NCBI GenBank assembly: GCA_002786025.1
Contig: NHNW01000066.1
Span: 1-64,000, forward strand
Direction of reading: 5' to 3'
Origin: Zasmidium citrigriseum
Taxonomy: Eukaryota > Ascomycota > Dothideomycetes > Mycosphaerellales > Mycosphaerellaceae
DNA length: 64,000 nt
Both the position numbers and the translations under genes were made by a program. The notes under the pieces were generated by a model. That model saw only the letters and a list, made by a program, of their open reading frames with translations. It was not told where the DNA came from and did no database searches. Positions 1 through 64,000 of this stretch are shown here, piece after piece. Each line of letters begins with the position of its first letter. Positions within the stretch are counted from its first letter, which is position 1.

Positions 1-117
1 CCTAACCCTAACCCTAACCCTAACCCTAACCCTAACCCTAACCCTAACCCTAACCCTAACCCTAACCCTAACCCTAACCCTAACCCTAACCCTAACCCTA
101 ACCCTAACCCTAACCCT
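1..117. repeat. Telomere repeat array (CCCTAA)n
   Basis: Uninterrupted tandem CCCTAA units, about 19 copies, ending where CCCTAC TAGTATTACC begins. This is the C-rich strand of the TTAGGG telomere used by most filamentous fungi. It lies at base 1, so the window starts at a physical chromosome end. No degenerate telomere variants follow; the array passes straight into RIP-mutated DNA. Confidence 0.98.
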
Positions 118-8312
<8,195 letters not shown>

Positions 8313-10223
8313 CAGTAAACGATAAGGGTGCTAGGCTCGGTCGTCCGTAGGAGGATTAGCATAAGTAGACCGCGTAGAGAGGAAGAGAGATCGGATACTA
8401 ACGGGCGTATACCAAACTCGGAACCATCGCCTCAGGACAGCAGGATGTCTTGTAGCGAGGACAACGTGCAAGATACCATCCATTATCTTCCGCGGCTTTG
8501 GGCAAGCAGTCTTGGGAGTGAAATGCGTCGAACGGCTTCCTTCGGCACGATCAACCTTATGTTCGTCCATGGCGCAAGGGAAACGAGAGCATTCAATCAT
8601 CCTCCCCCGACTCATTCGTTCCGCCTTATCGCCAATGCGATACAACTTCTTCACTGCGGAGGCCGGCCGTACACAGCGCAGCCAACAGCTGGCGTCAAAT
8701 CTGGGAATGCCTCTGCGCTGTGGATGCCTCTGCACTCCCCCGCGTGTGTCACCTTGAACAAAACACCATCAATGCCTGCTTCCGATCCATCGATCTTGCC
8801 TCCATGGTAGATCTTCACTGCCATCGGAGAGAGGCCTCTTGCGACTCTGCTTCATCCATCCACCTCCGCGCTGGGTGAGTCGTTCAACACCACCATTCAC
8901 CTGCACAGCATCTTGAAAGCTCGTCGTGGAGGCGCCGCGAAATCGTGGTCAGCCAAGCACAGGCTCTTCAATGGCTTTCGTCATGGACATCGCGCTTGTT
9001 CGCAGACGCTCACCCAACCGCTTGGCTTTCCCTAGGAAGTGCTCGCTGGAAAGGGATTTCCGATTGGGGTGTAATTCGCTCTCGACACACGATGGTGACC
9101 GTCAAGGCCTTTGACATCCTCCGGCTCAGACGGGTTAGGTTCGACACCGTCTGTGGAGTTGAGCTGAAGATTGTGATATCTGTGCCACAAGACCACTCGC
9201 ATCATCTCAAATCTGCACATGCCCATCGCCCAGTGCCCAGTCCTCTCCTCATCACATCCCTCAGAGGGCGAACGCACTCCATACATTCCGCAAAGTAGAC
9301 GAAGCTGGGTTACCACGTTCTCGTATGCCAACTGCGACGTCACTCCGCATTCACGTGGCTTCTGGACTCATTCTGGCATTGCCTCCTCGTGCAACGGCGG
9401 CATGATGGAGCACAGATCGAAGGCTAGGATGTTGGCTGTCATAGGTCGTCGAAATGGCACCGAAGTGCAGTCCTCGATGCCAACGCATAGCCTTCGGCAG
9501 GAGAGGTTTTACCGCACGAGTCCACGACCAAAACGCCCACAAAGTCCTTGCGCTAGGGGATGCTCCGAAGACACCGTTGACAGTGGGACTGGGACTTGCA
9601 TACCGTGATGGTACGGCCAGAGGAGCATTTTGATGGACGTGGCATTGCAATAACCGAAGAAGACCATGTAGCTGACGTCCGGCTCTCGTCGATGGCCCTG
9701 GACAAGGGATAATCTACTTCCACACGAGGCTTTTGACGGCCTCTGTTCAGTCATAAATCCTCAAAACCATTACATGCTCATCCCGCCCATCCTATGACCA
9801 GGCACAGGATCTATTGCTCCACTCCGCACCACCTCTTCCTAGCCCAGGAATCAGCATGCCCCTATCCCTAATCCGAGCATTCGGCGAGGTTCTATCGATC
9901 CTGCTGGCGAGTCCTGAAGATTTCGTCCTCTAATGCATCCTCCTCATCAATGCTTCCCACCGGAGATGGATGAATGACCAGGTATGCAACTGCTTTCGAC
10001 TGTTCGCAAGGCACTTGCAGCTCTGGTGAAACGGAGGCAGTAGCCACGTTGACAACCTACTTCGTCCACGGTGGCGACAGTCGAAAGGCTCAGCAGGTGC
10101 CCAAACCTTCTCAGATTCGCCATTGTAGTCTTCATATCGGGAGAGAATATCACATGAATAGTAGCCCTGCGAGGCGGCTTCAGCGTTCTATACGGAAGAG
10201 GTCTTACATGAAGCGGCATCGCG
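8313..10223. other. Non-RIPed DNA without a convincing gene
   Basis: CpA and TpG return between about 8313 and 8410, and base composition becomes normal. Open frames of 60-160 codons occur on both strands but overlap heavily, many begin at GTG or TTG, and none shows a recognisable domain, signal peptide or clean exon chain. Minus-strand frames between about 9030 and 9754 have a somewhat protein-like composition and could be remnants of one decayed gene. I cannot name it or join the pieces. Confidence 0.5.
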
Positions 10224-11537
10224 TTACTTCATCACACTCCGCATGCGAATGTTCGCAAAATGCATCGTTGCAAGCAGATGCTTCAGGCTCGGTCGTTCAG
10301 GATATAAAATCCACAGCCCAGAATCTTGTCTCTCGTCCGGATGAAAGCGATTGAAGAATATCTTCTTCCCTCCAAGGTGTAGCTGCTCAAAGATCCGTCG
10401 ATGTGTCTTTCCAATCAGCCCGTGGAGGATGTTAGGAACCCCGTACATGTCTTCGAGATCTGACACCACTTCAAAACCCAGGCTGAGTTTCGTGATGCCG
10501 ACCTCTTCGGCCAGAACCATGCTTTTGTAGAGAAGAAGATCGGAGGTGCCTTTCGGGGCGTTCGCAGTGGCGATGAAAGGGTCGATGTGATAGCCTTCTC
10601 CCAGCTTCCGCAAAGCCGCAAAACCATTGATCTCGCCGTCCGCGTCTTTTGAGTAGACAAAGGCCATGAGACGAGGCAGCGCCAAAATATCATACACCGT
10701 CATGAACGCCTGTTGTGTTCCAAGCTCTTGATTGCGTGCTAAACACCAGTCTTCGTAGATTGTCGCCAATTGCTTCTCGATCGCAGCGTCGTAATCGTAG
10801 GCCGGGCAGTACAGATCAACCGAAGTCCCTTGCTTAACAAGCTGCCTGCATTTTGCGACAGTCCTCTTGCCGCTGCGTCCAAGGAGCATTTCGCTCGTCG
10901 TCGGATTGAGATTCTTCTCGGTGCCAAAACGTATAGACATCCATTTTTGCTGGCGAGCAACGTAGCTCATTAAGTCGCTGGCGGCGATCATTGCGATTCC
11001 CATTCCATGCCTCTTGCAATGCTTTTGAAAGCCTTGGAGTAGGCTGAGGTGCTGGTCTGGCTCGCATAGTGGATCTCCAGATATGACAGCTACGTTATCC
11101 AGCTTCTTGTAGACAAGTGCGCCAGTCCGACCGCTGTTGATGTAGAACCTGTAGCTGTGGTCTCTTGCTCCCATGTGAGACGCTGTGCCGTACTGCAGCA
11201 GAAGTGATTCGAACGTGTCCAGGCTCGTGGCGTCGGCATCGAGGATCGTGTAGCTACCACCATGTGCTAGTGGTGACGAGGTTCCCGTCGACTTTCTCCT
11301 CGAAGACAGGGACGATGAAGAGCTGTTCCTTTGTAAAGGCCTATCGTTTGAGATCGGACAGGCCCAATTCAAGAATGTGGATGATGGCGATATCTTCAAT
11401 TTTTCACACGATGTGTATTGCTGGACAGCCTGCGTTGCTGCTCTCCTTTTGCGCTTCTCCTGCTTCAAGCCCCGGGTTGAGATGGAGTGGTATTCGGAAT
11501 TGACGAGGGTTTCGGTGGACATCTTCGTAGGATCCAT
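10224..11537 (-). CDS. DUF2156 / phosphatidylglycerol lysyltransferase C-terminal-domain protein
   Basis: A 437-residue protein from the first ATG of the frame (the open frame runs further back to a TTG). The N-terminal ~90 residues are Ser/Arg-rich and low complexity. From about residue 95 it matches the DUF2156 (LPG_synthase_C, double GNAT-fold) family: NVAVISGDPLCEP, then GEINGFAALRKLGEGYHIDP, LSLGFEVVSDLED and, near the end, IFFNRFHPDE with WILYPERPSL. Family members move an aminoacyl group from aminoacyl-tRNA to a lipid. In ascomycetes, free-standing DUF2156 proteins include an enzyme that makes ergosteryl-3-beta-O-glycine, and fusions to aspartyl-tRNA synthetase make ergosteryl aspartate. 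No synthetase domain is attached here, so a free-standing sterol- or lipid-aminoacylating enzyme is the best guess; the substrate is inferred. It is the first clear gene from the telomere. Single exon. Confidence 0.75.
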   Translation of the reverse strand: MDPTKMSTETLVNSEYHSISTRGLKQEKRKRRAATQAVQQYTSCEKLKISPSSTFLNWACPISNDRPLQRNSSSSSLSSRRKSTGTSSPLAHGGSYTILDADATSLDTFESLLLQYGTASHMGARDHSYRFYINSGRTGALVYKKLDNVAVISGDPLCEPDQHLSLLQGFQKHCKRHGMGIAMIAASDLMSYVARQQKWMSIRFGTEKNLNPTTSEMLLGRSGKRTVAKCRQLVKQGTSVDLYCPAYDYDAAIEKQLATIYEDWCLARNQELGTQQAFMTVYDILALPRLMAFVYSKDADGEINGFAALRKLGEGYHIDPFIATANAPKGTSDLLLYKSMVLAEEVGITKLSLGFEVVSDLEDMYGVPNILHGLIGKTHRRIFEQLHLGGKKIFFNRFHPDERQDSGLWILYPERPSLKHLLATMHFANIRMRSVMK

Positions 11538-12472
11538 CTTTTTCGATAGCAGTACCTGCAACGCAACGTATGCGGCGAGGCATGAGACTTATACCAACGA
11601 TCGCGCATTCCGCGCCTCAGAACCAGAGTGTATCAAGAGCATGCGTGGCCTTCACCTGATTCGTAGCGTCGCCAATCGTCATTGTGAGAAGCGAAAATTG
11701 CAGTCGCTTGCCTTGCGTTTAGATGGCCAGTACATCATCCGTACCATTGATCAGAATGTCTCTGCCTGAAGCTCCCGTGCCGAAGTACCTCGGATTCGTA
11801 CGCAAGCCCTGCTGGAAGAGTCGTAGCAAGAAAGCAAGGCTGACTCGGTATCAGGAACAGGCTTAGTGCCAGCCCGAAATGGGTGGACTCTACGAGCGGA
11901 GTCCGCGCGCCATGACATGCAGCGCCTCGCTGTACGATGCTTGCGCTCAGCCTCCTTCACAACTTGGAAACTTTTTGCTGAGCCGCATTGATCCGAGTAT
12001 TACTGCTATCACGTTGCCTAAAGCACGAGCTGGTGAACAAGGTAAGACCTTGTACCACCATCACCGCTAACATTACCTCAGAACTTCGGGTCTTCGGCCA
12101 CCGCGGACTGCGGAGTGCTTGTGAATGTCAAGCAATGGAACGATATCTTGGCTTCCGGATCTATGGTCATTGTGCCTGGATTGCTCCTCCACCACGGTAC
12201 TGGGAATAAGTTGGCTTTCCGACGCTGTTCAGCGAAGCCTCTCGCCAAATCAAAGTCACCTCACAGGCGAAAGGAAGCTGAGTTCGACAAGATCAAGTAT
12301 CGTCTGCGCCCCATTGACTGAGGACTGCGACGTGGAAGCTATTTCAGAGTCTCAATGTGTGGAGAAGCGGGGATTCTGATCGAGGATATGGAAAGAATCA
12401 TTGTTGGAATTCAGCAATGCTTCCAACGCTCAGAGCCGAAGAAAGATCTGACGAAGACTCCCAAATCCATCT
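11538..12472. other. Intergenic region, nothing identified
   Basis: About 930 bases between two minus-strand genes. Only short overlapping frames (60-80 codons) with no domain or exon consistency. It should include the promoter of the DUF2156 gene and the 3' flank of the membrane-protein gene. Confidence 0.5.
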
Positions 12473-14491
12473 TTATACCTTGCATCTGTCGCGATCTTCC
12501 GCTATCGCAGCTTTGCGTTTAGCCTGAAAGGATCTACGCAAAGCCTTTGCTTCGTCACTTTCTTCACGGCGAATTGCGTTCTTTGCTCGGAGAGATCTTG
12601 CGATCTCGTGTACGTCAGCCTGATGTTGACGCTCATGGTCGCCTAAACCCCATGTCTGACATGGTCGCAGTCTCTGCATCAAGGCGGCTTCTGATAGCCC
12701 AGCACGAGAGTTCTCAGCCTCGTTCCCCAGCACCTCTCGCGCGAACAGGCAAGACTGTCGCACGTTAACTCAGTCCTCCAGATCTTACTCCCTTGTACCA
12801 TCTTCGGCTCATCTCCACCCTGTCGTTGGCTTGCATGAATCACATCTTTCAAGAAGAACAGAGTCAAGGTAGCATAAATCCCTCCTGCCAAATCATCCCA
12901 CGCAGAATATATGCTTCTCTCGCTCCACACCCTCATCGAAGAGGTCTTCTCCGTAGTCCCTGCATTGACGTCGGCGGCTCTTCTTTGCCCCGTCACCTCC
13001 ACGTCTTCGATCAAACACCCCTGGCCATGCCGGTAGATCAGGTCGTAGCATCGTCTCACGTACACCTGCTTCATACTCGGTCATATTCAACCAGCGACGT
13101 TGAAAGGGCGAGAGTCGCTCGAGCGCTTGGTTGCAACTTGGATCCAGGGATGCTCGTTTTGCCGCCCAGTTTCGTTTGCTCAGGTATGCAACCTTGCCCA
13201 GGACATCTCTTCGCAGTCGGATCAGCAGCAGAGGCCAGACTTTGTGCGAAAGATCGAACGTTTGTTCGAAGTTACGACGCTCGGCATCGATCTGCTGCTG
13301 CCGTTCTTCGCGGTCTCTGGATCGTGTGTCACGGCTGAGAAAACCAGACAGCACCCACACGGCTCGGTGGAACAAACCCTCGAAGACATTGTTTCCTGCC
13401 GGCAGAGGTTGCAGACCGCTTTCGACAATGTAGCCGCCGATGATAGAAACGCCCCAAGCAGTAGCTTCGAGCTCGGTCGTGAACGTTGACAAAGCGGCCT
13501 CGAGGAGATATAGATGGAGAGCGGCGTGTTGGAGCCATCGCTCTTTGGAGTCGACATCGTCCTGGGGAGTGATCACTCCACCAGATACCCCCTCGACATT
13601 TTCGACTGCCTTACTCAAGAGCTGTAACATCGGGTAAAGATGCTGTTCTTTGACCTCCTGTAGTTGTCTCAATCGATTTGCGAGCCTCGTCTCGTACGCT
13701 AACAGCTCCGAGCTCCACAATGAAACAATCTCCAGGCTTCCTGCGGCCAAAATCAGGTCTTCTCGCTGATGCGACTTGAGCCAATTGGGCCAAGCGGACG
13801 AGGCTTGTAGACCAGCCTGGACTTGCAAAGCCTTCACTACCAGGCTACTGCTTTGGCTGTTGATCTTCTCGTGCAACTTCGTCGCAGAACGCCTGTCTTG
13901 CTTGGCCGCCTCAACCATTTGGAGTAGGTCATCTTGAACCGATGGCCAACTAGTGAATGAATCTATGCTCTCGTACAGATCATAGATCCCGGACATCCAC
14001 GCTCTGCGAAAGCGCGGAAAAGGAAGCCGAGTCAGCCATACATTGTTCCCAAACGCCTCGTCTAGCTTGGCGGGAAGAACTGCGACGAGGGATTGGAGAA
14101 TCGGATGCAGAGCAACGGGGATTGGCGGAAGACCTTCGCTATTGCAAAGAGTGTCCAGGCTGCTGCTGGTGTTGGTGTTGGTGCTGGAATCGCGATCCTG
14201 AGTGAAGACGTCCAGGGATGGGCACAGGAGTAGGAACAATATCAGGGCGACGATCCATTGCCATGACCATCGAGCTGAGTGCGGACTCGTGTCAGCGGCC
14301 CCCTCGTCTTCTTCGTCGCTCTCATCCTGAATGTTCACCAGATCATGGAGATGTTCTCGCCCTGTCCCTGCTCCACGGCCTTTCACGCTGGTGGTCTTGG
14401 GCGATGGTAGCTTGCGTTGAGTTGTGTGCAGGTCGGCTGACGATGCCTTTTGATTCTCCGCCCGGCCTTTCGATCGTGTTACTGGCATCAT
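12473..14491 (-). CDS. Uncharacterised fungal protein with two predicted membrane segments
   Basis: Proposed three-exon gene: 13064-14491, 12789-13020, 12473-12735; introns of 43 nt (GTACGT...CAG) and 53 nt (GTAAGA...GAG). Phases sum to 640 codons plus a stop. The unspliced first frame would stop at 12893 after 532 residues, but the spliced second exon adds the well-composed hydrophobic stretch GIYATLTLFFLKDVIHA. The N-terminus (about 1-70) is basic/acidic and polar. A membrane segment WIVALILFLLLCPSL lies near residue 80. The middle is helical and rich in Leu, Glu and Arg, and the C-terminal ~85 residues are strongly charged (AKALRRSFQAKRKAAIAED). No catalytic motif. Function unknown; perhaps an organelle or nuclear-envelope membrane protein (inference). 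The two small introns are the least certain part. Confidence 0.6.
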
Positions 14492-15037
14492 CGCCGACGG
14501 GCAGTTGTGACTGCGATTTAAACACCCGAGCGTGCAATACCGTCATGATGCGGCCGTCGGCTGGTCTTTGTTGCTTCGAAGTCCGATCCATATCACATTC
14601 CGCCCGACCGTCCGCATGCGGCCAACATCAGGTATAGACATGCAGTGATCAAGTTCAGCCGTCGGACAAAAGTGCGTACAAGTTCGGATGTTGCATTCGG
14701 TGTATTCCATTCAATCGATCCATTGAAGGCATTCACCCTTTCCTCGATCCAGGAGACCTCAGCGCAGTGGTGCTGATAGAAACCAAACCACTCTCAGGCG
14801 GCAGTCTTTAGGAACAAAGAATAGCGCACATTTCCACTTGCAAACTTCAATATATCATCGTCCCGTGCCATGATCGAGCGACATTCGCTCCCAAGGTCGC
14901 AGATGAATGGTTGAAATGCAGTGGATGTCGCCCTACGGAAGCACCTCATGCCCATCTTATTTCATGCCGTACACAGCATACATCTTCTGGTAATTACATT
15001 ACGAATCTGAAGCCGACAGGGTTCGAACGTTTACTCA
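14492..15037. other. Intergenic region
   Basis: About 545 bases between two minus-strand genes, with no coding signal. It presumably contains the promoter of the membrane-protein gene and the terminator of the surface-protein gene. Confidence 0.5.
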
Positions 15038-17758
15038 TTACACAGGAACTAACGCAGCGATACCGCAAGCAAGTCCTACGCCGAGATGCCAAGGCCTCAC
15101 TTTCACATCAGCAGCACCAGCACTCGTCGATGTACTTGACGCCGCCGGCCGCACATTCGAAGCTGAACTCGTCGTTCTCGTGCTACTCCTCCCAGTCATG
15201 CTCGACGATGACGAAGTCATACCGAGCCCGCTGGCAATGATGCCTCCAATGTTATCAGAGCTGGTGTCGGGCTTCTCAACCAGCATGGAAGATCCGGAGA
15301 TGGTAGCGACATCGCCATTCGAAAGAGTCACTTGAGAGCCAGGCAGCAAAGTCTGCGAGCCAATCTTCCAGGCCTGTGTTCCGTCAACGATGATGGGACT
15401 GCCGCTATAGACATTGCCATCAAGCGTTATGAGGGGAATGGCCGAGCTGCCGGCGGCGTTGGTTGGTAAGACGATTGCTGTTTCCTGGCTCATGGCAGAG
15501 AAGGCTTGCGTTTGACCAGCGCTGATCGCTTGCAAGCCGGAGGAGCCATATGTGACGGTTTGTCCATCCATGGTGATGGCAGAGCCTCCTGCCGACAGTG
15601 TATATCCATTCAGCACAGCAGCACTAGCACTTCCTTCGACTGGAGAGGCAGTGAGGCTACCAGCCATCAACACATTGCCAGTCTGCGAGGGGTTGTTGAC
15701 AACGCTGAACATCTGCGTCTGATCTCCGCTGACGACTTGCAGGCCAGAGGAGCCAAAGCTGATGACTTGTCCGTTTGATGAGATGGCAGACTGTCCTTGA
15801 GCCAGAGTCACACCATTGATGACCGCAGCATTCGATGTACCAGCGACCGGAGAAGCCGTAATGCTTCCTGCAACGAAGACCGGCGATTCAGACGGCTCTG
15901 CGTTCGACGCTTGCACAACGACTCCTGACGAGGCTGCTGAGACAACCGCCCCCGAAACTGACAGAGCTTGACCAATTGGCACAGTGGTGTCGCCAATAGC
16001 GATGCTGTTTCCAGGAGCTTCCTGTGCCGTGAGTGTATTGCTTCCCACTGTGAAGACTGCGACCGGGATTTGCGTTTTCAGACCCTGCGATGCTGGCTCA
16101 TTTTGGCCAGAAGATGGGCTGTCCTCGAGCGTGGTGAACTGGATTGTCTTTGATGCTTGTACGGATTGCCCGTTCTGCTGCGACTGAGCTGGCGAGTCAA
16201 CGGGGCCGTTGGTCTCTTGCCCGGTCGTCTGACTTGCGGGTTGTGGAGTCTCTTGCTGACTCTGAGGTTGAGGAGCCGGAGATGCTGGAGTAGTATCTTC
16301 CTGACTCTGCCGCGACGGAGACGGAGTATCTTGCGCAGTCGACTCAGGCAACGCTGGCACCGTTGCTGGATCATTTGTGGGAGTACTGGGGCTCTGCGAA
16401 GCTGGTGACGGCGGTCCCGTCGTCGGTTGATCATTCGGCAGCGTGAGCTCAGTCTGAGTTGGACCAGCCGGCGAAGCAGTCGACGCAGGACTTGCCGGTG
16501 TGGTGGGACTGCTGTCATCGCTCGTCTGAGTCTGTGAAGCACCAGGCAAAGTCGGCGCCGCCTCCGCAGTAACCTCCTGCAACGCAAGCGGAGGATCAAA
16601 GACAACATTCGCAATCCAATCGTTGTAGAACGAGCAAGTCGACCATTCAGGCACCATTGTTCGCAGCCTCGTGGGAACAGCCAGGAGTGGGTTGAAGTTA
16701 TCCCAAATCGTCTCGCAAGGATTCGGCGTGAGGGATGTCGTATCGACTGTTACAAGGGTATCGGAGCCCGTCCGCATTGAAGTTATATAGCCAAGGCATT
16801 GATCGGCACAGGAATAAGCACTCGCGGGCACAGGCAGGTTGAGGTCGGCGTAGTTCATCTGCGTGCCCATACCCCAACCAGCCGTGGTGGTCTGAGTGCC
16901 AATACGCCCATAGCAATTCGTCGATATCTCATCCGAGCGGAAGGCAATGACCGTATTCGAGAAAGTCGGGCCTAGTTGAATCGCAGTCCCGCCCGCTGAT
17001 TGATAGCTACGATATGCGGCATACAGCGTTTCAAACGAGATGTATGCCGAGTTGGGCATGAATGTGTTTCCGAGCGTCGTGAGGGGAACAGCCGTGGTAT
17101 TCGTTGGGCCCATCGTAGTGGCACTGGTGGCATTGGCCGCACAGCCTTCGGTCGTTGGAACCGGGAAGTAATACAGTCGAGCAGGACCGCCTTGAATGAC
17201 ACATGGCTGATAAAGATCGTGAGGCTCGCCACAAGCACCGGCAAGCCGACTGTTGATCCACGAATCATCTGCGAAGTGACCGAGATTGGAGCCAAACCAA
17301 GCGATGGCGCAGTCGTCGGGGTTCATCGAGCAAGCTCGAGGCGCAAACGAGGGCGAGACGGTCAGGATGTTCGGATATGTATAGCTGGAAGTGCTGACGA
17401 AAGTCGTCGTCCTTGGCGCATCTGTTACCCGCGGCGAGCCATCGCATTCGGTGAATATGCTGACATCTGTCGGATAAATGGTACTGCTGACTGTGAAGTT
17501 GTAGCCAGTGCTTGTGGTGACATTGCGAGTCTGGACCGAGACATTGTGTGCTGATATCGAAGATGTATAAGTCTCGAACGAGCTAAACCATTCTGTGTAT
17601 GCGGTCCAACAGCTTTTTGCGTGATCCAGGAGCTCGGTATTGTGGATGTTGGACGACCATTGTACAGGATATCCAGACGGCAAATAGAACAGTTGACTTG
17701 TGACGGACGCGGGAAAGGTAGTTATGGGTAGAGTCGAGGTCGTTGAAAGGTTGGACAT
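15038..17758 (-). CDS. Large mucin-like cell-surface protein, probably GPI-anchored
   Basis: A 906-residue uninterrupted frame starting at ATG 17758. Residues 1 to ~390 are Ser/Thr-rich with scattered cysteines and N-glycosylation sequons. Residues ~400-540 form a Pro/Thr/Ser/Gln stalk. Residues ~560-830 hold tandem beta-type repeats: two close copies containing FGSSGLQVVSGDQTQ and YGSSGLQAISAGQTQ (about 15710-15812 and 15507-15610), plus weaker copies either side. The C-terminus is Ser-rich and ends with a hydrophobic tail (HLGVGLACGIAALVPV) like a GPI-attachment signal. Oddly, no signal peptide follows the ATG. The frame is open upstream without another ATG, so an unrecognised 5' exon is likely. 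Probable wall or adhesion role, by composition only; this architecture is common in Dothideomycetes. Confidence 0.75.
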   Translation of the reverse strand: MSNLSTTSTLPITTFPASVTSQLFYLPSGYPVQWSSNIHNTELLDHAKSCWTAYTEWFSSFETYTSSISAHNVSVQTRNVTTSTGYNFTVSSTIYPTDVSIFTECDGSPRVTDAPRTTTFVSTSSYTYPNILTVSPSFAPRACSMNPDDCAIAWFGSNLGHFADDSWINSRLAGACGEPHDLYQPCVIQGGPARLYYFPVPTTEGCAANATSATTMGPTNTTAVPLTTLGNTFMPNSAYISFETLYAAYRSYQSAGGTAIQLGPTFSNTVIAFRSDEISTNCYGRIGTQTTTAGWGMGTQMNYADLNLPVPASAYSCADQCLGYITSMRTGSDTLVTVDTTSLTPNPCETIWDNFNPLLAVPTRLRTMVPEWSTCSFYNDWIANVVFDPPLALQEVTAEAAPTLPGASQTQTSDDSSPTTPASPASTASPAGPTQTELTLPNDQPTTGPPSPASQSPSTPTNDPATVPALPESTAQDTPSPSRQSQEDTTPASPAPQPQSQQETPQPASQTTGQETNGPVDSPAQSQQNGQSVQASKTIQFTTLEDSPSSGQNEPASQGLKTQIPVAVFTVGSNTLTAQEAPGNSIAIGDTTVPIGQALSVSGAVVSAASSGVVVQASNAEPSESPVFVAGSITASPVAGTSNAAVINGVTLAQGQSAISSNGQVISFGSSGLQVVSGDQTQMFSVVNNPSQTGNVLMAGSLTASPVEGSASAAVLNGYTLSAGGSAITMDGQTVTYGSSGLQAISAGQTQAFSAMSQETAIVLPTNAAGSSAIPLITLDGNVYSGSPIIVDGTQAWKIGSQTLLPGSQVTLSNGDVATISGSSMLVEKPDTSSDNIGGIIASGLGMTSSSSSMTGRSSTRTTSSASNVRPAASSTSTSAGAADVKVRPWHLGVGLACGIAALVPV

Positions 17759-18131
17759 GATGTCCCGTGTATCAAGTGACGTTACAATGGGCGTGCCAGA
17801 GAATCGAGAAGGAGGTTCTGGAAGCAGTCTGTCGGTATAAATCTCCGAACTGCGAAGACCGCAGATTGCGTGGCGACGTTTGTAGCCCCCAAAGCTGAAA
17901 GCTGAGAGGCTTTGACGGACGAAAGCGTGAAGCGCTGGTCGAGAAAAGACTTCCTATTCGCCGAGCTACTGTTGAACAGTAACCTGATTCTGACACTGCT
18001 CAACGTACCTGCGTTGCATGGTCGGCCAGTTCCTTCCGGAGAAGGCTATTTCGAAAACGTTCTGGATTTCGAGAGGAGATGTCCGAAGCACCATGAAGTT
18101 GACGCAATCCTCTTCCTTCTTTCCTCGACTC
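17759..18131. other. Intergenic region upstream of the surface-protein gene
   Basis: About 370 bases. The reading frame of the surface protein stays open from its ATG back to a TAG near 17960, which leaves room for a missing first exon. No acceptor with a good signal peptide upstream could be identified. Confidence 0.4.
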
Positions 18132-18827
18132 TCAGTAGCTGCTGGTATTCGGAAACGTCCTCGCGACATGCTGCATGTATCTCTTCGACCTCTCCAACAA
18201 AGACAAAAGAACCATCAAAGCCGCCAGCTCGACTCTCTGGTGGATCTGGCGCCGGAAGTTAATCGCTCCTCTGATCGGCCCGGCGCCCATGTGTTTCTCG
18301 ACATAGACCGCCACAACCTCATCATTAGCCTCGTCGACGAGCTTGTAGTCCCGCGGCGACAATCGAGAAGCCCCAAGCTTGCTGTCATGAGTCTTCTTCC
18401 AATGCAGCCTACTCCTCTCTGCTCCTGCTCGGACTTCAAATCGGAATGATGGAGCGCTGAACATGCCATCGTCTGAAAACCGAACTTGGTCCCAGTCGTC
18501 GTTCGATGGAGTCCTTTGGTCGCCGACGTAGACTTTGAAGCCTTTGCTGAAGAAAGGGAAGGAGGATTGAGCTAGCCATGGGCCATTCGAGTCGTATCCA
18601 CCGTGCAAGACGATGTCAGAGGTGCTGTCGTCTTTCCCTTGATGATGGCTGACGTAGTAGAGGGTATTGCCGTCGGTTTTGATGTGGATCCCAGAACTGC
18701 GAGCAAAGTCCTGCGCACGATGAAGTTCAAGTGTGCGCAGTTCGTCGGAGTTCGAGTCGTTGAGGGCGGAGTCGCTGGCGCGAGGATCTGTCGTCGCATA
18801 TGTTGGAGGTCGGGCAAGTTCTGACAT
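18132..18827 (-). CDS. Conserved fungal protein of unknown function
   Basis: A 231-residue single-exon protein from ATG 18827 (MSELARPPTYATT). The open frame extends 23 codons upstream to a GTG, but the ATG start matches the usual look of this fungal family. Residues ~35-170 alternate short polar and hydrophobic strands (NTLYYVSHHQG, FFSKGFKVYVGDQ, FSAPSFRFEVRAG), suggesting a beta-barrel or tubby/LURP-like fold (inference). The C-terminal part has a long hydrophobic helix (VELAALMVLLSLLERSKRY). No signal peptide and no catalytic motif. I recognise the type as widespread in ascomycetes but know no function. Confidence 0.7.
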   Translation of the reverse strand: MSELARPPTYATTDPRASDSALNDSNSDELRTLELHRAQDFARSSGIHIKTDGNTLYYVSHHQGKDDSTSDIVLHGGYDSNGPWLAQSSFPFFSKGFKVYVGDQRTPSNDDWDQVRFSDDGMFSAPSFRFEVRAGAERSRLHWKKTHDSKLGASRLSPRDYKLVDEANDEVVAVYVEKHMGAGPIRGAINFRRQIHQRVELAALMVLLSLLERSKRYMQHVARTFPNTSSY

Positions 18828-19145
18828 CTTGGTATTCTTGAAGAAGATTGCGAATGCTGACTTGTGTTTGTTAAAAGCGTCGACCGATCTGTACACTGCT
18901 CATGCTGCCGTTGTGTCCAATATGAAGGAATGAGATGGCTTCATTGCGAGTGTGGCACGCTAGAATCGAGCTGCGCCTTGCACGATGATCGTGAGGCACG
19001 CCAAGGCGACGATCGGCGGCCTCACGGATTCAGCCTCAGAAGCTAGAAGTTTAGTGCTAGATATCATTCAGGTCCTGGCTGACTCAGTAGTAGATGAAAA
19101 GTGCGAGTTGAAGCGTACCACATCGTTTCATACGTCTCGATCTCA
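18828..19145. other. Intergenic region
   Basis: About 320 bases between two minus-strand genes; nothing identified beyond the expected promoter and terminator. Confidence 0.4.
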
Positions 19146-19864
19146 TCATGCCGTGCCCATCATTCTTCTGGCAACCACAACATCCGGCGAGCCTTTCGAG
19201 AGAGTAGAGACCAGCTCGTCGGCGGCAGCATTCAATGCATCGTCGGGGAATGGATCCAATGCATCCATGATGATCAACACACTCGTCGTCTCAGGCGTCA
19301 AGGCCGTCCTTGTACCTTGCCGCCAGTTCCACCGTCGACAAGAGACACCAGAAGCATCACACCAGACCACCTCTCCCGCCTCAGGATGCTCCGTGACCGG
19401 CTCCCTCCATCTTTGGTATCAAAGGCTTCCTCTCCAGTGGCTCGCTTCAAGAAAGGAGGACCGTTGTACTTGGAAAGATTCTCTCCGCCAAGTGGAATTT
19501 GATGCTTCACGCTGATGGCGTTGTACGTATCCGTAAGATAATTGACTCTGGGAAGACCGGCCCCCACACGCCGAGTGAGAGCCTCGAGGCTGTTGCGGAA
19601 CTTGGTGGGCTTGGAGCCGAACTTCTTGTAGGCTTCTCTCCAGGATGCGATGTGAGGGATTTCGGTGACGGGTGTTTTGGCGAGCGATGCCTTGGCGGAA
19701 GATTCGGCTTCTTGCAGCAAGGCTTCGCTGTTCTCGTTGCTGGGTCCAGTGTGTACCTTGTCCAGAGCGATTAACAAGCATCGGTAGTCTGGTCGAAGAG
19801 TGAAGACCTCCGGGGCGATGTGAGCTCCATCGAGGAAGGCTTTCAGCTTGGAGGCGTCCCACAT
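19146..19864 (-). CDS. B3/B4 tRNA-binding-domain protein, interrupted by a frameshift
   Basis: The first frame (ATG 19864 to about 19408) carries the start of a B3/B4 domain like that of phenylalanyl-tRNA synthetase beta: IASWREAYKKFGSKPTKFRN, then GAGLPRVNYLTDTYNAISV, then PLGGENLSKYNGPPFLKRAT. The same frame then degenerates and stops at 19298. The rest of the domain continues in the next frame: EHPEAGEVVWCDASGV, CRRWNWRQGTRTALTPETT, VLIIMDALDPFP, ending at 19146. The switch falls at a G run near 19403-19408 and is explained by one missing base. No intron fits. Stand-alone B3/B4 proteins are thought to act on misacylated tRNA or bind tRNA; the role in fungi is not established. Either a real 1-nt deletion (pseudogene) or an assembly error. 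Intact length would be about 240 residues. Confidence 0.7.
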
Positions 19865-20290
19865 GGCTGGAGAACAGTGAGTCTATGATGAACAAGTCCC
19901 CTGAAGTTTTTCTCAGAGCAGCCTTATATCATGAAAGACAGGATGGGCTCCAGAATGGCTCCAGACTTTTCACGCCCTACGAGGCGGGCATGGGAGCCAG
20001 ACATCGCCTGGACCTTCCCCGAACGGCAGGATGCAGCGATGGCAGATTCTCGTCATTTCGACATGCTGAGCATTCAATGCTCGACCGTATCCAGGATACC
20101 AGCCGTCACAAGGTAGATGTGAGGGTGTGAGAGAGAAGAAGAAGAAGCTGTTGTTGTTGTCAGATCCCAACTTGCCCAACCCGAAAGCGAGCTCAATCCG
20201 CTTAGTCACCCCACGCTAGTGCGGAAGCAACCACATCCATCGAAATTGCTCTCTTTCTTCTCTTCTTCTTTCTTCTTCAAGTTGATAACC
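19865..20290. other. Intergenic region with short purine and TTG microsatellites
   Basis: Around 20131-20160 there is a run of GAA/AGA followed by TTG repeats, and around 20250-20280 a CTT/TTC-rich stretch. No gene. Confidence 0.5.
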
Positions 20291-20682
20291 ATGGCCCCTA
20301 TACCCTTGTGTGGTGACGTTCCCCATTCACCAATTGCATATTCCTGTGTGGCCGAGACCAACCATTCAACGCCTTTCTAATCCTGCCGCTGCCTTTGAAG
20401 CACTCCGGTGCCAGTGGTGCGGTGGGTTCGCTTCTGGCGCACAATCCCGATCGAGTCCCGCCTATTCGAGAACATTCGTACGAGAAGGAGATACTTGTAG
20501 AAGAGATGTTGGATCACGGCGTTATCATATACTTGTACCTCGCATTTGTGGCGACGCTGGTGGTGGGGAGCATGTCTGGGTACACGCCGCGGCACTTGGA
20601 GACGATGGCAGCGCGCCTTCAACCAAGAAGCCAGCATCGCCGTCACGAGAGCCTGGGCAGCATACAGTCTGCGCGGTGGTAG
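20291..20682 (+). CDS. Possible small single-pass membrane protein (low confidence)
   Basis: A + frame from about 20398 to 20682 has coding-like third positions. It encodes a charged stretch (EHSYEKEILVEEMLDHG), one membrane segment (VIIYLYLAFVATLVVGSM) and an Arg-rich tail. It has no ATG of its own. A short exon at ATG 20291 (MAPIPLCGD) could join it through an intron ending at TTTGAAG near 20400, but the donor would be the weak GTTCCC. Unknown function; it may not be a gene. Confidence 0.25.
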
Positions 20683-21463
20683 CGGTATGCTGTCCGTGCT
20701 GCTTGCAGAAGGCCTCGTGCGGGCGTAATGGAAAGAGACGAGCGCTGAGGAAGTTTGCTTGATTTGCTCCTCCAGCAGTTGCACAGTGCCGTAGCATGTA
20801 TCTGCTCGCAAGTGTTGGAGCGCATCTGCCTGTATGCTCAAGAAATGGCAATGCACAGCGCCCTGGTGTATCCTCAGTGGTCATCCTCTCTCCAGGGCCT
20901 CTTCGGTCCTCACCATAGTGAGCATCTTTCAACTCGAGCAACTGGGCCTTCTTCCATCTTGATCTTGACCTTCTTACTTTCCTTCATGTCCATAAAAGAC
21001 TGTTCTTGAGTGGTGATCAATTCATTTGGCGCACTGCCGGCGATTTTCAGCTCCACGTGCGTTTTCATGCCTCTGTCCCAGACCTGCACCTTAGTCTGCT
21101 GCACCAAGACGCTCGGCTATGGTCATCTGCAGTGCAATTATCGGAACATCTCCTAGCGCAGGCGAGTGTTTGGCTGACGAGCAATCAGCACCGACGACTT
21201 CACCGAGCAGTGTCCTCTTTCGGCAGATTCTGGGAAGGCCTCCACCTAGAAAGGTGAACATGAGCCTGATTCGGTCACGAAGAATGCTACTTGGGAATGC
21301 CACGCTGCGATGAAAAAGCTTTAAGCGGCCTCTTTCGAAGACACCTTCCTGGTCTGGATAGAAGTCGACTTCCAGATGGCCGAGCTGAGGGTATATGAGA
21401 TGGCCACAGCAGCAGCGTCCTTGTTGCGAGTCGACCAAGCTCTACCTTACAACTTCCTGCACC
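20683..21463. other. Intergenic region with possible decayed minus-strand coding sequence
   Basis: Minus-strand frames at about 21438-21091 and 21107-20910 have coding-like composition (for example GMKTHVELKIAGSAP and KVKIKMEEG) and could be two exons or fragments of one unknown gene. The junction gives no normal-length intron. No family recognised. Confidence 0.25.
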
Positions 21464-22661
21464 ATGCTCAGCGGCTTTGTATCAACCACCATACTCGCCT
21501 CGATTGTGGCGTTGGCCCATGGCAGCCCCCTCGACCGCCGGGCTGCCACGCCAACTGTGAAGAGCGCCACTGAAGTCGGCTTCATCGCCAGCTTCCCAAC
21601 CCTCAACCGGGACTCCATGGTCGGCACTCGAGTGGGAGATCGCTACCTTTGGATCTCTCGCGACGCCACCAACTTTCAAGACCAGCCCTTCTTCATCAGT
21701 CAGCTCATCTCTTCCGCATATTCAGCCAAGCAGACAGCTAACCCTCCGCTCAGTCGCAAGCGCAGCCTCCTGGACGAATCTGACCTCTGATGGCTCGCCT
21801 CAGCTGGACTCCAACGGTAATCTGACCACGTACGGAGACAACCACGGCACCTCATATTTTCCCACCTCATCCGATCAATTCCCACCAAACGGCTTCGGCC
21901 CCTTCCCAGAACGCTGGATCAACTGGCCAGACACTCCTCCCCTTCCCGTCGATGCAGGCAACGGCCAAGTCAAGCTGTACAGTTGGACTCGAAACATTCA
22001 CAGCAACAAGAACAACGTCGTCGACAACGGCAATCCTCCAACAGTCCTTTATCGCTCCGATTACGACGGCTCCGGTAGCGACATCCTCCCTCCAGTGAGG
22101 ACTGTCGACTACGCCTTCTGGCCTCAAGACGGCATCCCCTTCGGTAACGGCGGCTGGGTCATCAGTCCGACTGACGGCTTTGCCTACCTCTACGGCTACA
22201 CCAGCTCCGGCGCCGTTCTCGCACGAGTGGACCCCAAGAAGATCGAAGACAAATCAGCCTATTGCTACTTCACTCCGAATGTCTCATTCGGCTTTGCCAA
22301 CTGCACCCTCCCTGGTTTCTACGAAAGCGACCGTGTGATCCCCAACGCCGGCAGCGGGCAGCAGGGAACGTTTTACTACTCTGCCTACTTCCAGAAGTAC
22401 CTCTGGATTGGAGGCCAAGAGGGAAAAGGATCTGAGTTCTTTCTTACGACGGCCCCGGAGCCATGGGGTCCATGGGAGGATTTCCAGCATCTGTACACTG
22501 CTACGCCAGGGACAGATGGGAGTGCTGGCGGGTATGGGTATAGCTGGCAGGCGCATCCGGGAATGAGTCTGGGTGGTGGAAATGGGAAGGATATCTGGCT
22601 GAGCTTTTCGAGAGTCAATCATTATTTTGAGAATGTGCTGTTGCACTTGGAGTGGCAGTAA
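21464..22661 (+). CDS. Secreted DUF4185-like protein
   Basis: Two exons, 21464-21698 and 21754-22661, joined across a 55-nt intron (GTCAGC...CTAAC...CAG), giving 380 residues. A signal peptide covers about residues 1-20 (FVSTTILASIVALAHG), followed by a dibasic DRR. The body matches secreted fungal proteins of the DUF4185 type: MVGTRVGDRYLWISRD, NGNLTTYGDN, WINWPDTPP, GGWVISPTDGFAYLYG, IPNAGSGQQGTFYYS, FFLTTAPEPWGPWEDF and QAHPGMSLGGGNG. These proteins are predicted five-bladed propellers related to glycoside-hydrolase-like folds, so action on an extracellular polysaccharide is plausible but unproven. Several Asn-X-Thr/Ser sequons fit secretion. It ends 100 nt from the convergent peroxiredoxin-like gene. 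Confidence 0.85.
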
Positions 22662-22760
22662 ATTAGCATTACGCTTGAACAACTCAGACTCTGCAGCTAT
22701 CCCTCCATTCGATGTCCTCGACTGTGCTCCTCATCTGGCCCGTAGACAACCCTCATCCCC

Positions 22761-23415
22761 TCATCCAAAGAGCTTGGTCGAAATGCCCTGGAAGAAGGTC
22801 TGCTTGCTGTACATTCCTCCATGCACACTCTTCCTCCCCTGCATCTCCGCCTGAACATCATCCCAAATCTGCACCAACGAAGGCCGGTCCTTCGCTCCAC
22901 CGATATTGCTCTGCACACAGTCAGCACCCACTCCTCCAACCTCAATCTCATCACTCACCAAACTCGGCTTGATAGCCCAAGAATGCCAAACCTTGCCCGA
23001 CTTATCCATGACCAAAACCGCCGGCTGGGCCATACCATTCTCATACCCTCCCTTACTCGTAATAGCCACCTCCAGCAGACCGCGCTTCTTCAAGTCGGCC
23101 GCAATCGCATTCTGAGGATCTTGGATCGCGGCATCTTTGTACCCGGTCTTGTTTCGTACGATGCTTAAGAACTCGGGGTTCTCTTCTGCGGTCACGATGA
23201 CGGGCTGGCCGCCGGCGGCTTTGATGGAGGGGGTTATGGAAGTGAAGGATTTGATGTAGTTGAGGCAGAAGGGACACCAGTGGCCACGGTAGACTGGAAG
23301 GTTTAGTAAGGTGGAAGAGCGGGAGAGGGGTGGACTTGGTGATGTACATACAGACGAGAAAGATGAAGTCGCTGTTGCTGCGGAGGTTTTCGAGCTGCTC
23401 GACTGGTGAAGGCAT
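22761..23415 (-). CDS. Peroxiredoxin-like (AhpC/TSA, thioredoxin-fold) protein
   Basis: Two exons, 23352-23415 and 22761-23293, with a 58-nt intron (GTATGT...CCAG), giving 198 residues. After splicing the N-terminus reads LRSNSDFIFL then VFYRGHWCPFC, with a CxxC redox pair at about Cys28 and Cys31. This is the signature of the peroxiredoxin-like (AhpC-TSA_2) family. Later features: GGQPVIVTAEENPEF, AVLVMDKSGKVWHSWA and a C-terminal IWDDVQAEM helix. Expected to be a cytosolic thiol oxidoreductase for peroxide defence; the exact substrate is not known for this subgroup. Reading without the intron would replace the true N-terminus with low-complexity sequence. Confidence 0.88.
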
Positions 23416-24030
23416 GGTGAGGAGGTGGAATTGGGACGTCTAGTAGTAGCTGATAGAGGAGGAATGTGATTTTCTTGGCTGGCTGGCATTCTCTATATAT
23501 ACCTAGGTACCTGTCTCCCAGTCCTGCTTCCAAATTCGAACGGTATTTCAGGCACGCTTGTCGAACAGTTGCTCTCTCGGTTCCGAACATCTGCCCGGCG
23601 AGGGAGACTTGAGCGTCCTGGACGTCATCTGATTCCTCATTCAGCTGCCGTGGAAGTTGGACCAGCAGATGCGATTGCAAAGCATGCAAGGGCGTGATTC
23701 CACATCCTCGAATTCGTTGCTTGAGAGAGCACGAAAGCACCGACCAGGACTCAGCAACGGTCAGGCTTACTACAATCTGACTTCTTGATGTCTGTTCGGG
23801 ATATCTCGTCCGTACGGACGAATCCGACCGAAGACGATTGACAACGTTGCGACACCCATGCAGTGCAGTCTTCTCCGGTGCTGTCTATTCGCACGTCATT
23901 TCTGAGCTTTGGTCTCATGGGCTGTCTGATACAATTAGCAACAGCCTCGAGTCCAAAGCGGTCCAATACTCACTGATACCTCCGCGAACACCGTTCACGT
24001 TGCAGGATGGGATCGTCTTCTTCGTTTACA
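23416..24030. other. Intergenic region
   Basis: About 615 bases between the peroxiredoxin-like and RecQ genes, both on the minus strand. A TATA-like tctatatatac lies near 23493-23503, about 80 nt upstream of the peroxiredoxin ATG. No coding signal. Confidence 0.5.
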
Positions 24031-25491
24031 TCAATCAAATGCATCCTGATTGTACGTTCCGGCCTGTCTCTGCGTTGCAATCCATTCCTCGCTCGCCAGA
24101 TCTCGGTCCTTCCGCTTTGCCAGCTTGCTTGCATCCTTATGCCAATCACACGCCCATTCGCAGGGAGGAGTTCCTTCGTCGCCGAAGTATTTCGCAATTA
24201 AGCGGTGTCGACAGGCGGTGACGCTCTCGCAGTAGCTGACCAGAGCCTGCAAGCTCTTCCCCCGGTTGATCACTGCTTGACGATTCTGGCCTTTGGCGTT
24301 CTGTGCCTTCTCAACTTCTCGCATTTGAACGTACGCAGCACGATCGCGGTCTTCCCGGCTGTAGTAGAGGATACAGACTGACGCCTTGCCATCTCGACCA
24401 GCTCGTCCGGCTTCCTGATAATACCCTTCGAAAGACTTGGGAATCTGCCAGTGAGCAACGAAGCGAACATTCTCCTTATCGATGCCCATGCCAAACGCAG
24501 TGGTGGCCACAATGACATCGTAGCCTTCCTTGTTCTTGACCCATCCATCAAGGTGGTCGTCTTTCATCTCCGTAGACATGCCGGCGTGGTAAGCTTTCGC
24601 ACCGATTCCACTATCTTGCAGTCGTGCAGCAAGCGCTTCGGTGTCTTTGCGGTACCAGGTATAGATGATGCCAGGCACATTTGTGGATCGCTCTTTGCGT
24701 TGGTCGAGTTCTTGAGAACGAGCGGTATTCTCTGCTCTGCGCTTGTGCACGGATTTGAGCCAAGCCACAAAGTCGTCAAAGTGGTCTTCCTCGTCAGACT
24801 TGAATCGTACTTCGTAGTGCAGATTGGGCCGGCTTGTGGTCATGGTGAACCTCTTCAGCTTCGACTCATCGAGCCCAAGGATGCTGATGACATCGTTTCG
24901 AACCTCCGCAGTGGCAGTCGCTGTGCAACAGATCATGGGTACGTCTGGAAATTCCTCCTTGAAGAACCTCAAATCCTTGAAGGCAGGCCGAAAGTCATGG
25001 CCCCATTCCGAGATGCAGTGCGCTTCATCAACGGCGATGCGAGCCAGTTCCTTCTGCTCGTGGACGATACGAAGATGCCTGCGGAAGTGGTCCATGGCGC
25101 AGTATTCGGGAGTGACGTACAGCAGCCTCGTCAACGGATGGCCACTCTTGAGATCGTTGAGGATGGTGTTTTTGACAGAGACTGGAGTTGTACTGTTGAT
25201 GGTCTCGACGCGAATGTTGGCCGCCCGCAGCGAGTTGATCTGGTTGTTCATCAACGCCAGCAGCGGCGAGATGACGACGGTGATGCCGAAGTCGACGACG
25301 GCAGGTAGCTGGAAACAGAGAGACTTGCCGAAGCCGGTGGCGGCTTGAAGGAAGACATCGTGGCCATCGAGCGCTGCCGTGACTACTTCTCGCTGGACGG
25401 GACGGAAGGAGTCTCGCTGGAAGACCTTGCGAAGGGTGAAGTCGATGTCGACTTTCTGGCCGAGTTTCTTGTTCCCAGCCAAGCCTGGCAT
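24031..25491 (-). CDS. RecQ-family ATP-dependent DNA helicase
   Basis: 486 residues from ATG 25491. Motifs in order: FRPVQREVV (motif 0), ATGFGKSLCFQLP (Walker A, with Phe where many RecQs have Gly), VISPLLALMNNQI (Ia), VDEAHCISEWGHDFRP (DEAH plus aromatic-rich loop), CCTATATAEVRND (III), PGIIYTWYRKDTEALA (IV), VIVATTAFGMGIDK (V) and YYQEAGRAGRDG (VI). A zinc-binding region follows with Cys residues in VSYCESVTACRHR and PCEWACDW. There is no clear winged-helix or HRDC domain, so this is a short RecQ, not an Sgs1/BLM-length protein. 3'-5' helicase in DNA repair and recombination in the nucleus. It is divergent from the aldolase gene, sharing a promoter of about 530 nt. Confidence 0.93.
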   Translation of the reverse strand: MPGLAGNKKLGQKVDIDFTLRKVFQRDSFRPVQREVVTAALDGHDVFLQAATGFGKSLCFQLPAVVDFGITVVISPLLALMNNQINSLRAANIRVETINSTTPVSVKNTILNDLKSGHPLTRLLYVTPEYCAMDHFRRHLRIVHEQKELARIAVDEAHCISEWGHDFRPAFKDLRFFKEEFPDVPMICCTATATAEVRNDVISILGLDESKLKRFTMTTSRPNLHYEVRFKSDEEDHFDDFVAWLKSVHKRRAENTARSQELDQRKERSTNVPGIIYTWYRKDTEALAARLQDSGIGAKAYHAGMSTEMKDDHLDGWVKNKEGYDVIVATTAFGMGIDKENVRFVAHWQIPKSFEGYYQEAGRAGRDGKASVCILYYSREDRDRAAYVQMREVEKAQNAKGQNRQAVINRGKSLQALVSYCESVTACRHRLIAKYFGDEGTPPCEWACDWHKDASKLAKRKDRDLASEEWIATQRQAGTYNQDAFD

Positions 25492-26023
25492 TGCTGCGGT
25501 CAAGTCGGTAGCCCGCTGTTCATCGCTCGTTCGCGCTCGTCAGACGGCGTTGGTGTACTTGATGGGCTTGTCATGTTGCGGGAGTGGATGTTTGCTTCCT
25601 GCCGTCCTCGTCGCGTCGTCGCGTCGGGAGAGCGGGAAGAAAGGAAGGGGCGGGACGTTCGCGCCGCCAAGTCACGTGAGGTGGGGATATCCCCACCTCA
25701 GCGGACACACTCTCTTCCTTTTTCTCTCCATCATTATCCCACACAATGCCATCCATCCATCTCTGCCGGCATTATGAACTGCTTGGTGGATGTGAGAACG
25801 TCATCGGTCCGATTTCAAGCAGAACCTAGCTCTCAACAATGGCTCCCAACCGAGGGTCTTCATGTCCTCCATCAAGGTTCGTTCAAAAGGTACATTCATC
25901 AAGGTATGAAGTCATTCCTCTCAAAGTCACTTATATGCTCGTGAAGAAGATCTGTTGAAGTCTGTTCTCTTTGAAACCCTCCATTGCAAAAGCTATCTTT
26001 TTCTCAATCTTCAAACAACGAAC
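25492..26023. promoter_or_regulatory. Shared divergent promoter, RecQ helicase and class I aldolase
   Basis: 532 bases between the RecQ start (minus) and the aldolase start (plus). It contains a CACGTG E-box at 25673-25678 overlapping a perfect palindrome at 25677-25700. The 5' leader of the aldolase mRNA is probably within about 25900-26023. Confidence 0.5.
25677..25700. promoter_or_regulatory. Perfect 24-bp palindrome containing two inverted GTGGGG sites
   Basis: The bases at 25677-25700 equal their own reverse complement: half-site TGAGGTGGGGAT, then its mirror. Each arm contains GTGGGG, which fits the SYGGRG consensus of the fungal carbon-catabolite repressor CreA/Mig1. It sits beside a CACGTG element in the promoter of a glycolytic-type aldolase. 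Binding is inferred. Confidence 0.45.
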
Positions 26024-27097
26024 ATGTCTCACATCGAAGCTCCCATCCGCCTCGAGCACGAGAAAGAGCTCCACGAAACAGCTCGCAAGCTCGGCGAAGC
26101 AGGCAAAGGCCTCCTCGCAGCCGACGAGAGCACCGGCAGCATCAAAAAGCGTCTCGAAAGCGTCGGCAAAGAAAACAACGAGGACAACCGCCGCGAATGG
26201 CGAGACGTCCTCTTCACCGCAGCTGCTCCCTTCGAACAGCATATCTCCGGCGTCATCACCTTCGAAGACACCTTGATGAAGCATGACGCCACCTTGGATT
26301 CCAAGTACAAGGGCAAGTCGTTCGTTGAGGTTCTCAAGGCGAGAGGGATCGTGCCGGGTATCAAGGTTGATAAGGGCACCATTGCGCTTCCACGTACTTC
26401 ACCAGAGGAAACCACCACGCAAGGCCTTGACGGTCTGCTTGAGCGATGCAAGCAATACTACGAGCGAGGTGCACGCTTCAGCAAATGGCGATCCACTTAC
26501 ATCGTCTCGCCAACAACCCCATCTCCACTTGCCATCATGGACAACGCCGAAGTCCTAGCCCGCTACGCCGCAATCTCCCAACAAGCAGGCTTGGTCCCAA
26601 TCGTCGAGCCAGAAGTCCTCATGACGCACGACCAACCCATCGAGCGTTCCCTCGAAGCACACATCGCAGCCTACTCTGCCATTTTCGAACGCCTGGCTCT
26701 GCACAAAGTCGACTTCGCCGGTCTGATCCTCAAAGCATCGATGGTGACAGCCGGCGAGAAGCATTCCAAGTCCTCTCCAGACGAAGTCGCGGAAGCCACC
26801 GTCCACATGCTCAGCAAGACTGTACCGCCACAAGTCCCAACGGTTGTCTTCCTGTCGGGCGGCTTCAGCGATGCGGATTCGATTCAGTACTTGAATGCCA
26901 TCAACAAGCGCAAGCAGCAGAATACAAACGCAGCCCCATGGGCGTTGACATTCTCGTACGGCCGTGCGTTGCAGAGCGCCGCCATGAAAGCTTGGGCTCA
27001 GGGGAACCTTGAGGAGAGTCAGAAGGCTTGGGTGGATAGAGCCAAGTGGTGTGGTGAGGCTGCTGTTGGAAAGTATGCTGGTGGTTGCCCAGCTTGA
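26024..27097 (+). CDS. Class I (Schiff-base) fructose-bisphosphate aldolase
   Basis: 357 residues, single exon, start ATG 26024. Strong match to animal/plant-type class I aldolase: LLAADESTGSIKKRL near residue 31, GIKVDKGTIALP near 112, RFSKWRSTYIV near 151, VPIVEPEVL near 191, and the Schiff-base lysine in LILKASMVTAG at Lys237 (counterpart of muscle Lys229). The other active-site residues (Asp34, Lys114, Lys154, Glu195) are present. The C-terminal Tyr of animal enzymes is not seen (ends GGCPA). It catalyses reversible cleavage of fructose 1,6-bisphosphate in the cytosol. Most fungi rely on the unrelated zinc-dependent class II enzyme, so this is either a second isozyme or an acquired gene. 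Confidence 0.95.
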   Translation: MSHIEAPIRLEHEKELHETARKLGEAGKGLLAADESTGSIKKRLESVGKENNEDNRREWRDVLFTAAAPFEQHISGVITFEDTLMKHDATLDSKYKGKSFVEVLKARGIVPGIKVDKGTIALPRTSPEETTTQGLDGLLERCKQYYERGARFSKWRSTYIVSPTTPSPLAIMDNAEVLARYAAISQQAGLVPIVEPEVLMTHDQPIERSLEAHIAAYSAIFERLALHKVDFAGLILKASMVTAGEKHSKSSPDEVAEATVHMLSKTVPPQVPTVVFLSGGFSDADSIQYLNAINKRKQQNTNAAPWALTFSYGRALQSAAMKAWAQGNLEESQKAWVDRAKWCGEAAVGKYAGGCPA

Positions 27098-27630
27098 GGA
27101 AGAACCAGAGAGTAGATCAGTAGATCAGTGAAAGCACTTCCCGCTGTATTCTCTTCTCCATTACCGGTGTTTGTTCCTAGATACCCCTTCTCGCTTTCGT
27201 TCCCGCAAATGCCTCATGCATCCATCCAGTGAGCAAAGGCTGTACAATGGTGATACGAGGATACGAGGTGGATATCAGGTGACGAATAGTGACGCTGGTC
27301 AGCAAGACCGACAGGCACTAGGATTGCTTCCATGTTCGGGCGATCTTGAGATGGTGACGAGCACAGTGCGGTCTAAGAAGTTGAGAAAGTGCACCGTTTG
27401 CTCGATACATGTATCTCACAGCTTGCTGCATGACACACTGCGAGCTCAAAGCTGACGATGTGAACCAGAGGAAACATCGGGAACGAAGCTCAGTAATTAA
27501 CCGCGTTGCCATTAACATATCCCGCCACGTAACGAGGGTTCACAACGTCGACAGCGCCCCGTTGAACTGTAGGTATAATATATACTGCTGTTGGCTCTCT
27601 CTCCCATGGCACATCCTCTTCGCACCATTA
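27098..27630. other. Intergenic region between convergent genes
   Basis: About 530 bases between the aldolase stop and the last proposed exon of the micro-exon gene. No coding signal. Confidence 0.45.
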
Positions 27631-28477
27631 TTACTCCCCCCTCACATCCAACATTACAGTAGTCTTTTCATACACATCAACCTCTCCCATGTAGACTTGG
27701 GTCAGCATTCTTGAAGTGCGTTAGTATCTCCTTTGACTTTCTCCGAGCAGGCGACGATGTATCTTACCTTGCCTCCCCTTCCAGCTGTTGCTTGGCTTGT
27801 CTAACAGAACGGGAAACCTCCCCAGTAGTTGCACAGAAATTGGGGTGCACCGCAGAAGTGGGCTATTATCGAGTCAGACCGGAGGCCGCAAAGTCTCCCA
27901 AAGGCGGTTGATGACTTACTGCATGGCGGAGGTCCAGGTGGGGGAATTTTTGGATCTTAGCGAGCGTATGAGGTGTCTGGAAGTACATATCTTACCAAGT
28001 TGGCAGGCCTGCAGACCAGAGTTAGCAAAATGTCCGTCGGCGATGATAAGGCAGGTGTATGGTCTTACCGCAAGGGCCGCAAGTAGCACATGGAGGCTAT
28101 CTCGACGTCAGAAGGTTCAAGAGGCGAGTTGGACGTTGCCGAATGCTTACTGGAGGAGGCTGTTGAAACATGGGTGTTAGTCGAGACTTTGCCCATTCGC
28201 CAGCTATCGAACGACACTTACTGGACAGAGCAGTGGCAAGAAGCAGGGCGGTGGTGGTGGATGAGGCGACGGAGGTGTCAGCGAATTCGACAGGCTCTGA
28301 GGCTTCATGTACATACTGGGCCTGGATGTTCAGAAGGTAGCCGTTAGCATCAAGATCATCCGAGCAAAGCATTAGGAACGTACAATTGGGGAAGCAAGGC
28401 AACTGCGTCTCATCGATAGCCGTATCGACCGGTGCTGCAGCAACGGCCGTCGCGAGAGCCAGCAGCTTGAACTGCAT
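27631..28477 (-). CDS. Probable secreted small protein built from micro-exons
   Basis: Exon 1 (28384-28477) gives a clear signal peptide (MQFKLLALATAVAAAPVD) and then QLPCFPN. A chain of well-formed introns follows on the same strand, most with GTAAG donors, CTAAC/CTGAC branch sites and YAG/AAG acceptors. Proposed exons: 28222-28302 (or from 28296), 28151-28159 (9 nt), 28069-28096 (28 nt), 27996-28008 (13 nt), 27920-27955 (36 nt), 27768-27862, 27631-27709. Phases are consistent throughout and one frame stays open over all eight exons (144 residues). Introns are 40-81 nt. A competing frame through the same exons is Pro/Cys-rich and ends at a TAG at 27801-27803. Family not recognised. The gene is likely real; the reading frame is less certain. 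The 40-nt intron is the weakest. Confidence 0.45.
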
Positions 28478-29734
28478 TGTGGTGTCTGTTCTCCGAGTGG
28501 TCTGGGGCTTAGCGAGCGAAGGAGTTTCCGATCAAGCGATGGATCTGTCTGCAGTCGAGCGAGCGAGGAAGAGTTGCAAAGGACTCGAGCCCGGAAAGAA
28601 GGCAGGCGAGAGCCTTATACCAGTCCGTTCGTGAGGGGCTGGCTGGCTGGCCGGCGAACGACATCCGTGCGATTTCCCCGAAAGTGGTCTTGTAGCATGG
28701 CCGGTGAGATAAAGAAAGCACAGATCCAGAGTCTGCAGGGATGATGTTGCTTCCCCAACGTACCTCTCGAGAAGCTCGACCACGCTGCAGCAGTTCGACA
28801 GCTCGGTGAAGGTCGTTCCCGTGGAGATCGATTTCGTTCGTCTGCGCCGCATGAACGCTGCCGAGAGCGACAAGTGTGTAATCGCTGATACTCTCCTCGA
28901 GAAAATCCATCTGCAGACCACTCGTCCATCGCCGTTGACATGTCGTCGACTTTGGCTTTGATTGCCAAGCCAGGAACAAGCAAGCCCAAGCTAGCTCTGC
29001 CGGCGAAAGCCTCACTCGACCAGGCACCCACATGCTCCATCGAGGTTAAGCTTTAGAGACAGTTGCCCGATTGATGCTGACAGACCAGGAACAAGCCGTG
29101 AATCCATGAAGAGAAGTGGCTGGAGCTTTTGGTTTCCCCTCACCAGCTGGGCAACATCGAAAGCCAGTGGAACCCGCAAGAACACGATCGATTGGAGACA
29201 GGAAGGCGCAGGCCTGGAGGATCGGTCATTGCCATCGTCCATCTCTGCTGGCACTCTCGACTTGCGGCCATCGAGGAGATCCACGCGTTGATGAAAATCG
29301 AAACCCGAGGAGAGAGCAGAATACTCTGCGTTCTGATCGTCTTAATCTTCACTGCCGTCCTTGCATCCAACCGCCAGCTCCAGGTCTGCTCGGTCCAGCC
29401 AATGCATTCCAACATCACACCACCCGAGCCTTGATGCTCTCCTCACGGCTCGCACCTTCGCATCGTCAGTAATCGATTGGTCGGAACGAGTCGATCGGTA
29501 AGGTGGTCAAAGCTGGTCACAAGTAATTCAATTCGATTCGATTCAAGTGGTTGGGGGGTATCTCTTCGTGGGAGGACCGGGCAGCCATGCCGTTGGTAGA
29601 CTGTTACAGTCACCAGTGCTGCGTGCTCTTTGTGAAACAGGTGGACTTGGTCCATCCTCGGGCATCTTTTTCCCGGTCTTCACCTTCTCATCAACATCGT
29701 CGCTTTCCTTCCTTCTCATGATGGTTTTTGCCGC
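28478..29734. other. Intergenic region, about 1.25 kb
   Basis: Promoter side of the micro-exon gene and 3' side of the SPF45 gene. Overlapping frames of 60-175 codons on both strands have no domain and no exon logic. A TTATAC element lies about 140 nt upstream of the micro-exon gene ATG. Short ATTCG repeats near 29529-29545 (caattcgattcgattcaagt). Confidence 0.5.
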
Positions 29735-31552
29735 TCAGGCATACTCTCCAGCCTCGAACTTGTCCTCATCCCAAAAGCTGGCCTTGATGACGTTGTCCGC
29801 AAACTCATTTCCATCCATTCCCTTGGCGGCCTCGAGTGCGCTGACCTGGCTGGTGTACTTGACGAACACCTCGTTGTTGCCGCCATCACGGGGCTCCCAG
29901 ATCTTGAGTCTCTCGACCATTCCATATTTACCCATCTCCTCGCCAATCTCCTGGAGAAGGTCTTCCTCTGCGATTGCCTTCTGGACGTCCATTCCCTCGA
30001 GCATGCCTTGAAGCTTGACAACAAGCGAGACCTTGCCATGAGGTCCGTTATCGTCGGCAGTCTTGCTCTTCTTGCCACCGACAATCTTGCCCTTTGCGGC
30101 CGAGATGTAACCGCCGCCTTGGGCATCCGGCTTCTTCTTGCGCTTCTCCGGCTGGACGCGAAGGGCCGTCTGGATGCCCTCTCCGCTGGCGCCGAGTCCC
30201 ATTCCCTTCTCCCATCCCTGCTTCTTCATCATGCGCTCTGCAAAGCCGGCCTGGCCTGGTGCCTTGGAGCGAGGAGCATCTACGTCTGGCGCCATCTCTG
30301 CAGCTGCCTTCTCGGCCTCGGCTGCCTCCTGCTGAGCTTTCATGGCGAGCCACTCCGGGTTGATGGTTGGTGCGCCCGTGATGACACTGGAATATGGGCG
30401 TGCTTGGGTCGCTGCGGGCTGAGGATCCGCTGGGGGAGGTGGAATGGTTGACGGTGCGTTTCCTGAGTTGGCGCCCGGGGTACCAGCATGTCTGGCCTTC
30501 ATGGCAGCGATCTGAGCTTGAACCTTGGCTCTCTTCGCCTCGATGTCGCTCGACGCCAACGGCGGGGACGACGAGTTGGTAGGGACTGGAGTGAACTGGG
30601 AGCTTGAGCTCATCGCAACAGATGGCTGTTGCTGCTGTTGGCTCATGGCCAGGCGGCGAGCAAACACCTCGTCACCAGACTCGTCCATGTTCGGAACGGC
30701 AGGTGGCTTCGGGGGCGCAAGGTCGAATGCTGGCGGAGCGAAGTCGCCGCCGCGGAAGAAGGTGTTGGCGGTTGGCTCGCTCACTCCTGGGGGCAAGCTG
30801 CCAGATGGCACACCTGGTGGAGGACCTGAAAGTGTCAGCGCGAAACGTGTATTTAAGGCTGGGCATTATATGCTACCTTGGCGAGCATCACGGGCGCCAG
30901 ACAGATACTCCTTCCAGGCGTAGTTCATGTCCTGGTAGTCCGCAGAGCCGCGGTACTGTTCGAATGGCGTTGGCACGGAAGGGTCATAGGGATCGTGCCA
31001 GGAGAAGTTGTTGTTCGCCTTAGCCATCTGCTTCTTCTCTTTCCTGGAAGGATGGCGCTTGCGCTGGCGCTCGCGCTCGTAGATCTCCTGCTCTTCGTCC
31101 TCGTTGGCGAGCCAGTCTCGGTAGCTGCGCTTCTGCGGCTGCTGCTGCGGCCACTGCGGCGTGCTGGATAGCTGGCGGAAAGCGGGGTCGGGAGTGCTGG
31201 ACATGTGCTGGGCGAGCCTGTCTGGCGAGCTGGCGGGGTACGCAGCCATGGTGGAAATGCTGGACGACGGCTGGTGGGCGGAGGACGCAAAGGCCGGCTT
31301 CGGCTTCTGCGCCGACTTGTTGTTGTTGTTCTTCTTTCCCACATTGGAGGGCTTGAACATGAGAGAAGCTTGACAAGGAAAGTGAGCAAAGCAATCCTAC
31401 GGTAAGAAGACGCTCCAAGTAACTCTACCGTCTTTCTTCTTCTGCGCCTCTTCGGCCTTCTTGGCGGCCTCGCGGGCGTCGCGCTCGGCGAGGTCCTGCT
31501 CGCTAAGCAGATTCTCGTAGAGCGTCAGACGCTTCTCTGGCTGGTCGGCCAT
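29735..31552 (-). CDS. SPF45/RBM17-type splicing factor (G-patch + UHM/RRM)
   Basis: Three exons, 31429-31552, 30877-31368 and 29735-30825, with introns of 60 nt (GTAGAG...CAAG) and 51 nt (GTAGCA...TTTCAG). Phases are exact, giving 568 residues. Exon 1 has the SPF45 N-terminus (RLTLYENLLSEQDLAERD, a charged helix, KKKD), continuing across the splice to A-SLMFKPSN. Exon 2 has a YRDWLANEDEEQEIYERER segment. Exon 3 holds a G-patch (AERMMKKQGWEKGMGLGASG) and a C-terminal RRM/U2AF-homology motif (VVKLQGML, EVFVKYTSQVSALEAAKGMD, FADNVIKASFWDEDKFEAG). The nuclear protein takes part in 3' splice-site recognition and alternative splicing. It is divergent from the ten-cysteine secreted protein gene. 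Confidence 0.93.
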
Positions 31553-32276
31553 GGTTGATGTGGATGTCACGTGGATGTATGTACTATTGAAGACGTTAAT
31601 TACTGCGCTGCACGTCGCGATCACGACTTGAACGGCAGCAAGACACGGCGGCAGCGGCGGTGTCTGGCAAGGACACGGCACCGGCACTGGCACTGGCGTC
31701 TTCCTGGATGGTAGTCGTGTGGCAGTTGTGGCGTGACGGGCTCGTGGTTGTCGCGTGGTGAGGTGTGGTTGTCGATATGAAAGGGAGGATTGGGAGGAAG
31801 GTGCGAAGTCGAGCTCCGTCAACCGCGGATGCGCTAATGCAGCTCGGCTGATCCCGCAACCTTAACATCCTTGACCTCGTGGCCGGCCGAGTCGTCAACA
31901 ACACGCCTCCTTCCCCTCCATCAATATCGGCGTGAATCTCCCATCAACCCAATCACTACGACATGTTGCGCGCACTACCAGCCTGAATTGAGTAGATGCA
32001 CCTTCTCTCGGTGCCAAGAACACCACCTGCACATTCCGGCCAACCTCGCATTTGGCGCGGATCTGCACGTCATGGCGTCCTCGGGCGCCAACGTATCCGA
32101 TGAGGAGTGTTCAGAGTTGGTATATATACGGGTTGTCCTGTCTCCAGGCGCACCTTTTTTACTGTTCGACATTCATCCATCTCGCAAATCCTTCACGCCT
32201 ACCCTCCCGTGGTCACCAGCCTCCACTAAGAGCACCTGTGACATCGACCGCATCTGACCACACCAAAAGCATCAAG
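31553..32276. promoter_or_regulatory. Divergent intergenic region, SPF45 gene and ten-cysteine secreted protein
   Basis: About 725 bases. A TATA-like sequence (gtatatatacgg) at about 32120-32131 lies about 150 nt upstream of the secreted-protein ATG. No other coding signal. Confidence 0.45.
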
Positions 32277-32633
32277 ATGTACTACGCCAATCTCCTCATA
32301 GCACTGCTTTCGCTAGCCATACCTCTCACACTCGCCAACACCCGCCAGCCAGACCCCGGCTTCGAAGCCGACACTCTCTGCACCGTCGAAGTCGTCAAGA
32401 ACATTCGCCTCGACAACCTGAAGAACAACACTCTCCTCTTCTGGCCAAAGGATTCCTGCTGCACCACCATCGACTGCCAGCTCCAGGACTTTAGCTGTCC
32501 CGAGAATCCTAATCATCCTTCTAGCGACGGCAAGGGCGGCGACATCTGCTGCTTCAAGGCGAGCGGGAAAGGAGCGGATTACGGGATGTGTCGGTGTGGC
32601 ATCGATGCAAATCCCCAGGGGACGTGCTTTTGA
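32277..32633 (+). CDS. Small secreted cysteine-rich protein (effector-like), 118 aa
   Basis: Single exon from ATG 32277. Residues 1-20 form a classic signal peptide (NLLIALLSLAIPLTLA). The mature ~98 residues carry ten cysteines at 35, 61, 62, 67, 74, 91, 92, 105, 107 and 117, including two CC pairs, which suggests five disulfides. Sequence around them: DSCCTTIDCQLQDFSC, GGDICCFKASG and YGMCRCG. No known domain recognised. Size, cysteine density and subtelomeric position fit a host-interaction or antimicrobial secreted protein, but that is inference. A TATA-like element lies about 150 nt upstream. Confidence 0.8.
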   Translation: MYYANLLIALLSLAIPLTLANTRQPDPGFEADTLCTVEVVKNIRLDNLKNNTLLFWPKDSCCTTIDCQLQDFSCPENPNHPSSDGKGGDICCFKASGKGADYGMCRCGIDANPQGTCF

Positions 32634-33007
32634 TACCTCCGAGCTTCAGCAGCCTTGCTGCACGGGGCGTTTCAATCCATATCAATGTCGAGGAAAGGGC
32701 CGTCTGATGGAGGATTGGGAGTTGCCTCGCTCGCATGTCGAACACCAAGAGCAACTGGAATGCATCGGTTTTGAAAGCGCGCATGGTTTCGACCATTCTT
32801 GCGGAAGATGTGATGCGATCTTTGGACACGACGTCGATGAACAATGAAGTTTTGCGGCATTGTCTCCACGGTATCGACATTCAACCCGGAGAGTATTCTC
32901 CTGCACTCTTCCTTCGAGTACTCACGTATTAAGGAGTGTTCCTTGGAACCTTCGCGCCTCACCGCAAAAGTATCATGCCACGAGAGTGCCTTCTATAGCA
33001 CAAAATG
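32634..33007. other. Intergenic region between convergent genes
   Basis: About 370 bases holding the 3' flanks of the ten-cysteine gene (+) and the SET gene (-). No gene. Confidence 0.5.
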
Positions 33008-34057
33008 TCAGCGTTGGATTGCGCACGTACTTGCAAGTCTTACCATTTGCTTTGCCACCATGATCGGTCCAGGCCCTTTGAAGCGCCCCAGAGCTTCCAT
33101 CGCCTGGAACCATTCTATCGACGCCATGCTGCCAACATACTCAAGAACTTTCACCGCTGTCTCCATCCAAGCGAATGCAGCCTCCGCCATCGGTACTACG
33201 ACGAGTCCCTCATATCGATCCATGATCCCGGAAATCTGGTTCTCCATCTTCACTGCTGCCCTTGCATACAACAGAGCGACCTCTTGGTTCGAAATGCCCT
33301 CCGCCTCTAACAATCGCGCCGTCAACAGACTGTACGCCGTTTCCTGTTGCAGAGTCAGGACCTTGCGCAGTCGTGGCTGCGCAAAGCCCTCCAACATTCC
33401 TGGTCGCTCAATCTGCCGACTGTCGAGCGACCCAATGAAATCCCAGTAAGCAAGCGGAGCAGGATAGAAGCCACGGAGATAGGACGTCAACACGTTCAAT
33501 ATCTGCCTCCTAGCATCGCTCAGCGCCTGTTCTCGCGGGTCGAGTGTGCATACTGGGCAGCTGCACTCGAAGTCAAAGTACACACGAGTAACAACATTCC
33601 GATGCTCTTTGCTCAAATGGTGAAATCGACTGTTGTACGAGATGAAGATCTCTTCTCCCTTCCTGATCGGCCTCAGTGCACGCACTCCAGCCTCGCGGCC
33701 ATCGTCACTGCACTGCATGGCAGCGTTCGGGTCGCACGAGTGATTGATCAACGATACAGTCAAGTACAAATCCGCACCAGACTTGCTGCCTCCGAAAGTG
33801 TTCGCTTTGTAGATTCGGAAAGCCTTCGATTCGTAAGGACGAATTCCTTCGTGGAGCCTCATGAATTGCTTTTGGTCCGCTCTGCTTAGCCTTGCCACGG
33901 CTTCAAGCACATCGGCTTCTGTGACCTTCGCGGATGGCTTGTCGAAATGAAGCACGGATCGATCCGCCATGATCAATGTCCCGGTGTCGATGTCTCGTCT
34001 GGCGAACACGCCTCGACCTTTTCCTGGTGACTCTTTGATTCGATAAAAGTCGGGCAT
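33008..34057 (-). CDS. SET-domain protein (SMYD/SET5-like, no MYND finger)
   Basis: 349 residues from ATG 34057, single exon. The N-terminal SET piece reads SPGKGRGVFARRDIDTGTLI. The cofactor and substrate core is VSLINHSCDPNAAMQC, followed by LRPIRKGEEIFISYNSRF. A post-SET-like cysteine cluster is FDFECSCPVC. The remaining ~170 residues are helical, resembling the C-terminal TPR-like half of SMYD proteins. No MYND zinc finger interrupts the SET domain. Probable protein lysine methyltransferase using S-adenosylmethionine; the target (histone or not) cannot be told from sequence. Divergent from the BTB gene. Confidence 0.85.
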   Translation of the reverse strand: MPDFYRIKESPGKGRGVFARRDIDTGTLIMADRSVLHFDKPSAKVTEADVLEAVARLSRADQKQFMRLHEGIRPYESKAFRIYKANTFGGSKSGADLYLTVSLINHSCDPNAAMQCSDDGREAGVRALRPIRKGEEIFISYNSRFHHLSKEHRNVVTRVYFDFECSCPVCTLDPREQALSDARRQILNVLTSYLRGFYPAPLAYWDFIGSLDSRQIERPGMLEGFAQPRLRKVLTLQQETAYSLLTARLLEAEGISNQEVALLYARAAVKMENQISGIMDRYEGLVVVPMAEAAFAWMETAVKVLEYVGSMASIEWFQAMEALGRFKGPGPIMVAKQMVRLASTCAIQR

Positions 34058-34878
34058 GCTGGCGTAGTTGGATGAAGAATGCTTTCGATACGATTAAGAG
34101 ACAAGAGTTCACGGATGAAAGAAAGCAAAAGAGGGACCATTCCGACAAGTTGATCAACTTTCACTGCAGGAAGAAGACCCACAGGTGCCTGGCGCTTGCA
34201 TGGGTGGCCTGCTAGCCTGGCATGCACTATATTGGTCTGTGTCACCTCCATCTGCACGAGCCGGAGCCCTTTCGTGGTCTTCCTTCCACACCGGCTGGAA
34301 ATCAAGATTACTTCCAATCACCAGACTGCAGACGTGGATCGTCAACAGGCTTCTCTTTGTTCTGGATTCAAACAACGAGCAGATTTACGAGACAAAGACA
34401 TTGTGGAAGATGCCTCGAGAGACATGCATAGCACTTTGACATCAAATGCATGCATGTCATTCTGACACGGCAAAGAACTATGGGTTATGAGACTTCGCAA
34501 GAACGACCTCTGCCCAAAGTTCCTGGAACCAACCCATCTCTCAACTTCTCACCTTCGCCTTCCTGTTCTTCCCCTTGTTCTAGTCTTTGACAATGGCACT
34601 GTATACGATTACAAACGTAAATGACTATACGACATTCATTGGGTTTTCGAAGTCGCAACGCACAACGCAATTGTGACACGAGTGTTGTGTGTTGCTCGAG
34701 ACGATTATATACCCTTCGTCCTCACGATGTTACTCTGGACCTCCATCTCGACATCTTTCTCCAAGAGACAATTCCAGCACCCTATCTGTCGTCGAAACCT
34801 TCAACCCAGAGACAACAAAAGTTTCGACAACCGACACCAGCAACACAGCACAGCATTCCACAGCACCCATCAACCGCA
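34058..34878. other. Divergent intergenic region between SET and BTB genes
   Basis: About 820 bases. The frame of the BTB protein is open upstream to 34621 but without a convincing longer N-terminus. Promoters for both genes are expected here. Confidence 0.5.
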
Positions 34879-35739
34879 ATGGAGGGCCAAAACCCTCAAC
34901 AGCACCGTAGCATCAGCTACCAACCCCCCAACTTCAACACCAGCAGACTCTACGACCCAGCCACGGTGACCATCACCGTCAACGACTCCGACGACAACAA
35001 GCATCAGTTCCACGAGCGTGTCTTCACTGTGCCATGCGAGCTGATCTGCCGCAACTCGGAGTACTTCCGTGCCACCTTTGAGGGCAACTTCGTCGAGGCT
35101 GAGCAGAAGAAGACCACCATCACCGACGTGCATCCCGGTATCTTCACCACCTTCATCGACTTCCTCTACCTCAGAGAGCTCTCGCCAAACGACGACAACC
35201 CGACAGAATGGGAGTCGCATTATCTCATCGATTGCTACATCTTCGCCGAGAAGTACCTCACTCCACTATTCCAGCACCTCCTCGTTGAAGCCATCCAGAC
35301 GAAGCTGTCGATGAGGACTCCGACTCATTACACGTTTCCCACTGGCAAGGTCCTGACGAAGTTGTACAGCCATACGCCAGCATCTTCACCGCTGCGACGC
35401 ATCCTCGTCGATGGCTACGTCACGGAATACCAGATGTGCAATTTGAGCGAAGAGAAGCACACGAGATTGCTCGGCCAGGACCCTCCAGAGTTCGTCGCAT
35501 CGTGTCTCGACTTCTCGCTGCGCTGGGCCGATGCCCAAGCCTGTGCTCATTGTCGCCAAGGCGGTGATGGCAGGCCCTGTCCGAATGCACATCGGCATGC
35601 GGGATTGGCAGGGGATCTGTCAAAGGCGAGATGGTGTCTTTATCATCGACACTCGACGGAGGACGAGCAGCAGATCTGCCAGGCCCGTCGGGATGCTGTG
35701 CAGTGGAAGTTCATCGACCCACCGCCATCTACGAATTGA
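34879..35739 (+). CDS. BTB/POZ-domain protein
   Basis: 286 residues from ATG 34879 (MEGQNPQQHRS). An upstream in-frame ATG at 34621 would add a low-complexity N-terminus and is less likely. The BTB fold covers about residues 30-150: ATVTITVND, FHERVFTVPCELICRNSEYF, ATFEGNFVEAEQKKTTI, VHPGIFTTFIDFLYL and DCYIFAEKYLTPLFQHLL. The C-terminal third contains ADAQACAHCRQGGDGRPCPN followed by HRH, a Cys/His cluster that could bind zinc. Fungal BTB proteins of this size are numerous and mostly uncharacterised; a role as a Cullin-3 adaptor is possible but not shown. Confidence 0.85.
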   Translation: MEGQNPQQHRSISYQPPNFNTSRLYDPATVTITVNDSDDNKHQFHERVFTVPCELICRNSEYFRATFEGNFVEAEQKKTTITDVHPGIFTTFIDFLYLRELSPNDDNPTEWESHYLIDCYIFAEKYLTPLFQHLLVEAIQTKLSMRTPTHYTFPTGKVLTKLYSHTPASSPLRRILVDGYVTEYQMCNLSEEKHTRLLGQDPPEFVASCLDFSLRWADAQACAHCRQGGDGRPCPNAHRHAGLAGDLSKARWCLYHRHSTEDEQQICQARRDAVQWKFIDPPPSTN

Positions 35740-36263
35740 TTGATGCTTGTTGATTGACTGAGGGACTCCAAATTGAGAGAGTTTGATGAAGACTGAAAGT
35801 GCGCAAAAGACACCTCAGATTGTTTTCGTGTCGTGCGTAACTTACCAAATTGCAAATGGGAGGCAGAAAGACTTGATAGATAGACGTACACTTTCCTTGC
35901 CCCGAACGCGGACATTTTCCAAACGTTTCCCACAGTTCTTTTGAACGACTTGATCTTGACGATGGCAAGTACGAGCAGGCACGTAAATTTGCCTTTCAAT
36001 CGATTGTTCTTCATCGTGCAACCCTAGTTGAATTTTTCTATTTCGAACTCGACTTCTCCTCGATGTTGTAAAGACGTCGAAGGAAGTAATGTTGACCCCT
36101 GTAAGCGATCCAGTAGTGTATGCAGTCATGGATCCTTTGGCACGAGCTAGCAAGGGCTCGCATGGCATAGCTGAGGAGAACCTTCTGTATTCTGCAGCTT
36201 TCATCCAGACACTGGGAGCACCATCATTGCCCCGGATACGAGTTACTACAGCCTTGCGCAGAG
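35740..36263. other. Intergenic region
   Basis: About 520 bases between two + strand genes; no coding signal supported. Confidence 0.5.
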
Positions 36264-36764
36264 ATGCAGGCTCTCTTCGGCGATCAAGCGGCTGCTCCAA
36301 CGCGAGAGTACGAACCCAAAGGCCCACTTGCTCGACACCTTGAACAAATCCTGCGAAACTGCGAAATCGCCGTCAACGCTCGAGACTTCGACCTACCTTC
36401 TCCATCAACCTGGGACCATTTTTCCGCCACGGACCTCAAAGCTGCCTGGTCACACTCTGCGATCGTCAGCAATGCCTTCAACCATGTCCAAGGACGAAAT
36501 GAATTCCTCGAGACGTACAAGCATCTCACTCAAGCATGCCCAGAGTACCATGTTACTTTGACGGATCTGAACACTCATGTGCGGCAAAAAGGGACGAGAG
36601 CGGATGTGTATGCGAATGCCGAAGTGAGAGGAGCACCGCCGGGAGTCGTGAGGACGAGTGTGTTTGTGATGGAGTTTGCTTTTGATGAGGACGAGGGGAG
36701 GTGGGTGGCTGTGAGGATGGAGGGGATGAGTGGCATTGAAGATGGTGTGAGTGATGCGAGTTGA
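36264..36764 (+). CDS. NTF2-like (SnoaL-type) protein
   Basis: 166 residues, single exon, ATG 36264. An N-terminal helix (ARHLEQILRNCEIAVNARDF) is followed by a cone-like alpha+beta pattern: HFSATDLKAAWSHS, GRNEFLETYKHLTQACPEYH, then strands VTLTDLNTHV, TRADVYANAEVRG, VVRTSVFVMEFAFD and GRWVAVRMEG. This is the order expected for an NTF2-like fold. Members act as small enzymes, subunits or ligand-binding proteins; no catalytic residue set is recognisable. Function unknown. Confidence 0.7.
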   Translation: MQALFGDQAAAPTREYEPKGPLARHLEQILRNCEIAVNARDFDLPSPSTWDHFSATDLKAAWSHSAIVSNAFNHVQGRNEFLETYKHLTQACPEYHVTLTDLNTHVRQKGTRADVYANAEVRGAPPGVVRTSVFVMEFAFDEDEGRWVAVRMEGMSGIEDGVSDAS

Positions 36765-37157
36765 TGAGGACTTGCCGAAAAAGAATGAGAGGAGAGGGAA
36801 TCGAACTCTGAGCCTACGGATGGCAGAACGGCAAAAGGGAAGAGTGGCGGAGGGCAGTGGAGCAATCTGCTTGATTTGATCCGGCTACTTCCCTGAAGGT
36901 CGACATTTTTTTGGCGAATATGTAGGTTGTCTGGAAGGAACGGCGGTGTCCGGAAGGAGCTTGGAGTCATCTGCATCCGCCTGCTTTTCCTGAGCTTGCA
37001 TGGCCTCTTCTCAATGAACACCACTCCGATGATTGAATTGATTAATCGAGCATTACATCAAAGCCCTCCGCCAAATTGTTTAGTTTTGAAGGGTCGAAGT
37101 GCTCGGCCTCGTTCTACTTGAACCCCGGGACAGCTCACAAGGAGACGTTCGCCCCTT
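36765..37157. other. Intergenic region between convergent genes
   Basis: About 390 bases; no gene. A T-arm-like string on the minus strand near 36797-36812 was checked and rejected as a tRNA. Confidence 0.5.
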
Positions 37158-37590
37158 TCACTCCAGCAACATCGCCACGAAAGCCAACATATTCGCACCA
37201 AATAGAACAGGCAAGCCGGCGTACATGCCGGTCCTGTAGTAAGTGATGCCCAAAGCGATCCCGGACACCAATTGCATCCAGACAATCAGCTTTTCCTCCG
37301 GGGTATCAGGACCGCCGAACCTCGCCCATTTGATGTTGAGCAGTGCTACTGCAGTCAGCTCTATGAACTCTCATGATGGCATCCAACCACCTACCTGCGA
37401 TGCCTAGATATGTATTGTCGCTCAGCCAAGTCGGGGCAATCAGATGCCGCACTACAGCAAAGCGCGGCTCATTGGGGATTGCTCTGGTGGCTTCAGTAAC
37501 TTTTATCAAACCAACCGAGGTGTGTTTCGGCATGGTGAGGGTGAAGATAGCGGCTGCTATTAAGTGCAGGGATGCTGGTATGGACGGCAT
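37158..37590 (-). CDS. Small integral membrane protein, 128 aa
   Basis: Two exons, 37395-37590 and 37158-37348, with a 46-nt intron (GTAGGT...CTGCAG); phases exact. Hydrophobic segments: SLHLIAAAIFTLTM near the N-terminus, ALLNIKWARFGG (short), LIVWMQLVSGIALGITYY and GLPVLFGANMLAFVAMLLE at the C-terminus, so three or four membrane passes. Conserved-looking loop PNEPRFAVVRHLI. No family named; such ~130-residue membrane proteins are common in ascomycetes. Without the intron the hydrophobic second half is lost to another frame, which supports the splice. Confidence 0.75.
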
Positions 37591-37975
37591 GGCGAAATCT
37601 CGAGTAGGAGGTACTGGGGGGAACGAGTGACGGTTTGCGGGAACTCAAGAAAACGACTCTGCGACGTTGAAATGACTTGAAAGTAATTACCTGACCGAGG
37701 GATTGCTCGAAGCATATATGGCTGGAGTCAATTAGTTGGGCCTTCGACTGACGATGAAGAGCCCATGAAGCCCGTGGTCCCCGTACTCGACCTGGCCTTG
37801 GCGAAGCCTTCTTCGCGGGATCCCGGGCTCTTTGATTCTTCACTTTCTGACAAATCTCAGTCGACTCTTGATATAAGAGAGCACAGTCTAGAATCGAGAC
37901 TCACCATCATTCTCTCAAAGAGCAGCCCCGAAACTCACCCATCGAACAAGAAACCACGACTTTCAATCCTTCAAA
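37591..37975. promoter_or_regulatory. Divergent promoter region, membrane protein and isochorismatase hydrolase
   Basis: 385 bases. A tcttgatataagagag stretch at about 37865-37880 is TATA-like and about 100 nt upstream of the hydrolase ATG. Confidence 0.35.
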
Positions 37976-38551
37976 ATGCCATCACTACGAGAAGTCGTTG
38001 GGGTGCCCGACTCTGCTGCATCCACCTCCGACTCCGTCCTAGTAATCATCGACGCTCAAGACGAGTACAAGTTCGGGCCCATGGCAGCCAAAGAATACCA
38101 TCGGGTCAACGACGCTCTTTCGAGGCTCCTGTGGCACTATCGCAAGAACAACGGCAAGATCGTCCACGTCGTCCACAACTCCGGCATTGAACAAGCACCA
38201 ATCTTCAGTCCCAATGGCAAGCTCAGCAAGGAGATGGATGAGGTCCAGGCGATAGCAGGAGAGCCGATCGTCAGCAAGAAGTTCGCGGGCAGCTTTCACG
38301 AAACGAATTTGCAGTCGGTACTTCGAGACTTCGGGTTGCAGAAGCTGGTTTTGACGGGATATATGGCTCATGGATGTGTTTCGAGTACTGCGAGGGAGGC
38401 GCACAGTCTTGGTTACGATGTGATTGTCGCTGAGGATGCTGTCGGCCAGCGAGATCTGCAAGGTGTCGAAGCAGGAGAGGTGAAGAGGGTTGCAATGGCG
38501 GAGCTCAACGACATGTTCGGGACGGTGGTAAAGACTAGTGACATCAAGTAG
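37976..38551 (+). CDS. Isochorismatase-family cysteine hydrolase
   Basis: 191 residues from ATG 37976. The catalytic triad positions of the family are visible: Asp26 in VLVIIDAQDEY, a lysine at 101 in PIVSKKFAGSFHET, and the nucleophile Cys134 in LTGYMAHGCVSSTAREA. The cis-peptide region (YMAHGC) is typical, as is the end motif DVIVAEDAVGQRD. Members hydrolyse vinyl ethers, nicotinamide, N-carbamoyl compounds and similar small molecules; the substrate here is not determined. It lies directly upstream of a Zn2Cys6 regulator on the same strand and may be part of a small catabolic group. Confidence 0.9.
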   Translation: MPSLREVVGVPDSAASTSDSVLVIIDAQDEYKFGPMAAKEYHRVNDALSRLLWHYRKNNGKIVHVVHNSGIEQAPIFSPNGKLSKEMDEVQAIAGEPIVSKKFAGSFHETNLQSVLRDFGLQKLVLTGYMAHGCVSSTAREAHSLGYDVIVAEDAVGQRDLQGVEAGEVKRVAMAELNDMFGTVVKTSDIK

Positions 38552-38723
38552 ATGAGACATGAATCTTGATGGGCCATTATGTCCAAGAATGATGTGTATG
38601 TTGGCTCAATATTGACAAGGCTGGGCCGCCATGCGATCATGGGGTCGGTCCGACCAAGTCCCCGAAAGCCGGGATTCAAACTCTGGTGAGTAGTCTCTTC
38701 AAACTTCACATTCATGCGATGCC

Positions 38724-40322
38724 ATGCCACCCAATTCCTCGCCATCGATCCTGGCATGCATCGAGTGCCGCAGAAAGCACATCAAATGCGATGCCACGAC
38801 CACGCCATGCGCGAGATGCGCTCGAAGGGGCCTCCGATGCCAGGTCCTGCCGTCGCGGCGAGGACGTCGCAAGGCCAACTCTCATCACCTTCAGACCACT
38901 CCTAGCCCTGAAATCGACACTGCAGCCTTGACGTTGCTCACGCCGGGATCAGCATCCATACAAGCGCAGACTGGACACAGCGTCGAGCACGAGCTGAACG
39001 ACTTCTCGAAGAGACCGGACGAAGACCTTCTCGTGGGCCTGTACTATTTGCACTTCCATCATCTCCATCCTTTCCTACTCCCACGGTCTAGTCATGCCAT
39101 GCGGGCATATCCTGAGAGTCTCAAGCTCGCGACGCAGCTTCTAGGAAGCCAGTACAATGCGGGTGCCTCGGCGGGACTTATTGAGATGGACTTCACAGCT
39201 TCGCTGAACAATGACGAGCCGTCTTTGTTCAAGGTTCAAAGCTTGCTGCTGTACGCATTCTTTCTGTACGCACAAGACAAGCAGGAAGAGGTGGCCACCA
39301 ATCTATCCAAGGCTATCGAGATGGCTATCGAGCTTGGCTTGCACCAAGAACATTCGGCCTCGACGCACGGCGCCGGCGATCCAGTAATGCAAGAAAGTTG
39401 CCGTCGGACGTGGTGGGAACTCTACATCATGGATGCCTTCTTGTCCACGGTCCATCGAGTAGGCACTTTTCGATGCAATACAGTCGAGACTACTGCAGGA
39501 CTTTCCTGCGAGGAGGATGCATACTTGGACGAAATGCCACCCCCAACAGCTGCAAATCTGGATCAACTGGATGGAAGATTCTTCGCGGACGAAGAGCAGC
39601 CACTCTCTTCGGCCTGCTACCGTATCGAAGCCGCTCGACTGATGGGTCGTGTCTATGCGTGCATCAATGCAGACAAAGATACACGTACCGACATCAGAGC
39701 GGTCGACAACGCCATGGCAGCATGGAAGATCCACCTTCCGCCTTCAAAGACAGAAATTTTCTCCAGCTCTGGCGCGGTCGACTATATGCTTTTGCAGGCT
39801 CACGGTATTGTGCACATGGCCAGTATCATCCTGCACTTTCCCCGAAGCGAGCTCCCAGCCATGCAACCGTCTGCGGCATCGATTGCTTGCGCTGCGCGCA
39901 TGACCCCTGCGTCTTCTGCCACGGCTCTACATGCAAGCAAGGCATTGGATGCATCGAAGGACATCGCCGACCTGGCCGCATTGCCCATATCGAAACACTC
40001 GGCCTTTTTTGTTCCAATCTTGTGCTTTGCGTGCGTTGTCCAACTTGCAGCCTGCACTGGGAAGTCCGGTAGTGATCTGGTTGTTTACCGCGATCGAGTG
40101 GCCCTGATGACTGGGGTGATGAAGAACATGGCAATGGTTTGGCCGCAAGTTCGAGAAGTCTCCGGAAAGATCAACAGAGTCGCAAGGAGCATCTTCGCTC
40201 CGCACACCGCGGCGACCAGCTTTCAAACGCCTTTGGAGAACATTGCCATCGATGACCTTTTCAACGATCTGCCATGGTTGCAAGGCTTTCCCGACGGCTT
40301 CAATGCACCATGGCAGGTATAA
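38724..40322 (+). CDS. Zn2Cys6 (GAL4-type) fungal transcription factor
   Basis: 532 residues, ATG 38724. The DNA-binding cluster is at the N-terminus: Cys12, 15, 22, 29, 32 and 39 in CX2CX6CX6CX2CX6C spacing (ACIECRRKHIKCDATTTPC, then ARCARRGLRC), followed by a basic linker SRRGRRK. From about residue 100 it has the fungal-specific middle-homology region: LLVGLYYLHFHHLHPFL, LLLYAFFLYAQDKQEEVATN, ALELGLH-like AIELGLHQEHSA and CRRTWWELYIMDAFLS. No intron is needed. Nuclear regulator; candidate targets are the flanking isochorismatase and cytochrome b2-like genes (inference from position). Confidence 0.93.
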   Translation: MPPNSSPSILACIECRRKHIKCDATTTPCARCARRGLRCQVLPSRRGRRKANSHHLQTTPSPEIDTAALTLLTPGSASIQAQTGHSVEHELNDFSKRPDEDLLVGLYYLHFHHLHPFLLPRSSHAMRAYPESLKLATQLLGSQYNAGASAGLIEMDFTASLNNDEPSLFKVQSLLLYAFFLYAQDKQEEVATNLSKAIEMAIELGLHQEHSASTHGAGDPVMQESCRRTWWELYIMDAFLSTVHRVGTFRCNTVETTAGLSCEEDAYLDEMPPPTAANLDQLDGRFFADEEQPLSSACYRIEAARLMGRVYACINADKDTRTDIRAVDNAMAAWKIHLPPSKTEIFSSSGAVDYMLLQAHGIVHMASIILHFPRSELPAMQPSAASIACAARMTPASSATALHASKALDASKDIADLAALPISKHSAFFVPILCFACVVQLAACTGKSGSDLVVYRDRVALMTGVMKNMAMVWPQVREVSGKINRVARSIFAPHTAATSFQTPLENIAIDDLFNDLPWLQGFPDGFNAPWQV

Positions 40323-40651
40323 GCGGATGGATGAGAGATTTCGAGATGGCGGAGAAGAGCCTCGACTGCAGAAACGATGATCTCAACACATGCATGATGG
40401 TTTCCTGAGTGCGGCCAACCTGCTTACCTATGTCATGGACCGGAGAGGCCCTTGCGAGACATCGGAAGCACATCTCCGAGATTTCACACTCGGCGAACGC
40501 TGCACCGAAGGCGATTGGCCTTGCACCTCACCTGCCAGATGCCGACGGCCAACTTCTGACTTCAAAACTACGGACACGGCGCCGATGTCTATGTAGACCG
40601 GATGTAAGTGGCAAGACTTTCTGTTCCCTTCTCTCACATCTCTACGCAAAC
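40323..40651. other. Intergenic region upstream of the cytochrome b2-like gene
   Basis: About 330 bases. The b2 frame is open upstream to 40409 but lacks a convincing mitochondrial presequence; no other feature seen. Confidence 0.45.
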
Positions 40652-42234
40652 ATGAGCACTCCCAAGCTCCTCTCCGTGGAAGAGATCTCCAAACACAACA
40701 CGCCCGAGGACTGCTGGATAGTCGTCGACGGCAATGTCTGGGACATGACTGAGTTCGCTCCTGAGCATCCGGGGGCTCCAGATAGTAAGTCAATCTATCA
40801 TGTCCATACCATACAGCAACTAATCGTCCCAGTAATCTGGAAACACGCCGGCTGCGACGCAACAACCACCTACTCCACCATCCACCCACCCTCCCTCCTC
40901 CCCAAGAACCTCGACCCCTCAAAATACATCGGCCAGCTCGACAAACGTACCATCACCGAGGAATGGCAGAAACCCCCACCAACCGCGACACCCGAACTGC
41001 AGCTCAACGAGAAACCTCCCCTCTCCGCCGTCATCAACGCGCAAGATTTCGAAGACATCGCCGAGAAGACCGTCAGCAAGAAGACGTGGGCATTCTATTC
41101 GTCGGCGGATACGAATTGCCTGACAAGAGATCGGAATAAAGATTACTTTGGCAGGATTTGGTTTCGACCGAGGTTGCTGCGGGATGTCAAGAATGTGAGT
41201 ACTGCGACGAGGATACTGGGTCATGAAGTCGGCCTGCCGATTTTTGTTGCGCCTGCCGCGATGGTCAAGATGATTCATCCTCAGGGGGAGAAGGCCATTG
41301 CGAAGGGTTGTATCAAAGATAGGGTGCCACAGGGGATATCGACGAATGCTAGTTTCCCTGTTGAGGAGATCGTGCAGAGTATACCCGGCGGAGGGCATGC
41401 GTTCTTCTTCCAGCTTTATGTGAATAAGGATCGCAAGAAAAGCGAGGAGTTGTTGAAGCATGTGAGGAGTTTGGGGATCGATACTGTTTTGGTCACGGTG
41501 GATGCTCCGATGCCTGGGAAGAGAGAGGCGGATGAGAGGGTGAAGATGGATGAGAGTTTGAGTACGCCGATGAGTGGGATGAAGGGGAGCAATGATCGGA
41601 GAGGTGGTGGGATTGGGAGGTTGATGGGAGGGTATATTGCGCCAGATTTTACTTGGGATGAGTTCAAGTGGTTGCGGCAGCATTGGGACGGGAAGATTGT
41701 CGCCAAGGGTGTCCAGAGCTGGCAGGATGCGAAGATGTGTGCCGATGCTGGGTTGGATGGTGTTTTGTTGTCGAATCATGGTGGAAGGAATCTTGATACG
41801 TGAGTTCACTCCCCTCTTGCTTCATTTTCTCATGCTGACTGCCAGACAGATCTCCACCAGCCATCATGACCCTCCTAGAGTGCCAGATGAACTGCCCCTC
41901 GATCTTCTCCCAACTCGAAGTGCTCGTCGACAGTGGAATCCGCAGAGGCTCTGATGTCCTCAAATGTCTCTGCTTGGGCGCCACAGCAGTCGGACTCGGA
42001 CGACCATTTCTCTTCGCAGCTCACTACGGAGAAGAAGGCGTTGAGCATCTGATCGACATCCTCAAAACTGAGCTCGCCACGGCAATGGCTCTGATCGGAA
42101 TCACAGACCTGAAGCAATGCGAGCCAGGTCTCGTGAGCACGCTGGATCTCGACCATCTCGTCTCGAGAGGCGAGCGCCATCCATACGCAACTGGCAGGAG
42201 GTTGGAGAGCTACACCGCAAAAGCTAAGTTATAG
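40652..42234 (+). CDS. Flavocytochrome b2-like FMN-dependent 2-hydroxyacid dehydrogenase
   Basis: Three exons, 40652-40784, 40833-41799 and 41850-42234, giving 494 residues; introns of 48 nt (GTAAGT...CAG) and 50 nt (GTGAGT...ACAG), phases exact. The N-terminal cytochrome b5 domain has HNTPEDCWIVVDGNVWDMTE, with heme His ligands in APEHPGA (HPGG altered to HPGA) and in TIHPPS. The FMN-binding barrel has IFVAPAAMVKMIHPQGE, GISTNASFPVEEI, FFQLYVNKDR, VLVTVDAP, KGVQSWQDAK, the catalytic His/Arg in LLSNHGGRNLD, and VLVDSGIRRGSDVLKCLCLGA. Oxidises L-lactate or another 2-hydroxyacid and passes electrons to cytochrome c. No mitochondrial presequence is visible from the chosen ATG, so location is uncertain. 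Adjacent to the Zn2Cys6 gene. Confidence 0.92.
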
Positions 42235-42390
42235 AATAGAACTCGTATACAATGATACACCGTGCACTCATATCGCCGCCGGTGTCGTGAATCAAATCGC
42301 CGCCCAAACAACAAAATTTGATGACTCGACGTCATGACTCAAGCAAATTCCCAGCTCCGACTTCACCTCTTTCCCCAAATCACCAAACAT

Positions 42391-43530
42391 ATGAATACCC
42401 GCCTTCCTCTCCGTCTGAGAGCACTTCCAACTCTCACAAAACAATCACTTCAAACACCTCATCGAATCACCCTCCAAAGAATCAGAATGGCTTCAACAGG
42501 ACCCTCCACAGCCATACCCAATGGCGACTCGAAACCCGCCCTCCGCTACGCAGATGTCAGTTCGCCCAACCCACCCATTCGCTGACCCACCCAGCTAATG
42601 TCAAAGATCCAGGAATAGATCGGCATAAACCTCTCCGACCCCATCTTCCGCGGCATCTACCACGGCAAACGCGCCCACGAAGACGACCTCCCACACATCA
42701 TCTCCCGCGCCCGCAGCGCCGGCGTCCAGAAACTCCTCGTCACAGGCTCCGATCTCACCGAATCCCAAAACGCAATCGCCCTCGCAGAAGAATACCCCGG
42801 CCTCTGCTACGCGACTGTCGGTGTACATCCGTGTTCGGCGAAGACGTTCGGAAAATACAAAGATGGATCTGAGGCGTTGTTGAAAAAGCTGAGGCAGTTG
42901 GCGCTGGAGGGGAAAGAGAAGGGACTTGTGGCTGCTTTTGGAGAGATTGGGTTGGATTATGATCGCTTGTTTCATGCGGATAAGGAGACGCAGATTGAGA
43001 CTTTTGAGTGGCAGTTGGATCTTGCTGTTGAGCTCGATCTCCCCTTATTCTTGCACTCGCGGGCTGCGGCGGAGGATTTCGAGACGATACTTTCTGCAAG
43101 ATTGGATAAGCTGCCGAAGAGGGGCGTCGTGCATAGTTTCACGGGGACTATGGAGGAGATGAAGAGGATCGTGGAATTGGGGTTCGATGTGGGGATCAAT
43201 GGGTGCAGTCTCAAGACGGAGGAGAATCTGGCCGTGGTGAAAGAGGTGCCGCTGGAGAGGTTGCAGATCGAGACGGATGGGCCTTGGTGTGAGATGCGGC
43301 CGAGTCAGGCGAGTGCGCAGTATACGAAGGATGCGCCGCCGCTGCCGAAGGCGGTCAAGAAGGAGAAGTGGAATGCGGAGTGTATGGTCAAGGGGAGGAA
43401 TGAGCCGTGTGCGATTGTGAATGTGGCGTGGTGTGTGGCCAAAGTGAAGGGAGTCAGTGTGGAAGAGGTGTGTGAACATGCTTGGAGGAACTCAATACGG
43501 ATGTTTGGACTGGGCGAGCAATCCCCGTAA
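42391..43530 (+). CDS. TatD-family metal-dependent deoxyribonuclease
   Basis: Two exons, 42391-42555 and 42619-43530, with a 63-nt intron (GTCAGT...AATAG), giving 358 residues. The splice restores RYAD-IGINLSDPIFRG, the family N-terminus in the eukaryotic form lacking the bacterial HxH. Further motifs: LLVTGSDLTESQNAI, CYATVGVHPCSAKTF, FGEIGLDYDR (metal Glu), PLFLHSRAA (His), GVVHSFTGTMEEM (His) and LQIETDGPWCEMRP (Asp). Two in-frame starts exist: ATG 42391 adds 32 residues rich in Arg, Leu and Thr, like a mitochondrial targeting peptide, and ATG 42487 (MASTGPS) gives a cytosolic/nuclear-type start. DNase or DNA repair/degradation role by family. Confidence 0.92.
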
Positions 43531-43655
43531 TGCATACTTTGGCATGTTCCATCGATCGTTTATCCAGTGGCCTGGACGAGACCTACTCACGGAGAGATAC
43601 TGCCCTGTCGAACGACTTCTCCCGTGGAATGATACATCCTCACCCAGGCTATCAC

Positions 43656-44709
43656 TCAGTCATCCAATTCCACCTCGGGACCGTTGCGAGCGCGCGGTGC
43701 GGTCGTCTCTCGAATCACCTCGCCCTCATCGTCCAGCTCGATGGTGACGATGTCGTTGTTCACGCGGGCCTTGCGGCGCTTGGTGCCGCCATCTTCGAGG
43801 TTGATATCCTCCTCGCGCTTGATCTTCACCTTGGCCTCTCTCTCTTGCTAAATCGATGTAAGCGACGCTGGGCGAGCTCTTTAGTGGCATGGAACATACC
43901 TGAGAAGCTTGAGAACGGCGAGCAAGCTCCACCAATTCCTCGCGGTTGAGAGTGTTCAGGTCACGCTCTTCAAGTGGCCGTGGGCTCGGGGCGCGGGGGA
44001 TGATCAATTCTGCTTGGAGGGCTTCCCTGGAGCGGTAATGGAAGATGTACGTCGCTACCGGTCTTGGGTCTATGCGTTGGATGTCGAAGGTAGGCTCGTC
44101 GGCTTCCCTGCAGCCCTGCACTGGGCCAAAGCTAGTCTGCCTGTCAGTGCTGTCTCCGCGAAACTTCGATTATCCAACCCACCCAACAGAGTGCGAAACT
44201 GCTTTGCCTTTCACGTCTTTCTCGGAGATGGCACCGAGCTCGAGTGGAGTGCCCGTCGACCTGGTGCTCTGGCCATAATTGACTCCATGATAAGCCTCAA
44301 TCTTGATGGTGCCCAGATCAGGAAACTGGGCCATGCGCTCCTTGTTGCTCTTGATGTCCTCTCGCTTGTCCAGCGTTCGGAACTGGTATTTCTGGATCTG
44401 TCCACCGGGAAGGAGGACGCCTCGGCTATGGTGCCATGACGCTTTGCGTTTGCCGACCTTCCAGACGAAAGGCGAGTCAGTGGCATTGCCATCGACAGTC
44501 ACATCGAAGCCTAGCGCGTCGCCGAGATAGCGGGTCTTTCTGCCGACGTCCATGTAGATTTCGAAGGTCTGTCCAGATTGGGCCTCGACGTAGCGCGTGA
44601 CGGTGTTGGCGGTGGCGTCTGGGGTCTCCGTGTCACGATATTCTGGAAGGTCTCTCTCGCCGGCGCGCACTGTGACTGAGACAGTGGGGAGCGAGATAGC
44701 TATCGCCAT
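43656..44709 (-). CDS. DUF7918-like protein, tandem copy A
   Basis: Three exons, 44183-44709, 43900-44107 and 43656-43847, giving 308 residues; introns 75 nt and 52 nt, phases exact. N-terminal domain: MAIAISLPTVSVTVRAGE, NTVTRYVEAQSGQTFEI, LGDALGFDVTVDGN, KYQFRTLDKRED, LGTIKIEAYHG and KAVSHSVG. After the conserved phase-2 splice comes ATYIFHYRSREALQAELIIP, then a Leu-rich helix and a tail with VKIKREE, a basic KRRKARV and VTIELDD. It is the most diverged of five tandem copies; it lacks the phase-1 intron found in the other four and has an extra ~25 residues after IELDD. Function unknown; nuclear by its basic patch (inference). Convergent with TatD, 125 nt apart. Confidence 0.85.
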
Positions 44710-45575
44710 TATGGATGTTCTGGCGGGGATAGGTGCGCAGGAGGAGGAGTCAAGAGGAAACTGCGGGAGCAGGCAGCTGGATCGCGAGCAAACGGCGGCT
44801 ACTCCCGCTGGAAAGAACGTCTTGATGAGGGAAGCTACGAGACGATGGATCCCAAAGAACCTCATCGTCCATCGACCTACGAAAGGCCAACTGGACGGCA
44901 TGGAATCATGCTTTTTCAGGGAGATCGCTCGCCCACTCAGGATCGGAATGAATCTTCGTATGGGACCTCTCAGGTCATCTCAACCTCCTTTCGCGGCTCA
45001 GTTGTGCCTTGCTTCGACGCCTCACGTCTTTTGGGTGAGTAGGAAGTCCATCAAGGACCACAGCTACGAGTGATTGATGAGCATGAGAGCTTGGTACTTC
45101 GAAATCTCCACGACTCTCCTTGCTCACCGGACGACCAGTCTCTGATTGCGATGCATGGAATCATACCAATTTCGTGGAGATCGTTCAATCGCCCGAGATT
45201 CGGAAAGCGACATCATCACCACCCGACAAGGAGGCCGTTGCCGTCTTCCCACTCCCAGTGTAGTTCAGCTCGATGGCCTCTGGCTTCTCCGCCCAAACCT
45301 GAGTTCCTCCTTTACATCATCAGACTGAGGCTCGAGTGTGTCAAGGACGGCAACTGTGAGCCCATATTCGACTTCGAGAGACCTGACGCTGCTAGATCTC
45401 GAAGAGTCTCGCCTTTGAATAAGTATCCAATCTATGACTGGACTGCATGAAGCTAGGCTACTTTCGTGGGAACCTCATGTCCCGGACCAGCCCACAGCAA
45501 TGGAGAGCACCGTCGCATGTATCATGTGAACCGCTGAAGCCAGGACACCATCGCCGCCTTCCCAGTCCGAGCCTC
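44710..45575. other. Spacer between copies A and B, with repeats and a gene relic
   Basis: About 865 bases. It holds two related segments (about 44898-44946 and 45153-45203) and a remnant of the 3' end of a further family member at about 45255-45330. A + frame of 126 codons here (45070-45450) lies antisense to the relic and is not supported as a gene. Confidence 0.6.
45255..45330 (-). pseudogene. Relic of the 3' end of a sixth DUF7918-like copy
   Basis: Read on the minus strand this stretch contains GATGATGTAAAGGAGGAA (DDVKEE), matching the DDVKEE of copy C, then a short basic segment (GRRSQ), then in another frame EAIELN, matching the terminal EVIELD/G of copies B, C and D. The DNA around the stop also resembles the 3' end of copy B at 45560-45600. 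Frames are broken and the rest of the gene is not recognisable. Confidence 0.6.
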
Positions 45576-46734
45576 CTAGTCAAGCTCAATGACCTCCGGC
45601 TCCTCAGCACGACCCAATGATGCTGTGGACGACTCTCGGAACGAGCCATCCTCGCCGATCTCCAGCTGAGTGTCGCCGGCGCTTGGACGGGAGACTTTGC
45701 GTGGGCGTGGGTTGTCATCGGTGCGCTCACGCTTGATCTTGCGCTTCGTGTCTTCGGCCTCCTGTGTACATTTGGTCAGACGATGAGTTGCAAACACATT
45801 GAAATCTAGCGTACCTTTGACTCTCTGGCACGACGGAGGAGCTCTTGAATGTCCTCGGGAGTCAGATCGGCCGCATCTTTCTCCTCCAGTGGGACAGGCT
45901 CTGGGGTACGGGGGATGATGAGCATGGCTTTGAGGGCCTCTGTGAAATGGGATTAGCGAGATGTGCTGAAGGCACAGCATGGCTGTACCTACCATTCGAG
46001 CGATATCGGAAGAGGAAGGTGGCCGCCGGGCGATGTAGCCCACCGTCGAGGTATGTCATCGATCTGCTCGTTGAGGCTCCGCTCGCGACGGTGGCTCCAT
46101 GCCTTGCCATGATGGTCAGCTAAGGTTTCAACTTTCATCGGACTTGAACCTCTTACCCAACACTGTGGGACAGAGCTCGCCCCTTCAGCGCTTTCTCAGA
46201 CATCAATCCCGTTTCGGACGGCTTGCTTGTCCAGATCTCGCGTCTCACTTGTGGGCCCTGCTGCGTGTGGAAGACCTCGACCTTCAAGACTCCCATTTCT
46301 TCGATCTTACGAGACTCCTCGCTGGTCTTGCGCCCATCTGAGACTGGATAGGTCAGCATTTGCTTGGCTCCAAATGGTCTTTGTGAGGACTCACTGGTTT
46401 CTAGTTCGCTGAAGCGAAACTTCGTTACGGTCTGGCGGTTGTCGTAGCCGAAACACTCCATCTCTCCGCCATTCCTAGTCTCATAAGTGTTGAAATATCT
46501 GAAGAGAGCCAGGAAACCATCCGCATAGAAGCGAAGTGTGAGCGTGTCGCCTGGAAAGTTGCTACCTCCAGCCAACTTAACCTTGATGAGGAAGTCCTTG
46601 CCCGACTGGGCCTCGATGTAGCGAATGGCTGTCTTATTGGATACCTCCTCGTCACTATCCTCGTACTCCTTGAGTGCGACGCCGTCGACTTGGACAGTGA
46701 CCTCAACGCCTGGCAACTCATCGATGACCGCCAT
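45576..46734 (-). CDS. DUF7918-like protein, tandem copy B
   Basis: Five exons, 46395-46734, 46157-46337, 45993-46102, 45815-45939 and 45576-45761, giving 313 residues with all phases consistent. N-terminal domain: AVIDELPGVEVTVQVDG, TAIRYIEAQSGKDFLIKV, FPGDTLTLRFYADG, VTKFRFSELET, EMGVLKVEVFHTQQG, RALSHSVG. Second part: ATFLFRYRSNEALKAMLIIP, PEDIQELLRRARESK. Tail: KIKRERTDDNPRPRKVSRP and, at the very end, EPEVIELD. It carries the full set of four introns seen in the family (phases 1, 2, 1, 0), like copy D, so it probably keeps the ancestral structure. Unknown function. Single stops inside each intron make the unspliced frames short. Confidence 0.87.
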
Positions 46735-47124
46735 CTTCGTGTCTTGCTTGTTGTGTCTCGGCGGCGCTACGGAGTGCGGTGCGGATGATATGACGCAAAA
46801 GTGGTACCTGCGGAGCGAAGGTGAGGTGGTGAAGAGGAAGAAGAAGAACGGGCTTATGAAGTTGCCAAATTTGAGACACGCACGGATCGCGCTGCAGCTG
46901 CGTGTTTGCATGTGAACTTCTGCCTAGGAAAGTGAAGCCAGGGTCCAAGCACGTGGAAAGAGTGAAGTTTGGAAAGTACGTTCTGGAATCTCAACTAAAG
47001 TACTATCACGTGTGCATCTCTCAGAGTCCATAATCTTCCTATTCCAGTCCGAGGTTTGGAGATATCTTCGTGGTTGCTCATATACAATAGTTCTCATCGT
47101 CTGAGAATCCTGTTTTCCCGCCAC
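46735..47124. other. Spacer between copies B and C
   Basis: 390 bases, probably the copy B promoter plus the copy C 3' flank. A CACGTG motif (atcacgtgtg) lies near 47010. No gene. Confidence 0.45.
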
Positions 47125-48048
47125 TCAGCCCAACTCAATCACCTCACTTCTCTGAGCTTGGCGTGGAGCCTTCTTTGGGCGAGGATTCTCATCCTGCTCC
47201 TCCTTCACATCGTCCTGGACGAGCGAGGCTTCCTCTCCCTTCTCAGGCTGTGGAGATGGCGAACGTGGGAGAATGTACGCCGCCTGCAGCGCCTTCCGGG
47301 ATCGATAAAAGAACTTGTAGACTGCGATGGGATCTTCACTCTCCAGCTCGACATTCACCTTTGCGCGCGTGCTGCGAGAGATCGCCTTCTCTCCGAAACT
47401 AGCAATTCGTCAGCAGGCTTTCATGCATGTCAATGGCTTGGTCCCTGACCGGACTGTGTGGGATAGAGTCGTCCCCTTGATCAGCTCCTCGGCAATGCTC
47501 TCTGGCATCACTGGCAGCGCTTTGCCGAGGAAAGGCTCCTCGGCCTTGGTGACGCTCTTCATCACGAACACTTTTACTTCAACAGTACCCAGATCTCCGA
47601 GATTGATCTCTCCGTCCGTGGCACCGTCATCGTCTACGATGGTTCGAGAGGCGGTCAGCTTTCTGGAGATCGTGTCAGGGCATTGGAACGTACCTGTCTT
47701 GAGGGCGCTGAACTTGTAGGGCAAGTACTTCCGCTTGCTGCCTACCTTCACCGGCCAGCCTCGAAAGCGGCCGTATGATATCTTTCCACCTGCAACTTTG
47801 CGAGGCTCAACGGCGAGCCTTCCGGTCGTGAGGCCGTCAACGGAGGCAACGTAGAGCAAGCCTGCTCCTCGCATTGCATCAGGCTGTGTCGTAAGGCTGA
47901 TCTTGAAGGTCTGATCGGACTTCACTTCGATGAAGCGTGAGATAGTATTCGTGTCGTCTGTGAAAGTGGTATCGTGTATCTCGGCTACAGCCTGATGGTC
48001 GGCTCTGATGGTCACTTCCACCCCGGGAAGGCTGTCGAGGATCGCCAT
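47125..48048 (-). CDS. DUF7918-like protein, tandem copy C
   Basis: Three exons, 47694-48048, 47450-47633 and 47125-47398, giving 270 residues; introns 60 nt and 51 nt, phases 1 and 2 as in the other copies. N-terminal domain: AILDSLPGVEVTIRADH, NTISRFIEVKSDQTFKI, LPYKFSALKT, LGDLGTVEVKVFVMK, TTLSHTVR. Second part: AVYKFFYRSRKALQAAYILP. Tail: DDVKEEQDENPRPKKAP and final RSEVIELG. It is the shortest copy: the helix and the phase-0 intron before the tail are missing, so exon 3 runs straight from the YRS motif to the stop. The tail motifs survive the shortening. Confidence 0.87.
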
Positions 48049-48627
48049 TTTGCTGTGTATATATTTGATCGAGGAATTGGATTACACGGAGTGGTGTGGA
48101 AGGTGTCGATGATCGGATGTTGATGTTGAGAAGACGAAGCAAAGGTTGCGAAGAGAGAACTTAAGTATGGCGGACATCTCACAGAAGAAAGACTGAGGAG
48201 AATCTTCAGATGCTCCGACGAATCTTCTGAGGGCTTCACTTCCCGTCACACGCTCCGAGAAACTGGGAATTCGAACAATGGGCACAGACAATGGGAAGAT
48301 TCCTCAAATATCTGGTCAGACTGCCAGGACATGCATCTTCTTCCAAATCGATAACAGCAATGGAACAGCCTCTTCCTTTTGGTCACAAACTCCAGTGCTG
48401 GTCTTGGGGTAGAAAGGACACTAGCTTTTTGTATATCAATCTATTTGCTGATGTCGTCTATACGAACGCTTTTGTGATTGCAAAACCAACAGCTTTTCAT
48501 GAACGCTCCCTTGCCCAAATGTACCTCAGTCTCATGATCGTACATCAGACTGCTTGTTAACACAAGGCTTGAAGGATAATGGTATTTCACCGGCGCCGAA
48601 ACCCCGAGATTGACTGGCCTGACAAGC
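48049..48627. other. Spacer between copies C and D
   Basis: About 580 bases. TATA-like gtgtatatatttg at about 48053-48065, immediately upstream of the copy C ATG. No gene. Confidence 0.45.
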
Positions 48628-49721
48628 TCAATCCAACTCAATGACCTCCGAATGGCTGGATGGGCGAGTGCGCTTTCTGGGACGCGGATTCTCGTCACGT
48701 TCTTCCTGCTTGATCTTCTCGAACGCTTTCAGCTTCTCCTACATAATGTCAGCTGCCGCTCAGGGAGTGATAATGCTTTGTGCCAGACCTTCGTCTCCTT
48801 CAACTCCCTCAGCGCCTCAGTGATCTTGGCAACATTGCCTGAAAAGGTGGTAGCATCTTGATCTTCGAGTGGTGGAGGAGAGGGCGTGCGTGGGATGATG
48901 TCCATTAACTTGAGCGAGTCTATGCCCTGGTCAATCTGCTATTCAGCAGCTCACAGTGATGCTTGCTTACCCAAGGAGCGGTAGTGGAACTTGAAGGTGG
49001 CGATAGGCTGATCGCTAGCTTTCTCGACACTCATGATCAAGTCCGATATGGTGTTGTCGACCGGGTCTCCTACCCTAGTACACATCAGATGTGGAATTCT
49101 GACCAAAGGGAGTCTCTGAAATACCCAACGGTAAGAGATACAGCTCTTGCATAAACCGCCTTCTTCGAGATCTTTTCGACTGCATTACGAAAATCGCAGT
49201 CGTCAGGTGGTCCTTTTGAGACCACAGCCTTGGACAAATGGTAGACCCGTATCTCGATGGCGCCAATTCTGTCGAATATCTCGTCGGCTTCTTTCATTCG
49301 GCTTCGATCTCGGGATGCACAGTCAGTATGAGCTTGACAACTCTCTTCCGTAGGCTGTAGATGACTCACCAATCACGGACTCGCCGAATATGTACGGGGC
49401 ATGTGCTCCAATGGAGTTCTTTCTCGTATACCAACCCTTGCTAATCCAGACCTTGCGCTTGCCGTTGCAGTGTTCAGATGTGACCACCTCGTGGTCGGCA
49501 TCATTCGCGTCTATTGATATGACATGCTTGAAGCCAGCACCACGAGTAGATCCTGCTTCGCCGACAACCTTGACTGCGAATGTCCGACCAACTTGAGCTT
49601 CAATGTAGCGGGTGATGGTATTTGACTGGTCGACAAGGTCCTCCTTCACGTGCTCTTGGAGTGGCTGTCCATCAACCGTGACGGTGACCTCAACTCCAGG
49701 GAGGCTGTCGAGAATGGCCAT
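48628..49721 (-). CDS. DUF7918-like protein, tandem copy D
   Basis: Five exons, 49370-49721, 49125-49308, 48971-49074, 48789-48919 and 48628-48738, giving 293 residues; phases 1, 2, 1, 0 as in copy B. Two donors are weak (GTATTT at 49124 and GTCTGG at 48788), but the frame and family match support them. N-terminal domain: AILDSLPGVEVTVTVDGQ, NTITRYIEAQVGRTFAV, IGAIEIRVYHLSK, RAVSLTVG. Second part: ATFKFHYRSLDSLKLMDIIP and KITEALRELKETK. Tail: KIKQEERDENPRPRKRTRP and final HSEVIELD. Its ATG context and first eleven residues are identical to copy C, suggesting recent duplication or conversion at the 5' end. Confidence 0.85.
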
Positions 49722-50122
49722 GCTGTCGGTGTGATTGGTCCTGGATCGGAAGGTGGAAGTGTATCGGTTATGTGTGTTAATTCTGTAGAGAAGTTGTTGT
49801 TGTTGGGTGAAGGTGTTGTTTGAAAGGAAGGAAGCGAGAAGAGGGGATTAAATAGGCTGGCACCTGCAGGCGCTCATACGAGAGACTTACCTCAGCTACG
49901 CGCATGTTTGCATGTGAAGAAAACACGAGGATGAAAGTTCGAAGACTCACATGCTTCCTCCGGTGTTCAAGGTCTCCAAGCCCCTCAAGTCAAGCTCTCA
50001 ACCAGTCCTGGGCAAAAAGACTGACGATCTGCTCGGCGCATGTGCAAAGATCACCACATTCAAGCCGCTCACAACCAAAACCTTTCCCGGCAGAGACGCC
50101 CATGCTGTAGCCAAATCAACTT
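49722..50122. other. Spacer between copies D and E
   Basis: 400 bases; a short GTT repeat at about 49792-49806. Promoter of copy D expected. No gene. Confidence 0.45.
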
Positions 50123-51146
50123 CTACTCCAAAACAATGACCTCGATCTGGCTATCGCGCCGAGCACGCTTCCGTGGCCGAGCCTCCTCCTCAGCCTCCTT
50201 CTTGACCTTCGCGGCGTTCGCCTTCTCCTCCTACAGGTCGGATCAGTTCTGTCCAGTCGAGTCTCCGACCATGTCACTTACCTCCAAGTCGCGGACTCTC
50301 TGCTGCAGCTTTTGGACCTCGTCTTCGGTCAGCGTAGTATGGTCCCGAAGCTCGAGGGGCTCAGGAGAGGGGGAGCGTGGGACAAGGCTCAAAGCCTTCA
50401 GGGCTTGCAGCGATCGATAGCGGAAGCGGAACGTGGCCAACGGGATGTCAGATGCCGTTTCTGCGTATACGCTATGCTCTGGCAATTGACTCTTCGTAGC
50501 CCTGTCGTAGCTGTTCCAACGTCAGTCATAGGCTCTGATCAGTCCTGGCTTGCTCTGCTGCATACCTGACGCTATGAGAGAGCGTACCACCCTTCGAGTC
50601 CTTCTCCGCAATGCTGGTGACGATGCTTGGGCGCTCAACGTAGTCTTCGTACCAGAAGGGAAATTGCTCCGCCAGCGACATCACAAAGGCCTCGACAGTA
50701 ATCATCCCAAGATCTTGAAGTTCTTCCTTCTCCTCGTCCGTCGCCTGGGGTCGCTCGACTATTCTTGATTAGCGTCGCAACTCATGGCCCCCAAAAGAAG
50801 ACTCACCGGTATCGAGAGTCCCGAATCTATATTTGCGAATCTTGCCTGCATGCGCACGAGCCCCTACCGTGTCCCAAGTCTCATCGGACTTCTTGGGCCA
50901 GTACTGAATGCCTCTGGCGGTGACATTTCCGTCGATGGACACCTTGTATCCCACTCCGATGCCGCCGTAGTCAGTACCTTTCGCTGTTCGGCAGTATATC
51001 TTGAACTGCTTGCCGGTCTCGGCCTCGATGTATCGAGTCAAAACCTTCTCGAGGTCTGGAGTGGACTCGTCCTGGTACTCGAGAAGCTTGGAGCCACCCA
51101 CGAGGACCGTGACCTCGATACCTGGAACAGAGTCGAGGATAGCCAT
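50123..51146 (-). CDS. DUF7918-like protein, tandem copy E
   Basis: Four exons, 50807-51146, 50566-50758, 50282-50510 and 50123-50230, giving 289 residues; introns at the family's phase-1, phase-2 and phase-0 sites, without the third (YRS) intron. N-terminal domain: AILDSVPGIEVTVLVGG, VLTRYIEAETGKQFKI, IRKYRFGTLDT, LGMITVEAFVMSLAE, GTLSHSVR. Second part: ATFRFRYRSLQALKALSLVP, DEVQKLQQRVRDLE. Tail: KVKKEAEEEARPRKRARR and final IEVIVLE, where the VIEL of the other copies becomes VIVL. Last gene of the array; unknown function. Confidence 0.87.
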
Positions 51147-51915
51147 GGTAGTAGGCCAAGGCAGATTGATTGTCGAGTGAAAGCTTGACGGTAATCCGGA
51201 ACTTGAGGGATCGCGGTACGTGAGCGCCTAGGAAGGGCTGGGTCGACTGAAAAGAGCGAGCGTCAGGAGCGCAGAATGGCGGAAAGTCGATCGCCCACAA
51301 TGCACCGCGATGTGCGATCTCGAGATGTCTGCAAGAAGATTTCGAAATTCAGCGGGCTTTTCAAAGGCGGAGACGGGAACGGGAGCGGGAGGTGACTCAC
51401 GTTTTCCAATCACATGCTGCAAGTGAATGAATCTAGAGCATTCACACCCGCCTCGGCGCTCGGGCACTATCTCTCGACGTGCTCGCTCTTGCCGGGTACT
51501 TTTCCTTGTGGAGCGTGTATACATAATGTCGCATCGTGCTGTGTATATCGCGACTAGGATTAGAGCCACGGCGGCAGATGGCGGCCGCGAAGGGCAAAGT
51601 TGTAGCGCTGGTGATGGGAATGAGCAGCGGCAACCTTCTTGTATTAGGACTGACAAGGGAAGACGATGCAGTAAAAGCTGCTAGCGAGGTTGGGATAGAG
51701 TATCATAAATGATTCTTTGTTCGTCTGTTAGCAATTGGCAAACAGCAGGTGCACAAAGCAAAAGCAGGATCAACGTACAAGGTTCCTTTCCTCCTATCCC
51801 GACGTAAACATTACTAGTTATAATCTTCCTCCTACACCCAGGCCCCAACCACATTATCATCCAATCACTCGCCACGAGCAACATTAGGGTATTCATATCC
51901 TCCTAGGCCATCCGT
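51147..51915. other. Intergenic region
   Basis: About 770 bases between copy E and the glutaminase-family gene. Overlapping short frames only. Confidence 0.5.
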
Positions 51916-54273
51916 CTATCCTCGCCACTCGACTGCTCTCCTCTGCTTCTGCTTGCCCTCCTTGCTCTTCTTTCCCGTAATACTCCTAGCTCCATCCAAA
52001 GCCATCAAAGCAAAGTTCCCTCCAGCCTCCGGCCAACGATCACTGAAGGGGTTTGACGCATCTTCAGTCGTAAGAGATGATCGCACCCACTGGACAAGCA
52101 TGTCCTTCACGTCATTGGCGCCGGCAGCCATGGCAGTTCCGGCTGCGAACATCATCGAATCGGTCGTAAGGGCATCGGCGGTTTCGGCGGACTGCCGGTA
52201 GAAGGCAGATTGCATGGCGTATGCGTCGGCCGGGAACGTGTTTAGATTCAGTAGAACGTCCATGTACAGATCGCTCGTCAGCGTCCGGGTGTCGTCTTGT
52301 CCTGGTGCGAAAGTAGAGTGCGTGCGGTTCGCATTTGTGCCGGGGCGGTTGATGTAAAAGTGGCTGGCGAGCGACTTGCCAGCATCAGAGTACTTCTTTT
52401 GTCCAAACATGATACCGTAGGCGTTGAGGGCAAGTGCAGACTTGATGGTAAGATTTGTCTGGTTCGGTCCCTTGTCGACGTTCGTGGAGAGCTGCAGCTT
52501 TGTGGCCGGTCTATGCTTGATGAGATAGTCGGCGTACCTCTGAAGAAGACCAGAGTATTGAGAAGCCCATTGCTTATTGCCGGTGGCCTGCTGATACATG
52601 TAGGCCAACAGGATCAAATCGCAGCTATCTCCAAGAGGATTGTGTTGATGAAGATCGTGCCCGAGTCCAGTGGCATCCGGCAAGTGAGCACCGATGTCGT
52701 GAGCAGGGTAGTCCATCTTCCAGTCTCGGGCGACGACGTTCTGCATGACAGGTTCGAGCAACAGCCGAATATACTCTGGCGCCATGGTGTACAGGACTGG
52801 GGACAGCGAGTAGATCCCGCTCAGTGAATTGACAGACCCACCTTCCTTGATGTCCTTCATGAATGCCATCATGATGCTGGTGTCATTGGAGCCCTTCGGG
52901 ATTGTGAGGTCCATGGAGCCAAAGGCTGGCCGTACTGAAAGTGCTGCAACTGCGGTGTAGTCTCTGCCCGCAATCGCTTTGGACCTTTTGGCAATCGCAT
53001 GATCCAACGTCTTGGACTCTGCTTTGGCAGCTTCGAGATCATTCAATGCACGCACGCAGCCACAGTAGATGTTGTCGCACTCGGACCGCCAGTAAGCCGA
53101 TCTCTCGCTTCCTCTGTAATGAACGACCGTGTCCTGATCGATGCCGACAGCGAAGGTGGCGCTTCTGGTGTTGTAGACGCTGCCAAAGTCGTGAATGATG
53201 CTCATGGCACTGCCTTGGCCAGGGGCGTACGACTTGGAAATCTTGCCAGGCATTGTGAACCTCGCACGCATGTCGCTGATGTCTCCATTCTGGATCCAGG
53301 TGTTGGACGGTATCGTCCGGGTACAGTAGGCCATCTGGGCTGATGAAGCCATATCGCCGGAGTCTGAAAGAGGGGTGGCATTCGCATGGCGCACGGACAA
53401 GCCGATCGTGTTCGTTGAGGCCCCCAGGTACTCTTGATGCAGCTTGCCGTGAGGGCCGCCGATCCAGCTGGAATCCATGTCGGAGTATACCATCACATTC
53501 GAAGCAAAGAGAGGATTGTTTGAGGCAGCAGAGACGGTCAGATAGCTGAATGGTAAGCTCTGGCGGAAGTAATTGTCAGGAGCCACGGGCGTGAAGAAGT
53601 CCAGTGTAAAGTCAACGTATGGCGTAGACAAGCGGAACGCGGTATGGGTCGATGTGACTGTGACCCCCTCTAGGCGGGCATGGCGTATGTTCTTGTCAGG
53701 ATCAGGCACACCAAAAAGGCTGTATGATCTCCCATTGACGCGGCCGATGACAGACCAGGTGAGAGGTTCCCCGTTCCAGAACTGTGCCGAGGCGGAGGGC
53801 AGATCGAGCGCTTCCGTTCCAGATACCTATGCTGCTCGGCGTCAGTATTGAGCTGCGAACGTTAGAAAGAGTCGTCGAACCTGAAAGGTGTGCATTCCGA
53901 ACGGCCAGTGGATAGGAAGCCGGAAGAATTGCTGGGGAGAAGGAGACCCAGGTACGCAGGTAAGGCCACAGGATAGGCTCCAAGAGCCAGATGAGGAAGT
54001 TATCAATGGACCATATGATCCCAACAAGTGTAGCAATGACGGCGATTCCAACGAGAATGTCCAGGATCAAGTCCTTGTATGTGTACTTCCGTCTGGACTC
54101 TGCGTTGAGACGGCGAACAGGAATGACGAGATATCCCCAGGAATAGTAAGAGTCCTTTTCACTTGGTCTATGACAGTCAGCCGTGATGCGTTCAGTCAGG
54201 TGGTTTTGACTTACATATCAGTCTGGACCGAATTGATGGATTCGCCGTCGCTCTTCTCGCTTTTGCCGTCCAT
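51916..54273 (-). CDS. Membrane-anchored glutaminase A (GtaA/DUF4965) family protein, possible nonsense mutation
   Basis: Proposed exons 54215-54273, 53881-54167 and 51916-53831. Phases sum to 754 codons, but codon TAG at 53827-53829 interrupts the third exon three nucleotides in. Around it the family reads LAVRNAHLSA-(W)-VSGTEALDLP, so a Trp codon appears to have become amber. An acceptor 21 nt further in (after ggaacggaag) would skip it in frame. N-terminus: short cytoplasmic tail, then a membrane segment (ILVGIAVIATLVGIIW), so a type II anchor. Body: QFWNGEPLTWSVIGRVNG, YWRSECDNIYCGC-like linker, DWKMDYPAHDIGAHLPDATG, GDSCDLILLAYMYQQATGN, NQTNLTIKSALALNAYG and RWPEAGGNFALMALDG. Family members include Aspergillus glutaminase A. 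Extracellular, wall-facing role likely; substrate not certain. Confidence 0.75.
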
Positions 54274-54860
54274 CTTGCTAACGTCGAGGGAGATATGTGA
54301 TGTGATATTCGAGCGTCCAGATGGCAATACAGATTGATGTGAAGAGTGATCTGAGAAGACAAGCGATGGAGTGGCGTGAGATGTGATGTTGGGAGAGAAG
54401 AGGCACCAAGAGCGTGTTGTTTACCTGTCATGACTTACTCCTCGGGCAACTGCCTTGGCCGGCAAGCAAGAGCGGGAAGGGCTCGGCAACGACTGCCACG
54501 CTCCTGCATGTTGGGAATGTTGTCACAAGGAAAGCGCCCGTGGTCATTTGAGGGACGAAATGGCATGTGATGGAGAAAGTGAAGTGAATGAAAGGAATCG
54601 TTCTGGACGAGAGGAAGTTGGATACAAGCATTCGGGAACTCGCGCCGATCTTTCCCGAATTCAAGAGACCTCGAAACCTTCCAAACGAGACTCGCGTGCG
54701 AGTTATGATGGCGACATTCGCCTTCCACCACGGCCAGCCTGGCCGAGGGCACTCGTAGCGTAGGTCGTCCGCCTTTCTTTGGCCCCAATCCCCCTTCTCC
54801 CCTTATACAAGTCCTCAATCAATCCTTTCATTAACTCCTTAATCAATCCCGCCCGCCGCC
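54274..54860. promoter_or_regulatory. Divergent promoter region, GtaA-like and Pcs60-like genes
   Basis: About 590 bases between two divergent genes. No coding signal; a pyrimidine-rich leader with repeated AATC (caatcaatcc, ttaatcaatcccg) lies just upstream of the ligase ATG. Confidence 0.45.
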
Positions 54861-56465
54861 ATGACGACGCTCGCCAATTCGTTCTCGTCGACCTCCAACG
54901 ACATCGCCATCGTCGTGCCCGGCCCGCCCAAGCTCGAGATCACATACAAGCAGCTCAACGCTGATGTCTCGACCTTCCAGCGCAAGCTCGCCCTGCTGGG
55001 CATCTCACCGGGCGCTGCTGTGTCCATTGCCCTGCCCAACAGCTACCCCTTTATTGTCGCCTTCATCGCCGCATCGTGGCAGCGAGGAATTGCAGCGCCA
55101 TTGAACCCGGCATACAAGCAGAGCGAGTTTGAGTTCTACATCGATGATCTTTCGTCTGCGTTGGTGTTGGTGCCGCAGGGGCAAGCAGACGGGCCAGCTG
55201 TGAGAGCGGCCAAGAGATACAATGCTGCGGTAGCTGAGTGCTACTTGCATCCTCAAACGCACGAGGTGGTGTTGGATGTCAAGGACAATGGAAAGCTGGC
55301 TGGGAAGAGCAATGCAAGAGTCGAGCAGGCACAGCCAGAGGACACTGCTCTCGTCCTGCACACATCGGGTACAACGGGCAGACCCAAGGCGGTGCCTCTC
55401 TCGCACCGCAACCTGACGCGCACCATGCTGAATATCAAGAACACCTACCAATTGTCGCCCGCCGACCGCACAATGCTGGTCATGCCGCTGTTCCATGTCC
55501 ACGGCCTGCTAGCTGGTTTCCTCGCACCTCTCGCATCTGGCGGCTCTGTCATTGTGCCCGGCGCATTCAGTGCCACCACCTTTTGGAAGCATTTTGTCGA
55601 ACACAAGGCCAACTGGTATACCGCCGTGCCTACGATGCATCAGATCCTGCTCATCAATGAGAAACTCTGGCCGAAACCCATGCCCAACATCCGCTTCATT
55701 CGATCTTGTAGCTCTCCGCTCTCTCCCAAAGTCTTCCACGATCTCGAGAAGGCATTCCAAGCTCCCGTTCTTGAGGCTTATGCCATGACCGAAGCTGCTC
55801 ATCAGATGACCTCGAACCCACTCCCACCAGCAAAGAGGAAGCCGGGATCTGTAGGCATTGGACAGGGCGTGGAGGTCAAGATCCTCGACCAATCCGGGAA
55901 TGAGGTACCTCAGGGCAGCGAAGCAGAGATCTGCATTCGCGGACCAAATGTCACCAAGGGATACATCAACAACGAGAAAGCAAATGCAGAATCGTTTACC
56001 TCCGGCGGCTTCTTCAGAACAGGCGATCAGGGCAAGAAAGATGAAGATGGATATGTCATAATCACAGGCAGGATAAAGGAGCTGATCAACAAGGGCGGTG
56101 AGAAGATCAGTCCGATTCAGCTGGATAATGTTCTGGCACAACACCCTGCAATTGCAGAGGCAGTGTCGTTTGCAATTCCAGATGACCTGTATGGTCAAGA
56201 CGTGGGAGTTGCAGTTGTGCGGAAGCAAAAGAACCAAAGTCTGGGTGAAGAGGAGGTGAAGGCGTACATGCGAGAAAAGGTCGCCAAGTTCAAGGTACCG
56301 AAGAGGGTCTTCTTCACTGAGATCATGCCAAAGCAAGTCCAATCTCCCTGCCCAAGCCCTATACATTGCTAACTAGTCTCTTCCAGGACCGCAACTGGCA
56401 AGATCCAGCGAAGAAACGTGGCAGATGCCATGATGAAAGCCGACCCGGCGAAAGCGAAGTTGTAA
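54861..56465 (+). CDS. PCS60: Pcs60-type peroxisomal AMP-dependent CoA ligase (oxalyl-CoA synthetase-like)
   Basis: Two exons, 54861-56332 and 56387-56465, giving 516 residues. The intron is GC-AG (GCAAGT...GCTAACTAG...TTCCAG, 54 nt); with it the A10 motif is restored as PK-TATGKIQRRN. Adenylate-forming motifs: LHTSGTTGRPKAVPLSH, MPLFHVHGLLAGF, YAMTEAAHQM, FFRTGDQGKKDEDGY and GRIKELINKGGEKISP. The protein ends AKAKL, a PTS1-type tripeptide (AKL), so peroxisomal import is expected. Yeast Pcs60 and plant AAE3 activate oxalate to oxalyl-CoA; the close overall match suggests the same here. Without the GC-AG intron the frame stops after 503 residues and loses the catalytic lysine region. Confidence 0.93.
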
Positions 56466-57547
56466 CATCATCCATACCATGACATCTTTACGAACCATCT
56501 CCGCCTTCTATCTTTACATCGCCTGAAGTTATGCATTCTCGTCAGGCACGTGAGAAGGATTGACTTCGCAATGAATGCTTATATACGAAGTCCAAGACGA
56601 TCTTACAAGGACCACCTAGCAACCAAATGCCGACCTCGAAAGTCAGCCTGAGATTGACTTATTTACTCCTCTAGGACTCACGATCATCAAATCGCCCACC
56701 TTGCAATGACCAATTCCGCGGAGAACTGCAGCACAAGCAGTGCATCATAACACTGCACGACGCCACGCCTCAATGGCGGCCACAAACTACGCAACGCTTT
56801 GTACCCGTTCATGCACGTTTCCGTTCCTGAAACAATCAGCCTCTCCACACAACGCAGGTCCCAGGATGACCTCTTCAGACTTGCCGATTTGACGTTTGAC
56901 GTTGGCGAGCACATGGACCTCAGTCCGGGATATCTCTGCAGCGTCTCATTAATTCCTAAAATTACACAACCAGCTGCCCAGGATGTGTGAAGCCGGAGAG
57001 AACCGGTTCGTCTGCAGTGGACGCATGCGCATTGTTGCATGCGAAGCTTGTTTGAACCCCGAGCACCAATACTCGGGAGTTTTGTACCTCTCATGCAGTG
57101 ACACGATCACCCGACGACACGGCAACCGTTGAGGCTGCTACGGCAGTGTCAACAGGCCAAGAACATTCGGCGATGATAGGTCCTGGCTTCCAACACTCTC
57201 GGATGCCTTCCGGACGGGCGACCAGCTCGACCCTTGCAACCGTGAGATGTGTGTTTCCAGGTACCACCGCATGGGGTTTCCGGGGAACCGCTGTGGCAGT
57301 TGGAGAGATGCAATGTAAAACTGCAATTCCGTGCGATCTCTTGCGTGGTACGGAGAGGAGAAGGTGTTGTTTGCTCTTCTTTTGGCTTTCTTCCTTTTCC
57401 CTTCTGTACCTCTCTGCTGGCTGCTGTCTACTTTTGTATACTTCTTATGTTTCTCTTTTAGATAGCTGAAGCGGCCTTTCGTTTCATGTCCTGACGCTCG
57501 TTGGCAAAGCAGAAAGGAGAATCGATCTTTGAAGTAGAGGGAGAAGG
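56466..57547. other. Intergenic region, about 1.1 kb
   Basis: Only short overlapping frames; nothing recognised. The tyrosinase promoter and the ligase 3' UTR should be here. A CT/TC-rich tract (about 57368-57425) lies about 120-180 nt upstream of the tyrosinase ATG, as is common in fungal promoters. Confidence 0.5.
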
Positions 57548-58913
57548 ATGTTGCTACGAGGCTTTCTCGCAACACTGGCGGTGTTGACTGCTGCGACGCC
57601 TCTTCAGAATGAAGCACGACAAGGTTCTGCTGAGCAGCAAATGCAGCAGATCATCAACAACTACAACATGGTCATGAATCGGACGCTAGGAGGGCAATGC
57701 AACGCAGGCAACGTGAGAATCCGAAGAGAGTGGTATGTCAGCCTTCCTCGCACCTCGAGCATCACCAACTGATATATCATGTACAGGGGAGATCTAAGTC
57801 CTGCCGATCGCCGCCGCTACATCGCCGCTGTCAAATGCACCGGTCGCCAGCCCGCCCAGACGCCTCGCTCCTATGCCCCAGGTGTACGGAACCGCCATGA
57901 TGATTTCGATGTCACGCATATCACGCAATGGCAGAATTTCCACAATTCTCCAATGCTGCTTGCGTGGCATCGTGGTATGGTGGGTCAGATGGAAGATGCG
58001 TTGATTGAATGTGGATGGGATCAAGGTAAGACATCAACCAGATGAAGGCGTGAAGAGGGCTGAACAGATGTTAGGCCAACCCTATTGGAACTACGCCAAA
58101 TGGGCGCAGGTCCCGTGGCAAGAAAACCCGCTCTTCGACGGCAGCGACACTTCTCTCTCCGGCGACGGCTCACCACATCGCGACCCTCAGAACGGTACTG
58201 TGATCTCGGACGACTGCAACTGCGTCACCACAGGTCCTTTCGGGGACTGGACAGTCAATATCGGCCCCCTGAACGCCCTCTGCCAGAACAATCCCGCGCC
58301 AAACGGTCTGGCATACAACCCTCGCTGCATCACGCGCAAAATCAACCCCAGCGTACAGCAATACTTAAGCTACGACGTCCTCGTTCGTACAATCACACAA
58401 CATACCGGTACCCATCCTTCCCTCCCTCACCCCTCCAAGCAAAATCCCCCTAACACTTGAAATCTAGATTTCACCGACTTCGCAGTGCACCTGGAATCCT
58501 CCCCCGAAGGCTTCCACCCCAACCCCCACACCTTCATCGGCGGCATGCAAACCGACATCCCGGGCTCCTCGTCCGACCATGCTTTCTACTTCCACCACTG
58601 CGGACTCGATTGGCTTTGGGCTTTGTGGCAGGCGTTGGATTTGGAGAGGAGGGTGAATGTGGTGGCGAATACGGAGGCGTTTCGGGAGTATAGGGAGAAT
58701 CGGAATCCGCCTTGTAAGTCGACCTTTCTTGTTTTGATGGATTGTTGGAATGAAAGAACGGCGAGGTTGATGCTGATGTGATATGATTTAGGGCCCATGG
58801 TCCCGCAACCGAATCTCGACACGGTGATGAATTACTCGCCAAGTTTTGAGAGTCTGACGATACGAGAGGTGATGAGTACGACGAGTGGGAGGTATTGTTA
58901 TATTTATCAATAA
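57548..58913 (+). CDS. Secreted tyrosinase-family (type-3 copper) oxidase
   Basis: Five exons, 57548-57732, 57787-58025, 58075-58407, 58468-58713 and 58792-58913, giving 374 residues with exact phases. Signal peptide at residues 1-18 (LLRGFLATLAVLTAATP). CuA region: DFDVTHITQWQNFHNSPM then LLAWHRGMVGQMEDAL. QPYWNYAKWA follows. CuB region: HPNPHTFIGGMQTDIPG and SSDHAFYFHHCGLDWLWALW. The histidines expected for both copper sites are present. Short tyrosinases of this type oxidise phenols or catechols outside the cell; in fungi, relatives also tailor cyclic peptides, so monophenol activity is not certain. Convergent with the next gene, 126 nt away. Confidence 0.93.
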
Positions 58914-59039
58914 CAATTTACTGCCCTCATCGCAGGAAAGGAGAGAAAAACACAGGTGTCGTTTTGAAGCAAGGAGTTGGACGGACAATCGACACTTCAC
59001 TACAAGAACGTAATTCGAAAATCTAATGTTTGTCTCTCA

Positions 59040-59903
59040 TTATACCTCCCCGATCCTCTGCCAAACGTGCAAGCCGGGCTTCATATTCTCCTCCACACCG
59101 TCAAACGGCACAACAAGCAGCCCAAGCAAATCTACAAATTTCTTCACCCTTTCTCCATCCCACCCCCGAATCGCATCCTCCACGCCCTCCCCCTGCAACA
59201 ACCTCGCCACCCGCAGAGGTTTCTCACGAGATTCTTGCGACTCCCGACAGGGCATGTACGTCGCTTCTTCTTCATGCATAATGCCGCGAGCGGAGTCGTT
59301 GCCATAGACCCGGACTCTGAGGAGAGCGTTGCCGGCGTTGTAGAAGATTGCTGGGGAGATGGGGTCTGGGTGGTTGAGGCTTGGAGGGAGGGAGAGGGCG
59401 ATTGAGGGGCGGCTGGAGCAGGAGAGGTGGATGTATGTTGTGTAGGGTGGGTCGGAGAGGCGGGTGCCACGGCCGGTTATGGGGCGGGTGGATTGGATGG
59501 GGGTTGTGGCGATGTTGAGAGCGGCCTGGTGAAGTATGAGTATGAATGGAAAAGAAATGAGAGTATTGGGCAGACTTACCATTTTGGCACTTGCCCTTCG
59601 ATACGCAGGACAATCATAGACACCTTGTTCGAACTTGCTAACGTTTTGCTCGGTGAGAGATCGGTCTGGATCCCATTGTGCTTGGACAGTTTCCTGCTCC
59701 GTTTCGTATAGGAAGTCGGCGACCATGTCGATGAGTTCCTGAGGGAGGATGTCCCCGATGATGTTGTTGGCGAGCATGTCCGCGTGCTCTCTTTTTATGA
59801 GATTCCGCAGTCCGATGAGGTAGCTCTTCTGCGAGACGAAGATACCATAAAGCAGCGTGTTCGCGATCTTGATCTTGGGCATCGCAGGTTCTGAGTTCGA
59901 CAT
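59040..59903 (-). CDS. Uncharacterised protein with an F-box-like segment
   Basis: Two exons, 59580-59903 and 59040-59525, with a 54-nt intron (GTAAGT...CACCAG), giving 269 residues from ATG 59903. The intron is a multiple of three and stop-free, so a retained-intron form of 287 residues would also read through. An N-terminal helix (TLLYGIFVSQKSYLIGLRNL) is followed by NIIGDILPQELIDMVADFLY, which resembles an F-box core. The C-terminal half is mixed strand/helix (TTYIHLSCSSRPSIALSLP, AIFYNAGNALLRVRVYG). Function unknown. Confidence 0.65.
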   Translation of the reverse strand: MSNSEPAMPKIKIANTLLYGIFVSQKSYLIGLRNLIKREHADMLANNIIGDILPQELIDMVADFLYETEQETVQAQWDPDRSLTEQNVSKFEQGVYDCPAYRRASAKMVSLPNTLISFPFILILHQAALNIATTPIQSTRPITGRGTRLSDPPYTTYIHLSCSSRPSIALSLPPSLNHPDPISPAIFYNAGNALLRVRVYGNDSARGIMHEEEATYMPCRESQESREKPLRVARLLQGEGVEDAIRGWDGERVKKFVDLLGLLVVPFDGVEENMKPGLHVWQRIGEV

Positions 59904-60446
59904 GCTGGTCGGATAGTGAGCTGGGATTCTGAAGGTCGATACCCAGTATCCAAAAGACCGCAAAGTCGTCCATCTTCAACTTCATTGTTTGTCTCTGCCC
60001 GCATGGTTGAAGTCTGCAGGGTCAGATTTCCGATTCAGATTCACGCATGTTTGTGCTGTATGCAATGCGGCCAGTCTCACGTTCTGGGGCTGATTGGCAA
60101 GCCTTTATTTGTGAAGGACGCCACAATAACGATTGTGCGACCCACGTGAAGAGTGATACTCGCTTGGTGACTTTTGTCTCGGGGGAGTGCGTAGGTCAGG
60201 TATCCTTCCTCGTATTCATTAGCGGTGGTCTTTGAGATGGGCGGCCTAGAAGGAGTCGTGACATGCCGCATAGAAAAGGTCCAAATGCTTGTCGCTGACA
60301 GTCGGGAATCGAACTTGTCGTCTTTCATGGCGGGTTCGTCGTCCGTAAAAGATTCGCTGGCCAGGTACCACGCCATATCTACGAGCACTATCCGAAGACA
60401 TCTCCCTGACATCGCTCAGAGCCGGCACCTCAAAAGCCCTTTCTCA
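59904..60446. other. Intergenic region
   Basis: About 540 bases between two minus-strand genes; nothing identified. Confidence 0.5.
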
Positions 60447-60893
60447 TCACGCCGTTCCCACACCACTTCCCTCCATCCTCGCCCGACACTTCCCAACCCA
60501 CCTCTCCAAACTTCCCCTCACTTTCGCATCGACATCACACCTCTCCTCCACTCTCCCACAGAGATCAACAATCTCCTCATACCGACGATCGTAGTACAGC
60601 TCGCCGACGGCGTATCCGAGGAGTTGGGCGTCTTTCTTGCTGATTTTGACTTTCTTCTCTCCATCCTGCGCGGGTTCGAGTTTTGACTCTGAAAGGCATG
60701 GCGCTGCTTTCAAAAGCTCGGCGTAGTTATTTCCCGCGTCGATTTTGGCAGAGTACGACGCTTTCTGGGCCTGGAAATCGGCTTCGCTCTGGAAAGTTCG
60801 TGGCACGCTGGGTGTGTCGCCTGCGGCTGTTTCTGCGTAGTCATCTGTGTCGACTTCGATTGCGAACAAGCCGTCGCTCAAATCTTCCGCCAT
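60447..60893 (-). CDS. Conserved hypothetical protein, TPR-like, 148 aa
   Basis: Single exon from ATG 60893. The acidic N-terminus (SDGLFAIEVDTDDYAE) is followed by helical repeats: AQKASYSAKIDAGNNYAELL, KKDAQLLGYAVGELYYDRRY and EEIVDLCGRVEERC. The alternating small/large pattern in AQLLGYAVGELYYDRRYEEI resembles a tetratricopeptide repeat. No signal peptide. Small ascomycete proteins of this kind are annotated as hypothetical; function unknown. Confidence 0.7.
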   Translation of the reverse strand: MAEDLSDGLFAIEVDTDDYAETAAGDTPSVPRTFQSEADFQAQKASYSAKIDAGNNYAELLKAAPCLSESKLEPAQDGEKKVKISKKDAQLLGYAVGELYYDRRYEEIVDLCGRVEERCDVDAKVRGSLERWVGKCRARMEGSGVGTA

Positions 60894-61216
60894 GGTAGTG
60901 GGTTGTGAGTAGCTTGAGAAGTGAAGTCGGAAGAAAGCTCAAAACGCACGGATCACGGTGTGGGGCTCCCGATGACGAGATGAAGGCGAAAACCAAACAT
61001 GCAGACTGAAGAACTGGAACACATTGCCTCATTGCCGATTTCTAACATACAACACTGCTCGTATGCTTGTTTTCCTCCTTCCGAAGCTCGTACTACAAAA
61101 CAGGTATTTGGTAACAAAGGAGGTGGATCCACCGTGTCCTTGCTAGTCATCTCAGACCGGCTTCCCCATCTTCTCGATCATGCTCTCGTCATTGCTGGAT
61201 CATTGAGGCTGCGCAT
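60894..61216. other. Intergenic region
   Basis: About 320 bases; nothing identified. Confidence 0.4.
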
Positions 61217-61833
61217 TTAGTGGAGTGGGTTTTGGCGCACGCCCCACCAGGTGAGGAAGAGCGAAAGGCCGACAGTCTCGAAGGAGCGGGCGAGGGCGCC
61301 GACGGCAACGGTGTCGAGTGGGCGCTTCTCGGTGAAGACCTGGGCGATGAACTGTGTCCATTGTCAGCACATATTTCTCTGTCGATGACTGTATTGATGG
61401 CCTTACCGATGGAGCAGATGAAGCGGCGAAGATCAAAGCACCGAGGTAGGCGGCGCCCTTGTAGGAGAGAGTGCCAGTGGCCTGGAGGAGAGCAGCGACA
61501 CCGTACGACTGGAGCGCAGAGCCGGTCAAAGAAGTGCCCCAGGCGGAAGCAGCAGAGGCAGCCTCCTTGGACTTGAAGAACTCCTCAGCCGAGTTGGCGG
61601 CTTGGGCGCGTCGGTAGGTCTCGCCGAAGACGGGGCCGAGGATGGCCAGCGAGGCGACGTGGTTGAAGACGGTGCCGAGCGCGATGGCCGATGGCTTGAC
61701 AGGTGGGAGGTCTGCGTGATGGGGGTGTCAGTCGGGGATCGTCTCGTTGTCGCTGCAGCCAAAACAAACAATCGGGTGGATTGTTGCTGCCGGCGGTGGC
61801 GGGGACAGGAGACGTACAGTGCAGGGTGGCCAT
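61217..61833 (-). CDS. DUF1761-like membrane protein, 151 aa
   Basis: Three exons, 61818-61833 (only 16 nt, MATLH plus one base), 61407-61711 and 61217-61351; introns 106 nt and 55 nt, phases exact. The protein has four hydrophobic segments: AIALGTVFNHVASLAILGPV, ALQSYGVAALLQATGTLS, AAYLGALIFAASSA and TVGLSLFLTWWGVRQN. FGETYRRA after the first segment and the overall length fit the DUF1761 family of small membrane proteins. Function unknown. Confidence 0.8.
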
Positions 61834-62268
61834 TTTGGTGGATTGAGTCTTGTTCTGGTTTATGAAGCCGAATACAACAGCGTAGAGAGGGACTGCTAGC
61901 TGTGAAATGGTGAAGGTTTGATGGAAGTTTGGTGGGAGAAGAGAGTTGAAGTGATGGAAGGCCTTCGATCTCGCCAAACGCCCAAACGTCACCGACGTGG
62001 CCCAAGCTCCCGCCGTCCAAGAAACGACGAGTGGATCGGTGTACATCATCCCGCATCATGCCCACATGATCACTCGCCAGAATCACATGCCCATTGTTCC
62101 CGACCAGGAGACCAAATCTCATGTCTTCGAAAAATACACTGCTATCACTCTATCCCTTCACATGAGTTTCAATACCAGTATGGAGAGCATTTTGGCACAA
62201 GAAAGCTCGTATCCAAGGAAGCCAGCCACGCACGCAGCCGAGATATCAACAATCACTCCATTTTCACG
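61834..62268. other. Intergenic region
   Basis: About 430 bases between two minus-strand genes; + strand frames crossing this region into the kinase gene are antisense shadows. Confidence 0.45.
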
Positions 62269-63121
62269 CTATATCACACCATGCATGCTGCTCCGTCTCC
62301 TCTCGTCCTCCGCCTCATCCCTCTCTTTATCAATCCCCTGCTGTTCAGGAGTCCACTTCTTATCCTCCTTCGAATATATCATCTCATGGACTTCCAGCCT
62401 TCCATCGACAATCTCCCGTCCATTCACAAGATCATTCTCATCCGCTCTCTTCGCAGCATCCTGCTCATCTGTTGCAATCCCGCTTGCGACGTGTCGAGAT
62501 ATCAGTCTCTTCCTCGCCGTCTCTTCAGGCACATCCACGAACCACAGTTCGTCCATGAGTTCTGCTGCCTCTTTCCATTCAGGCGCTCCTGTACCCAGCG
62601 AGAGGTAATTTCCCTCCATGACTATTATGCGTGCGGTTTTGCGGATGGGTATGTCATCTTCTACGGGATCTTTCACTGCATGATCGAAGCTGGGGGCGTA
62701 GATTGTGCCTGTCTCAGGACAGATTGGTTCTCGCAGTTTCTTGACGAGGGAGAGGAATGCTGGCGCGTCGAATGTGAAGGCTGCTCCTCTTCGTGCATGG
62801 GCGCTTCGAGCGTCGGGCATGGCGTCAAGCTGGGCGCGCGTGAGATGGTAGCCGTCCATGGGCAGGAAGGTCGCAATGGACGCTTCTGAGGCTCGTGCGA
62901 GGGACTTGGACTTCCATAGCTCGTTGAGACCGTCTGCAACCTTTGCGGCGAGAGTTGTCTTGCCTGGTGGACTGTCAACCTGAAGACCAGCAACGCCGAA
63001 GATGAGATCTCTCACCTGACCCAGGAATACCGCTCACAGCAACCAAATACCTCTTACTCTGCGGCAAGTCCTGAAATTTCACCCACACCTTCTTCACCAA
63101 CCTGTCCACCTGATCGTCCAT
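62269..63121 (-). CDS. P-loop kinase (uridine kinase / PRK-like, YFH7-like)
   Basis: Two exons, 63016-63121 and 62269-62963, with a 52-nt intron (GTGAGA...CACCAG), giving 266 residues. The intron splits the Walker A motif; splicing yields AVSGIPGSGKTTLA. Then FLPMDGYHLTRAQLDAMPD (substrate-binding Asp/His), ARRGAAFTFDAPAFLSLVKK, YAPSFDHAVKDPVEDDI, IIVMEGNYLSL (Walker B region), ELWFVDVPEETARKRLISRH (lid) and ASGIATDEQDAAKRADEND. This is the fructose-/uridine-/pantothenate-kinase-like group that includes yeast Yfh7; the substrate is unknown. Confidence 0.88.
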
Positions 63122-63849
63122 GTTCACAGAGCTCGCGTGAGCAGATTCGATGAGCTGTCAGGGCGGGGATTGCGGGTGGATTGCTTCGCACAGGCTTGAA
63201 AATTCGTCAACGGGAGAAGGACACTGCAAACATTGCAATATATGCCCGTCTACGCTGGCGGAGCAGGATGACCGCATGGTGGGCTGTTATCGTGCTGGCA
63301 CAGGGCGACAAGCCGCCGTGCTTTTTTGTTTCGTAACCCCCGAGCTGATCCACAATCCCAGCCAGAGCGAAGGGTGGGGTGATCTGCGCCCTCCTCGCAA
63401 CTTCTTCACCTCCAACACCTTCTTCTTGACAACGCCATCACCTCCATACTCGCGTCGTAGCTATGGCCTGCCGTGAAGAAGACGAGCAAGAGATGAAACA
63501 AACGGAATTACGTTACGAGAACGCCATGCAGAGGCCAAAAGCTTGTGGACTTCGCCAACATGCTTTCCTCTCGCATTGCACGGTGCGATCGACTCCCGTG
63601 CTACGTACCCGACTTGGTAGTCTCTTCTTTCTGAGCCTATATCAAGTGCCGGAGCTTGCTGCCTCGGTAGTCATCACCATGCCTTCTACTCTGACTGGAA
63701 GACTGCCATGACCGAGTCGCCAGGCTACGTGAAGCGACTCTCTGGCGCTGTGGATGTTGCCGACATGGAAGAAAAGAAAGGAAGAGCAAAGCAGCCTTAA
63801 ACGGCCTCACGCCTGCTTTCGCGTTGAGGTAGGTCGATACTCACTCAAC
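63122..63849. promoter_or_regulatory. Divergent intergenic region upstream of the esterase gene
   Basis: About 730 bases. No coding signal supported; + frames of 80-110 codons lack domains. Confidence 0.4.
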
Positions 63850-64000
63850 ATGTTCGTACTTACTGCTCTTTCCCTTTCACTGGCCGGCTTGGTGCTGGCG
63901 GCACCTCAGTCTCTGGGCGATGTTGTCAACGGATCTCCACAGGTCACTCTCGACTATGCCACCTTTCGTGGGACCAACAACTTCATCGGGGTGAACAGCT
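63850..64000 (+). CDS. Secreted type-B carboxylesterase/lipase, 5' end only
   Basis: ATG 63850 opens a frame to the window end (50 codons). It has a signal peptide (FVLTALSLSLAGLVLAAP) followed by SPQVTLDYATFRGTNN, the usual mature N-terminus of fungal type-B carboxylesterases. The catalytic Ser, Glu and His lie beyond the window. Substrate unknown. Confidence 0.7.
   Translation, partial: MFVLTALSLSLAGLVLAAPQSLGDVVNGSPQVTLDYATFRGTNNFIGVNS

What the first reader, a model, noticed from the sequence alone, without database searches (positions are those of the whole stretch)
43656..51146. Conserved SUMO-like tail (psi-K-x-E, basic patch, terminal VIEL-acidic) in five tandem paralogues
Once spliced, all five minus-strand paralogues end with the same arrangement despite wide divergence elsewhere. 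Each has a psi-K-x-E (IKRE in A, IKRE in B, VKEE in C, IKQE in D, VKKE in E). A basic patch follows (DDNPRPRK, DENPRPKK, DENPRPRK, ARPRKRAR; KRRKARV in A). Near or at the C-terminus is a short hydrophobic-acidic string (EVIELD in B and D, EVIELG in C, EVIVLE in E, VTIELDD in A). Psi-K-x-E is the SUMO-acceptor consensus and V/I-x-V/I-L next to acidic residues is the SUMO-interaction consensus, so each protein could be both SUMO target and SUMO reader in the nucleus. The motifs are directly visible; their function is inferred. The short copy C kept the tail while losing the linker, which argues for selection on it.
Basis: partly seen in the sequence, partly recalled or inferred. Interest (0 to 1): 0.78.

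Follow-up and report, generated by a model that had tools for sequence, protein, structure and literature searches.

The report
Conserved SUMO-binding tail on fungal proteins
Five neighbouring fungal genes of unknown function end in the same short tail, which looks like both an attachment site and a docking site for the small protein tag SUMO, and because related fungi keep that tail it gives a first testable clue to what this protein family does.

Summary
All five spliced minus-strand genes carry psi-K-x-E, then a basic patch, then a hydrophobic-acidic end. They are DUF7918 (PF25534) proteins. The tail also occurs well outside this array. I tested 60 DUF7918 proteins with a C-terminus, reduced to 37 at 50% identity (6 of them from this genome). 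psi-K-x-E occurs in 34 of 37 (shuffle mean 4.4) and 49 of 53 psi residues are V or I. The last 8 residues hold DL[TSC] in 26 of 37 (shuffle mean 0.2), 15 of these with the full hhDL core of a SUMO-interacting motif; window copies carry a derived form, VIELD. The array is old, and the genome has a SUMO gene. Best reading: nuclear proteins that are SUMO-modified and read SUMO through one tail, joined to a beta-sandwich domain of unknown ligand. No SUMO biochemistry could be done. In this genome 6 of 10 DUF7918 loci have the tail. The parts are known kinds; no paper in the library searched names the family.

The parts
50123..51146 (-). gene E, DUF7918 protein, 289 aa, 4 exons (51146-50807, 50758-50566, 50510-50282, 50230-50123)
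   Evidence: spliced model; Pfam PF25534 E 1.3e-41
48628..49721 (-). gene D, DUF7918 protein, 293 aa, 5 exons (49721-49370, 49308-49125, 49074-48971, 48919-48789, 48738-48628)
   Evidence: PF25534 E 1e-33
47125..48048 (-). gene C, DUF7918 protein, 270 aa, 3 exons (48048-47694, 47633-47450, 47398-47125); helical linker missing, tail kept
   Evidence: PF25534 E 5.7e-37
45576..46734 (-). gene B, DUF7918 protein, 315 aa, 5 exons (46734-46395, 46343-46157, 46102-45993, 45939-45815, 45761-45576)
   Evidence: PF25534 E 1.7e-50
43656..44709 (-). gene A, DUF7918 protein, 316 aa, 3 exons (44709-44183, 44131-43900, 43847-43656)
   Evidence: PF25534 E 1.2e-43
50195..50206 (-). psi-K-x-E of E: VKKE (aa 263-266)
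48703..48714 (-). psi-K-x-E of D: IKQE (aa 266-269)
47197..47208 (-). psi-K-x-E of C: VKEE (aa 244-247)
45726..45737 (-). psi-K-x-E of B: IKRE (aa 263-266)
43812..43823 (-). psi-K-x-E of A: IKRE (aa 262-265)
50159..50179 (-). basic patch of E: RPRKRAR
48664..48684 (-). basic patch of D: RPRKRTR
47161..47181 (-). basic patch of C: RPKKAPR
45687..45707 (-). basic patch of B: RPRKVSR
43764..43781 (-). basic patch of A: KRRKAR
50126..50143 (-). terminal SIM candidate of E: EVIVLE
   Evidence: core VIVL
48631..48648 (-). terminal SIM candidate of D: EVIELD
   Evidence: core VIEL (hhXh)
47128..47145 (-). terminal SIM candidate of C: EVIELG
   Evidence: core VIEL, ends in G
45579..45596 (-). terminal SIM candidate of B: EVIELD
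   Evidence: core VIEL
43659..43676 (-). exact C-terminus of A: EVELDD, degenerate (fails hhXh)
43728..43748 (-). internal element of A: VTIELDD (with the preceding I gives IVTI, hhXh, followed by ELDD)
45648..45668 (-). internal element of B: QLEIGED, aligned with A's internal element; does not match hhXh or hXhh
45229..45292 (-). decayed duplicate of the 3' end of gene B (tail plus 3' flank) between A and B
   Evidence: local alignment score 41; 300 shuffles mean 19.6, max 29

Best explanation
The five genes encode nuclear DUF7918 proteins: an N-terminal beta-sandwich (about residues 1-235), a helix (missing in C), and a C-terminal tail that works as a SUMO module. The lysine in the conserved [VI]-K-x-E is a SUMO acceptor. 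The basic patch behind it is a nuclear localisation signal. The last residues (DL[TSC] endings, most often hhDLT, in most relatives; VIELD-like in the window copies) are a SUMO-interacting motif that docks in the groove of SUMO. The motif can raise SUMOylation of the lysine in cis and can hold the protein to SUMOylated partners, or to SUMOylated copies of its own family, so the variable domain is brought to SUMO-rich nuclear sites. Shown: gene models, the motifs, their conservation beyond chance, the age of the paralogues, a SUMO gene in the genome. Inferred: nuclear location, SUMO conjugation, SUMO binding, cis enhancement, partner recruitment.
For: psi-K-x-E in 34 of 37 non-redundant proteins against 4.4 in shuffles (database members alone: 28 of 31); two of three permuted motifs in 2 of 37 each, the third in 10 of 37, 9 of these being psi-K-x-E sites themselves. 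49 of 53 psi are V/I although V+I are only 53.5% of V/I/L/M/F in these tails (binomial p 7.5e-10), and 5 of 53 have P at x, which a helix would not favour. DL[TSC] in the last 8 residues in 26 of 37 against 0.2; hhXh in the last 10 in 24 of 37 against 1.3. Conservation percentiles in 11 clade-I sequences: K 89, E 93, V 88, I 81, L 87; in 27 other homologues psi 86, K 87, terminal D 100, L 96, T 90. Window copies A-E lie on end branches of 1.04-1.29 changes per site; B groups with Meristemomyces proteins (96/83), C-E with Zasmidium P0001 (85/93, a fork the tool leaves open), so the tail outlived old divergences. In AlphaFold models of two homologues the tail has no secondary structure and low confidence, as SIMs usually do (PMC12751080 passages). 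That review says the fourth core residue of a parallel SIM is almost invariably hydrophobic, especially L, I or V; here it is L in 27 of 27 other homologues, and L in 10 and M in 1 of 11 clade-I sequences. The genome encodes SUMO, whose groove segment FFKIKRTTQLKKL aligns with Smt3 FFKIKKTTPLRRL. Of 17 genome matches to the DNA pattern for [VIM][VIM]DL[TS]xx-stop, only the one in the sixth DUF7918 gene ends an open frame of more than 36 codons.
Against: No conjugation or binding data. The acceptor lysine falls near the end of a predicted helix (K283 in P0001, helix 259-286; K263 in P0010, helix 242-267), which may hinder access of the E2. Gene A's terminus lost the hhXh core; C ends in G. Ten of 37 relatives have T, C or W instead of the first aliphatic residue. 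In clade I the psi column is only at the 53rd percentile, and in the 27 others the E column facing the sixth gene's site is only at the 58th, where the alignment spreads the sites. The homologue set came from full-length queries and may favour tailed members; of 10 DUF7918 loci in this genome 6 have the tail and 4 do not. The terminal DNA pattern is not enriched genome-wide: 17 matches against 27 for the pattern read backwards.
Confidence: 0.7

Rival explanations
1. The terminus is a SUMO-interacting motif, but psi-K-x-E is not a SUMO acceptor: it is the charged end of the helix and part of the nuclear localisation signal. The proteins read SUMO without being modified.
For: The lysine lies near the end of the predicted helix in both homologue models and close to basic residues; that consensus sites are not always used is general knowledge.
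Against: V/I instead of L before K in 49 of 53 cases, P at x in 5 of 53 and the rarity of two of three permuted motifs fit the SUMO consensus better than helix chemistry; some relatives have two or more such sites.
Confidence: 0.15
2. The tail is a plain nuclear localisation signal with an acidic-hydrophobic end that binds something other than SUMO, for example a transcription or repair factor that takes acidic-hydrophobic peptides.
For: The basic patch [KR][KR].?[KR] is as regular as the rest: 35 of 37 against 15.8 in shuffles. Acidic-hydrophobic peptides have many possible partners (general knowledge).
Against: The terminal D-L is invariant in 27 of 27 homologues outside the window clade and the hhXh core fits the SIM consensus, and the SUMO acceptor consensus is conserved in the same tail.
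Confidence: 0.08
3. In the window clade the terminus is a carboxylate-clamp ligand for TPR co-chaperones, like the EEVD end of Hsp70, since it mostly ends in L/M-D-COOH.
For: 9 of 11 clade-I sequences end in D; the yeast Hsp70 Ssa1 motif TVEEVD is also described as a SIM (PMC8616421 passages), so both can coincide. That EEVD is a TPR ligand is recalled.
Against: C ends in G and E in E; the other relatives end variably (for example ED, DF, DA, GT, S) while D-L stays fixed.
Confidence: 0.03
4. The motifs are chance or shared ancestry without function: duplicates with a charge-rich tail.
For: The tail is rich in K, R, E, D, so single motifs arise often: about 12% of shuffled tails hold psi-K-x-E (4.4 of 37).
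Against: The shuffle controls and retention over branches above one change per site.
Confidence: 0.04

Closest known systems
DUF7918 (Pfam PF25534)
   Same: All five proteins exceed the Pfam cut-off over the full domain.
   Different: The Pfam match stops before the tail; no paper in the library searched names the family or its accession.
Daxx (C-terminal SIM2 plus SUMOylation sites plus NLS)
   Same: SIM at the C-terminus binding in parallel orientation, SUMO-modified lysines K630/K631, NLS; SIM needed for efficient SUMOylation (PMC12295420 and PMC12751080, passages seen).
   Different: No sequence comparison with Daxx was made; Daxx is a histone chaperone with a second, N-terminal SIM; the domain here is a predicted beta-sandwich of unknown role.
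PIAS / RNF4 type SIMs
   Same: Same hhXh core type (PIASX SIM is called hhXh in PMC8616421, passage seen); here often with D-L-T and trailing acidic residues. The exact PIAS and RNF4 letters are recalled.
   Different: Those proteins are SUMO or ubiquitin ligases with RING-type domains (recalled); hmmscan of the five window proteins found no Pfam family above cut-off other than DUF7918.
TEAD YAP-binding domain / RhoGDI Ig-like sandwiches

Membership tests
DUF7918 (PF25534) | whole-protein Pfam score above the curated cut-off of 27 bits | tested here: met
   5 of 5: 150.2, 172.6, 128.4, 117.7, 143.6 bits
SUMO-interacting motif | hhXh or hXhh aliphatic core | tested here: met
   terminus of B, C, D, E met; terminus of A not met, but A has internal IVTI
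SUMO-interacting motif | acidic or phosphorylatable residues beside the core | tested here: met
   E before and D/E after the core in B, D, E; C has E before and G after; A's internal IVTI is followed by ELDD
SUMO-interacting motif | lies in a disordered region | tested here: met
   no secondary structure and low pLDDT in the tails of the homologues P0001 and P0010; the window proteins themselves were not modelled
SUMO-interacting motif | binds SUMO, lost on core mutation | not testable with these tools
   needs a pull-down or NMR
SUMO substrate | psi-K-x-E consensus | tested here: met
   5 of 5 window proteins; 34 of 37 non-redundant set
SUMO substrate | covalent SUMO on that lysine | not testable with these tools
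   needs immunoblot or mass spectrometry
Host has a SUMO pathway | SUMO gene in the genome | tested here: met
   C2:447639-447797; its open piece matches yeast Smt3 at 1.4e-20; E1, E2 and proteases were not searched
Nuclear protein | basic cluster [KR][KR].?[KR] | tested here: met
   35 of 37 against 15.8 in shuffles; localisation itself untested
TEAD-YBD / RhoGDI-like fold | significant fold match | tested here: inconclusive

The most novel reading that the evidence does not exclude
DUF7918 is a fungal family of SUMO-network scaffolds, a counterpart in role (not descent) to PML-body proteins such as Daxx: each tailed member is modified on [VI]KxE and carries a SIM, so copies can link to one another and to SUMOylated chromatin proteins, while the tandem array diversifies the sandwich domain that picks the cargo and keeps one shared SUMO plug.
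Probability: 0.2. Interest if true: 0.8.

Novelty: new member of a known kind. Interest (0 to 1): 0.6.

Why it matters
Pfam calls DUF7918 a domain of unknown function, and no paper in the library searched names it. A conserved acceptor-plus-SIM tail gives the family a concrete hypothesis that a two-hybrid or pull-down can test. SIMs are described as fast-evolving motifs (section heading and passage of PMC12751080), so a SIM-like ending kept at the same place in homologues from five classes of Ascomycota (species looked up), and kept in a copy that lost its linker, is unusual and useful for studying how such motifs are held and how they drift (VVDLTDD to VIELD).

Tried and rejected

Ascertainment: homologues come from three searches (9, 33 and 18 rows, 58 distinct proteins); two of these scored only the candidates sharing most words. 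P0009, P0041, P0057 and P0058 were dropped for lacking a C-terminus. P0043 was in the set of 60 (it ends differently from P0029 of the same species) but not in the 37. P0043, P0004 and P0054 were left out of the tree, and one more row fell below 120 domain residues.
Full report
What is there. The window lies in a 44.4-Mb genome whose DUF7918 genes have fungal relatives: the best hits are from Zasmidium and Meristemomyces, both Mycosphaerellales, Dothideomycetes. On the minus strand five genes stand head to tail between a TatD-type DNase gene and a glutaminase gene. I rebuilt their splicing: all introns are GT..AG, 48 to 61 bases long, and every frame runs open to the stop. All five are DUF7918 (PF25534) proteins with 117 to 173 bits against a cut-off of 27. 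B-E are 32-36% identical to gene A.

The tail. In every one the order is psi-K-x-E, basic patch, hydrophobic-acidic string. In A, B, D and E the tail starts in its own last exon behind a phase-0 intron; C lacks that intron and the helix before it, yet keeps the tail.

Is it more than chance? A genome search with the Pfam model gave 11 matches at 10 loci: the five window genes, a sixth tailed gene on contig C116 ending IKRE ... SKRQR ... VEVVDLTDD, and four loci without this tail (C119:174336, C119:120454, C77 and a weak match in a low-complexity frame on C83). Three protein searches gave 58 homologues, 54 of them with a C-terminus (sequences). With the six own proteins this makes 60, or 37 at 50% identity. 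psi-K-x-E occurs in 57 of 60 and in 34 of 37 (shuffle mean 4.4; none of 400 shuffles reached it); in database members alone 28 of 31. The permuted motifs E-x-K-psi and K-psi-x-E occur in 2 of 37 each, and K-x-E-psi in 10 of 37 (shuffle mean 4.4), 9 of these being also psi-K-x-E. In the tails 49 of the 53 psi residues are V or I; 5 of the 53 have proline at x. DL[TSC] occurs in the last eight residues of 26 of 37 (shuffle mean 0.2; database members 25 of 31), 15 of the 26 with two aliphatic residues before D and 10 ending DL[TSC][DE]D. The 37 termini fall into hhDL[TSCL] (16), [TCW][VI]DL[TS] (10), another hhXh (9) and neither (2, gene A and P0046). Missing psi-K-x-E: P0028 (IKSD), P0034 and P0054.

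Conservation. In 11 sequences of the window clade K, E and the terminal V, I, L, D stand at the 89th, 93rd, 88th, 81st, 87th and 81st percentile of all columns; psi stands only at the 53rd. In 27 other homologues psi and K stand at the 86th and 87th, the E column at only the 58th (the sites are spread by the alignment), and the terminal D, L, T at the 100th, 96th and 90th.

Age. A domain-only tree of 56 proteins puts the five window proteins in one supported clade of 12 (98/97). Within it B sits with Meristemomyces proteins (96/83), and C, D, E sit with Zasmidium P0001 (85/93, left open by the tool); A's place is open. The sixth gene sits with other Zasmidium proteins (100/99). The nearest outside row, P0050 from the Leotiomycete Acephala, ends TVDLTEDSD (97/95). 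At least B's split is therefore older than the split of these families. The canonical DLT ending is probably ancestral and VIELD derived; that direction is inferred, since the root was set at the midpoint.

Structure and pathway. AlphaFold models of P0001 and P0010, made from 43 homologues each, have mean pLDDT 85.3 and 83.4: a beta-sandwich, a 26-28 residue helix, then a tail without structure. Fold searches gave only middling matches to Ig-like sandwiches, TEAD and RhoGDI among them in both models. The genome has a SUMO gene whose open piece matches yeast Smt3. The terminal DNA pattern is rare: 17 genome matches (27 for the pattern read backwards), 13 of them with a real stop, and only the sixth DUF7918 gene ends an open frame longer than 36 codons. 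That search saw only CTN leucine codons and exactly two residues after the T/S.

How it most likely works. The SUMO acceptor consensus and the hhXh/hXhh SIM consensus are as given in PMC8616421 (passages). In a parallel SIM the fourth core residue is nearly always hydrophobic, and SIMs in a substrate often raise its own SUMOylation (PMC12751080 passages). The near-invariant L followed by acidic residues fits a parallel SIM. I conclude that the tail is an acceptor-plus-reader module on a nuclear protein. The steps shown are sequence-level; conjugation, binding and nuclear location are inferred.

Limits. No wet evidence exists here. The acceptor lysine sits near a predicted helix end. The searches used full-length queries, and the same genome holds a DUF7918 protein with no tail (L009, ends with the domain) and one whose domain is followed by a weak PHD-finger match (L012), so the tail is common in the family but not universal.

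Noticed in passing
45229-45292, minus strand: A decayed duplicate of gene B's 3' end (tail and 3' flank) lies between A and B, so the array once held or partly copied another unit.
   Followed up: partly
L012:640-1584 (+): A DUF7918-type N-terminus (30 bits) followed by a C-terminal PHD-finger-like zinc motif (17.9 bits, below the Pfam cut-off), which would link this domain to chromatin.
   Followed up: partly
L009:504-1241 (-): A DUF7918 paralogue read as one open frame that ends with the domain and has no tail.
   Followed up: partly
L010 (C77:140000-142600), minus strand: A divergent 599-aa DUF7918 protein, joined by hand from two exons, with VKRE and the ending VKQEDSDEEL.
   Followed up: no
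genes A, B, D, E: last exons 43847-43656, 45761-45576, 48738-48628, 50230-50123: The tail starts in its own terminal exon behind a phase-0 intron in four of five genes.
   Followed up: no
end of the DUF7918 domain, e.g. D residues 223-232: A strongly conserved P-R-[STA]-P-x-P-x-P-L-E stretch with S/T-P sites; P is invariant at four places in 11 clade-I sequences. Possible phosphorylation sites.
   Followed up: no
tails of 12 of 37 homologues, gene A included: A second hhXh/hXhh element inside the tail (12 of 37 against 4.1 in shuffles), possibly giving two SIMs.
   Followed up: partly
P0037: A DUF7918 protein with the fungal tail is filed under the oak Quercus suber; possibly fungal contamination.
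   Followed up: no
P0043 versus P0029: Two Zymoseptoria tritici records of a very similar protein differ most near the end (and over a missing middle stretch); one lacks the SIM, possibly a gene-model difference.
   Followed up: no
AlphaFold models of P0001 and P0010: Both models rank the TEAD YAP-binding domain and RhoGDI among their best matches over most of the domain, below the level of proof.
   Followed up: partly
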